DNA from: a bacterium | GTDB taxonomy: Bacteria; Patescibacteriota; Dojkabacteria; JAKAPS01; JAJZLI01 | Assembly: GCA_027459825.1 (NCBI GenBank) | Contig: DAIDGT010000007.1 | Coordinates: 1 to 47,473, forward strand | DNA length: 47,473 nucleotides | Reading direction: 5' to 3' | In this document: positions 1 to 47,473 of the stretch, in pieces | How the letters are laid out: the number at the start of each line of letters is the position of its first letter | Position numbering within the stretch: the stretch's first letter is position 1 | The notes under the pieces: generated by a model | Told to the model about the DNA's origin: nothing | What the model saw: the letters and a program-made list of their open reading frames with translations, nothing else | Databases searched by the model: none | Made by a program: the position numbers and the translations under genes

Positions 1-2
1 TT

Positions 3-122
3 AAGGTTAAAGATATTGATAAACTTAATAGTATATTAAAAGAAGGAGTAATAAAGTATAATAATTACAGACAACATTATTCTTTAGGAGGTAAAACTTC
101 CACTGAAGTATTAAATGCTTAA
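3..122 (+). pseudogene. 3' end of an IS481-like transposase (rve C-terminus), cut by the window start
   Basis: Frame reads KVKDIDKLNSILKEGVIKYNNYRQHYSLGGKTSTEVLNA*, closely matching VKDLDKLNSILKEGVRKYNNYRPHHSLGGKTPIEVWNA in the transposase at 18694-19062. Confidence 0.85.
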
Positions 123-146
123 TGAAATAGTGTATTTTAACATAAT

Positions 147-166
147 TAGTGCAAAAATTGCTGACA
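147..166. repeat. IS terminal inverted repeat (right end)
   Basis: TAGTGCAAAAATTGCTGACA; the reverse complement of TGTCAGCTATTTTTGCACTA at 18677-18696 differs at one position. Confidence 0.75.
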
Positions 167-375
167 CTTCTTTAGATATAGTGGGCTGATGATTTGGAAT
201 TGGAATTTATCGACGAATAGTTCATTTACCTTTACCTCTAATGGCAGTGATGGATATGATTGGGAAGGTGTAAGAACTCTTTTAAAAGGTTTTTAATAAC
301 TACAGTAAAACATAAACTAGATTCGTGAGTATATTTATTAATTATATTATGGTGGTGATATTGTAATGATATTAT

Positions 376-870
376 TTATAATATTCTATCCACTTTTACT
401 TTTATTTTATTATGAATACAGAATATGTTTTTCTCAGATGTATCATACATGAAGTAAACTTCATTTATATGATCAAATTTGTACGATTGTACTGTATTTA
501 TAATTCTTTTATATGTTTCAAGATATATAGTTGTTAGGTATGGATATGTATTGACTAATAAAAGGATTTTCTTTATTTTATAATTGTTTTCTTGTAATTC
601 TTTCCCTAGTTGTTTATCTGCTTTAATTAGTGAATCTTTAATTGTGGGCAAATTTTTTTGATGAAATAACTTATTATTGGTTATTTGTTTGAGTTCTAAT
701 GCTAGATTAATCTCTTGGAAATGAAAATCATAGAAACCCTCTCGTTCAATTTTTGATTTTTTAAAATTTATTTTTTCTACTATGTGTTTTGGGTAGCAGT
801 AGTATAGAAACTTTTCTGCATCGTGAATTTCGTTATTTAGTTTATCTTTTTCCGCTTCTTCTTTAAGCAT
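376..870 (-). CDS. Hypothetical protein; possible PD-(D/E)XK-type nuclease fold
   Basis: 164-aa ORF downstream of Vsr on the same strand; GFYDFHFQEINLALELKQ resembles a D...ExK core. Confidence 0.45.
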   Translation of the reverse strand: MLKEEAEKDKLNNEIHDAEKFLYYCYPKHIVEKINFKKSKIEREGFYDFHFQEINLALELKQITNNKLFHQKNLPTIKDSLIKADKQLGKELQENNYKIKKILLLVNTYPYLTTIYLETYKRIINTVQSYKFDHINEVYFMYDTSEKNIFCIHNKIKVKVDRIL

Positions 871-1186
871 TGATAATAGTTGGGATCTATTAACGCTATC
901 TGTGATAGATAATTTATTTAATATAATTTCTTATCTTGGATTGACTTCCATATGCATAACACAATAACTGTATAAATAGTAACATTTTGTTATGTATTTG
1001 TAAATAATATGTTATGTAAATGGGGAGAATTTTACATTGCTCTCTTGTGGTATAACAATATTTTTATAGTCATTTTTTAGTTTTTTATAATATTAAGATC
1101 AGAATATGGAAAAATCTTTTGAGTTTTAGCATTATAAAACCTATTGTTGCAATGCTAAAGGCATTTGTATATTTTGGAGATTATTC

Positions 1187-1612
1187 TTATGAGACAGTGG
1201 CTATTTTGAAATAAGTTTGGTGGATATCTGAAATTATTTTTTTTATTTTATTTTTGTTTTTTATGTCATGTTCCCAGATTCTTATTATTTTCCAGTTAGC
1301 TTTTTTATAATAAAGATTTACAATTTTATCTCTTTTTTTATTTCTTGAGATTTTTGTTTCCCAGTAATTTGTGTTAGAAGATGGCATTCTGAGATGCTTT
1401 AAACATCCATGCCAAAAGCATGAATCGATAAAAATAACAGTTTTGTTTTTCTTGATTATGATATCTGGTTTTCCAAAATAGTTATTATTATTTTTTCTAT
1501 ATCTTATTCCTGCATTCCAAAGAAGTTGTCTGGCAGATTTTTCCAATTTTGTTTCTGCTCTCTTTACTTTTCTCATTATGTTGCTTCTGACAGTTTTACT
1601 TATTGTGTCCAT
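1187..1612 (-). CDS. vsr: Very short patch repair endonuclease (Vsr family)
   Basis: MDTISKTVRSNIMRKVKRAETKLEKSARQLLWNAGIRYRKN...GKPDIIIKKNKTVIFIDSCFWHGCLKH is characteristic of Vsr. Confidence 0.93.
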   Translation of the reverse strand: MDTISKTVRSNIMRKVKRAETKLEKSARQLLWNAGIRYRKNNNNYFGKPDIIIKKNKTVIFIDSCFWHGCLKHLRMPSSNTNYWETKISRNKKRDKIVNLYYKKANWKIIRIWEHDIKNKNKIKKIISDIHQTYFKIATVS

Positions 1613-2372
1613 TTAAGGTGGAATTTACTATTTCTGCTGGGTTTATTTTGAATTGCAACATGTTGGCGGTGGGTCTACCATTATCGCCTCCTTTTCGTTG
1701 GACTCCAATTTTACCAATTTTAAGGCCTGTTTGATTTGTTATTCTAACTTCTCCATTTCCATAAAAGTTCATGACTATTGACATTGGCAACAAAGACCAA
1801 ATGTTTGTTTCTTTTATATAAATTAACATCCATGTTGCAGATAGCGCATCTCTTCCTTTAAATATGTCATTTACCACCATAATTTTATTTTCTTTAAAGA
1901 ATTTGACAATTTTGTATCTCATTTTTTCGTCCATTTCATTTAATGACATTCTTCTTGAATCTTTTAATCCAGGTTTGGTGGGGGTTATTTCTCCAGTGAA
2001 TAATTTTAGAGCATTAGAAACGTCTTTTGGCATATCCCAAAGTTCACTATACTTATCTACCCACCTTTTATCTATTTGATTAAAGCCTTTAAGGTTTGTG
2101 ACTAATTTTATGGATATGTTTTCCGCCATGATTGTTTCTTTAAGATAGATGGTGATTTTAACCTGCACATCTGTTTTATATGAATTAGTTATTCTGACAG
2201 CGGTAACCTTTTTTATCTTCTCCAAGCGATAATGCATTATTTCTAACCAATGGCTAGCATCTTTATCTTTCTTCCAATCATTAAATTTCCTTGCCACGTC
2301 ATCTTCGTTTCTGAAACCATTTTTAGCTGTTGAGGAACCTTTTTTTATTAATTTTTCTATATTATTAGACAT
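1596..2372 (-). CDS. Type II restriction endonuclease (possibly HpaII-like)
   Basis: Lies between the m5C methyltransferase and vsr; C-terminal GKIGVQRKGGDNGRPTANMLQFKINPAEI motif typical of some type II REases. Confidence 0.7.
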   Translation of the reverse strand: MSNNIEKLIKKGSSTAKNGFRNEDDVARKFNDWKKDKDASHWLEIMHYRLEKIKKVTAVRITNSYKTDVQVKITIYLKETIMAENISIKLVTNLKGFNQIDKRWVDKYSELWDMPKDVSNALKLFTGEITPTKPGLKDSRRMSLNEMDEKMRYKIVKFFKENKIMVVNDIFKGRDALSATWMLIYIKETNIWSLLPMSIVMNFYGNGEVRITNQTGLKIGKIGVQRKGGDNGRPTANMLQFKINPAEIVNSTLNGHNK

Positions 2373-2373
2373 T

Positions 2374-3435
2374 TTATATTTCTAAACTTAATTGTTGAGT
2401 TGGAAGAATTATGTTTTTTGTGAAATGAGCTTTGTTTCTAGAGATTAAATTTGGATATGTTTTAATAACATTTTTAAAAATCGCTTTTAGCACAGGCACT
2501 GAAACGCTGTCTCCGAATTGTTTATATGCGATGTTTCTGTTAGGATGGATTATAAAGTTTTCTGGAAAGCCTTGTAGTCTTGCGCATTCTCTTGGAGTTA
2601 GCTTTCTAACTTTTCCATTGACTAGATATGCTCCTGTTTTGCTAGCTGCTCCTCCTCCATATGCGGAGAGAGTTATGCCTGAAGCGTGTATAGAATATAT
2701 TCTTTCTCCTTGTCCCCCCTTGTTTATTGTTCCTATTTGCAAAGGACTTCTTGGGTCAGTGACATTTTTTTTGTTTTCGTAAATATTTATATCTTTTCGA
2801 TTGATATAACATTTGGGATCTACTGATTCTTCTGGCTCAAGAATTTCTTCTATTGTTTTGAATATTCTGATTGGAGCTGGAAAAATAAAGTCTTTCACCT
2901 CTAAATCTTTTCTAAAAGCTATTATATAAACTCTTTCTCTTGCTTGGGGGAGATTATAATCGCTAGATCTAAGAATTTTCATAAAAGACGAGTAGCCTAT
3001 TTCTTTGAGTGTATTTTTTATTACAGTGATTGTATTGCCTTTATTGTGTTTCAATAAATTCTTGACATTTTCTAAGAATAAGATTTTAGGTTGATGGTAT
3101 TTTGCGATTCGGGCTATATCTTTAAATAAGGTGCCTCTTGTGTCATTGAATCCTAATCTTTTTCCTGAAATGCTAAAGGCTTGGCATGGAAAGCCTGCGC
3201 ATAAAACGTCATGGTGAGGAATTCTTTGTTCATTGATTTTTGTTATATCTCCGTGAGGAGTTTCCCAAAAATTAGTTACATATGTTTCTTGTGAATTTTT
3301 GTCCCATTCTGAGCTAAAAACGCATGTTCCTCCAAAATTTTCTAAAGCTATCCTAAACCCGCCTATTCCGGCAAAAAGATCTATAAAGGTAAATTTAGAG
3401 AAATTTTTATTTGTTTTATTTCCCTTTATTTCCAT
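2374..3435 (-). CDS. DNA (cytosine-5-)-methyltransferase
   Basis: FIDLFAGIGGFRIALE, GFPCQAFSISG, ENVKNLL, QARERVYIIAF and C-terminal LTPRECARLQGFPENF motifs. Confidence 0.97.
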   Translation of the reverse strand: MEIKGNKTNKNFSKFTFIDLFAGIGGFRIALENFGGTCVFSSEWDKNSQETYVTNFWETPHGDITKINEQRIPHHDVLCAGFPCQAFSISGKRLGFNDTRGTLFKDIARIAKYHQPKILFLENVKNLLKHNKGNTITVIKNTLKEIGYSSFMKILRSSDYNLPQARERVYIIAFRKDLEVKDFIFPAPIRIFKTIEEILEPEESVDPKCYINRKDINIYENKKNVTDPRSPLQIGTINKGGQGERIYSIHASGITLSAYGGGAASKTGAYLVNGKVRKLTPRECARLQGFPENFIIHPNRNIAYKQFGDSVSVPVLKAIFKNVIKTYPNLISRNKAHFTKNIILPTQQLSLEI

Positions 3436-3595
3436 AATTCTAGTATATCAAATTTTCAGTTCAATATGTTTTTGTCTACAGAAGATAAAATTAAACAAAA
3501 TATAATAAATGCTTTTAGAGAAATTCCATTTGTCGATTATTTGTTTGATTTGTTATACTCTCTTGGATAATAATTTTAGTTGTGAATATAAATGA

Positions 3596-4291
3596 ATGAT
3601 TAATAAGGTTATATCATATTTAGAAGAGACAAAGTATATTGATAATAACAGTATAGATATTATTAAGTCTTGGTTGAGTAAGAATATGGTTATTGCATAT
3701 GCCATTGAGGGATATATTCGTTCTCATGATCTTACTAAAGTAGAAACCGGCCTAACAAGGCATTACATAATAGATGACTATGCTTTCTCTCATTTTTTAT
3801 TGTTAATAGATACTCTTGCCAAAAGTTTAAGTAAATTTAATTCAAATGGTTCTAGTAACAGAGATAGGTATACACAATTTGTTGAAAAAGCTATTGATGG
3901 TGAAAATTTGGAAGCAATGTGTGATCCTATAACAGTTGATGGGTTTCACTGTTATTGTATTGATTGGGATAGTATAATTCCTCTAAAATCTCGTGGTTGT
4001 AATGGTATAAACAATTGGGATCCTCGAAGTACTTCCCTAGATAATGAGTTTACAAAGAAATGTAAATATAACCGTATGACAAATATGAAGAAATCATTTT
4101 CAAATTTACTGTACCAAATACGATGTACTTTTGTACATGATTCAGTACTTGCCTCTTCAAGTATGGGAATAATAATATATAAGAACAGTTATATTCATTA
4201 TCATTTTGGAGATAATTTCCAGAAATTCTCATTAGGGTTATTAGAAGAATTAATTTTTAAGTATTTTTTTAACCAAGTTATAAAACATTAA
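3596..4291 (+). CDS. Hypothetical protein with a HEPN-like RxxxxH motif
   Basis: 231-aa ORF; NLLYQIRCTFVHDS near the C-terminus fits Rx4H. Confidence 0.6.
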   Translation: MINKVISYLEETKYIDNNSIDIIKSWLSKNMVIAYAIEGYIRSHDLTKVETGLTRHYIIDDYAFSHFLLLIDTLAKSLSKFNSNGSSNRDRYTQFVEKAIDGENLEAMCDPITVDGFHCYCIDWDSIIPLKSRGCNGINNWDPRSTSLDNEFTKKCKYNRMTNMKKSFSNLLYQIRCTFVHDSVLASSSMGIIIYKNSYIHYHFGDNFQKFSLGLLEELIFKYFFNQVIKH

Positions 4292-4369
4292 CTAGAATTT
4301 TTATGCAACAAGATTATGCCTCTTATATGAGGAACAAATTTTAAATAATATTTCTTTGAGTAAAACTTT

Positions 4370-4402
4370 AAAAAAGGCCAATTAAGGTTGGCCAATTTTG
4401 TG
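4370..4402 (+). terminator. Rho-independent terminator-like hairpin
   Basis: AAAAAGGCCAATTAAGGTTGGCCAATTTT: 6-bp perfect stem GGCCAA/TTGGCC followed by a T-rich stretch, downstream of the 3596-4291 ORF. Confidence 0.65.
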
Positions 4403-4519
4403 CTTTTGTAAATATTGATTTATACCTTTAGTACAATATAAATGATAATTTGTATTTTCTTAAAACGGAAAACACTAGTATATCCTTTATATATATAATA
4501 TACTCCCATAAGAGGAAAT

Positions 4520-4540
4520 GACGTCTTTTCTAAAGACGTC
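4520..4540 (+). promoter_or_regulatory. Perfect hairpin in the leader of the TraG-like gene
   Basis: GACGTCTTT-TCT-AAAGACGTC, 9-bp perfect inverted repeat with 3-nt loop, 13 nt upstream of the ATG at 4554. Confidence 0.6.
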
Positions 4541-4553
4541 TATAACCTGATGT

Positions 4554-7139
4554 ATGTTAAATTCTGTATTGTATATAATTCTAAATTTTAATTTATTAAA
4601 TCTTCTGCCTTTATTTTTTTCTTTTCTTGCTATATACGCCATATATGACATAGTTCGTTATTTTTATTTAAAGAGGTCGTATTTACATAGAAAAAGTGTA
4701 TTTTTAGAGATAATAGCTCCTAAGGTGTCATTAGTATCGTCTGTTGCCACGGATGAATTGTTTACTATGTTGCACGCTATAGGGTCGCAGGATAGAAGTA
4801 AATTTAGTTTTTTGAAATTTGCTCCCAAGGTTATATATTCATTTGAGATGGTATCCACCAGGAAGGGAGGTATTAGATATATAGCTCAAGTTGGTGAGGA
4901 TAAGGAGGATTTAGTAAGAAATATTTTTGTATCTTACATGCCTGGTGTGAAAATTAATAAGATTGAAGATCCTCTGACGAAAGATTTAGAGGGTAGTTAT
5001 AGTTTTGCTGAGATGGGTTTAAAGAATGATTTTTCATTTCCTCTTGATATTAAGACAGATTTTAGCAAGCATGATCCGATATCATATATTACGGGTCATA
5101 TGGCAAAGATAAAGAATAATGAGGAGATTGTATTTGTTCAGCTTATATTATCTCCTGTGTTTGAAAGGACGCGTGGATATATTTCAAGGAAGATAAGAAG
5201 GGTAAGAAATAAGGCTATAAATAGTGAAAGAATTCCTGAGGTATTTACGTCAAGGCCTATCAGTTATATTTATTATTTTCTTTTCTATCTCCCAATTGAG
5301 ATTACTCTTTGGTTACTATTTTGGGTTTTGAATATGTTATTTCTTCCTTTTACATTTGTATTATATGTTGTAACGATAGGTCATTCGAGGATATTTTTAT
5401 TAAATTCTCATAAAAAAGTTAGGTTATCTGATTTGAATGGGAGGGTATATCGTGATATTACGGAAAAATTGAATAAGGAGTTATTTGAAGTTAGTTTGAG
5501 ATTTTATGTTAAGTGTGCTGACATGAAGGAAACGGAGTCTCGTATGAAAGGTTTAGTTTCCTCTCTTGCGACATTTTCAAATGAGCAGTATCAGTCTTTT
5601 GTGTTAAAAGGAATGGGCAGGAGGGGTTTATTAGATATGAAAAATAGGCTTTTATCATTTGGCATAAACCCTGTGCTTTCGGTATCGGAAATTTCCAGTT
5701 TATATCATTTTCCGTATACGCTGACGACTAAAACTGAGGATATTGTGAAGAGCAAATCAAAAGATTTGCCATTAGATTTAAGTGTAAAGAATGAGGATAA
5801 TTTTGACAACGCGTTTGCTATGGGAAGCGACGGGAATAAGGTGGGATTGACAAGAGAGGAGAGGGCGCGTCATGTATACATATTAGGAGCGACGGGAACG
5901 GGTAAGAGCACATTGCTTTTGAATATGATAATGCATGATATTGTGGAGGGGAAAGGTGTTTGCGTTATAGATCCTCATGGTGATTTAGCGGAGGATATTT
6001 TGAAGTATATTCCCAGGGAGAGGGTTCAGGATACGATTTATCTTAATCCGTCAGACATAGTTCATCCTGTAGGGATTAATTTGCTTGAGATTCCCAAGAC
6101 GTTGAATGAGGATGAAATGGCAAGGGAGAAGGATTTGATAGCATCTGGTATGATATCGCTTTTTTCCAGACTTTATCCACCAAGGTTTATGGGTCCTAGG
6201 ATGGAGAATATATTAAGAAATGCGGTTTTAACTGTTTTAGAACTTAAAGACCCCACGTTATTTTTACTACAGAGGATATTGATAGATTCAAAGTATAGAA
6301 AGGTGGTTATTGAAAATTTAAAAGATCCTGTATTAAAACTTTTTTGGACAAAGGAGTTTCAGGGACTGGGGTCATATCAGAAAGCTCAGGCGGTTTCTCC
6401 AATTACGAGTAAGATTGGAAGATTTATAACATCTCCTTATCTTAGGTATATTTTGGGTCAGGCTCATTCTACTATAGATTTTGATAAGGTTATAAATGAG
6501 GGGAAGGTTTTGATTTGTAATTTATCAAAAGGGAGAATTGGAGAGGATGTTTCTGCATTGATTGGAGGGATTGTGACTGCAAAATTTGAACTTAGCGCAT
6601 TTAGGAGGGTGGATATTTTGGAAGAAAAAAGAAAGGATTTTTATATTTTCATTGATGAGTTTCAGAATTTTGCAACGGAGAGTTTTGTTCAAATTTTATC
6701 GGAGGCGAGAAAGTATCATTTGTCTTTAACGCTAGCGCACCAGACAACCGCTCAAGTTGATGATAAAGATCTCTTGAGGGTTATTCTAGCTAATGTAGGA
6801 ACCCTGATAGGTTTTAGGACAGGAAGTGCTCAAGATGAAAATATATTGTTACCCTACTTTGCTCCGGAGGTTTCGACTTTGGATATTTCTAATCTTTCAA
6901 ACCATAAATTTTTCATAAAAATTAACGCGGTATCTCCAAAAGACACATTTTCTGGAGAGACTGTGATGTATAAAGGCAAGGGCAGTAATCTGAAAGATAT
7001 GATTATTAAGGAATCGTTGAGTAGATATACCATAAAGAGGGAGTCTGTTGAGGAGATGATTTCTGAGATTTTTGAAGATGTTCAATATAGGAAGAGAGTA
7101 ATTCCTCAAAAGGAGAGGGATACTATTCTTCCCAGGTAG
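4554..7139 (+). CDS. TraG/VirD4-like type IV coupling or HerA-like ATPase with N-terminal transmembrane region
   Basis: Walker A GATGTGKSTLL, VIDPHGDLAEDIL, FYIFIDEFQNFATESFVQILSEARKYHLSLTLAHQ. Confidence 0.88.
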   Translation: MLNSVLYIILNFNLLNLLPLFFSFLAIYAIYDIVRYFYLKRSYLHRKSVFLEIIAPKVSLVSSVATDELFTMLHAIGSQDRSKFSFLKFAPKVIYSFEMVSTRKGGIRYIAQVGEDKEDLVRNIFVSYMPGVKINKIEDPLTKDLEGSYSFAEMGLKNDFSFPLDIKTDFSKHDPISYITGHMAKIKNNEEIVFVQLILSPVFERTRGYISRKIRRVRNKAINSERIPEVFTSRPISYIYYFLFYLPIEITLWLLFWVLNMLFLPFTFVLYVVTIGHSRIFLLNSHKKVRLSDLNGRVYRDITEKLNKELFEVSLRFYVKCADMKETESRMKGLVSSLATFSNEQYQSFVLKGMGRRGLLDMKNRLLSFGINPVLSVSEISSLYHFPYTLTTKTEDIVKSKSKDLPLDLSVKNEDNFDNAFAMGSDGNKVGLTREERARHVYILGATGTGKSTLLLNMIMHDIVEGKGVCVIDPHGDLAEDILKYIPRERVQDTIYLNPSDIVHPVGINLLEIPKTLNEDEMAREKDLIASGMISLFSRLYPPRFMGPRMENILRNAVLTVLELKDPTLFLLQRILIDSKYRKVVIENLKDPVLKLFWTKEFQGLGSYQKAQAVSPITSKIGRFITSPYLRYILGQAHSTIDFDKVINEGKVLICNLSKGRIGEDVSALIGGIVTAKFELSAFRRVDILEEKRKDFYIFIDEFQNFATESFVQILSEARKYHLSLTLAHQTTAQVDDKDLLRVILANVGTLIGFRTGSAQDENILLPYFAPEVSTLDISNLSNHKFFIKINAVSPKDTFSGETVMYKGKGSNLKDMIIKESLSRYTIKRESVEEMISEIFEDVQYRKRVIPQKERDTILPR

Positions 7140-7145
7140 TTTTTT

Positions 7146-7946
7146 ATGAAAAATAGTTTAACAAAAAGACAAGTTGAGATATTGAATTTAATTTTCAAGT
7201 TTAGGTTTGTGTCGATTTTGCAGATACAGAGGTTGTTTTCTCACAAGTATAGCAGCAGGATAAATAAATGGATTTTATCTATGATGCAGGAGGGGTATAT
7301 AGGAAGGGTATACGATAGGTATGTTATGAAGGGGAGATTATCTTCTATTTTGTATCTTGATAAAAGGGGTATTGTATATATCAAGAATGAATATATGCTA
7401 AAAGGGAGCGGATATTTTAAGAAATTGTCAAGAGAGGAGAAGGTGTCGTTTGTAACAAAGGATCATTCTTTGAAGACTTTGGATATATATATTTTATTGC
7501 TTGAGTATGCAAATGAGCATGGGCATATTTTAAAGTATTTTTCTAAAGCGGAACTGTCTCAAATGAGTCTTTATAGAGATATAAAGGCAGATGGGTATTT
7601 TATATACGAGACGCATATTGGCAAGAGGGGTGTATTTTTAGAGATTGATCTTGAGAGTGAGTCAAGTAAGACATTTTTAAAAAAGATTAGAAAGTATATA
7701 GATTTCTATTTTACTTTTAAATGGAGTGTTTCCGCTGAGGATATTTTTCCTATAGTTTGTATAATTTGTGTTACACACGCGAGAAAGGTTTTTTTATTAA
7801 ATGAGATTGAGAAAATAATGAGATTGTATGTAGATTTGCTTATTATATTTAAGATTGTCACGTTTAAGGACATTCAGGAAAAGGGTTTTATGTCAGAGAT
7901 TTGGTTAGAGCCGTTTATGTCTAATAGCAAGGTATTTCCTGTATAG
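7146..7946 (+). CDS. Replication-relaxation family protein
   Basis: MKNSLTKRQVEILNLIFKFRFVSILQIQRLF...SSILYLDKRG winged-helix start; 6 bp after the TraG-like gene. Confidence 0.75.
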   Translation: MKNSLTKRQVEILNLIFKFRFVSILQIQRLFSHKYSSRINKWILSMMQEGYIGRVYDRYVMKGRLSSILYLDKRGIVYIKNEYMLKGSGYFKKLSREEKVSFVTKDHSLKTLDIYILLLEYANEHGHILKYFSKAELSQMSLYRDIKADGYFIYETHIGKRGVFLEIDLESESSKTFLKKIRKYIDFYFTFKWSVSAEDIFPIVCIICVTHARKVFLLNEIEKIMRLYVDLLIIFKIVTFKDIQEKGFMSEIWLEPFMSNSKVFPV

Positions 7947-7949
7947 GCA

Positions 7950-8052
7950 TTGCATTATTGTAACTCAGAATGGTGCAGTTTATACATTTGGAGATGCTCA
8001 ATATTTGGTGAGTATTGCAAGTGATGGTGTTGTGCCTGTAGCTATAGAATAA
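7950..8052 (+). pseudogene. Orphan C-terminal coding remnant
   Basis: Frame reads ..RHCIIVTQNGAVYTFGDAQYLVSIASDGVVPVAIE*; no start of its own, offset from the preceding CDS. Confidence 0.4.
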
Positions 8053-8159
8053 AGAAGATAAAGAGATTATCTCGTAGTAGATCGTACAGCTGATTGGAGG
8101 AGTTATAAAGGTAAAGTATTTCCAGGTTTTAACATAGGATGGTGTTCTTTTTTTATAAT

Positions 8160-8468
8160 TTAGTCGATAATTATATATACTTTCCCCTCTATTATTTCAT
8201 TTTTGTATATTTTTATTGGGGATGTTGCAGGTAGAGCTAATACTTTACCTGTTTCAAGATCATACTTTGCTCCATGATGTATACACGTGACTGTATTTTC
8301 ATCATATTCTCCATCTTCTAGGGGAAAATGTTCATGTGAGCATACATTAATAAATGTGTAAATTCTTTTGTTTGTCCTATATACCACAATATCTTGTCCG
8401 ATAGCATTTATTGCTGTTGCCTTATGTATTGGAAAATCTTCAATCTTGCCTATGTATTCTCTATTCAT
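8160..8468 (-). CDS. Rieske [2Fe-2S] ferredoxin
   Basis: CSH(x16)CIHH Rieske ligands; 4-bp overlap with the sufD-like gene. Confidence 0.88.
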   Translation of the reverse strand: MNREYIGKIEDFPIHKATAINAIGQDIVVYRTNKRIYTFINVCSHEHFPLEDGEYDENTVTCIHHGAKYDLETGKVLALPATSPIKIYKNEIIEGKVYIIID

Positions 8469-9088
8469 TGCATAAGTTTCAAAATATCTTGTGATATAAT
8501 CTCTCTGAAAGAAGAGTTATCTAAATCATCTAATTTTTCCTCAAGGAACCCTCTTGCTATTATATTCTCTGATATTTGCTTGTCAATTCCTCGTGACGTC
8601 ATATAAAAGATTTGGTTTTCGTCTATCTCTCCTAGTGATGAGCCATGCGAAGCTTTAACGTTATTTGGAATAATTTCAAGAGAAGGTATAACTTTTACTG
8701 TAGAATTTTCTCCTATCAATATACCTTTATCGTCAAAGTAATTGAAGGAGTTTTGAGCCCCTTCAATCATTTTTATGAGGCCTTTTACAAATGATTTATT
8801 GTTGTCATATATAATTTTACGAACTGACATTTTTGCATTTGTAAATTGTTTTTCATGTATTACTGAAATATCAACATTAGCATCTTGACCTGAAATTCCA
8901 ATTTGCATTATATATAATTCAAAATCTATATTTTCACTTGCGAGTTCAAATACCATTTTAATATCAATTTTTCCAGTATTATCAATAAGTAGTATATACT
9001 TGTATTGTCCTTCTTTTGACAGTATATATTTTTTATTAAAGTTTTGGGTTTTTAAATTTGATGTTTTTTTATATGTTAGTTTTTTCAT
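8465..9088 (-). CDS. sufD: Short SufD-like Fe-S assembly protein
   Basis: PSLEIIPNNVKASHGSSLGEIDENQIFYMTSRGIDKQISENIIARGFLEE is the SufB/SufD core; only 207 aa. Confidence 0.85.
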   Translation of the reverse strand: MKKLTYKKTSNLKTQNFNKKYILSKEGQYKYILLIDNTGKIDIKMVFELASENIDFELYIMQIGISGQDANVDISVIHEKQFTNAKMSVRKIIYDNNKSFVKGLIKMIEGAQNSFNYFDDKGILIGENSTVKVIPSLEIIPNNVKASHGSSLGEIDENQIFYMTSRGIDKQISENIIARGFLEEKLDDLDNSSFREIISQDILKLMQ

Positions 9089-9090
9089 TT

Positions 9091-10491
9091 TTATCCTAAA
9101 CTTCCGCTCATTTGGTAGTTAATAAGTCTATTTAACTCAACAGCGTACTCCATTGGTAATTCTTTTGCTATAGGTTCTAAGAATCCATTTATAATCATTC
9201 CTGTGGCTTCTTGTGAAGTTAATCCTCTTGATTGGAGGTAAAACATTTGTTCTTCTCCAATTTTACTAACTGTCGCTTCATGTTGCACTAGAGGTTTTTT
9301 AACATGGTCTATTAATATAGTTGGATAGGTATCTGTTCTTGATGCTTCGTCAAGGAGTAGTGCATCACATTGTACATTTGATTTTATTCTCTCTACCCCT
9401 TCTTTGGCCTCAAGTAACCCCCTGTACGATGTTCTTCCACCATCTCTTGCAATAGATTTTGATATTACCAGGGATGTTGTATTGTTTGCGCAATGTACCA
9501 TTTTAGAACCTGAATCTATATGTTGTGAATTCGATGCTGATGCAATAGATAAAACTTCTCCATGTGCGCCTTCTTCCATTAGATATACAGAAGGGTATTT
9601 CATTGTGACTTTGCTTCCGAAGTTTCCGTCAATCCATGACATTTTTGCATTTTTGTATGCAATTGCCCTTTTTGTAACAAGGTTATATACATTTTTAGAC
9701 CAGTTTTGTATAGTAGAGTATTTAACACTAGAGCCTTCTTTGCAAATAATTTCAACAACTGCGCTATGTAGGCTATTTTTATCATATATTGGAGCAGTAC
9801 ATCCTTCTACATAATGTACTTTACTGTTTTTTTCAGCAATTATGAGAGTTCTTTCAAATTGACCAACTGCCTTTGCATTAATTCTAAAATATGCCTGTAA
9901 AGGAATAGTAACTTCTACCCCTTCTGGTATGTATACAAAACTTCCTCCAGACCACACACTGCTATTTAGCGCGGCAAATTTATTATCATATGGAGGAATT
10001 ACTGTTCCAAAGTATTTTTTTACAATATCAGGATATTTGGATACTGCGCTATCCATATCTATGAAGATGACCCCTTTCTCTTCCCACTCCTTCATAATGT
10101 TATGATATACACTTTCACTGTCAAATTGTGCTCCAACTCCTGCTAAAAACTTTCTTTCTGCCTCAGGTATTCCTAGTTTATCAAAGGTATCTTTTACTCC
10201 TTTTGGAACATCATCCCAACTTTTAGAATTAGAATCAGATGCCTTCATATAGTAGTAGAATTCGTTGAAGTCTATGTCTGATAAATCTGCCCCCCATTCG
10301 GGCATTTTCTTTTGAGTAAATATATCATAGGCCTTAAGCCTAAAATCTGTCATCCATTTAGGTTCTTTTTTTATTCTGGAAATTTCTTCTACAATATCAG
10401 GATTAATACCTTTCTTTGTTTTGTAGGTATATTTAGTATTGGTTTTAAAACCAAATTTATATTCGTCTTTGACTACTGCATTATCTTGCAT
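9091..10491 (-). CDS. sufB: Fe-S cluster assembly protein SufB
   Basis: VWSGGSFVYIPEGVEVTIPLQAYFRINA, TIQNWSKNVYNLVTKRA, RTDTYPTILIDHVKKPLVQHEATVSKIGEEQMFYLQSRGL. Confidence 0.97.
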   Translation of the reverse strand: MQDNAVVKDEYKFGFKTNTKYTYKTKKGINPDIVEEISRIKKEPKWMTDFRLKAYDIFTQKKMPEWGADLSDIDFNEFYYYMKASDSNSKSWDDVPKGVKDTFDKLGIPEAERKFLAGVGAQFDSESVYHNIMKEWEEKGVIFIDMDSAVSKYPDIVKKYFGTVIPPYDNKFAALNSSVWSGGSFVYIPEGVEVTIPLQAYFRINAKAVGQFERTLIIAEKNSKVHYVEGCTAPIYDKNSLHSAVVEIICKEGSSVKYSTIQNWSKNVYNLVTKRAIAYKNAKMSWIDGNFGSKVTMKYPSVYLMEEGAHGEVLSIASASNSQHIDSGSKMVHCANNTTSLVISKSIARDGGRTSYRGLLEAKEGVERIKSNVQCDALLLDEASRTDTYPTILIDHVKKPLVQHEATVSKIGEEQMFYLQSRGLTSQEATGMIINGFLEPIAKELPMEYAVELNRLINYQMSGSLG

Positions 10492-10607
10492 AAACCTTAT
10501 TATATCATATTTAATTGGTATGAGTTCGTGTGGGTTATAAAAATAATAGTGAAATGTAAAATGGGCTTATTTTTTATTCCTGATTTTATTATAAAGCAAT
10601 GAATTTT

Positions 10608-10690
10608 TTTGTGGTAAAAAAGAAACGGGGGAGAGCAAGCTTTGGATTTATACATCATGTATAAACTGTGGGCTTGCTACTCCCCTTTTG
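10608..10690 (-). terminator. Strong Rho-independent terminator with nested stem
   Basis: GGGGAGAGCAAGC...GCTTGCTACTCCCC outer stem, inner TTTATACAT/ATGTATAAA; followed on the minus strand by GTTTCTTTTTT; directly downstream of the 10693-10887 ORF. Confidence 0.75.
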
Positions 10691-10692
10691 GT

Positions 10693-10887
10693 CTACTTCC
10701 GCCGAGAGTGTGCTGCTATAAGCAGCAGTGACAGTCCAGCGTATCCTGAGACTAGCACGGTGGCCATCATGGCCATTGATGTGTGGATCAGGGCATGTGC
10801 TTCATGCACATTAAAAACCCTGACACACAGGCTTCCCAAGAACACGTAGAGCAGGACCAGTCCGGACCAAAACATTACGTGTCTCAT
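10693..10887 (-). CDS. Small two-helix membrane protein
   Basis: 64 aa, two hydrophobic segments; strong Shine-Dalgarno AAGGAGGGG upstream of ATG; own terminator; GC-rich compared with flanks. Confidence 0.7.
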   Translation of the reverse strand: MRHVMFWSGLVLLYVFLGSLCVRVFNVHEAHALIHTSMAMMATVLVSGYAGLSLLLIAAHSRRK

Positions 10888-11048
10888 GTAGACCCCTCCT
10901 TTCTTCTGATAGAAGATCCCTCATCTAATGAGGAATGTTCTATACTGATTAGAGACAATTGTAATTATATCACAAAACACCCTTACATTTAATATTATAA
11001 GATATATCACTATATGAAAAGGAGTTATATAATATTGGTTTATTTAGA

Positions 11049-11720
11049 TTACCTTTGTGTTCCTGATAGTAATCTAATTAATTCTTCTGGGATACTAAAC
11101 TTATTTGTTTTATTGGAGTATTCAAAATATGCATAATTTTCAGGTAATGGTCCTATTTGATTTAGTTGAACACCTTCTTGATTTGTGAATTTTATCTCTA
11201 TTATTGTATACCCTAATTTTTTGGCTTCTTCAATAAAAAATCTAGGGGTTTCTTCATCTTCATCTAGTGATTTGGGATCAATTTGTATAAGGAGTCTATT
11301 TGGAACTGATTGCTTGGAATTATCATTATCTATTTTTTGAAGAAATCTCATGTTATCAATTTGAGCAATTCCTCTATGGGATAAAACATCTTCTGTGGTT
11401 GGACCATATTGATACGATTCATAAACTCCCAACTCTGGATCGTATGAAACTACTCTTAAAACAAGAGGGTTGATATTCTTGTGTTTACTAATCTCTGTAA
11501 TTAATCTATAACTATGAGTTTGTTCTAGTAGAGCAAGTAATTCATTTGACTCCATCTCTAATAATATATATCCTCCCACTCTAGGCAGACTTTTTTCTTC
11601 AAATTGCGAAGTAAATCGTCTTATTATATACCATAAATCTTCTTGACTTAGTTCTTGTGTTGGTTCTCTAACGCCTCCTTCTGTCTCTATTTCTTGCATA
11701 ATATTGATCTGATATATCAT
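11049..11720 (-). CDS. Hypothetical protein
   Basis: 223-aa intact ORF. Confidence 0.7.
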   Translation of the reverse strand: MIYQINIMQEIETEGGVREPTQELSQEDLWYIIRRFTSQFEEKSLPRVGGYILLEMESNELLALLEQTHSYRLITEISKHKNINPLVLRVVSYDPELGVYESYQYGPTTEDVLSHRGIAQIDNMRFLQKIDNDNSKQSVPNRLLIQIDPKSLDEDEETPRFFIEEAKKLGYTIIEIKFTNQEGVQLNQIGPLPENYAYFEYSNKTNKFSIPEELIRLLSGTQR

Positions 11721-11767
11721 ATTAATACTATTTTTACAATTATTTTCATATAATTTGATATACTTAA

Positions 11768-13455
<1,688 letters not shown>

Positions 13456-13487
13456 GATTATGATTTTAATTAACGTATGTTTTAGGT

Positions 13488-13850
13488 TTGGGACAGGGGT
13501 GGAAGGATTTTTATGCAAAAGAGACTTTGCTCCCTCCACCCCTGAATGGGACTCACATGGCCTTTGTCACCATCATAAAACTGGGAAGTTCCCTTCTTTA
13601 TTTTGGCGCCTTCGGCACTTTAGGGGGAACCTTAACTTGAGCTCAACGACCTCTTTTAGGCATTCCTTGGTTAGGTTTGATCCTTACGAGGTTTGGCTCT
13701 TGTTTTGGTTTCCATCTTAGGAATGATTCCTCGAAGGTACTATTTGGCACCTCCCTTAACTTGTAACCTATGGTATCAGGCTACTAGTTGTGAATACGCT
13801 TTCCTCCTTTAAAACCCATCTGAGAGGGATGTTACTCTTTATGTTTTTCT
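13488..13850 (-). ncRNA. Candidate structured RNA of unknown family (approximate boundaries)
   Basis: GC-rich intergenic block between divergent genes. Minus-strand stems: CAGGGGUGGAGGGA/UCCUUCCACCCCUG (14 bp, one G-U), AGGUGC/GUACCU (one G-U), AGCCU/AGGUU (one G-U), GUGCC-GAA-GGCGC (one U-G), GUUCCC/GGGAAC. Wobbles become A-C mismatches on the plus strand. Confidence 0.55.
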
Positions 13851-13904
13851 TTGTCAATAATTACAATGTAAATTATTTCTATATATGCTATATACTTATT
13901 AAGT

Positions 13905-14525
13905 ATGAATTTAAAATACAATAATAGTTACATAAAAGCCAAAGAGGAGATAGTGAGAATTAAAAAAAATAATTCTAGTATACCTTCTGGACAGAAGATA
14001 ACCTCTGCTTTTCCTGTGCTTGATTTAGGTATTAAACCCAATATTCCTAAAGATAAATGGAATATTCATATTTTTGGTTTAGTAAAAAACGAAAAGAATA
14101 TCTCATTTAATGAACTTATAAACTTTCCTAAGACAGAAATAACTGCTGATTTTAATTGTGTTACAGGATGGACAAAAGAAAATATCAAGTGGTCGGGTGT
14201 AAGTTTTAAATATATTGTAGATTTGGTTGGCATATATCCTGAAGCTAAATTTGTAATACAGAGTGGTTATGATGGGTATACAACGAACCTTCCTCTGGAG
14301 AGCATGTACAGGGATGATGTGATTGTGGCATATAAGCTTTATGAAAAGGATATTCCTTCTGAGCATGGAGGTCTTGTTAGGGTTATTGTCCCTTCACGTT
14401 ATGGGTGGAAAGGTTCTAAATTTTTAAACGGTATATTTTTTTCTAATGTAGATATTCCTGGTTTTTGGGAGACAAGAGGGTATCATAACAATGGAGATTG
14501 GAAAAAAGAAGAAAGATATGGTTAA
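13905..14525 (+). CDS. Molybdopterin-dependent oxidoreductase (sulfite oxidase-like catalytic domain)
   Basis: WNIHIFGLV..., DFNCVTGWTKENIKWSGVSFKYIVDLV, GYTTNLPLE, HGGLVRVIVPSRYGWKGSKFLNGI. Confidence 0.9.
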   Translation: MNLKYNNSYIKAKEEIVRIKKNNSSIPSGQKITSAFPVLDLGIKPNIPKDKWNIHIFGLVKNEKNISFNELINFPKTEITADFNCVTGWTKENIKWSGVSFKYIVDLVGIYPEAKFVIQSGYDGYTTNLPLESMYRDDVIVAYKLYEKDIPSEHGGLVRVIVPSRYGWKGSKFLNGIFFSNVDIPGFWETRGYHNNGDWKKEERYG

Positions 14526-14568
14526 TATTTTTACAGGATTATTGCCCTAATATGATATAATATAGGAT

Positions 14569-15060
14569 ATGGAAAGTGTATTAGAAGGTCAATCTCTAGA
14601 ACCATTACTTGAAAAATATAACTCTTTTTCAGAGAGGTATCCTAATATTAAATTTTTGGGTCTGGTTGGTGATGTATCTAAATTACCTCCCCTATCAGAT
14701 TATCAAGAATCTATAGATACAATATCAGGTTATTCTTTGAGACCAATTTTTGTAGATAATTTTCCTGATAATGTTACTAGAAGAGAATTTAGAGGTCAGC
14801 TCCCTATTGAAGATAGAGCTCTTTATGAGAGTAATGCATTGAGAGTAAATAATATAGCGAGTGTATTTGCAGGTATGGAAATTGCGTGTATACAATCTTC
14901 TGTGCCAGAGTTGGAAAGAGTGTATCGTAATTGTATTAGGAGATTTAAAAGTCCTTATTATTATGATATTCTTGACACAGAATCAAAGATTAAGTTTACA
15001 AAATATTTAGCAAGGCAGTGTAATTTATTTAAGTCTTTGCAAGTACACACAAAAGTATAA
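14569..15060 (+). CDS. Hypothetical protein
   Basis: 163-aa intact ORF. Confidence 0.65.
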   Translation: MESVLEGQSLEPLLEKYNSFSERYPNIKFLGLVGDVSKLPPLSDYQESIDTISGYSLRPIFVDNFPDNVTRREFRGQLPIEDRALYESNALRVNNIASVFAGMEIACIQSSVPELERVYRNCIRRFKSPYYYDILDTESKIKFTKYLARQCNLFKSLQVHTKV

Positions 15061-15122
15061 TACACATGTGTCTTTGATATTACATATTTAAAGATATATT
15101 ATGTAATAATATCGGTTGTATT

Positions 15123-15956
15123 ATGGAATTATTTTTAATCTGTCTAATTTTTGTCTCTGTTATCGCAGGTATCATAGGTTCTCTATTTGGTATTGGTGGA
15201 GGAATTATTATTATTCCTGTTTTGGTTCTTTTATTTCATGTAAGCATAAAAGAGGCAATTGGGGCGAGCATTATATCTGTTATAGTTACCTCATCTGCCG
15301 CGGCATCTGTATATATAAAAAGTGATGTTGTAAATTTTAAACTTGGTATGTTATTGGAAATTTTTACTGTACTTGGAGCTATTACAGGTGCACTACTTTT
15401 AGGAGTATTTAATCCTAAAGTTTTATTAATTATCTTTTCTTGTGTTTTAATAACGTCATCTTTTTTTATTCTTGCAAAGAAAAAAAACAGTAATCTTCAT
15501 TATGAAGAAGATCGCATTTCAAAATATTTGAGTTTAAATTCACAATATTATGATGAGTCAGATAACAAAATTGTTAAATATCAGCCTTCCCATGTTTCAT
15601 ATGGATTTATTTCTATGTATGTAGCTGGACTTATTTCAGGCCTCTTAGGAATAGGTTCAGGTGTGTTTAAGGTAACTTCTTTTGATAGTATTATGAAAAT
15701 TCCAATGAAAGTGTCAACTACCACTAGTAATTTTATGATTGGAGTTACTGCCTGTGCCAGTGCATTTATTTATTTAGTAAGAGGGTATATTAATCCATAT
15801 ATTACTATTCCTGTTGCTATTGGAATATTTTTTGGAGCAATTATTGGTACAAAAATGTTGTATAAACAGCATGATAATACATTAAAACATATATTCTTTG
15901 TGATTTTAATTGCTATTGCATTGGAAATGATTTTTAGAGCTTTTGGAATATTATGA
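15123..15956 (+). CDS. TauE/SafE family sulfite exporter-like membrane protein
   Basis: GIIGSLFGIGGGIIIIPVLVLLFHVSIKEAIGASI and repeated GLISGLLGIGSGVFKV. Confidence 0.92.
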   Translation: MELFLICLIFVSVIAGIIGSLFGIGGGIIIIPVLVLLFHVSIKEAIGASIISVIVTSSAAASVYIKSDVVNFKLGMLLEIFTVLGAITGALLLGVFNPKVLLIIFSCVLITSSFFILAKKKNSNLHYEEDRISKYLSLNSQYYDESDNKIVKYQPSHVSYGFISMYVAGLISGLLGIGSGVFKVTSFDSIMKIPMKVSTTTSNFMIGVTACASAFIYLVRGYINPYITIPVAIGIFFGAIIGTKMLYKQHDNTLKHIFFVILIAIALEMIFRAFGIL

Positions 15957-16288
15957 ATATAAGATTGTCTAATGTCCTAAAAATATTTACATACCTTAGT
16001 ATTGCTATTTCAATAGTTTTAATATTTATTATGGTATTGAAAGGTAGTGTATATACACACTTTCCTTATAAGTATAATAGTATTGAATCTTTCTTATATA
16101 GTAATTATATTCTACATTTTAACTTTACATCTATTCTTTTTGTTCCAATAATCATTATTATTTTGGCCCCATTAGCAAGAGTGATGCTTTCAATACTTGA
16201 GTATATATATGAAAAAAATATCAAATTTGTATTTATTACATTGATAGTATTCTCCCTTTTAATAATTTCTCTTTTTTTAATTTCTTAA
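15953..16288 (+). CDS. DUF1634-like membrane protein
   Basis: Overlaps the TauE gene by 4 bp; three hydrophobic helices and IIIIILAPLARVMLS. Confidence 0.7.
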   Translation: MNIRLSNVLKIFTYLSIAISIVLIFIMVLKGSVYTHFPYKYNSIESFLYSNYILHFNFTSILFVPIIIIILAPLARVMLSILEYIYEKNIKFVFITLIVFSLLIISLFLIS

Positions 16289-17007
16289 AATCCAGGTACA
16301 GAGGTTATTGTTCCATCCATTTGTTGGAAAGGTTTATTTTCTACATTTGTAGGTGTTTTTTCAAATAATTTAATTGATACTATAGAGTATCCAATGAAAT
16401 ATCCTAAGTTACCGACTACTCCTACTACGATATTTTTTGTAAAAAGATCTGGAAGTGATTCTAATACTACAAGTATGAATAGTCCAAGAGCAATAAAGAA
16501 AGGTTTCCATGCTGCTTGGGGATCAACTTTTTTAAATCTAATGAAATATGATATTAATATTCCGACAATTACTGTCCCAAAAAGAAGATTTGCTATTGCT
16601 GTAAAATATGAAGGTATTTTTCCATTTGTAATTAAAAATACATCGTTCGTATGTAATGCAGGATATTGTAATATAATAAGTCCATTGATTATAAAGACAA
16701 AAATTGGTGAGTATATAAACAATTTGTCCATTATACCCTTAGGATCAGTTTTCATTGCATATGCCATTCTGTATGCATAACTAATAGCAAATCCTAATAC
16801 AAGCTTACTTGCTGCATGAAAATATGTATAATCACTTCTAAATATAAGCCCTGTGGTATATACAAGTATTTCTGTTGATAGTAGTATATCTGCGTATACA
16901 AAATATGTGGCAAGTTTTGACTTTTCTGTCTTATTTCGTATTGATATAACAATTCCTAGTGCATACCCTAGTGTTGCTGCAATAATTTGCGATATTATAA
17001 TTGGCAT
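16285..17007 (-). CDS. Multi-pass membrane protein (paralog A)
   Basis: 240 aa; shares long segments with 17067-17753. Confidence 0.8.
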   Translation of the reverse strand: MPIIISQIIAATLGYALGIVISIRNKTEKSKLATYFVYADILLSTEILVYTTGLIFRSDYTYFHAASKLVLGFAISYAYRMAYAMKTDPKGIMDKLFIYSPIFVFIINGLIILQYPALHTNDVFLITNGKIPSYFTAIANLLFGTVIVGILISYFIRFKKVDPQAAWKPFFIALGLFILVVLESLPDLFTKNIVVGVVGNLGYFIGYSIVSIKLFEKTPTNVENKPFQQMDGTITSVPGF

Positions 17008-17066
17008 ATAAAAGATATTACCATACTTTATTTGTTAATATTTTGACTTAAGGTAATGTTTTCTTT

Positions 17067-17753
17067 TTATTCCATATTAGGAGCTTTTTCGAATAATTTT
17101 ATTGAAACTATTGCATATCCTATTATGTTGCCTAAACTTCCTACAATCCTTGCTGTATAAGATTTTGGGAAAATATTAGGAAGTGAATCTAATAAAGAAA
17201 TTACTAACAAACCCAATGCAATAAAGAAAGGTTTCCATGCTGCCTGAGGATCAGCTTTCCGTATCTCTAAAAATGAAGATATTAATATTCCAACGATTAC
17301 TATCCCGTATACAAAATTTATTACAGCTGTAAAATATGCAGGTGTAAGACCAGTTGTTATTGAGAAGATATCATTTCTATGTAGTACAGGAGAGTTGAGT
17401 ATAATAAATGCATCAATTGTGAACATTACTATTGGAGAGTATATAAGGATATTATCTATTAATTTTCTTGGGCCCACTTTTATAGTGTATGCCATCCTGT
17501 ACGCGTAGCTAATAGCAAACCCTACCACTAATTTACTTAATACATCAATGTAAGTATAGCTATTTCTAAATATAAGCGCAGCTGTATATATCAATATTGC
17601 TGAAGATAATAATATATCCGCGTATACAAAATATGTAGCTAATCTGGAGTGCTCCTTTTTATTTCTTATTAATACAACAATACCAAGAATATACCCTAGT
17701 ATAACTGCTATAATTTGGGTTATAATAATGGACATATGAGTATAGTATAACAA
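17067..17753 (-). CDS. Multi-pass membrane protein (paralog B)
   Basis: Shares ATYFVYADILLS, GFAISYAYRMAY, DPQAAWKPFFIALGL and GYSIVSIKLFEK-type segments with paralog A. Confidence 0.8.
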   Translation of the reverse strand: MLYYTHMSIIITQIIAVILGYILGIVVLIRNKKEHSRLATYFVYADILLSSAILIYTAALIFRNSYTYIDVLSKLVVGFAISYAYRMAYTIKVGPRKLIDNILIYSPIVMFTIDAFIILNSPVLHRNDIFSITTGLTPAYFTAVINFVYGIVIVGILISSFLEIRKADPQAAWKPFFIALGLLVISLLDSLPNIFPKSYTARIVGSLGNIIGYAIVSIKLFEKAPNME

Positions 17754-17799
17754 ATTATTTTTATAAATAATCTTGTTGTATTACAAATCCATATACCTT

Positions 17800-18594
17800 T
17801 TATTCATTACCATCAAAGTTATAATCTTCATCTATTCTTTGGTAGGGAAAGATTCCCCTTAAATATTTTCTTGTTTCTTCCATAGTTTTTCCAGATGCCA
17901 TATCTTCATCGAATAAAAAAATATTAGGGTATTGTCGCTGAAGTCTTATTAATAGACTTTCCTGTTCATCTGTTATTTGGGGATTTTTATCATGTAGTTT
18001 ATTTCTTGAAAACCTGAATGGGTATAAAATTGAATCTTTTGGGTTTAATCTGAGATATACATCTAATCCTGCAGGTATTCCTCCATGACCTATTACTAAA
18101 AATAAAATTCCATTTTGAAGATTATGAGAATTTCTTATTCTATGTACAGTTGTTTCTGATAATCTTGGGTTATAAGCCATTCTTGTTATTTTATCATCTC
18201 TCTGAAGTATTTTTTGTTGCATTAATTTATTGTATATGTCAGGACTAAAGGACTTTAAAGATGCGATAAAGGCTTCTAGCTCAAATTGCGCTCTTTGTGG
18301 GTCTATCATACAGTATCTATAAAGTTTTAGAGCAAGATCAACCCCCATAGATTGTATTTCTTCCATGCCCTTAAATTGAAAATTTTCTATTCTACAATCT
18401 ATAATTGCCCTTATTATTCTTGGAGGATGAAGTGCTAGTTTATTGGCAGAATATGGAGAAGACTGTAAGGCATCCAACTCTTCGTTAATAACACTTTGTA
18501 AATTTCCCGAATAAGATAAAGTAAAACTTTCCCTATTTATAAATTCAAAGGGAGATGTATACCCTGTTGTTTCCGGTATTAGTGTTTCCATCAA
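17800..18594 (-). CDS. Hypothetical protein
   Basis: 264-aa intact ORF. Confidence 0.65.
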   Translation of the reverse strand: MMETLIPETTGYTSPFEFINRESFTLSYSGNLQSVINEELDALQSSPYSANKLALHPPRIIRAIIDCRIENFQFKGMEEIQSMGVDLALKLYRYCMIDPQRAQFELEAFIASLKSFSPDIYNKLMQQKILQRDDKITRMAYNPRLSETTVHRIRNSHNLQNGILFLVIGHGGIPAGLDVYLRLNPKDSILYPFRFSRNKLHDKNPQITDEQESLLIRLQRQYPNIFLFDEDMASGKTMEETRKYLRGIFPYQRIDEDYNFDGNE

Positions 18595-18693
18595 TATTAC
18601 TGTCAGGTATTATAACATGGGGATCTATCACTTGGGGTCTACTAATTATTCGGGGGTAAAAGATACTCTGAATAAGTGTCAGCTATTTTTGCA

Positions 18694-19239
18694 CTATTTA
18701 TGTTTAAATGTGCTATTGTAGTAAGCATTCCATACTTCAATAGGAGTTTTACCTCCTAACGAATGGTGTGGTCTGTAATTATTATACTTTCTTACTCCTT
18801 CTTTTAATATACTATTAAGTTTATCAAGATCTTTAACCTTAAAATTCCTATATCCTATTTCTTCATCTCTTATTGTTCTGTTTAATCTTTCTACAAGTCC
18901 GTTATCCCATTGTAATCCATTGATCTTGAAAGGAAAGTATTCCTGTGTGTTTTTTATAGCCTTTTTGGCATTTTCTTGGTTTAAATTTATCATAGCAATA
19001 GAGTATCTCATTCTAAGTATCCAGTCACAAAAATTGTATATCACCAGTTCTCCTGCAATCATGGGATCTGCCTGTACTAGATCTCCTGGACAAAAAGGCG
19101 CTATGTGTTGGTAATTATCCTTTTTTACAGGATATGGTCTTGTTATCTTTGATAATCCTCTGAGTTTAATTATCCTTGTTATTGATGATTCTGATATATT
19201 GATATTGTAATCTCTCTTTAGTACTTGTTTAGTTTTTAT
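18694..19239 (-). pseudogene. IS481-like transposase, rve part, with internal deletion
   Basis: Open frame continues upstream of the listed ATG (..KTKQVLKRDYNINISESSITRIIKLRGLSKITRPYPVKKDNYQHIAPFCPGDLVQADPM..). LQWDNG joins directly to LVERLNRT, so the usual ~30-aa D-to-E segment is missing. Confidence 0.8.
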
Positions 19240-19535
19240 CTATCTATCTTTCTTAACTCTGATACCAACATCAGTATGGAAGGTGATATTTTATTCTTAG
19301 GTGTACCGCCATTCTTCCATTTCCCAATATATTTAATTGTATTTACAAACCCAATTCTTTTAAAAGAACTTATCCAGTTAGCATATGTTCTCCTTGAAAT
19401 CTTGAGAATATTGCAAGCTTTATCATATTTAACATTTTCATTGTATAGGTGATATGCAAATTTGATTTTATCTTTTTTAGTAATGAGTATGTTATTATTG
19501 TCCATAAGTGGTAGTTTATTTCTAAAATTAATCAT
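19236..19535 (-). pseudogene. IS481-like transposase N-terminal HTH part, frameshifted from the rve part
   Basis: HTH-type sequence KIKFAYHLYNENVKYDKACNILKISRRTYANWISSFKR; ends at TAA just where the downstream frame opens. Confidence 0.7.
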
Positions 19536-19606
19536 CTAGAATGATACAACTTTGTTGTATACTTATACACATTACAGTGTAAAATTCCCTGACCCTATAC
19601 AAGGTC

Positions 19607-19635
19607 TTGACATTGACTTGTAATTAGCTTACTAT
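19607..19635 (+). promoter_or_regulatory. Sigma70-type promoter for the AAA ATPase
   Basis: TTGACA-17 nt-TACTAT upstream of ATG at 19676. Confidence 0.5.
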
Positions 19636-19675
19636 AAAACAATATTAGTTAAAATTGTTCCATAGAGAATAATCT

Positions 19676-20962
19676 ATGAATCAGGTTTTACAAGATTTAG
19701 TCAAAAATTGGTGGTCTAACCCTTTACCGAGCATAAAGCCACGGGATGTGGATTTGGTGTCTTACTTTGATCCAAATGTCAAGAAAATATTATCAGTGGT
19801 AGGATTTCGACGAGTTGGGAAAACTTTTACCCTTTTAGATTTTGCTCAAAAATACGGAAAAGATAACTGTGTTTATGTCAATTTTGAAGATGAAAGGATA
19901 CCTAAAAAGACTGAAACCTTAAGCGAACTGATTGATCTATTAACTGAACTTCGAGGAAATCAGCATTTAGTACTCCTCATGGACGAAATACAAGAAATAC
20001 CAGATTGGAGCTTATGGGCAAGACGGATAAATGAAACTACTCAACACAGGCTTATTCTATCCGGTTCTTCATCCAAGCTCTCTTCAAGAGAAATACCAAC
20101 AGAACTTCGTGGGCAAACGATAACTATTCCTATGTTTCCTTTAAACTGGAATGAATTTGTAAGATTTAAAGAAGTTAATCTTGAATCCTTGCCTCATGCT
20201 CAAGTTTCTACTCTTTTACGAGAGTATCTCCAATTTGGGGGTTTGCCTGAAGTAGTGTTAGCACAAGAAGGAATGAAACCTTTAATAGTTACTGACTATC
20301 TTTCTTCATTCGTGAATCGTGATATAGTTGAGCGTTATAAACTGAGAAAAACAGAAGCATTTACTGATTTATTACGATTATTGCCTAATACCAAAAGCTA
20401 TACTTACTCCAAGCTTACCAACTCTTTAAAGAGCATGGGGCATAGTGTTGGGAAGGCAACAGTGATTCGGTACATGAATTGGCTTGAGATGTCATTTTTT
20501 CTCTCTCATGTTGAAGTATTTTCAGCCAATGTTAAAAATCGTATTCAAACGATGAAGAAATCATACATAGTAGATAACTACTTTTCTTCTCAATATAATA
20601 GTTCTTTTTCAGCAAATTTAGGACACGCAATGGAACAATTGGTATTTAATAGCCTTCATATACAAAGTGCCTGGGATCCTCGTCTTGAAATATTTTACTG
20701 GAAAGACTATGTAGGAAACGAGGTAGATTTTGTTGTAACTCAAAACAAAACATTAGAAGAACTTATACAAGTTACCTTTGCTTCAAGTAAATTTGAAGTA
20801 CAAGAGAGAGAAACCAAAGCCTTAGTAAAAGCAGCAAAAGCGCTTAATAAACCATCTGGCACAGTGGTAACATGGGATTATGAAGGTGTAGAAACTATAG
20901 ATAGTGTTGAAGTTGCATTTACACCAGTTTGGAAGTGGTTAGGAAAGAAAAAACTAGCATAA
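19676..20962 (+). CDS. AAA_14 / DUF4143 family ATP-binding protein
   Basis: VVGFRRVGKTFTLLDFA, VLLMDEIQEIPDWSLWARRI, LSGSSSKL, GNEVDFVVTQ. Confidence 0.9.
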   Translation: MNQVLQDLVKNWWSNPLPSIKPRDVDLVSYFDPNVKKILSVVGFRRVGKTFTLLDFAQKYGKDNCVYVNFEDERIPKKTETLSELIDLLTELRGNQHLVLLMDEIQEIPDWSLWARRINETTQHRLILSGSSSKLSSREIPTELRGQTITIPMFPLNWNEFVRFKEVNLESLPHAQVSTLLREYLQFGGLPEVVLAQEGMKPLIVTDYLSSFVNRDIVERYKLRKTEAFTDLLRLLPNTKSYTYSKLTNSLKSMGHSVGKATVIRYMNWLEMSFFLSHVEVFSANVKNRIQTMKKSYIVDNYFSSQYNSSFSANLGHAMEQLVFNSLHIQSAWDPRLEIFYWKDYVGNEVDFVVTQNKTLEELIQVTFASSKFEVQERETKALVKAAKALNKPSGTVVTWDYEGVETIDSVEVAFTPVWKWLGKKKLA

Positions 20963-21173
20963 ATTATGCTTCTTTTTGCTTATTACTTCTCCTTTTCTCC
21001 TCATCTTTAATAATTTTATCCGGATGTAGCGTAAGTTTAAGCTTATCCAAAGACAGGCTTTCGGATTTAGAAATCCCGAAACTTATGCCAGACGTATTCT
21101 GCTGGGATGTATTTCTCTATCGTTTATCTTTGCTAAACTTTACCCCCATTTCTGACGTAGACCCTATCACTTG

Positions 21174-21201
21174 TTGACAAATTTTACCAAAGGGGTAATA
21201 T
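21174..21201 (+). promoter_or_regulatory. Sigma70-type promoter
   Basis: TTGACA-16 nt-TAATAT, 9 nt before ATG at 21211. Confidence 0.5.
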
Positions 21202-21210
21202 TTATCTATT

Positions 21211-22338
21211 ATGGCAATTACAGGTCTTTCAGGAAATGAAATTTATTGTTTAAATCTAAAAGGTCTATCTCCTGGCAATATTGTTTTAGGCAATAGTGTT
21301 TTTTCAATGGGTTTCTTAGGAGGGATAGGTTCTGGAGTGAGAGGATTTGTTGGTGGAGAGATTACTCAATATACTTCAATCATTTCTGAAGGGAGAAGAT
21401 TGGCCCTACAAAGACTTGAAGGCGAAGTTTCAAATAATGCAGGGGTTGGTTCTACTGGTATTTCTACAGAACTTGTTATGCATGAAGGTAATATTGAATT
21501 CTTGTCAGTAGGATCTACCTTACATAGTACTTCTGGTCAATCTATAAGCAGATTTGGTTCTTCTGCTGATGGTCAGGAGTTATATTGTCAAATTGATTCA
21601 GGATATTCTCCAGTAGCTTTTGTTTTTGGTAATGTCGCATATTCTATTGGTGTTGGCAGGGGTTTTTTAGGAAGTTTAAAAACTTTAAGAAGAGGAGAAA
21701 TCTCTGAATATACAGATATTTTTACAAAAACGAGAAACTTAGCGCTAGATAGAATTGTTCAGGATGCATCTTCTAAAGGGGCAAATTCTGTTGTAGGTAT
21801 AAAAACAACAATTATTCCGTTTGCTTCATATGGAGTTCAGGAGATGCTTATGGTTGGGACAGCTTCATCAAACCCAAATTTGTCTTCGGGATCAATTGTT
21901 ACGTCGGATTTAACTTCACAAGAGATGTGGAATGTTACTAAAATGGGATATTCTCCTTTAAAGCTATTACTTGGTACTTCTGTATATTCGTTAGGTTTTG
22001 TAGGCGGTATTGGTGCTGCATTAAAAAGTTTTGTTAAAGGTGAGATAAGTCAGCTTACCAGTCTTATTTATGAGGCTAGAGAAAAATCTTTAGGGAAAAT
22101 TTCTGATGAGGCGAATAGTATTGGAGCGGACGCAGTGCTTGGTGTAAAAACTTATGTATACTCTTTAGGTTCTGGTTTAATAGAATTTTTGGCTATTGGT
22201 ACTGCTGTAAAAAGAAATCCGAATGTTTCTACTGCAACTTCTGACCTTATTCCTCAAGCAATTATTTCCGATAAGGATACCTTTTTTAACAGCGCAGATT
22301 TTTCATTTGGAATTGATTTAAACAACCCTATACGATAA
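21211..22338 (+). CDS. Protein with three tandem YbjQ/heavy-metal-binding-like repeats
   Basis: Three units of the form GNxVxSxGFxGGIGxxxxxFxxGEIxxYTxxxxxxRxxALxR...xNSVxGxxTxxxxxxxGxxExLxxGTA. Confidence 0.75.
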   Translation: MAITGLSGNEIYCLNLKGLSPGNIVLGNSVFSMGFLGGIGSGVRGFVGGEITQYTSIISEGRRLALQRLEGEVSNNAGVGSTGISTELVMHEGNIEFLSVGSTLHSTSGQSISRFGSSADGQELYCQIDSGYSPVAFVFGNVAYSIGVGRGFLGSLKTLRRGEISEYTDIFTKTRNLALDRIVQDASSKGANSVVGIKTTIIPFASYGVQEMLMVGTASSNPNLSSGSIVTSDLTSQEMWNVTKMGYSPLKLLLGTSVYSLGFVGGIGAALKSFVKGEISQLTSLIYEAREKSLGKISDEANSIGADAVLGVKTYVYSLGSGLIEFLAIGTAVKRNPNVSTATSDLIPQAIISDKDTFFNSADFSFGIDLNNPIR

Positions 22339-22345
22339 ATTTTAT

Positions 22346-23092
22346 TTAAACTTGAATCCTTTCAAATATGTAGGTTCCTGTACCTAGGATAATTAGAGAT
22401 AATATAAATAGTACGAGAAAATCTAGGGTATAGCTAAAACTATGTACAGTAATTAATGCGTGTCTCAGCCCATCTATTCCATATGTTAAAGGATCTATCC
22501 TAGCTACTATTTTTAATGCTTTTGGCAATCCAGTTAAAGGAAATAGCGCTCCTGATAAAAAGAATATTGGCATTACCAAAAAATTCATTATAAGTTGGAA
22601 ACCTTGCATATCTTCAAGCATCGATGCAATTGTTGTTCCAAGGGATGTAAATAGTAAAGATACTAAAAATACAAATAAAAATGCAATAACAAGTAACCAA
22701 TAGTGTGTGATTTTAAAACCTATAATCAAGGTTAGTATGAATACAATAATGCCTTGTATTAGGGCAACAGTTGCTCCTCCCAATGTTTTTCCTAATATTA
22801 TACTAAATCTTGATACAGGGGCAGCCATTGTTTCTTTTAAAAATCCAAATTCTCTGTCCCAAATTAAATTAATTCCTGAAAATATTCCTGTAAAAAGCAC
22901 GCTCATTAAAATGATACCAGGGGCAAGGAATTCAATATAATTACCTCCCCCAGCTTTTTGAAAAATTGATTGAAATCCATACCCAAATGCAATTAAAAAT
23001 AGGATAGGTTGTCCTAGCGCGCCAATTATTCTGGATTTTGATCTAAAATATTTTTTGACTTCTCTAAGCCATAAGACATAAATTGTATTCAT
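22346..23092 (-). CDS. ABC-2 type transporter permease
   Basis: LWLREVKKYFRSKSRIIGALGQPILFLIAFGYGF, DREFGFLKETMAAPVSR. Confidence 0.92.
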   Translation of the reverse strand: MNTIYVLWLREVKKYFRSKSRIIGALGQPILFLIAFGYGFQSIFQKAGGGNYIEFLAPGIILMSVLFTGIFSGINLIWDREFGFLKETMAAPVSRFSIILGKTLGGATVALIQGIIVFILTLIIGFKITHYWLLVIAFLFVFLVSLLFTSLGTTIASMLEDMQGFQLIMNFLVMPIFFLSGALFPLTGLPKALKIVARIDPLTYGIDGLRHALITVHSFSYTLDFLVLFILSLIILGTGTYIFERIQV

Positions 23093-23094
23093 GA

Positions 23095-23898
23095 TTATCT
23101 TCTTCTAAATTTCATATGATTTCTCATTATATCTTTTCCTGATGCTTCTTCTTCTCTGATGTCTTTACCTGTTAGCGCAAGAAATGCATCTTCTAAAGAA
23201 GGAGTATTTGTCCTCTTTTTTAGTTCATCGGAAGATCCTGTAGCAATTATTTTTCCATGATCCATAATAGCAATTCTATCAGCTACTCTTTCTGCTTCTT
23301 CCATATAGTGAGTTGTAAGAAATACTGTCATATTCTCTTTTTCATTTATATTTTTCACATAACTCCAAACATGGTTTCTTGTTTGAGGATCAAGACCAAT
23401 TGTTGGTTCATCAAGGAATAGAATCTTTGGGTGATGTAGCAGACCACGAGCTATTTCAAGTCTTCTTTTCATTCCACCAGAAAATGTTTTCACAAAACTA
23501 TTTCTTCTATCCCAAAGTTCTACAAATTCTAGTAATTCTTGAATTCTTGATTTTGCAAGATTTTTTGATAGGCCATATAGGGAGGCGTGTAAAGCCATAT
23601 TTTCATATGCAGTTAGATCATCGTCTAAACTTGGATCTTGAAATACTATTCCAAAAGATTTTCTTGTTTGATCCTTGTTTTTTAACGGATCATTACCATC
23701 TATCTCTATATTTCCGCTTGTTGGTGTTGCTAATGTTGTGATTATCTTTATTGTTGTACTCTTACCTGCTCCATTTGGACCTAAAAATGCAAAAATCTCT
23801 CCTCTTTTTACTTCAAATGATATTCCGTTAACTGCAGTAAAATCTTTAAATTTTTTTGTTAAATTAGACACTTTGATTATGTTTTCTTCTTTATCCAT
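23095..23898 (-). CDS. ABC transporter ATP-binding protein (DrrA-like)
   Basis: LGPNGAGKSTTIK, TFSGGMKRRLEIARGLLHHPKILFLDEPTIGLDPQTR. Confidence 0.96.
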   Translation of the reverse strand: MDKEENIIKVSNLTKKFKDFTAVNGISFEVKRGEIFAFLGPNGAGKSTTIKIITTLATPTSGNIEIDGNDPLKNKDQTRKSFGIVFQDPSLDDDLTAYENMALHASLYGLSKNLAKSRIQELLEFVELWDRRNSFVKTFSGGMKRRLEIARGLLHHPKILFLDEPTIGLDPQTRNHVWSYVKNINEKENMTVFLTTHYMEEAERVADRIAIMDHGKIIATGSSDELKKRTNTPSLEDAFLALTGKDIREEEASGKDIMRNHMKFRRR

Positions 23899-23975
23899 TG
23901 TTTACTTAGGAAACCTAATTTATCAGAAAAATGATATCAATTAACATGTATTTTGTCAATTATACTAAAGTGATT

Positions 23976-24617
23976 TTAAAATGTTTGAGGAAGCATAAAT
24001 GTCCACGCACTACCCTCTCCTGTATTTGAATTTGCTATAAGAAGTTGAAACCCTATAATATCCTGATCTCCAATAAGTTGATTAAAACTTTCTTTATCAG
24101 GTATATTAGGAAAGTTTGTTCCAACACTCACACCTTTACTTGTTTGATAAACTATAGTTCTTATTCCTTTTAATATTTTCTCTTCCTCAGATTGTATATT
24201 TCCTCTATTTGCTGTTGTAATAGAACCAAATGTTATTATTGTTCCTTTGTCGAATTTTAATAATTCAGATTGATCACTTTGTAATTTTACTTGATCTCCT
24301 AATCCTACAAACATGTATACCCCTGAGTTATCTTGAGATGGTAATAGAACTGTTTCCCCTTTTGATAAAATGGGAAAGCCTGCAAGTTCTCCATTTTCTA
24401 TTATTTGGGGTGTTGAATCCAAACTTAAGTAAATTGCATTCTTGTGATTTTTAGATATTTCCTGTGCTTGCTGTGCTGCTAACATAGTAGCTTCTCTCTC
24501 TCCTTTTATAAGTCTATTTCCACATCCTGCTGCTAATGCTGCTGTAGCAAATGTGATAAATAATCCTCTTCTTGTAATTTGTCCTTTTAGTATTTCGCTC
24601 ATAAGTGCTGTAAGCAA
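23976..24617 (-). CDS. Hypothetical lipoprotein with twin-arginine-like signal
   Basis: ITRRGLFITFATAALAAGCGN: RR plus hydrophobic stretch plus lipobox LAAGC. Confidence 0.65.
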   Translation of the reverse strand: MLTALMSEILKGQITRRGLFITFATAALAAGCGNRLIKGEREATMLAAQQAQEISKNHKNAIYLSLDSTPQIIENGELAGFPILSKGETVLLPSQDNSGVYMFVGLGDQVKLQSDQSELLKFDKGTIITFGSITTANRGNIQSEEEKILKGIRTIVYQTSKGVSVGTNFPNIPDKESFNQLIGDQDIIGFQLLIANSNTGEGSAWTFMLPQTF

Positions 24618-24714
24618 GGGATATTATATCATATATTTAATAAACCTCTTTACTTGTTTATTATATTAATTATAAATTATTGTTTTATGTTAGTGTTTTG
24701 TATATAATCACTGT

Positions 24715-25419
24715 ATGTCGATTTGGAGTATCATCTTTTCAGACATTATTCTCTTTCTTCTTTTTATATTATCCACAAAAAAGTATATTTTAAAACCCAA
24801 TATGAGTAAAATGTGGTGGACTTTTGGTTTCTTTGAAGGTTTTATTTCTGTACTTGGATATCTACTTTCCGTGTATACTCATATATACTTTTTCTTCTAT
24901 ATATATTATTTCTTTGGCGCTGGTTTAACACCTGCAATTTTGGGGTTAGGATCAATATACCTGTTACCAAAATCAAAATTTAATTTTCAATTGTATACAA
25001 CTTATGTAACAACAATATTATCAATAATTCTTGTTATCTTGCTTGTTTTTTCTCATATTATTCCCAAGAATTTTGATATTCTTACACAGCTTATATTTAA
25101 AAATGTTATAACTTCCAAAAACTATAGTATTTCATTGCTTGGGGTAAATATTATCAAGAATAGTTATTGGCTTATACCACTTGTTATCCTAAATTCAATT
25201 GGAACTATTGAAATCGTTGGTGTTGCTCTGTATTCATTTATACAGGATATTAAAAATAAAAAATTTTCTAAAAGAAGCACTGGATTAGTTTTTATATTGG
25301 TTTCCTCTTTTCTTCTTGCAACAGTTGCTTCAATATCAAGGTTTTATAATATCTCTATAATATGGCTTGGTTTTCTTTTTACCTGGGTTCTATTTTTTAT
25401 AGGATATATACTTATTTAA
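24715..25419 (+). CDS. Hypothetical multi-pass membrane protein
   Basis: 234 aa, many hydrophobic helices. Confidence 0.7.
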   Translation: MSIWSIIFSDIILFLLFILSTKKYILKPNMSKMWWTFGFFEGFISVLGYLLSVYTHIYFFFYIYYFFGAGLTPAILGLGSIYLLPKSKFNFQLYTTYVTTILSIILVILLVFSHIIPKNFDILTQLIFKNVITSKNYSISLLGVNIIKNSYWLIPLVILNSIGTIEIVGVALYSFIQDIKNKKFSKRSTGLVFILVSSFLLATVASISRFYNISIIWLGFLFTWVLFFIGYILI

Positions 25420-26147
25420 CTAAATTTTTCATTAGGATGAGCTTCTTCCCATTTTTTAGATAATAGTTGTAAATAAATACCAACCTCTTCTGATATAGGA
25501 AAATAACTTGCTAAAGAATTATTATCTTTTCCTTCTAAACTTCCATTTATTACACCCTTAAGGTCTTGATACAGTTCTTGGAAAGTATCTGTTTGTGGCT
25601 GTCTTCCTAAGAGGCTATAAGATCTAAGAAAACTTTCATGTATATCCTCATTTTCTCTTCCTGGCCTTCCTTCTATAACATAATGAATGTCTCTTTGTAT
25701 GATGCCAAAAAATATTTCATATAATAATTCCTTGTCTGTGATTTGTAATATTTCACTCATTTCCTCAGATTCCCTCTTTTGTAATTGAAATTTATTTCTT
25801 AGTTCTATAGGATCATATATTTTGTGTAATGTACTTTGCGCAATGCAATAGTAGTTATACCAGAAATCCATGAAATTAGTTCTCTGTACATTTATATCTC
25901 TTAAATTCTGTCTCCTACTACTTTCTTTATGTGGTGTAGGTATTCTTAAATTACTTGCAAATTTTAATTTTAAAGTATCAAGGATTTCTTCTGTACTGAA
26001 TTGTTTTTGGTATCTTCGCACAAGATATAAAAATAAGTATTTTTGTAATCTTGTATTACCTTGTGAGTGATAAAATGACCAATAAAAGTCTTTTGGTAAA
26101 ATTGTCTCTAATCTTGTTCCTCTTTCTTTAGATGATGTAGTCTCCAT
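25416..26147 (-). CDS. Hypothetical protein
   Basis: 243-aa intact ORF. Confidence 0.65.
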   Translation of the reverse strand: METTSSKERGTRLETILPKDFYWSFYHSQGNTRLQKYLFLYLVRRYQKQFSTEEILDTLKLKFASNLRIPTPHKESSRRQNLRDINVQRTNFMDFWYNYYCIAQSTLHKIYDPIELRNKFQLQKRESEEMSEILQITDKELLYEIFFGIIQRDIHYVIEGRPGRENEDIHESFLRSYSLLGRQPQTDTFQELYQDLKGVINGSLEGKDNNSLASYFPISEEVGIYLQLLSKKWEEAHPNEKFS

Positions 26148-26171
26148 GAATTAATGTAATTGAATAGTCTC

Positions 26172-26948
26172 TTATCGTGTATGTAAATTAAGATTGTATG
26201 CAGTTAATATTAATTTCCCATTTTGTCCCTGTGTAGGGTCTCCCTTATATATAGTAACACCAGAATTTATTGGTTTTTGTTCCTGATCTAATCTTTCAAA
26301 TTCTTCTGCAGAAAGCCTTTCGAGATTTGCTCTTACACCCAGTATTGTTAGATGATGTGTTACTGAAAGTACTCTTTCTCCATTATAATCTCTTGTTAAT
26401 GTTGTTAACCATGATCTCAATCTTTCTCTTACATCAGGAACATTTTCTCCTTGAGGATATCTGTACCAATATGGACCCTGAATTTCTCGTAATCTCCTTT
26501 GTTCTGGGTTTAATATATTAAATATTCTCCAATTAGAGTATATTAGTGCTAATCCATGATCCTGTTCTCTAATTCTTTCTTCTTCAACTACAGGCACACT
26601 TTTTAACTCTGGCCATCCTTGCATCATTGCTTCTAAAGTGGATCTAGTTCTCTCATATGGTGATACGAATATAATACTTGGAGGTCTTATCCTTTCAGAC
26701 AATTTCTCTGCCATTAATTGTGAATTTTTGTCACCTACATTAGTTAGAGGGGTATTATGATCAGATACTTCCAAGGAATACTGATCCATTACTTTGTAAG
26801 CTAAATTGAGTGATTGTTCTGAATCAGGATTAGTATCATATGCTTTTTTTAGCTCTTGATACATAGGATCTTGTTCCATTTGAGCCTTTTTAGCATTAAA
26901 ATCTGATTCTCCATGTCTTACAAATGTAATCTCTTCTGGCCATTTCAT
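26172..26948 (-). CDS. Histidine phosphatase family protein
   Basis: ITFVRHGESDFNAKK, VSPYERTRSTLEAM, LSVTHHLTI. Confidence 0.88.
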   Translation of the reverse strand: MKWPEEITFVRHGESDFNAKKAQMEQDPMYQELKKAYDTNPDSEQSLNLAYKVMDQYSLEVSDHNTPLTNVGDKNSQLMAEKLSERIRPPSIIFVSPYERTRSTLEAMMQGWPELKSVPVVEEERIREQDHGLALIYSNWRIFNILNPEQRRLREIQGPYWYRYPQGENVPDVRERLRSWLTTLTRDYNGERVLSVTHHLTILGVRANLERLSAEEFERLDQEQKPINSGVTIYKGDPTQGQNGKLILTAYNLNLHTR

Positions 26949-26990
26949 GGTTGGATTATATTACTTCAGAGTTTAATAATCAAAGAAACT

Positions 26991-27380
26991 TCACTTTACC
27001 TCAGGATATTTTGCAGGATTTTTTCTATAGTATTGGTTCCATTCTGAGTCTTCCTTAGTTTCAACTGTCTCAATATATATCTTTTTTTTTAATGAACCTG
27101 ATTTTTTGCGTTTTTGACTTTGAATTCCTTTTATATCCTTATTAGATATTTTAAAGGAGTATATTATACTATCAATAATATCTTGTATGTCTGCTATCTC
27201 TTCGGGAAGATTATTTTTTGAGCTATTGGCTATCTCATTACATTCTTCAATTAATTTTCTTTTTAATTCTTTAATATATTCTGCATCAGAAAGAATTTTA
27301 TATTTAGGATTGTCTCCGCTTTTTTCAATATTTTCTACAATTTTATCCCTTACTAGTTTGTTAAATTTGAACTTTGCCAT
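26991..27380 (-). CDS. MazG-like / phosphoribosyl-ATP pyrophosphohydrolase-like
   Basis: KFNKLVRDKIVENIE...YIKELKRKLIEECNEI...EEIADIQDII; internal start MAKFKFNKLVRDKI preferred. Confidence 0.8.
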   Translation of the reverse strand: MAKFKFNKLVRDKIVENIEKSGDNPKYKILSDAEYIKELKRKLIEECNEIANSSKNNLPEEIADIQDIIDSIIYSFKISNKDIKGIQSQKRKKSGSLKKKIYIETVETKEDSEWNQYYRKNPAKYPEVK

Positions 27381-27970
27381 AATCGAATTGATATTATAAA
27401 TTGCCAAATCATAATGAGAGCTAAGAATATTCTTTCGTATAGGCCTCCTAGCGTATGAGGGTTAAATCCTGATAGAGCTGTAAGCATAAACATGATTATT
27501 TCAAAAATTCCAATTATAAGCAGTAATACACTTATATTTTTTAATAGACTCTCTTGCTTTAAAATTATAGATATTTTTATCATTCCCACAATTATTGAGA
27601 TAAAAGCGATAGTTGCTAAAAATAAATGTATTTGTCCAGTCCACAACTTTGGATATCCATAAGGATTGTCAGGAAAAAATGCTAGGAGTCCGGAAGATAT
27701 TGCCCATGCTATTACCCAGTATGTCGCGGATTTTATCTTTTGATTCTTACTAAATTTTATCCATAAAATTTTTACAAAAGATAATGAAAATACGCACCTG
27801 ACTATAAAATTTATATCCATTAAGTATGAATATTTCCCTCGTGTGTAATCGCTTTCAGCATTATGTATGAGGCTATAATCTGGCCTTAGATGAGCAAGAA
27901 GTAGATCTAGCAGTATATATATAATAATGCAGACTATAGTAATATACGCATAGATATTTTTATTTTTCAT
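27353..27970 (-). CDS. DUF998-like membrane protein
   Basis: 205 aa multi-pass; overlaps SDR gene by 4 bp. Confidence 0.6.
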   Translation of the reverse strand: MKNKNIYAYITIVCIIIYILLDLLLAHLRPDYSLIHNAESDYTRGKYSYLMDINFIVRCVFSLSFVKILWIKFSKNQKIKSATYWVIAWAISSGLLAFFPDNPYGYPKLWTGQIHLFLATIAFISIIVGMIKISIILKQESLLKNISVLLLIIGIFEIIMFMLTALSGFNPHTLGGLYERIFLALIMIWQFIISIRLWQSSNLTN

Positions 27971-28704
27971 TTTTTCATATAGTCGTGGGCAAACACTTCT
28001 AATTCTCCATTTGTTATTGATTCTAGAACCTTATTAGCAACATACTCTGCGCTATCAATTTCTGGTATTTGAGAATTTCTATTTGATAAGTTTATATTTT
28101 GTTCTTTTATAGAGTTTTGTAAAAAATTGGTATCAGTAATTGTTGGATATACTACAGAAACTTTTATATTATGATTCTTTAATTCTTCATTTGCAGTTAA
28201 TGAAATACCTCCAAGGGCTCTTTTTGATGAGGAATAAACTGACATATTAGGTATATACATTAAAGCAGTTCCGGAGGATATATTTATTATCATTCCACCT
28301 CCTTGTTTTTTCATAATAGGTATAACTGACTGCATTGCAACTAAAGGACCTATTGTATTTAAATCAAATACTTTTCTGAGGTTTTCAATTTTTGTATCTT
28401 CTATTGACGCGTAATATCCAATTCCTGCATTGTTAATGAGTATATCAATACTCCCATAGTGGTCAAATACTTTATTTACCATTAGTCTTACTTCATCTTC
28501 TTTAGACATATCTGCTACAACAACAAATGAGTCTTTTAGGTTTTTTGAAATATTATTAAGCTTTTCTTGTGATCTTGAGACTAAGGCAACCTTTGCTCCT
28601 TTTTCAGATAATATTTTTGATAATGCTAGACCTATTCCTGATGAGGCTCCAGTGACTATGACAACTTTGTCTTTAACATCCATATTTTTATTATTATATA
28701 ACAA
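27967..28704 (-). CDS. Short-chain dehydrogenase/reductase
   Basis: VVIVTGASSGIGLALSK, DILINNAGIGYY, YSSSKRAL. Confidence 0.93.
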   Translation of the reverse strand: MLYNNKNMDVKDKVVIVTGASSGIGLALSKILSEKGAKVALVSRSQEKLNNISKNLKDSFVVVADMSKEDEVRLMVNKVFDHYGSIDILINNAGIGYYASIEDTKIENLRKVFDLNTIGPLVAMQSVIPIMKKQGGGMIINISSGTALMYIPNMSVYSSSKRALGGISLTANEELKNHNIKVSVVYPTITDTNFLQNSIKEQNINLSNRNSQIPEIDSAEYVANKVLESITNGELEVFAHDYMKK

Positions 28705-28752
28705 GATTTAATTTTCAAATTTTTTATATTGGAAATAAATGTAAAGGTAATT

Positions 28753-29406
28753 TTATTTTCCACCTAGAAATCCATTCGATATACACTGCATAGTTTGGTG
28801 AAATTTAGTAAATATAAAATATGGATGTTGTACTACACAATGTGTACTGTCGTGAAATGCTAACATAAATAATATCCCAAATGCTAAGAAAGCTGGAATT
28901 AGAACTATCCATGTTTGTCTAATGTAAAATATATTTTTTAACATACCGTCAATCCCATTTTTAAAGATGTATGTAAGGTAGCTAATAACTGTAGTTGCAA
29001 AAGATACTGCAGGCATCCATAATACCCATATTCCCAATATTGGCATCCTCCAGAACCATGAACTGTATAAGTTACTGCCATGTATAATGATATCCAGTTC
29101 ATTGATAATTAGTAATATTAAAAATGGTAATATAAATATATTAGATACAATACTAGTTTGCCTAATATATGATGGTGTTTCATTTGTAAGGATATAGTTA
29201 ATGTTTAATATGTGTTGTTTTAAAATATTAAAAGGTAAATCAAAAAATACCTTGATCCATATTAATATTTTAGAATATTGACCTGTCGTGTTATTAAGCA
29301 TGTCTTCTGTAGTTTGTATAATTTGGTCACCATATTTTTCTTTATACTTTTTAGGATAGAGTTTTATTAATTTTGAATAGATTGAATCCTTTTTAGATTT
29401 GTCCAT
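28753..29406 (-). CDS. Membrane protein co-encoded with PadR
   Basis: KLYPKKYKEKYGDQIIQTTEDML N-terminus typical of PadR-associated membrane proteins; 14-bp overlap with padR. Confidence 0.65.
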   Translation of the reverse strand: MDKSKKDSIYSKLIKLYPKKYKEKYGDQIIQTTEDMLNNTTGQYSKILIWIKVFFDLPFNILKQHILNINYILTNETPSYIRQTSIVSNIFILPFLILLIINELDIIIHGSNLYSSWFWRMPILGIWVLWMPAVSFATTVISYLTYIFKNGIDGMLKNIFYIRQTWIVLIPAFLAFGILFMLAFHDSTHCVVQHPYFIFTKFHQTMQCISNGFLGGK

Positions 29407-29725
29407 AATTTTCCTCTACCCTTTCTTTAGTTAATTTTAATATCTGCTTAAAATATTCAATTTCATTATCTAATCTTTCCCAACCTTTGTGTGTTAATTT
29501 ATAATACCTTCTTCTTTCGTCTATAACCTCTTTTACTTCTTCAATAAGTTCTTCCTTAATCAGCTGATCAATTGTTGTGTATAACGATCCAGGTCCAAGA
29601 TTTATTTTTCCTAATGAATCAGAATTTACCTGTTTCATAATTTCATATCCATGACGTGGTTTTAGGCTTAATGCTACAAGTATACTAAGTGAAATTTGTG
29701 GTAAAAGTTTCATACTTCTTTTCAT
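29393..29725 (-). CDS. PadR family transcriptional regulator
   Basis: LKPRHGYEIMKQVN...GPGSLYTTIDQLIKEELIEEV...RRRYYKLTHKG. Confidence 0.93.
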   Translation of the reverse strand: MKRSMKLLPQISLSILVALSLKPRHGYEIMKQVNSDSLGKINLGPGSLYTTIDQLIKEELIEEVKEVIDERRRYYKLTHKGWERLDNEIEYFKQILKLTKERVEENYGQI

Positions 29726-29733
29726 CTGTTTTA

Positions 29734-29758
29734 GTATATATCGTTAAACGATACATAT
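29734..29758. promoter_or_regulatory. Likely PadR operator
   Basis: GTATATATCGTTAAACGATACATAT, near-perfect dyad with core ATCGTT-A-AACGAT between divergent padR and 29777 genes. Confidence 0.6.
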
Positions 29759-29776
29759 CAAGCATTTCAAAATTTA

Positions 29777-30847
29777 ATGTGGTACACTAAAAAAATTATG
29801 CATAAAAAATATTTATTATTTTATTTCTTTATTTTTACAATACCTGTTATTGCTTTAATATTGTCATATCTTTATTATGACATTCCATACCTTTATACAG
29901 CTCAAAACTTAAAAGTAAAAGCAATCCATTCCAGTAAAGTTGTTTCTTCTTCCATAGATACTAACAACCCACTTGGTGGAAATATATATATTTGTGATTC
30001 AAAAAACAACAGAATTATAGAAGTAAACCCCCAGAAACAAATTGTATGGCAAATGACAGGAATCGAAGATCCAGATGATGTTCAGGTTTATGCTAATAAT
30101 AGAATTATTGTTAATCAAGAAGATTATAGTAGAGTTGTAGAAATAGATACAACAACCAAATCTATTGTGTGGAGTTATGGGCATTTGGGTTCTCCTGGAT
30201 CTGCTACTGGTTATCTTGGGGAGTATGTTGATGACTCCTTCCGTCTCCCAAATGGCAATACTGTTATTACTGATGATGTAAATATGAGGGTTATTGCCGT
30301 AAATAAATTAGATCAGATTGTCTGGCAATATGGGCATACATTACAAAGATCAACTGCACCAGGGTATTTAGATGCGCCTAATGATGCAATGCCTCTTCCT
30401 GATGGAAGTATTTTAATTACAAATATATCAAACCATATGGCAATTGATGTAAGTATGACAACAAATAATATTTTATGGGAAGTAAATATTCCTCAAGTAT
30501 ATCCCTCTGATGCGGTAACTCTACCAAATGGAGATATACTATCTACTGACTGGGTATCACCTGGATTAGTTGAAGAGATTACAAAACAAGGAAAGGTTGT
30601 CTGGTCATATCAACCAACAGGAGCTAATGCTCTCAATCATCCATCTTCTACACAGCTTCTTCCAAATGGAAATTATCTAATTGTAGATGATCATAATGAT
30701 AGAGTGTTTGTTATAAACCCTAAAACTGAAGCAGTTTTATGGCAATATGGTCAAACGGGGATTGCGGGGATAGGAGCTGATCAATTAAATGACCCTTCCG
30801 GAGTAGCACTTTCTACCCCAATGGAATCTCCTGCTTTTGTAAAATAG
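29777..30847 (+). CDS. Beta-propeller protein (arylsulfotransferase/PQQ-like repeats), N-terminal membrane anchor
   Basis: Repeats such as IVWQMTGIEDPDDVQV, IVWQYGHT, ILWEVNIP, VVWSYQPTG, VLWQYGQTG. Confidence 0.75.
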   Translation: MWYTKKIMHKKYLLFYFFIFTIPVIALILSYLYYDIPYLYTAQNLKVKAIHSSKVVSSSIDTNNPLGGNIYICDSKNNRIIEVNPQKQIVWQMTGIEDPDDVQVYANNRIIVNQEDYSRVVEIDTTTKSIVWSYGHLGSPGSATGYLGEYVDDSFRLPNGNTVITDDVNMRVIAVNKLDQIVWQYGHTLQRSTAPGYLDAPNDAMPLPDGSILITNISNHMAIDVSMTTNNILWEVNIPQVYPSDAVTLPNGDILSTDWVSPGLVEEITKQGKVVWSYQPTGANALNHPSSTQLLPNGNYLIVDDHNDRVFVINPKTEAVLWQYGQTGIAGIGADQLNDPSGVALSTPMESPAFVK

Positions 30848-31379
30848 AATCTGTAATTACCTTATATTTTAATAATATAGTACCTTGAGTATTTATCTTT
30901 TGCATCTCCTCAAGCTTCAATTGTACATTCAAGGGTAAGTTTTCTAAAATACTTTTTCCTGATCCAAATATCTTAGGTTCAATAGTAATATACAGGTTAT
31001 CTACTAAGTTGTTTGAAATAAACAGTGTATATATCTCGCTTCCTCCTAGTAGCAAACCCTTTTTATATCCTCTCATTACTAAATTATCAATTATGTCTTG
31101 AGGATTTTTATCCGTAAATTCAAAACCTCCTTCTTTCTGGTAATCTGAGTATTTTGCTTTATTTCTTGTTACTATAACGTGGAGTTTATCTGATGTAGGC
31201 AGATGTAATAGGTCATATGAAATTTCAAAAGTTTTACTTCCCATTATAATCAAATTATTTTGTTTTTCTATCTTATTTAAAAATTCTGAATCCTCTTTTG
31301 ATGTCCACGAGGATCCACTCTTATCTCCTTGAGTTATTTTTCCATTTAATGTTGTTGCGACAACCATTGTAAGTTCCAT
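30813..31379 (-). CDS. Dihydrofolate reductase / RibD C-terminal domain family
   Basis: VVATTLNGKITQGD...LIIMGSKTFE...GLLLGGSEIYTLFISNNLVDNLYITIEPKIFGSGKSIL. Confidence 0.88.
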   Translation of the reverse strand: MELTMVVATTLNGKITQGDKSGSSWTSKEDSEFLNKIEKQNNLIIMGSKTFEISYDLLHLPTSDKLHVIVTRNKAKYSDYQKEGGFEFTDKNPQDIIDNLVMRGYKKGLLLGGSEIYTLFISNNLVDNLYITIEPKIFGSGKSILENLPLNVQLKLEEMQKINTQGTILLKYKVITDSILQKQEIPLG

Positions 31380-31455
31380 TTTTTTTCTTAATCAAATTAT
31401 TAAACATATATCATATTTTAAATTTTTAATAATAACAATGGTAAAATAATATAAT

Positions 31456-32601
31456 ATGGAATTTAACAGAAGAGAGTTTATAAAAAAGGGACTAATTACG
31501 GCTGGAGGTATTGGATCTTTAGCATTATCTGAAATTTTTGCGTCAGAATATGTAATTGCTGGTGATTCAAAAATTACTGATGAATGGAAAAATGTTCCTG
31601 TTACAAGTGTAAATACAGATATTGGTGTAACTTTTAGACCTTCACAGGCAAGATGGTTCGGTATTAACCCTTATGAAGTTTACGATTATCTTCTGTCTGA
31701 AAACATTGGAATCATAAGACTTGGTATATATTGGAATAAAGTTTTAAAACCTGATGGCAGTATAGATTTATCTTCTGTAGAAAAGTTAGTGCGTCTTGCA
31801 TCTCAAAAAAATAAAAAGGTAATTGTAAGTGTTGGAATGAAAGCTCCTGGATACCCTGAATACTATATACCTTCAAAATTAACTCCTAATGTTCCTGATG
31901 GTAGTGTTCTTTCTTTGCATAATACAAATTTAGATTTTCAGGGCAACCTTATCTCTTTTATAAACACCTCTTCCTCTTCAATTTCATCATGGCAGGAGCA
32001 ATATGGATCAATTTATGCTATTCAACTTGAAAACGAACCATTTTTAAAAAATGGAATTAATCATTGGAGTATATCTGAAGATCTTCTTCGTCTAGAGGTT
32101 AATGCACTGCAAGGTTATATAAGAAATAATATTCCTGTTATGATTACAGGTTTTTTGAATACAAATATGCTCTCTCAAATACAGAATACATTTGGCGTAC
32201 AAGATAGTTTAAGCCAAATAGGTAATTTATCTGATATTACAGGGTATGACTATTACCCAGTTGTGCCTGGTTTCTCTTTCCCATTTGGTCGTACAGGGTA
32301 TCTTGATACAAGAAGATATCCATTTTCTGAATGGGAAAAAAATAGGTTGGATAGATCCCATGATATGTTAATTGCCTCTGAAGTACAGGCAGAGCCATGG
32401 GAATTGGTCGCAAGAAATCATTATCCTAAAGGTATAGCTCCTTTTAGTTGTAAACCTGAGGATATTATAAGAAATTATAATTTTTGTGTAAAAAACACTT
32501 CCCCGCAAGCTATCTTTTTTTGGGGATTTGAGTATATGTATAGCAGATACACACAAGGAGATGCTGAATATATCGATGCATTACACAGAATAACAGGTTA
32601 A
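31456..32601 (+). CDS. Glycoside hydrolase-like (TIM-barrel) secreted protein with Tat-like signal
   Basis: NRREFIKKGLITAGGIGSLAL signal; IIRLGIYWNKV, YAIQLENEPF, ITGYDYYPVVPG. Confidence 0.7.
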   Translation: MEFNRREFIKKGLITAGGIGSLALSEIFASEYVIAGDSKITDEWKNVPVTSVNTDIGVTFRPSQARWFGINPYEVYDYLLSENIGIIRLGIYWNKVLKPDGSIDLSSVEKLVRLASQKNKKVIVSVGMKAPGYPEYYIPSKLTPNVPDGSVLSLHNTNLDFQGNLISFINTSSSSISSWQEQYGSIYAIQLENEPFLKNGINHWSISEDLLRLEVNALQGYIRNNIPVMITGFLNTNMLSQIQNTFGVQDSLSQIGNLSDITGYDYYPVVPGFSFPFGRTGYLDTRRYPFSEWEKNRLDRSHDMLIASEVQAEPWELVARNHYPKGIAPFSCKPEDIIRNYNFCVKNTSPQAIFFWGFEYMYSRYTQGDAEYIDALHRITG

Positions 32602-32870
32602 CTGTTGTAATCTTTTCTTAGGGTTTCTAACCGTGATTTGTATTCTTTCTCATCAATTTCCCCTTTTGCAAACCGTTCTCTTAGTATTTCTTCCGCATCA
32701 CTACCATCTTCGTAGTATCTGTCTTTCCAATGACCTGATTTTCTTCTCCACCTTCTCCATCCTATCCATCTGCAGAGTATAATTATAATAGCAATCCATA
32801 AAAGTACCCAGAATATAGACATAAATGGCCACATAAACCCGTAATAATTATTCCACCACATATAAAACAC
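32598..32870 (-). CDS. Small membrane protein with SHOCT domain
   Basis: AEEILRERFAKGEIDEKEYKSRLETL. Confidence 0.85.
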   Translation of the reverse strand: MFYMWWNNYYGFMWPFMSIFWVLLWIAIIIILCRWIGWRRWRRKSGHWKDRYYEDGSDAEEILRERFAKGEIDEKEYKSRLETLRKDYNS

Positions 32871-32950
32871 CTCCCATACAGAATATATTGTAAATCTAGG
32901 AAAAACAAAAAGTCAAATTAGTAAATTATTAGATTGATACCTTAATTATT

Positions 32951-33127
32951 TTATTTCCAAAGAGTCATCTTTCTTCTCATTGTTTGTAATCGTTTTCTTC
33001 CTGTTGTATCTAAAAATTGGACACCATTATTTTTTGTATATCTTATATCAGTGACACTTGCTCCTCTTACCAATGTCAGCAATATAGGAATAATCCCTTG
33101 TTTGTCATATTTAGCAAGTAATCTTAT
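32951..33127 (-). pseudogene. Orphan 3' coding remnant
   Basis: Open frame IRLLAKYDKQGIIPILLTLVRGASVTDIRYTKNNGVQFLDTTGRKRLQTMRRKMTLWK* without start, preceded by TGA. Confidence 0.4.
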
Positions 33128-33153
33128 TCAAAAAGAATATAAAAGTGTAAGTA

Positions 33154-34338
33154 TTACTTTGCTAAAGATGCATAATATACCAAGGAGAAATTAGGGGCAT
33201 TACATTGACCAATGACATAAACATCTCCATTGTACCCAAAACTGTTGGCAGTACATTTTGTTGCCTGAGGAATCGGAGTTGTAGATATCCATGAACCGAT
33301 GGTTCCATTACTGTTTATAGGGGCGTAATATACTGATGAAAAAGAGGTGCCATCAAGATCTCCTCCACCAATCTCATACAAATACCCGTTATATTCTATA
33401 CTTGTTGCGCCGGTAGTTACTTGTGGAAGGGTAGTTGTAGTTGTCCATGAACCAATGGTTCCATTACTATTTATAGGGGCGTAATATACTGATGAAAAAG
33501 ATGTATTAGTACCACTCTCTTCTCCACCAATCTCATACATATACCTGTTATATACAACACTTGTGGCTCCACTAATTCCTTGAGGTAGGGCTGTTGTAGC
33601 TAACCATGAACCGATAGTTCCATCATTATTTATAGGAGCATAATACACTGCTGTAGTATCACTATTATACTGACTATTATAAATACTTATACGACCTCCA
33701 ATATTATATATATAATTGTTATATGCTACACTTGTAGCAAACCCACTACCCTGAGGAAGAGAAGTAGTAGTATTCCATGAACCAAGGGTTCCATTACTAT
33801 TTATGGGAGCATAATATATTGTCGATGAATATACATCACTAATACCATTATTCCCGCCAATCTCATACACATATCCCTTGTATGCCACATTTGTAGCAAA
33901 TCCAATTTCTTGAGGGAGAGCAGTAGTAGTATTCCATAAACCGATGGTTCCATTACTATTAATAGGTGCATAATATACTGTTGCTGAAGAATTAGCACTA
34001 TTTTCTCCTCCGATTTCATATACATAGCCATTATATGTAATTAAATTTAGAGGATTTACATTAGTAGGTAATTCGCTTGTAGGTGTCCATGCACTTACAA
34101 TACCACCTATCCGTTGGGTATTATTTACACTTGAAATATTATTATGAGTAGTAATGTTAGTATTATTAGTAGTAGTATTTTTAATAGGCGATTGTTTATG
34201 AAGAACAAATAATAGTAAAATGGCAACGACAGTAAGGAGTAAAACAACAATAATTAAACTAAATGGAAAGGATAAAATCGTTTTAAAAAAACTAACATTA
34301 GTTACCTGATTATTTGTATTATTATTATCCATAATCAA
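33154..34338 (-). CDS. Membrane-anchored kelch-like repeat protein
   Basis: Tandem YNGYxYEIGG...SVYYAPINSNGTIGSWxTTTxLPQ repeats after an N-terminal transmembrane helix. Confidence 0.8.
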   Translation of the reverse strand: MIMDNNNTNNQVTNVSFFKTILSFPFSLIIVVLLLTVVAILLLFVLHKQSPIKNTTTNNTNITTHNNISSVNNTQRIGGIVSAWTPTSELPTNVNPLNLITYNGYVYEIGGENSANSSATVYYAPINSNGTIGLWNTTTALPQEIGFATNVAYKGYVYEIGGNNGISDVYSSTIYYAPINSNGTLGSWNTTTSLPQGSGFATSVAYNNYIYNIGGRISIYNSQYNSDTTAVYYAPINNDGTIGSWLATTALPQGISGATSVVYNRYMYEIGGEESGTNTSFSSVYYAPINSNGTIGSWTTTTTLPQVTTGATSIEYNGYLYEIGGGDLDGTSFSSVYYAPINSNGTIGSWISTTPIPQATKCTANSFGYNGDVYVIGQCNAPNFSLVYYASLAK

Positions 34339-34534
34339 TTATAAAGTATATTCTATGTATAAATAATTAGCAAATGAGAGTAATACTAAATAATATTTTA
34401 TTTCCACTGAATGAATTAATTTTATATGGTTTATATATGACTACTATAGTTAAAGAAAATAAAAGAGTAATTAGTGTTTTACACAATACTATTCCTGAAG
34501 GAAGCGTGTATGTTATTGACAATTGAATATAAAT

Positions 34535-34552
34535 GTTATAACATGTTATAAC
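34535..34552 (+). promoter_or_regulatory. Double palindromic operator at the antitoxin start
   Basis: GTTATAAC-AT-GTTATAAC ending 1 nt before ATG at 34554; TTGACA at 34516-34521. Confidence 0.55.
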
Positions 34553-34553
34553 T

Positions 34554-34802
34554 ATGAATCAAAAGATAATAAAAATTGGAAATTCTACAGGTATTATAAT
34601 ACCAAAATCTATTTTGGACACTGTTGGTTTAAAAATAGGAGGTGAAGTAAGATTGGAAACTGATAAAATAAGCAAGGCGTTAATTATACAAAATAGAGCA
34701 TCAGCGAAAAAAAATTCATCAATAAATCCATATTTCCTTAAAATATTAAACAAGGTGAATAAACAGTATGCTTCCGCCTTACAATCCTTAGCTCAGAAAT
34801 AA
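34554..34802 (+). CDS. AbrB/MazE-type antitoxin
   Basis: QKIIKIGNSTGIIIPKSILDTVGLKIGGEVRLE. Confidence 0.88.
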   Translation: MNQKIIKIGNSTGIIIPKSILDTVGLKIGGEVRLETDKISKALIIQNRASAKKNSSINPYFLKILNKVNKQYASALQSLAQK

Positions 34803-34805
34803 TAT

Positions 34806-35201
34806 TTGATGGATAATGTTATTTATTTAACTCTTGAGCAGGTACTTGTAATTCATGAAGATCAAATTGAAAGATATGGTGGCAGTTCTGGAATACGTGA
34901 GTTATCGCTTTTAGAATCAGCTGTTTTTCGTCCTCAAACAACATTTTCTGGAAAAGATTTGTATAAAACCCATTTTGAGAAGGTAGCGGCACTAATGCAT
35001 TTACTTATCATGAATAATGCTTTTATAGATGGAAATAAAAGAACAGCCACTGTCGCAATGCTAATATATTTAGATCTTAATGATATTATTATAGATATCA
35101 CAAATGAAGAGTTAGTTACAACAGTTCTTTTAATTGAAAAAGAAAAATGGACAATAGAAAGAATAGCTTTCTGGTTAGAAAGCAATGTAATGCTTCTGTA
35201 A
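34806..35201 (+). CDS. doc: Fic/Doc (death-on-curing) family toxin with variant motif
   Basis: YLTLEQVLVIHEDQIERYGGSSGIRELSLLESAVFRPQ...NAFIDGNKRTA. Confidence 0.88.
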   Translation: MMDNVIYLTLEQVLVIHEDQIERYGGSSGIRELSLLESAVFRPQTTFSGKDLYKTHFEKVAALMHLLIMNNAFIDGNKRTATVAMLIYLDLNDIIIDITNEELVTTVLLIEKEKWTIERIAFWLESNVMLL

Positions 35202-35385
35202 TTTATATAATATATAAGTTGATATTCCTAATTAAAAAATTGTTATATATATATAATCGATACCATAATTTCATATATTACTTTAAATTGAAATTAATTT
35301 TGGTTCGCTTGTTTAGAAAAATATATAGAGATTTTAAATAGTGTTAAAGGATTCTTGAGAGACTACGGTCGGAATGTGTCCAATC

Positions 35386-35459
35386 TGGTTGGGATGCAGG
35401 GATTCGAACCCCAAATTTTAGGACCAAAACCTAACGTGATGCCGTTTCACCACATCCCA
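35386..35459 (-). tRNA. tRNA-Gln (TTG)
   Basis: Minus strand TGGGATG...TTAGG-TTTTGGT-CCTAA...GGTTCGAATCC...CATCCCA-A-CCA. Confidence 0.92.
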
Positions 35460-35469
35460 AAATAAAAAA

Positions 35470-35545
35470 TGGAGCGGAAAACGGGGCTCAAACCCGCGAC
35501 CTCATCCTTGGCAAGGATGCGCTCTATCAACTGAGCTATTTCCGC
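35470..35545 (-). tRNA. tRNA-Gly (GCC)
   Basis: Minus strand GCGGAAA...ATCC-TTGCCAA-GGAT...TTTCCGC-T-CCA. Confidence 0.92.
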
Positions 35546-35553
35546 ATAAAAAA

Positions 35554-35628
35554 ATGCCACAAGTGGGAATCGAACCCACGACACAAGGCTCTTCAGGCCT
35601 CTGCTCTACCGACTGAGCTACCGTGGCA
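35554..35628 (-). tRNA. tRNA-Phe (GAA)
   Basis: Minus strand TGCCACG...GAGGC-CTGAAGA-GCCTT...GGTTCGATTCC...TGTGGCA. Confidence 0.92.
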
Positions 35629-35682
35629 TATATTATCTGCATTATATCTAAATATCCCAAATCTTACAATAAAAATACTATC

Positions 35683-36684
35683 TTAATAAAAAGAAACTCC
35701 ATCAAATATTCCTTGCACAATAAGTACAGGTTTTCCACTCGTAATATCGTATACACCTTCTTTGTAAGTATAATATTTTTTACCAGGAACATCAGGGTTT
35801 GCGCTTCTAAAGACTGCAAATACTTGTTTTGAGTTAAATGCTACACCATCAATATATTGATTTGGTATTGATACCACTAAATGTGATGATAAATTATCTA
35901 AGCTTACAGTATATACTTTTGTACTATAAAGTCCTGTTGAATAGTTTAGATAATCTCTTGCCAAGTATATATTGTTGTTATATCCACCAACTCCATCGGC
36001 ATAACCTCCAAAATTTCCATCACAAGAAATATCGTTGATATTATTTAAAGATACCTTGATTAAGGTACAATCATTAGAAGAAACAGGATAGTTTTCTAAA
36101 TTTATATATAAATAATTATTATATAAGTAAATTCCATGAGGATTATTTAAGCCTGTTATCATTGCATCGGCCCTAAAATTGCTAATGTTAATTTTAACAA
36201 TAACTCCTCTTAATACATCCGTAGCATAGAGTACATTATTATAAAAAGCTAAATCTCCTACACCTTCAAAGGAATAAAACTGATTGTTATAATAGAATCC
36301 TGAAATAGATGCAGTAAAATTTCCTTGACTACATTTTTGAGATGAGCAAATATTTATAGTACTACTTTCATTTGATATTGCATATTCATTATCTCCTATT
36401 TTTACAACTGAATCTGCCGATTTACCTGTCCCTAAATATCCACTGACTGTAGTAATCTTCTTTGAATTAATATTTATAGAATATAGGTAACTCAATGATG
36501 TGTACATTAGGTTTGTAGGATAATTAGCAGTTACTTTTTTTGCCTGGAGATTTTGTTTGTTATATACCTTTTGATAAGCGCCATTGTTAGCGTGTTTTAA
36601 ATTTAGCGCATATACAATAATAGTTAATATTGCGACAAGAGAAATAACGATTATTGTTTTTAAAAATTTTCTTTTCATACACAC
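35683..36684 (-). CDS. Membrane-anchored beta-propeller-like hypothetical protein
   Basis: N-terminal hydrophobic anchor; repeated VVKIxxxxYxISN / IYLARDYLNYSTGLYSTKVYTVSL-like strands. Confidence 0.6.
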   Translation of the reverse strand: MCMKRKFLKTIIVISLVAILTIIVYALNLKHANNGAYQKVYNKQNLQAKKVTANYPTNLMYTSLSYLYSININSKKITTVSGYLGTGKSADSVVKIGDNEYAISNESSTINICSSQKCSQGNFTASISGFYYNNQFYSFEGVGDLAFYNNVLYATDVLRGVIVKINISNFRADAMITGLNNPHGIYLYNNYLYINLENYPVSSNDCTLIKVSLNNINDISCDGNFGGYADGVGGYNNNIYLARDYLNYSTGLYSTKVYTVSLDNLSSHLVVSIPNQYIDGVAFNSKQVFAVFRSANPDVPGKKYYTYKEGVYDITSGKPVLIVQGIFDGVSFY

Positions 36685-36766
36685 CTTTATTCAATTTATA
36701 TAAATAATACTATTTTTTTTAATTACCTTACAATTATAATATCTTTTGTTATAATATTTTTATCTA

Positions 36767-37954
36767 ATGAAAATCGGAATATTTACAAACCACTATCTTC
36801 CTGTTGTAAATGGAGTTGTAATCTCTATAAAAACATTAAAAGAAAACCTTGAAAAGAAAGGAAATGAAGTATATATATTTTGCGCTGAGGATAAATTTTT
36901 TAATCCAAAAACTCAGATTTCAAAAAAAGATTTTTCATATAAAGCTATAAGAATATACCATAACCATTCTATACCAATAACTTTTCCTTCTTTTGATTTT
37001 CAAATAGCAAAAAAAATGAATCTTGATATCATACATTCTCAGCATACCGTTTTTGTAGGGGAGCATGCAGTAAAGATAGCAAGAAGGCTAAAAGTTCCAA
37101 TTGTATTTACTTATAATTCACAATACAATGCGTATGTAAAATACCTTCCTAAAATCATGCGCGGTAATATCACTAATATGATATTTTTACAATTTACTAA
37201 ATCATATCTTGATAAATGTGACGGTATTATAGTCCCCTCAAAAGGGTTAAAAGATGAAATTGTAAAGATGGGAGTAAAAAAAGATGTTGCGGTGATTCCT
37301 GGAAATGTAGATATAAAAAGGTTTCAAATAAAAAAAGACATGGAACTAAAAAGAAAGTTTGGATACAGGGAAAATGATATAGTACTCATTACTGTCTCAC
37401 GGCTTTCAAAGGAAAAAAACATTTCTTTTCTTATAAAAATTTTTAAAAAATTATATGAAAAAAACAAAAATTACAAGCTTTTAATTATAGGTGATTGTCC
37501 TGAAAAATCAAATTTAGAAAAGCACTCAAAGAATTATCAGCATAATATAAAATTTGCAGGAGAAGTTCCATACACACAAATACCTAAATACTATAAATTG
37601 GGAGATGTTTTTGTATATACTTCACTTTTTGATACTCAAGGGTTAGTTTTAATTGAAGCAGCTTCATCTTCATTACCAATTGTTACTCTACGTAATATAG
37701 GAACTTCAGACTTTATACAAAACAATATTAATGGATATATCCTGCCAGAAGTAGAAAATGATTTTGTTAATGCAATTGAAAAAATAGTTAAAGATAAGAG
37801 TACTAGGGAAAAATTTATAAATTATAATAATGAATATATTAACAAGTATACAGATAACTCTGACCAAACTCTAAAATTTTATAAAGAGGTAATTGATAAA
37901 TATAGAATAAAAATGGGTGGTATAGGGATCGAACCTATGACATTTACGGTGTAA
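36767..37954 (+). CDS. Glycosyltransferase family 4
   Basis: MKIGIFTNHYLPVVNGVVISI, IHSQHTVFVGEHAVKIARRLKVPIVFTYNSQY, VSRLSKEKNISFLIKIF, LVLIEAASSSLPIV. Confidence 0.92.
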   Translation: MKIGIFTNHYLPVVNGVVISIKTLKENLEKKGNEVYIFCAEDKFFNPKTQISKKDFSYKAIRIYHNHSIPITFPSFDFQIAKKMNLDIIHSQHTVFVGEHAVKIARRLKVPIVFTYNSQYNAYVKYLPKIMRGNITNMIFLQFTKSYLDKCDGIIVPSKGLKDEIVKMGVKKDVAVIPGNVDIKRFQIKKDMELKRKFGYRENDIVLITVSRLSKEKNISFLIKIFKKLYEKNKNYKLLIIGDCPEKSNLEKHSKNYQHNIKFAGEVPYTQIPKYYKLGDVFVYTSLFDTQGLVLIEAASSSLPIVTLRNIGTSDFIQNNINGYILPEVENDFVNAIEKIVKDKSTREKFINYNNEYINKYTDNSDQTLKFYKEVIDKYRIKMGGIGIEPMTFTV

Positions 37955-37986
37955 ACGTAACGCTCTACCAGCTGAGCTAACCACCC
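37914..37986 (-). tRNA. tRNA-Val (TAC)
   Basis: Minus strand GGGTGGT...TTACG-TTTACAC-CGTAA...GGTTCGATCCC...ACCACCC. Confidence 0.92.
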
Positions 37987-38006
37987 TATGCAATATAGTA
38001 TACTCA

Positions 38007-38094
38007 TGGGCAAAAGAGGACTTGAACCTCCACGTCTATTTTTAAAAGACACAACCACCTCAAGGTTGCGTGTCTGCCATTCCACCATTTGCCC
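38007..38094 (-). tRNA. tRNA-Leu (GAG)
   Basis: Minus strand GGGCAAA...CAACC-TTGAGGT-GGTTG, long variable arm, GGTTCAAGTCC, TTTGCCC. Confidence 0.9.
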
Positions 38095-38107
38095 AACTGG
38101 TGATAAT

Positions 38108-38142
38108 AGTCATTTATTATATTAGTAAATGACTTTTTTTTC
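38108..38142 (+). terminator. Rho-independent terminator
   Basis: AGTCATTTA-TTATATTAG-TAAATGACT followed by a T-tract; 9-bp perfect stem. Confidence 0.8.
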
Positions 38143-38178
38143 AATGTTAATTAATATTAATGGTAAAATAATATTCCT

Positions 38179-38706
38179 ATGTATATATTTTTTGTAGACG
38201 CAACAGACTCTAGGTGGATTGAGCGTCTAGATAGTAGACATATTCTGCATTCTGGGAGAATAGTCAAGATATTTGCATCACAATCAGATCCGAGGATAGT
38301 GTCTGGGAAGAAAAACCTATTTTGCATTTCAAGAGAATGTAATTATGAGGATACTATGGATAATTTTAGAGGAAGACTTTTAGATAGAGGTTTCAACAAT
38401 ACTACTGTAGCATATCCTATTACCCTCTTTGAGTTTAGTAAACAGATGGGTTTTCTTGACCACTTTCTTATGTCTAAAGGATATGATACCGACCCGTTGG
38501 ACCATTTACACGGTTATAAAAGGGCAACAACAGATCCATGGAGAATTCATATTGATGTATTTACCAAAGAAGGTATCAGTAAGTTAAGCAGATTTGTAAA
38601 TATTGATAATCCTGAGATGGTACTAACTCAAAGAGAGGTTATTGGTTCTGTTTTTAGACACGAAGGATGTATAGGAAGAACCACAACAGGAGAAGTGTTA
38701 ATATAA
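38179..38706 (+). CDS. Hypothetical protein
   Basis: 175-aa intact ORF between tRNA genes. Confidence 0.6.
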   Translation: MYIFFVDATDSRWIERLDSRHILHSGRIVKIFASQSDPRIVSGKKNLFCISRECNYEDTMDNFRGRLLDRGFNNTTVAYPITLFEFSKQMGFLDHFLMSKGYDTDPLDHLHGYKRATTDPWRIHIDVFTKEGISKLSRFVNIDNPEMVLTQREVIGSVFRHEGCIGRTTTGEVLI

Positions 38707-38712
38707 AAAATA

Positions 38713-38795
38713 TGCCAGAGAGAGGATTTGAACCTCCACATCATTGCTGATACAACATTCTGAACGTTGCGTGTCTACCATTCCACCACTCTGGC
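38713..38795 (-). tRNA. tRNA-Leu (CAG)
   Basis: Minus strand GCCAGAG...CAACG-TTCAGAA-TGTTG, long variable arm, GGTTCAAATCC, CTCTGGC. Confidence 0.9.
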
Positions 38796-38797
38796 TA

Positions 38798-40369
38798 CTA
38801 ATTACTATACTTCCAATTTTCAACAGATTGATACCTTTGATAAGATGCAGTTAATTTAGAAAAATCAATTCCGACAATTTTATTATTCACAAAATACACA
38901 AAATTATTACTGTATAAAAATACGGCAGGATCAATTGACATTAACTGCTGCTGAAAAAGAGCATACGTTTCTTTTCTACTCTCTGTGTTTGGTGTTGTCG
39001 CTCCTATAACAAGTAGCTGATCAATCTGAGAATTATTTAGGTGAGAAAGATTCCCTTGGCTTTTAGAATACCAAAGGTCAAAATTGTTAGGATCCACACT
39101 ACCCTTAATATTTACAAGTACAGCCTGATACTTTGCTCCTGTTATTATCTTTTCAAGATTTTTATTAGATACAACAATAAAGTTAGTATTGATACCAATC
39201 TGATTCCAGGATTGTTTTAGGTATTTTATTACGTTTTTAGGGATAGAACTTTCACAATATATTGTAATTTTTACCCCTGAAGAGGAGATGTCTGATCTTG
39301 CTTGTTTTATATTATAATTGTATCTTTCTACTTTAGAAGAATTATCATATGCCCATGAATCCTGAGGGATAGGACCATAAACAGGAACTGCTTCTCCAGA
39401 TAATTCTTTCTGAATTAATTGTTTTCTGTTAACAGAATATGAGAGAGCATTCCTTAATTTTATATCTGTAACATTGCCAAGATTAAAAAATAAAGCAGTA
39501 TAATTACTACTCATTGATTTTGTATATACACTTATATTGGGATACTGGGAAAGGTTAATATTGGGGTACATATTAAAATATGCTCCATCTACACTTCCTG
39601 TTTCTAGCGCGCTTACAAGGTTATTATTATTATTGTAAATTTTGATTATGAATCTTTTAAAATAGGGGCTACCTTTATAGTATTTATCAAATCTATTTAA
39701 TACTATTTCATTTTTTGTAATATATGCAATTGAGTATGGACCACTTCCTATAATATGTGAAATATCAACTGAAAGATAATTGGATCCATCAGGAACAATA
39801 TCAAAATTGATATCAGAAAAAAATGTAACATCTGTACTTTGCAATTTAAACCCTATCTTATATTTAGATAAAGCATATATTGATATATTATTTAAAGATG
39901 GCGATGGAAAATTATCTTTCATGAAGTTGAAAGAATATATTACATCTGCAGAAGTCATATTTTTTCCATTTTGAAAATATATATTTTTCTTTAAATTAAT
40001 AATATATTCGGTTGAATTATTTAATGATTTCCATGAAGAGATTAAGTCTTTTTGCACATCACCATTAGGGAGAACGGTTGCAAGACGTGAAAAAATCAAA
40101 TGATTAATATCATTTACAAGATTGAAATTAGCGCTTGCATATGGATTATATGAAGTTGATGATGTAACAATACCCTCTGTGTATGTATTCCCCTCAAATA
40201 AAGAAAGATTAAAAAAATTTGATATATATAATAAATACAAAGATGTTAGAACAAATATTAGGGATATAAAAATATATGAGACAGGAGCTGTTTTACGTAA
40301 AACTCTTCCAAGTAAATACGGCCAATTCCATAAAGTCTCTCTAAATTTAATAAAAAAAGATTCCACCAT
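38798..40369 (-). CDS. ABC transporter substrate-binding protein (SBP family 5, peptide-type)
   Basis: NLVNDINHLIFSRLATVLPNGDVQKDLISSWKSLNNSTEYIINLKKNIYFQNGKNMTSADVIYSF. Confidence 0.88.
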   Translation of the reverse strand: MVESFFIKFRETLWNWPYLLGRVLRKTAPVSYIFISLIFVLTSLYLLYISNFFNLSLFEGNTYTEGIVTSSTSYNPYASANFNLVNDINHLIFSRLATVLPNGDVQKDLISSWKSLNNSTEYIINLKKNIYFQNGKNMTSADVIYSFNFMKDNFPSPSLNNISIYALSKYKIGFKLQSTDVTFFSDINFDIVPDGSNYLSVDISHIIGSGPYSIAYITKNEIVLNRFDKYYKGSPYFKRFIIKIYNNNNNLVSALETGSVDGAYFNMYPNINLSQYPNISVYTKSMSSNYTALFFNLGNVTDIKLRNALSYSVNRKQLIQKELSGEAVPVYGPIPQDSWAYDNSSKVERYNYNIKQARSDISSSGVKITIYCESSIPKNVIKYLKQSWNQIGINTNFIVVSNKNLEKIITGAKYQAVLVNIKGSVDPNNFDLWYSKSQGNLSHLNNSQIDQLLVIGATTPNTESRKETYALFQQQLMSIDPAVFLYSNNFVYFVNNKIVGIDFSKLTASYQRYQSVENWKYSN

Positions 40370-40380
40370 TTATTAATGAA

Positions 40381-40650
40381 TTATCCTTTTGCAACAATCA
40401 ATGATAAAAGTGTACTGGTAGCAAATAGAGTTGCAACTACAATAGTTGCATAAGTTAAAAACTTCTCTAATCCTCTGTGTGATCTAAATGATTCTCCCCC
40501 TCCATATCCACCAAATGTTGCAGAAAACGTTGCTCCCCTATTTTGTAAAATAATAAGGATTATAAGAATAATTGATAGGGCAATCTGCATTTTATCTAGT
40601 TGATTAGCGTTCATATATAAGATAATATAAAAAGTTATGAAATACTTCAA
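40381..40650 (-). CDS. secG: Preprotein translocase subunit SecG
   Basis: IALSIILIILIILQNRGATFSATFGGYGGGESFRSHRGLEKFLTYATIVVATLFATSTLLSL. Confidence 0.9.
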   Translation of the reverse strand: MKYFITFYIILYMNANQLDKMQIALSIILIILIILQNRGATFSATFGGYGGGESFRSHRGLEKFLTYATIVVATLFATSTLLSLIVAKG

Positions 40651-42625
40651 ATTATTGCTGGTTCCTATACTCTTTATAACTCTTTTGACAGGAAAAATTT
40701 ATGCCAGCTCTTCTTCGTATTCCGTCAATTATAACATTTTATATAATATATCGCGAGACGGAGAGACAAATGTCACATATAATATATCGCTTACGAATCT
40801 AACATCAACAGATTACGCTTCTTCTTACTCGCTATCTATTCCTAATACAGACATATCTAACCTTTCTGTTACAGATTCGTATGGTAATCCTCTAAATTAC
40901 ACAGATAATGTCTCAAAAGGAATTACAACAATTGTAACAAATTTCTCCTCTGTGGTTTATGGGTATGGAACATCACAAAACTGGGTTATATCATATAAGA
41001 CGAGTCAAATAGCCCTAGTGCATGGAAAACTTACAAATATTGTTATTCCGGGGTTTGTTAATAATGCAATATATGGTAGTATAACAACAACAATTAACAT
41101 ACCCGATTCACTTGGAAACGTTAATTTCTCTTCTCCTGTAAATCCTCAAATTACTAAAGAGAATGGATATTATTCCGTATTTTATAACAGTAGTCAGTCA
41201 TATACTCCATTAGGGATACTTCTTTCTATTGGTGATTACCAAAATTATGCATTTAAATTCAATTATAAACTTGAAAACACGGATATTTTTAATACACAAA
41301 TATTTAAAATAGTTATTCCTGCTGATTTTTCTACACAAGAAGTAACATTTTCAAAAATACAACCTACTCCAACAAAAACATATATTGATGGTGATGGAAA
41401 CTATATATTAGAATACCTACTCTCTCCTCGCCAGACAGTAAATGTTTCTATTAACGGAGAAGCCCAAGTATATTCAACATATGGACAGTTAAATAACCCT
41501 CTACCTCAAACATTATCATTGAGTCAGAGTGAAGTTAATGTATTAACTTCCACGCAACCTTACTGGCAGGTATCTAGTTCTTCTATAAAAGCTCTTGCGC
41601 AAAAGATAATAAAAGGAGATACAACAGTACTTCAGAAAGCTCAAAGTATTAATAATTATGTTTCCAGTACTTTGAAATATAATGATAAGGCAATACTTGA
41701 TTCAACAAGGCAAAGGTTAGGAGCGCTAAAGGCTCTCTCAGAACCAGATAATGCTATATGCCAAGAATATGCAGATCTATTTGTAACTCTTGCCAGGGCA
41801 GATGGAATACCATCAAGAATGCTTGCAGGATATGGGGATCCTCCTACCGTAAATGTTAACCCTCTTCCATCCAATATATTACATGCATGGGCGCAATTTT
41901 TTGATCCGTCATACGGGTGGGTAAGCGTTGATCCAACATGGCAGTCAACTTCAGGAGGATTAGATTTTTTTGGGAATGTGGGTTCTACTCATTTTGTCAT
42001 AGCAAGGTATGGAGAAAGTTCAATAAATCCTCCTTTAATATTATCTTTTGTAAAAGAAAAAAATCCTCAAAATAATATAAATATTGAAGCGACCTCAAAT
42101 GCATTTAACCCAAATCCTAATTTTATTCCAAGTGTAACAAATGCGCCAGATTTGATATCAGGTATCACAAATGAATTAAAAGTTAAAATAGATAATACTG
42201 GCAATCAAGTCTTAACAGGAGTATCTGTATCTTTAAATGCTCAAAATAAAAATTTACAAATAGGAAAAATAGATTTATCTCATGAAGCTATATTTCCAGG
42301 AGAAAGTGAGTATGTTTATATCCCTATAAAAATGGGTAGTTTTTTTGCAAACGGGAGCGAAACTGTACAAATAAAAGTGTCATTTGAAAATTATCAAAAA
42401 CAGATTATTACAAAAAATGTAATGACACTTCTAACATTTAAGCAAATATTTTTATCTGGTATTGTTCCTTGGGTTCTTGTTCTTATTTTAATCATTATAT
42501 CAATCATAATTTCAGATATAATACTAAAACTTAAAGTTGGTGAGAATAAAAGACGATGGACAGAAAATAATTACTATAGAATAAAAAATAAAAAAGTCCC
42601 ACCAACAAATTCTACACAAGAATAA
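40637..42625 (+). CDS. Secreted/membrane transglutaminase-like protein
   Basis: Signal peptide, AICQEYADLFVTLARADGIPSRMLAGYG...HAWAQFFDPSYGWVSVDPTW (Cys-His-Asp), C-terminal TM helix. Confidence 0.88.
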   Translation: MKYFKLLLVPILFITLLTGKIYASSSSYSVNYNILYNISRDGETNVTYNISLTNLTSTDYASSYSLSIPNTDISNLSVTDSYGNPLNYTDNVSKGITTIVTNFSSVVYGYGTSQNWVISYKTSQIALVHGKLTNIVIPGFVNNAIYGSITTTINIPDSLGNVNFSSPVNPQITKENGYYSVFYNSSQSYTPLGILLSIGDYQNYAFKFNYKLENTDIFNTQIFKIVIPADFSTQEVTFSKIQPTPTKTYIDGDGNYILEYLLSPRQTVNVSINGEAQVYSTYGQLNNPLPQTLSLSQSEVNVLTSTQPYWQVSSSSIKALAQKIIKGDTTVLQKAQSINNYVSSTLKYNDKAILDSTRQRLGALKALSEPDNAICQEYADLFVTLARADGIPSRMLAGYGDPPTVNVNPLPSNILHAWAQFFDPSYGWVSVDPTWQSTSGGLDFFGNVGSTHFVIARYGESSINPPLILSFVKEKNPQNNINIEATSNAFNPNPNFIPSVTNAPDLISGITNELKVKIDNTGNQVLTGVSVSLNAQNKNLQIGKIDLSHEAIFPGESEYVYIPIKMGSFFANGSETVQIKVSFENYQKQIITKNVMTLLTFKQIFLSGIVPWVLVLILIIISIIISDIILKLKVGENKRRWTENNYYRIKNKKVPPTNSTQE

Positions 42626-42663
42626 AGCATTTTATTCCCCATTTATCACTTATATAGGGTAAC

Positions 42664-45306
42664 TTGACAAGAGTTTTTTATACATATAATATAGTTTTAG
42701 CAATGGCAATTTCTAATAGTTTAAAAATTATTTATCAATACGGAGATATCACTTCAGAGAATGTAGGAAAAGTTGGTGAAAAAGCTCTCAATATTTCAGA
42801 AATTTACAGAATGTCTTTACCAACCCCTCCAGGATTCTTTATTTCATCTGATGCATATAGATATTTTTTAGATTTTTCCAAAATAGGAGAAATAATAAAA
42901 AGTAAACTTGGAGGTATCGACTTTCTAGATGATGAAGATATACAAAAATCTTCCGCGTATATGGAAGACTTGATTATGAGAGCAGAAATTCCTCCTGTTC
43001 TTGAAAAGGAAATATTAAGGGCATATTCAAAATTTTCAGGGTTTTCTGATTTAATTGTTTGTGTAAGATCATCTTTTGTATATGATAAAAATGTTGAAAT
43101 AAGTGAAAATGCTCAAACTACTTTTTTAAATATCAAGGGTGCATCTGAACTTATACTGGCAATCAAAGCTTGTTGGGCAAGCTTATTTGAAGTTGACTCA
43201 CTTAAATTCAGAAATAAAAATAAAATAAGTCAGCTTACCGCGTCTACATCGATAATTGTACAAAAAATGATACAAAATACTTCATCAGGTATTATGTTTA
43301 CAATATCTCCTGGCACAAATGATGATAATAAAATTTCGATACAAGCTGTAAGTGGTCTATGGGATATAGCAAATGCAAAAGATATAAACCCCGACTTATA
43401 TCACATAGATAAAAATTCTTTAAGGATAGTATTAAAAGAAATTTCAAAACAGGAACTTGCGCTAGTTAGAAATCCTAAAAGTAAAAGTATTAGTGATTCA
43501 ATCATAAAGACAAAAATACCAACAAAATTTCAAGAGAGCCAGAAAATAGATGATAAAAGTTTAATTCTACTAGCAAAGTATGGAAAAATTTTATCTGAAA
43601 TGTATAAATATCCTCAAGAAATAAGATGGGGAATTGAAAAGGGTAAAATATGGATATTTAAATCCTCTCCTATTCCTGGTGAAATAGAGGAAAACACAAA
43701 TCCAATACAGGAAGTAGATACAGTTTCTATTAAAGAAGAAATTCAAGAAGTAAATCAGGAAGATAATCAAGAAGTAGTGAAAAAACAGGAACAAAATTCT
43801 ACTAATAGTATAGGAGAACACACTTTAATACTTACAGGATCGTCTGGAGGAAATGGAAATGTTACAGGCACTGTTCGTATTATTCCTGAATTATCAGATA
43901 ATATGTCTATAGAAACAGGAGATATTTTAGTTACAAGAGATATTGATTCGGATAAATGGTTAGATACTCTATCAAAAGCATCTGCTCTAATATTGGATTT
44001 TGGAACAGATCCAAAATCTATTGCAAATGATGCAATAAGAAAATTGGGTATTCCTGCCATCTTAAGTACTCAAATTGGGACTAAAATTCTGCATAATGGA
44101 CAAAATGTAAACGTTGATGGTGTATCTGGTAAAGTATATTTAGAAGCATCTGAAGTCAAAAAAGAAATCGAGGATACACAAAATAATGTCAAAGAAGATC
44201 AAGAAACTAAAGAGATCGCAGTAGAACATGTTGAAATAGTAAATGAACCACAAGTTGTTGCCCCTGTGGAAGAAAAAGAAATAAAAGAAGAAATACCTGA
44301 GGTAATAAAAGAAGTAGGACCAAAGGAAGAACAAAAAGTAGAAATTAAACAACAGGAGAAAAAAACAGAAGAGGTCATAAGTGAAATTACCTCAATGCCT
44401 AAAGTCACTATAAAAACAGCTACAAAGGTATATGCGAGGGTATTTGATCTCGATCTTGCAGAAGATATATCAAAATTAAATATTGATGGAATGTATATTT
44501 CTGGAAATCAAGTTATTAAAAAACTTAAAATTCACCCAAAGCAGGCCCTAAGTTCTCAAAAACAAAAAGAGTATGTAACAGAACTTGCTAAGATAGTTGC
44601 AAATGTATGTTCTCTTGTTCCTCCAACAGAAACTGTAGTATATGAAATTTCTAATTTTTCATCACCAGAATTATTTGAATTGGATGGAGGTCTGCAGTTT
44701 GAAACCAAGGAGGAAAATCCAGTTATAGGATATAGAGGCGCAATTAAACATATTAAAGAGCAAGAAACTTTTGATATGGAGCTTGAAGTTATAAAGTTGG
44801 TTAGGAATAAGTATGGACACAAAAATTTATGGATATCAATACCATATTTGAGAACTCCACAAGAGCTTATAGAAGTAAAAAAAATAGTTCTAAATCATGA
44901 TCTGAGAAGATCTTCTACTTTTAAGATATTTGCTAATATAGATCTACCCGCTAATGTCATTATGCTAAACAAATTCTTGGAAGTTGGAGTTGATGGAATT
45001 AATATAAATATAGAACATCTTTCTAATATCATGATGGGTATAGATATAAAAAATCCCAAAATATCCAATCTTCCTTATAAAGATAATGAATTAGAAGAAA
45101 CTATCATAGTTGACACTCTGAAACAATCAAATAAATATAAAACTGTTAACATGGTAACCTATTCCAATCTACTAGATAACCCTAAATATTTAGAGTATTT
45201 GATAAAAAAGGGAGTAAATATTCTAAGTATTGAACCTGCAAAAGCTCAGGAGACAAAAATGAAAATTTCAGAAATTGAAAGATCTGTAATAACTTCAAGA
45301 AAATAA
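42664..45306 (+). CDS. PEP synthase-like multidomain protein with altered catalytic residues
   Basis: N-terminal PPDK_N/ATP-grasp (VRSSFVYDKN, CWASLFEVDSLKFRNK, VQKMIQNTSSGIMFTI), central swivelling domain (DILVTRDIDSDKW...LGIPAIL), C-terminal TIM-barrel-like end (DNPKYLEYLIKKGVNILSIEP). Start may be the ATG at 42703. Confidence 0.82.
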   Translation: MTRVFYTYNIVLAMAISNSLKIIYQYGDITSENVGKVGEKALNISEIYRMSLPTPPGFFISSDAYRYFLDFSKIGEIIKSKLGGIDFLDDEDIQKSSAYMEDLIMRAEIPPVLEKEILRAYSKFSGFSDLIVCVRSSFVYDKNVEISENAQTTFLNIKGASELILAIKACWASLFEVDSLKFRNKNKISQLTASTSIIVQKMIQNTSSGIMFTISPGTNDDNKISIQAVSGLWDIANAKDINPDLYHIDKNSLRIVLKEISKQELALVRNPKSKSISDSIIKTKIPTKFQESQKIDDKSLILLAKYGKILSEMYKYPQEIRWGIEKGKIWIFKSSPIPGEIEENTNPIQEVDTVSIKEEIQEVNQEDNQEVVKKQEQNSTNSIGEHTLILTGSSGGNGNVTGTVRIIPELSDNMSIETGDILVTRDIDSDKWLDTLSKASALILDFGTDPKSIANDAIRKLGIPAILSTQIGTKILHNGQNVNVDGVSGKVYLEASEVKKEIEDTQNNVKEDQETKEIAVEHVEIVNEPQVVAPVEEKEIKEEIPEVIKEVGPKEEQKVEIKQQEKKTEEVISEITSMPKVTIKTATKVYARVFDLDLAEDISKLNIDGMYISGNQVIKKLKIHPKQALSSQKQKEYVTELAKIVANVCSLVPPTETVVYEISNFSSPELFELDGGLQFETKEENPVIGYRGAIKHIKEQETFDMELEVIKLVRNKYGHKNLWISIPYLRTPQELIEVKKIVLNHDLRRSSTFKIFANIDLPANVIMLNKFLEVGVDGININIEHLSNIMMGIDIKNPKISNLPYKDNELEETIIVDTLKQSNKYKTVNMVTYSNLLDNPKYLEYLIKKGVNILSIEPAKAQETKMKISEIERSVITSRK

Positions 45307-45342
45307 CTTGAGAAAAGACCTCGTTTATTAGATAATAAAGGT

Positions 45343-46833
45343 ATGATTTCAAAAGAAAAAGTCATCCTTGTTATACTCGATGGATTTGGAATTCCTTCAT
45401 CTTCAGATAATGTTATAAGTTTAGCTTACAAACCTTTCTTTGATTGGATAAGTAAAAACAGTATTTATACAAAACTGAAAGCATCAGGAACATCTGTCGG
45501 ACTTCCAGATGGAATTATAGGAAATAGTGAAGTTGGCCATATGAATATTGGAGCAGGAAAAGTAGTTCAACAATATTCTAAATTTATTTATGATGATATG
45601 CAAAGTGGGCTCTTTTTTAAAAAAGAGTCTCTATTAAATTTTATAGAAAAGATAAAGTCTACAAATGGAGATATTCACCTTATGGGACTACTTTCTGATG
45701 GTATGGTACATAGTAGTATAGATCAGTTAGAGGAAATACTTTCTTTTTTGAAAAATAACACACAAATAACTGTATATCTACATATATTTTCTGATGGCAG
45801 AGATAGTGATTATAAAAGTGTAAAAAAATACATAACACAAATTGAACCAATATTATCTGAGAAGGTAAAAATAGCAAGTATCATTGGTAGATATTATGCA
45901 ATGGATAGGGATACTCACCTTGAAAGGACTACTAAAGCCTTCGATTTAATAAAAAGTCACAAAGGAAAAGCTGTATCAAATATTTTGGATGCAGTGAATG
46001 ATTCATACAGCAGAAAAATATATGATGAGTTTATTGAACCGTATTATATTGAAAATACTCCACCAATAAGAGAAAATGATGGTATTTTTTTCTTTAACTT
46101 TAGAGAAGATAGAGCGAGACAATTAACAAAAATGTTCCTTGATAATACAAACAATACTTTTCTTGCAATGGTAAAGTATCTGGATGAAGATAACCTAGAG
46201 TATATCTACGATAGAATTCACGTACAAACACCTATTGGAGATGTTATATCAAATACAAATTTATACCAATTTAGAATTGCAGAAAGTGAAAAATATGCTC
46301 ATGTAACATACTTTTTTAATGGAGGAAGAGAGGAAGCGTATAAAGGAGAAGATAGACTGGTAATTCCTTCTTTACGAATTCCAACATATGATATGAAACC
46401 ACAAATGAGAGCATATGATATAACAAGAGAAGTTATATCTAAAATACACCTAAAAAAGTATTCTTTTATTGTTGTTAATTTTGCTAACCCAGATATGGTT
46501 GGACATACTGGTAATTTTCAAGCATGTAAAATGGCAATTGAATGTATAGATAAATGTTTACAAAAAATATATACAATCACAGAAAAAGAAGGATACGATA
46601 TTATCATAACTGCAGATCACGGAAATGCAGAAGCTTTAGAAAATAATGGAAAGGTACATAAGGAACACACGACATCTTTAGTTCCTTTTATTTTAAAAAA
46701 TAAAAAAGTAACAAAAGGTGTAGAAATTCAAGAAGGTATACTTGCAGATATTGCGCCAACTATACTGAATATTTTAAAAATTAAAAAACCTGATACCATG
46801 ACAGGTCAAAATTTAATAGATAATGTATTATGA
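45343..46833 (+). CDS. gpmI: 2,3-bisphosphoglycerate-independent phosphoglycerate mutase
   Basis: VILVILDGFGIP, GNSEVGHMNIGAGKVVQQ, FSDGRDSDYKS, IGRYYAMDRD, FFFNFREDRARQLT, ADHGNAEAL. Confidence 0.97.
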   Translation: MISKEKVILVILDGFGIPSSSDNVISLAYKPFFDWISKNSIYTKLKASGTSVGLPDGIIGNSEVGHMNIGAGKVVQQYSKFIYDDMQSGLFFKKESLLNFIEKIKSTNGDIHLMGLLSDGMVHSSIDQLEEILSFLKNNTQITVYLHIFSDGRDSDYKSVKKYITQIEPILSEKVKIASIIGRYYAMDRDTHLERTTKAFDLIKSHKGKAVSNILDAVNDSYSRKIYDEFIEPYYIENTPPIRENDGIFFFNFREDRARQLTKMFLDNTNNTFLAMVKYLDEDNLEYIYDRIHVQTPIGDVISNTNLYQFRIAESEKYAHVTYFFNGGREEAYKGEDRLVIPSLRIPTYDMKPQMRAYDITREVISKIHLKKYSFIVVNFANPDMVGHTGNFQACKMAIECIDKCLQKIYTITEKEGYDIIITADHGNAEALENNGKVHKEHTTSLVPFILKNKKVTKGVEIQEGILADIAPTILNILKIKKPDTMTGQNLIDNVL

Positions 46834-47473
46834 GATTTAAAATAGAAGAAGACACAAATATATTTGATGATAAAACTAATTGTATACACGGCAATTTTTT
46901 ACAAACTTCTTCCTGGGGGAAATTAAAACAATACGAAGGATGGACACCATTAAATATTATATTTTATGATTCAGAACTTGTCATAGGATATGCAATAGCC
47001 CTGGTACGAAAACAATCATTTTTTAAGATAATGTACATTCCAAGGGGACCAATAGTTGAAGATTTTAAATATTTAGAAGAAGTCATTAACACTCTTAAAA
47101 GTATTGCTGAAAAACAAGGGTGTTCTATGCTTAAAATAGAACCTGATATTGAATATAAAGAAGAATATTTAGATTATTTTAAAAATTTTAAAATATCAAA
47201 AAAAATAATTCAGCCTCTAGCAACAGGAATATTAAATCTTAAATTAACTGAAGAAGAATTAATAAAAAATATTGAATCTAAAAAAAGGGTTAGGGTGAGA
47301 AATAAGTTTAATTTAGAATTTAAGAGAGAAGATGAAAATATTGAAGGCTTTTATAGTATACATAAGAAAACATCTGAGAACCAAAACTTCAAAACAAGAA
47401 GTATGGAGTACTTTAAAAGAATTAAAGATATATTTCAAAATAATATAAGAGTATACTGTGTATATAAAGATAA
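46830..47473 (+). CDS. FemAB/lipid II:glycine glycyltransferase-like protein (partial, runs off the window)
   Basis: ATGA overlap with gpmI; MRFKIEEDTNIFDDKTNCIHGNFLQTSSWGKLKQYEGWTPLNIIF...MYIPRGPIVED...IESKKRVRVRNKFNLEFKRED. Confidence 0.8.
   Translation, partial: MRFKIEEDTNIFDDKTNCIHGNFLQTSSWGKLKQYEGWTPLNIIFYDSELVIGYAIALVRKQSFFKIMYIPRGPIVEDFKYLEEVINTLKSIAEKQGCSMLKIEPDIEYKEEYLDYFKNFKISKKIIQPLATGILNLKLTEEELIKNIESKKRVRVRNKFNLEFKREDENIEGFYSIHKKTSENQNFKTRSMEYFKRIKDIFQNNIRVYCVYKD

Follow-up and report, generated by a model that had tools for sequence, protein, structure and literature searches.

A predicted structured RNA of about 330 nt, possibly lineage-restricted, in the leader of a bacterial histidine phosphatase gene

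Introduction

Searching long GC-rich intergenic regions is an established way of finding structured RNAs (PMC8632094, PMC11109978). The orphan candidates recovered from such regions are long, have a complex predicted fold and match no known family, and the region described here is like them in all three respects. However, published orphan motifs have at least a few homologs, whereas no homolog with its fold was found for this region. Two other kinds of RNA are close to it. Riboswitches and long 5' leaders lie between a promoter and a coding sequence on the same strand, as this region does, but the region has no known aptamer and no visible expression platform, and it is not conserved with its gene. 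Bacterial RNase P RNA (RF00010) and tmRNA (RF00023) are similar to it in length and fold strength, but neither family model matches it.

The region lies in a 47,473-nt stretch of contig DAIDGT010000007.1 (GenBank assembly GCA_027459825.1, Dojkabacteria), analysed as a whole and called the window below. An earlier note on this DNA had proposed an unassigned structured RNA on the minus strand, which could be a divergent housekeeping RNA, a large leader of the neighbouring phosphatase gene or a new RNA class. Here, we follow up these proposals.

Results

A GC-rich island between two divergent genes

The gap between the histidine phosphatase gene and the divergent plus-strand gene (Table 1) measures 449 nt and contains a GC island, 45% G+C in 13490-13823 (local maximum 0.465) versus 30.5% for the genome. 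The gap was first noted as visibly GC-richer than its surroundings, and a recount gave the same 29 G+C among the 60 bases of 13501-13560; CAAGTTAAGG was likewise found twice, as had been reported.

Table 1. Features of the phosphatase leader region and its flanks (window coordinates)
Feature	Position	Strand	Remarks
Histidine phosphatase (branch 1; Pfam His_Phos_1)	12844..13455	-	downstream of leader
Structured RNA / 5' leader, whole (predicted)	13490..13823	-	334 nt, 45% GC; fold z -5.1 to -5.7
14-bp hairpin CAGGGGUGGAGGGA/UCCUUCCACCCCUG	13494..13544	-	inner GCAAA/UUUGC stem
3' domain	13565..13631	-	GUGCC-GAA-GGCGC and AAGGUUCCC/GGGAACUU; no G001 counterpart
5' domain	13632..13802	-	hairpins GUAGCCU/AGGUUAC, GGAGGUGC/GUACCUUC, AGGAA/UUCCU and a long imperfect stem; alignable to G001
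Sigma-70-like promoter TTGACA-N17-TAACAT (predicted)	13829..13857	-	10/12 consensus matches; predicted start ~13822
Divergent gene, oxidoreductase molybdopterin-binding domain (MsrP/sulfite-oxidase-like)	13905..14525	+	domain match

What does high GC content mean in this genome? In 759 kb of the 764-kb genome, DNA that lies outside ORFs of 80 aa or longer and has 40% GC or more over 150 nt formed 30 clusters. Twenty-four of them overlap tRNA genes, RNase P or the rRNA operon, the last being a run in L067 inferred from a tRNA-Ile/Ala spacer and from composition. Thus, GC-rich non-ORF DNA is here a good predictor of structured RNA. Four further clusters have no strong fold; one of the four resembles the gene for the ATP synthase c subunit. 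The two strongly folding exceptions that are left, 10601-10975 and the present region, both lie in the window. A GC-rich stretch at L063:3976-4125 (G000:C3) holds a transposase-like fragment with stops, read by eye.

The island at 10601-10975 consists of a small gene and a terminator-like hairpin. It belongs to a stretch of ~1.16 kb (10527-11691) between sufB and a queuine tRNA-ribosyltransferase gene that is missing in the sister genome G001, where 78 bp are found. GC content in this stretch reaches 52%, the terminator-like hairpin is long and the fold z is about -8; the stretch carries a 64-aa membrane-protein-like ORF with a strong SD (10693-10887, minus) and a 223-aa ORF without a Pfam match. 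A search for the 64-aa protein in 58 genomes and in phages and plasmids gave no relative, and alignment of the island with the present region gave nothing above shuffles. Elsewhere in the window, an R.HinP1I-like restriction endonuclease adjoining a C5-cytosine methylase (1596-3435) and, at 4554-7946, TraG/TrwB-like and replication-relaxation proteins look together like a mobile element, and two similar membrane-protein-like genes of 240 and 228 aa, the first without a Pfam match, lie in tandem on the minus strand at 16285-17753.

The minus strand is predicted to fold strongly

We compared the predicted stability of the region with that of dinucleotide shuffles (fold z). The minus strand of 13490-13823 reached -118 kcal/mol (z -5.08, with 0 of 100 shuffles as good; -5.68 in a repeat test) and the plus strand -113 kcal/mol (z -2.25, with 2 of 100 shuffles as good; range -2.3 to -2.7). 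The region is therefore more stable than its dinucleotide shuffles, which is the general mark of structured ncRNAs. When a 200-nt frame was slid along the whole window on both strands, no z was lower than that of 13601-13800 on the minus strand. The same test gave z -4.7 for the genome's own RNase P RNA and, for its own tmRNA, -4.3 on one strand and -5.8 on the other, so the fold strength of the region is similar to or above that of both. Taken as a prediction from one sequence, the proposed structured RNA on the minus strand is well supported by the fold z, the GC island and a minus-strand promoter kept in G001.

Most of the stems named in the earlier note recur on the minus strand in either the minimum-energy or the centroid fold, but AAGGUUCCC/GGGAACUU and CGAGG/CCUCG face competing pairings, and alternative pairings compete in the minimum-energy fold of the 3' domain. 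The 14-bp hairpin proved real (arms 13494-13507 and 13531-13544, 14 nt, 93% complementary). Because no U-run stands behind it, this hairpin is not an intrinsic terminator.

The region lies between a promoter and the phosphatase gene

By consensus alone, the predicted promoter is not above chance (1 found versus 1.7 expected). G001 has an equivalent site, TTGACA-N17-TAAGAT, inside a block of 86% identity that runs through the divergent gene. Promoter and phosphatase coding sequence flank the region on the same strand, which is the arrangement of a cis-regulatory leader, and neither an intrinsic terminator nor a second promoter was found between the 14-bp hairpin and the phosphatase ATG. The simplest reading is thus a phosphatase mRNA that begins with a long leader, and a phosphatase leader is the best fit among the options first raised. 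No expression platform (terminator or SD sequestration) was recognisable in the region, and no SD was found upstream of the ATG at 13455. This start is backed by G001, whose counterpart is 76% identical to the phosphatase gene product; the product of 12844..13455 reached no NCBIfam cut-off. From promoter to ATG, the stretch upstream of the phosphatase measures 367 nt here versus ~143 nt in G001.

No relative with the same structure was found

We built covariance models from the single sequence, R1 (13628-13790) and R2 (13493-13632). R1 found no homolog in 145 relatives (where one match was at chance level, E 0.086), in 86 genomes of the class or in 380 of the phylum, and R2 found none in the 145 relatives or the 86 genomes of the class. 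Since single-sequence models are weak and the filters were strict, diverged homologs may have escaped. BLAST against its own genome, relatives, plasmids, phages and E. coli genomes returned the region itself and matches of 20-30 nt, of which the short G001 match is the conserved promoter. A pattern scan of viral contigs gave no match. The proposal of a new RNA class is thus left without comparative support in the relatives searched.

A scan of genome contigs for the neighbouring gene found the sister MAG JAJZLI (G001) only, which was the only same-genus genome compared. Its leader, 143 nt long and AU-rich, can be aligned with the 5'-most ~190 nt of the RNA. The alignment score was reached by 0 of 500 shuffles and, among 2154 real stretches of relatives' DNA, by none in two of three scorings and by 2 in the third. 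From these scores, the two aligned sequences are probably homologous, and the region is probably not a clean insertion. G001 has no counterpart of the 3'-terminal ~145 nt, in which the 14-bp hairpin, the strongest one, lies.

Does G001 retain the structure? (i) Its leader is no more stably folded than expected by chance (z -0.6); (ii) it matched neither R1 nor R2; and (iii) the alignment covers both sides of 25 pairs, of which 7 are broken, 5 differ but can still pair and 13 are the same (18/25 pairable), counts that give no support for structural constraint. Conservation in relatives, on which the earlier note had made the RNA claim depend, speaks partly against it: no structured homolog was found in the relatives searched, but the promoter is kept and the 5' ~190 nt are alignable in G001. 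The two sequences compared are compatible both with decay of the RNA in G001 and with its origin or expansion in the present genome.

Discussion

The account we prefer, at about an even chance, is a lineage-restricted structured ncRNA of ~330 nt that is made as the 5' leader of the histidine phosphatase gene. The minus strand would be transcribed from the conserved sigma-70-like promoter, and the transcript would form the predicted strong fold. The RNA would then continue, with no terminator, into the phosphatase gene and would possibly be processed, and the fold may control or stabilise the downstream phosphatase mRNA through translation or stability. Because no relative searched keeps the structure, both the function and the reality of this RNA rest on one sequence. 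That it represents a large (~330 nt) multi-branched RNA class of one narrow small-genome lineage, lost by decay in the sister, seems to us improbable.

The main rival, which we rate as somewhat unlikely, is a functionless, fast-diverging leader into which, in this species, GC-rich hairpin DNA was inserted (foreign or decayed mobile sequence, for instance), in which case the good folding would come merely from inserted inverted repeats. The region is indeed absent or unstructured in the sister species, with no counterpart for its 3' 145 nt, and the island at 10601-10975, also strongly folding and only 2.5 kb off, is absent from G001 too, which suggests recent insertions in this stretch of the contig. 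However, BLAST against its own genome found 13490-13823 in single copy, neither terminal repeats nor a flanking duplication were found around it, and phages, plasmids and E. coli genomes had no match. Moreover, z is also low in the 5' half, at a distance from the perfect hairpin, and this half can be aligned to the G001 leader and thus is not a simple insertion; the strand asymmetry of the fold favours an RNA as well. Could the RNA instead stand alone, as a new or trans-acting class that lies before the phosphatase gene by chance and is freed by processing? Its length and multi-branched fold go beyond the usual leader elements and it has a predicted promoter of its own, but no terminator or second promoter separates it from the phosphatase gene and no homolog was found in the relatives, class or phylum genomes searched, so that we hold this to be quite unlikely.

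Were the region instead a divergent form of a known RNA (RNase P, tmRNA, 6S, SRP, an intron or a riboswitch), its size would be in keeping with RNase P, tmRNA or a large leader. In Rfam 15, however, nothing reached the gathering score, and nothing even E<=10 save chance snoRNA matches. The doubts first voiced about RNase P and tmRNA were justified: neither family model matched the region, and the real RNase P (G000:C6:16511-16843, 180 bits) and the real tmRNA (G000:C11:17165-17584, 61.5 bits) are sited elsewhere in the genome, so the region is neither. The 'divergent housekeeping RNA' was accordingly rejected for these two, and membership of any known class is very unlikely. We give still less credence to a decayed protein-coding gene, which could account for the perfect SD-like AAAGGAGG near the RNA 5' end (13799-13806, minus) and for a minus frame with ~45 open codons. 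No ATG, GTG or TTG follows this SD at normal spacing, and the view that the gap holds no convincing CDS is borne out by stops in all minus frames, by read-through frames without Pfam or PHROGs match and by a tblastn search that gave no match.

If the region is not functional, it would be a warning that a GC island and a fold z-score alone can mark species-specific DNA. If it is functional, it would add a large structured RNA to a lineage whose genome measures only 0.76 Mb and in whose scanned parts the RNA families seen were tRNA, RNase P and tmRNA and no others, and its loss in the sister species would show how quickly such RNAs turn over.

What the first reader, a model, noticed from the sequence alone, without database searches (positions are those of the whole stretch)
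42664..45306. PEP-synthase-like protein that appears catalytically dead but keeps its architecture
The swivelling domain normally carries the phospho-His in a TSHAAIVARELGIPA-type motif. The aligned segment here is KSIANDAIRKLGIPA, so His is replaced by Ile. The C-terminal end DNPKYLEYLIKKGVNILSIEP matches the PEP synthase/PPDK barrel end, but the usual GICGQ-type catalytic Cys segment just before it reads NMVTYSN. Two long acidic Glu/Gln/Lys-rich linkers join the domains. The ORF is intact at 880 aa and sits directly before gpmI, which suggests a repurposed scaffold or regulator rather than decay.
Basis: partly seen in the sequence, partly recalled or inferred. Interest (0 to 1): 0.7.

Follow-up and report, generated by a model that had tools for sequence, protein, structure and literature searches.

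The report
Class-wide dead PEP synthase look-alike
A group of tiny bacteria (Dojkabacteria) carries a protein built like the sugar-metabolism enzyme PEP synthase but stripped of the residues needed for catalysis, and selection has kept it across almost the whole group, so it probably does a different, non-enzymatic job and should not be counted as that enzyme in their metabolism.

Summary
The ORF (42664-45306; likely start ATG 42703, 867 aa) keeps the three PEP-synthase domains, confidently modelled, joined by two long disordered acidic linkers. Of 13 catalytic positions it retains only two (both in the ATP domain); phospho-His is Ile453 and the catalytic Cys is Thr832. It is not decay or assembly error. 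The same paralogue occurs in nearly all Dojkabacteria (WS6) genomes held (81 of 86 match). None of 50 copies read has both His and Cys, and none keeps Asp704, whereas all 6 canonical Dojkabacteria PEP synthases and essentially all of 38 copies from other phyla keep the full set. Canonical and non-canonical copies split cleanly in trees (100/100). Close pairs show dN/dS 0.05-0.08. In the window's family a conserved, gene-specific promoter element precedes the gene in 6 of 6 loci. That family also lacks enolase in 8 of 8 genomes and pyruvate kinase in 7 of 8, so a role at the PEP/pyruvate step is implausible there. Best reading: a lineage-specific PEP-synthase pseudoenzyme kept for a structural or regulatory role; its partner and mechanism are inferred, not shown. 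I found no earlier description. Interest 0.62.

The parts
42703..45306 (+). pseudo-PEP-synthase gene, 867 aa from ATG (880 aa if read from TTG 42664)
42769..43701 (+). ATP-grasp-like domain (PPDK_N); keeps Lys40 and Arg135 but Glu320-, Gln334- and Arg336-equivalents are Arg, Lys, Ser
   Evidence: fold match to the rifampin phosphotransferase ATP domain
43681..43815 (+). acidic disordered linker 1 (pLDDT < 50)
43912..44130 (+). swivel domain (PEP-utilizers) without phospho-His (Ile453, codon 44020-44022)
44182..44352 (+). acidic disordered linker 2 (pLDDT < 50)
44419..45303 (+). PEP-binding TIM-barrel domain without catalytic Cys (Thr832, codon 45157-45159) and without the R511, R578, N703, D704 equivalents
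42645..42692 (+). conserved gene-specific promoter: ATCACTTATATAGGGTAACTTGACA, 17-nt spacer, TAATAT
40637..42625 (+). transglutaminase-like protein with apparent signal peptide and C-terminal membrane helix; Cys and His-Asp motifs intact; directly upstream of the pseudo-PEPS in families f1, f2, f3, f5, f11
45343..46833 (+). gpmI (phosphoglycerate mutase), downstream neighbour

Best explanation
The gene belongs to one Dojkabacteria-specific paralogue lineage of PEP synthase that has lost phosphoryl-transfer chemistry (in the window at all three sites: ATP site, phospho-His, PEP/pyruvate site) but keeps the three folded domains, now on long flexible acidic linkers. SHOWN: losses class-wide, one split from canonical PEP synthases, folds predicted intact, reading frames intact, purifying selection, gene-specific promoter in the window's family. 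INFERRED: it works without catalysis as a structural or regulatory protein; most likely the barrel (the most conserved domain in this family, homologous to the 24-mer octahedral core of archaeal PEP synthases) is an oligomeric scaffold and the tethered ATP-grasp and swivel domains are docking or ligand-sensing arms. The exported transglutaminase-like protein encoded next door in several families is the best partner candidate. Confidence splits: not a PEP synthase 0.95; selected non-catalytic role 0.8; scaffold in particular 0.35.
For: 13 catalytic positions: window KRERKSISEDEHT against KRDEQRHRRENDC in E. coli PpsA and the 6 canonical Dojkabacteria copies (K27 lies outside one truncated locus). 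Of 38 outside copies, 35 are identical at all 13, two lack only an unread first position, one has D318E. Of 50 non-canonical copies none has both His and Cys, 0 of 50 keep D704. Split 100/100 in a careful tree and SH-aLRT 100 in the larger one. dN/dS 0.067, 0.053, 0.045 for three close pairs. Both AF2 models keep all domains, pLDDT mostly > 90 for the window; barrel matches 9dae (TMt 0.88, 1.4 A over 305 columns) and 8a8e (0.91), ATP domain 5hv6 (0.90). Linkers two- to fourfold longer than canonical. In the window's family the barrel is the most conserved domain (0.59) and the swivel the least (0.36), while the swivel is the most conserved in canonical groups. S. marinus PEP synthase is a 24-mer (PMC8100219). 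Promoter element in 6 of 6 loci, unique genome-wide in G002, G004, G005.
Against: No partner, oligomer or phenotype is shown. Interface residues of the 24-mer could not be compared. Neighbours differ between families (AI-2E transporter and MutS in f15), so the transglutaminase link is not universal. dN/dS could not be measured for the window itself (46% identity to its nearest relative), and dS is high in all pairs. Two f2 copies keep the His, so loss was stepwise rather than one event.
Confidence: 0.72

Rival explanations
1. Nucleotide or metabolite sensor: in most of the class (f15 and kin) the ATP-grasp domain still binds ATP without transferring phosphate and signals by docking of the swivel domain, like a pseudokinase; the window's copy would be a derived form.
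For: f15-type copies keep K27, R127, E320, Q334 nearly invariantly while D318 and R336 are mostly replaced (R336 by K), and share a fixed pattern KRxEQKDDSDPR.
Against: In the window's own family the ATP site is also degraded (24 of 52 canonical-invariant ATP-domain positions kept; Q334 and R336 lost in all six copies), so this cannot explain the window's copy alone.
Confidence: 0.25
2. Neutral decay: a relic PEP synthase on its way out.
For: Catalytic sites are lost; a few distant copies are very divergent, and one (G016) is split in two frames.
Against: Intact 835-1054-aa frames across many genera, dN/dS 0.05-0.08, fixed replacement residues in f15, conserved promoter element, confident folds.
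Confidence: 0.05
3. New catalysis on the old barrel: in the window's family, which lacks enolase, mostly lacks pyruvate kinase and has no canonical PEP synthase but keeps GpmI and MurA, the barrel has taken up another reaction near PEP.
For: Enolase absent in 8 of 8 and PK in 7 of 8 family genomes; GpmI adjacent; a MurA-type gene present in 7 of 8; the barrel is the best conserved domain.
Against: The old active-site columns hold no conserved polar residue set in the family (R511 S/Y, N703 E/D/N, D704 H/E/N/K/Y, C751 T/S/Y); the same paralogue exists in relatives with PK.
Confidence: 0.04

Closest known systems
PEP synthase / pyruvate, water dikinase (PpsA, EC 2.7.9.2; TIGR01418, NF005057)
   Same: Full-length homology, same domain order, predicted folds match solved PEP-synthase domains
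   Different: No phospho-His, no catalytic Cys, PEP and ATP site residues replaced, longer linkers, scores below both equivalog cut-offs (409 < 598 and 396 < 740 bits)
24-mer PEP synthase of Staphylothermus marinus / Pyrococcus (PDB 9dae, 8a8e)
   Same: Barrel domain fold (TMt 0.88-0.91) in a family with a known giant octahedral assembly (PMC8100219)
   Different: Those are active enzymes; assembly of the Dojkabacteria protein is untested
Pyruvate phosphate dikinase (PPDK, TIGR01828)
   Same: Same three functional domains
   Different: 48.9 bits against a cut-off of 843; catalytic residues absent
Rifampin phosphotransferase (RPH)
   Same: ATP-grasp and swivel domains, used for a different chemistry
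   Different: RPH is an active enzyme that keeps phospho-His and lacks the PEP barrel (established knowledge); here the barrel is present and His absent

Membership tests
PEP synthase (EC 2.7.9.2) | PPDK_N + PEP-utilizers + PEP-utilizers_C in this order | tested here: met
PEP synthase (EC 2.7.9.2) | Phospho-accepting His in TxHAA motif of the swivel domain | tested here: not met
   Ile453; no conserved alternative His
PEP synthase (EC 2.7.9.2) | Catalytic Cys in GICGQ-type motif and Arg/Arg/Glu/Asn/Asp PEP and metal ligands | tested here: not met
   C751T, R511S, R578E, E680D, N703E, D704H
PEP synthase (EC 2.7.9.2) | ATP-grasp residues Lys, Arg, Asp, Glu, Gln, Arg | tested here: not met
   Lys and Arg kept, four of six replaced
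PEP synthase (EC 2.7.9.2) | NCBIfam equivalog cut-off | tested here: not met
   409.2 < 598 (NF005057), 395.6 < 739.75 (TIGR01418); canonical Dojkabacteria copies pass with 902-1176 bits
PEP synthase (EC 2.7.9.2) | Pyruvate + ATP to PEP + AMP + Pi activity | not testable with these tools
   needs purified protein
Pseudoenzyme | Enzyme homologue with conserved fold and lost catalytic residues | tested here: met
Pseudoenzyme | Maintained by purifying selection across a clade | tested here: met
   class-wide presence, dN/dS 0.05-0.08 in f15 pairs, 0.17 in one f1 pair near saturation
PEP-synthase-type 24-mer scaffold | Octahedral oligomer of barrel domains | not testable with these tools
   monomer fold match only
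Rifampin phosphotransferase | Phospho-His swivel domain and no PEP-utilizers_C barrel | tested here: not met

The most novel reading that the evidence does not exclude
A class-wide non-catalytic PEP-synthase homologue forms a large cage-like assembly (as archaeal PEP synthase does) with ATP-grasp and swivel domains on disordered acidic tethers, serving as a cytoplasmic hub for cell-envelope proteins such as the neighbouring transglutaminase-like protein: a metabolic enzyme turned structural scaffold in Dojkabacteria.
Probability: 0.1. Interest if true: 0.85.

Novelty: new variant of a known kind. Interest (0 to 1): 0.62.

Why it matters
Patescibacteria reconstructions use PEP synthase to connect pyruvate and PEP where pyruvate kinase is missing (PMC7304191). 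In Dojkabacteria that call would be wrong for most genomes: only 6 of 86 hold a canonical enzyme that I could find, while about 80 hold a PEP-synthase-like match that an automatic annotator could call PEP synthase. It also gives a well-sampled natural series (canonical; His kept and Cys lost; all lost) of a large swivelling enzyme turning into a non-enzyme, in genomes so reduced that an 870-aa useless protein is unlikely to be kept, and it leaves a directly testable question: what is the protein for.

Tried and rejected
Alternative phospho-His or Cys elsewhere in the protein: none conserved at a plausible site. Second intact copy in the genome: none. Assembly error: excluded by orthologues from independent assemblies. 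Single-protein scan of genome contigs: no hits; the alignment scan worked and named the class. Dead copies outside the class: none among the 38 outside copies read, nor in the motif-bearing best outside hits of a 380-genome phylum sample; weaker hits were not read one by one. The 24,769-aa frame in G043 is a masked run of N. Test that the f2 copies group with canonical enzymes: not rejected (p-AU 0.32), so their exact branching is open. Gap-free k-mer comparison showed the promoter element is no more conserved than some coding and tRNA stretches; its 1-nt spacer variation hides it there. Literature: no paper held joins PEP synthase with 'pseudoenzyme'; one unrelated paper for PPDK.

Full report
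CHECK OF THE OBSERVATION. The ORF at 42664-45306 is open and intact and matches PPDK_N, PEP-utilizers and PEP-utilizers_C in the canonical order; its best sequence relatives among solved structures are PEP synthases. Aligned with E. coli PpsA (locus L105), the phospho-His (H421) is Ile453 and the catalytic Cys (C751) is Thr832. That H421 and C751 are the phosphoryl acceptor and acid/base residue, and that the others bind ATP, metal or PEP, is established knowledge of PpsA and PPDK, carried over by alignment.

START AND PROMOTER. The annotated TTG is the first base of a perfect -35 box: TTGACA, 17 nt, TAATAT (42664-42692), followed by ATG at 42703. In all six family-f1 loci read (the window and five relatives) the same spot carries ATCAnTTATATAGG (AGCA in one), 2-3 nt, nCTTGACA, then a -10-like hexamer; 21-22 of 22 specified bases match in each. 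No other place in the sequence held reaches 20 of 22. A genome-wide scan with the 2-nt spacing found only this place in G002, G004 and G005; the 3-nt spacing was not scanned genome-wide. As these proteins are only about 45% identical, the intergenic conservation points to selection on expression of this gene. The two f2 loci lack the element, their gene following the transglutaminase-like gene almost without gap.

STRUCTURE. AlphaFold2 on a 52-row alignment of the window protein and its relatives gives mean pLDDT 84.5, with 576 of 867 residues at 90 or more and two internal segments below 50 (327-371 and 494-550, ATG numbering): the acidic linkers. Foldseek: full length to N. meningitidis PEP synthase 2ols (E 2.6e-49); barrel to 9dae (TMt 0.88, rmsd 1.4 over 305 columns) and 8a8e (0.91); ATP domain to rifampin phosphotransferase 5hv6 (0.90). 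A class representative whose barrel Pfam no longer recognises (L066) is still predicted as a barrel matching 9dae and 8a8e (0.79, 0.81). So the architecture outlives the catalytic residues. Linkers are mostly 50-150 aa in pseudo copies against 24-37 in canonical groups.

DISTRIBUTION AND IDENTITY. The genome is 764 kb, 32 contigs, 90% complete. 81 of 86 class genomes have a match; some of the weaker matches are other PEP-utilizer proteins. Of 50 copies aligned (window included), 48 lack the His, 48 lack the Cys, none has both, none keeps D704 (a few divergent f5, f8, f12 rows align poorly, and L051 is incomplete). Two f2 copies (L046, L053) keep TSHAA or SSHAA but have lost Cys: an intermediate stage. 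Six genomes carry in addition a canonical enzyme with the full set; in three of them (G039, G041, G045) pyruvate kinase lies close by. Of 38 copies from Woesebacteria, Chloroflexi, Micrarchaeota, Altiarchaeota, Actinomycetota and others, 35 are identical at all 13 positions. In a 380-genome phylum sample the best outside hits whose motif could be read carry canonical His or Cys motifs.

TREE AND SELECTION. In a careful IQ-TREE run of 35 rows, pseudo and canonical copies lie on opposite sides of one branch, 100/100; an 84-row quick tree agrees at SH-aLRT 100. Long branches are present and the order within the pseudo side is weak; placing f2 with the canonical side is not rejected. The simplest history is one Dojkabacteria paralogue that lost Cys/D704 early and His later. 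dN/dS is 0.045-0.067 for three close f15 pairs, 0.077 and 0.17 for two wider pairs whose dS is near saturation. In f15 the replacements themselves are nearly fixed (KRxEQKDDSDPR), including a swap of the R511/D704 charges; that these form a salt bridge is not tested.

NEIGHBOURHOOD. A transglutaminase-like protein is encoded directly upstream in families f1, f2, f3, f5 and f11 (in f11 one antiporter-like gene lies between; Pfam hits; catalytic Cys and His-Asp motifs seen in the window's copy). In f2 the order is transglutaminase, PEPS-like, enolase, GpmI; in f1 enolase is gone and GpmI follows. In f15 the neighbours are an AI-2E family transporter upstream and MutS downstream (read from its sequence). 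Enolase is absent from all eight f1 genomes, pyruvate kinase from seven, while a MurA-type gene is present in seven. The window's organism therefore has no visible PEP-pyruvate chemistry for this protein to serve or regulate.

MECHANISM. A dikinase role is excluded as far as sequence can. A non-catalytic role under selection is well supported. Which role is inference: the barrel is the best conserved domain in f1 and the swivel the worst (0.59 against 0.36), the reverse of canonical groups, where the swivel is the best or equal best; PEP-synthase barrels are known to build 24-mers (PMC8100219; PDB 9dae, 8a8e); disordered tethers free the other two domains. That fits an oligomeric scaffold with docking arms better than a sensor in f1; in f15, where ATP-site residues are mostly kept, nucleotide sensing remains possible.

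NOVELTY. Pseudoenzymes are a known kind. A PEP-synthase/PPDK pseudoenzyme held by a whole bacterial class was not found in the library searched. That library holds open-licence papers only, so an earlier mention cannot be excluded.

Noticed in passing
window genome G000 and family f1 (G001-G007): Enolase absent in 8 of 8 and pyruvate kinase in 7 of 8 genomes, no canonical PEP synthase seen, yet GpmI (window 45343-46833) and a MurA-type enzyme are present: the source of PEP for cell-wall synthesis is unclear.
   Followed up: partly
L046 4957-7575 and L053 4417-7116 (G009, G008): Copies that keep the phospho-His (L046 also all six ATP-site residues) but have lost Cys and the metal-ligand Asp; L046 might still autophosphorylate without a pyruvate acceptor site.
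   Followed up: partly
f15 copies, e.g. L066 4314-6878: Former active-site residues replaced by a nearly fixed set, including His421 to Asp and a swap of the R511/D704 charges to D/R.
   Followed up: no
window 40610-40636: Another short stretch conserved between f1 loci, between the divergent secG-like and transglutaminase-like genes.
   Followed up: no
G043 contig C1 near 673118 (L091, L216, L217): A reported 24,769-aa open frame is an artefact of masked N.
   Followed up: yes
L090 4340-7119 (G016): PEP-synthase-like gene split in two frames (557 and 321 aa), possibly a frameshift or two-gene form.
   Followed up: no
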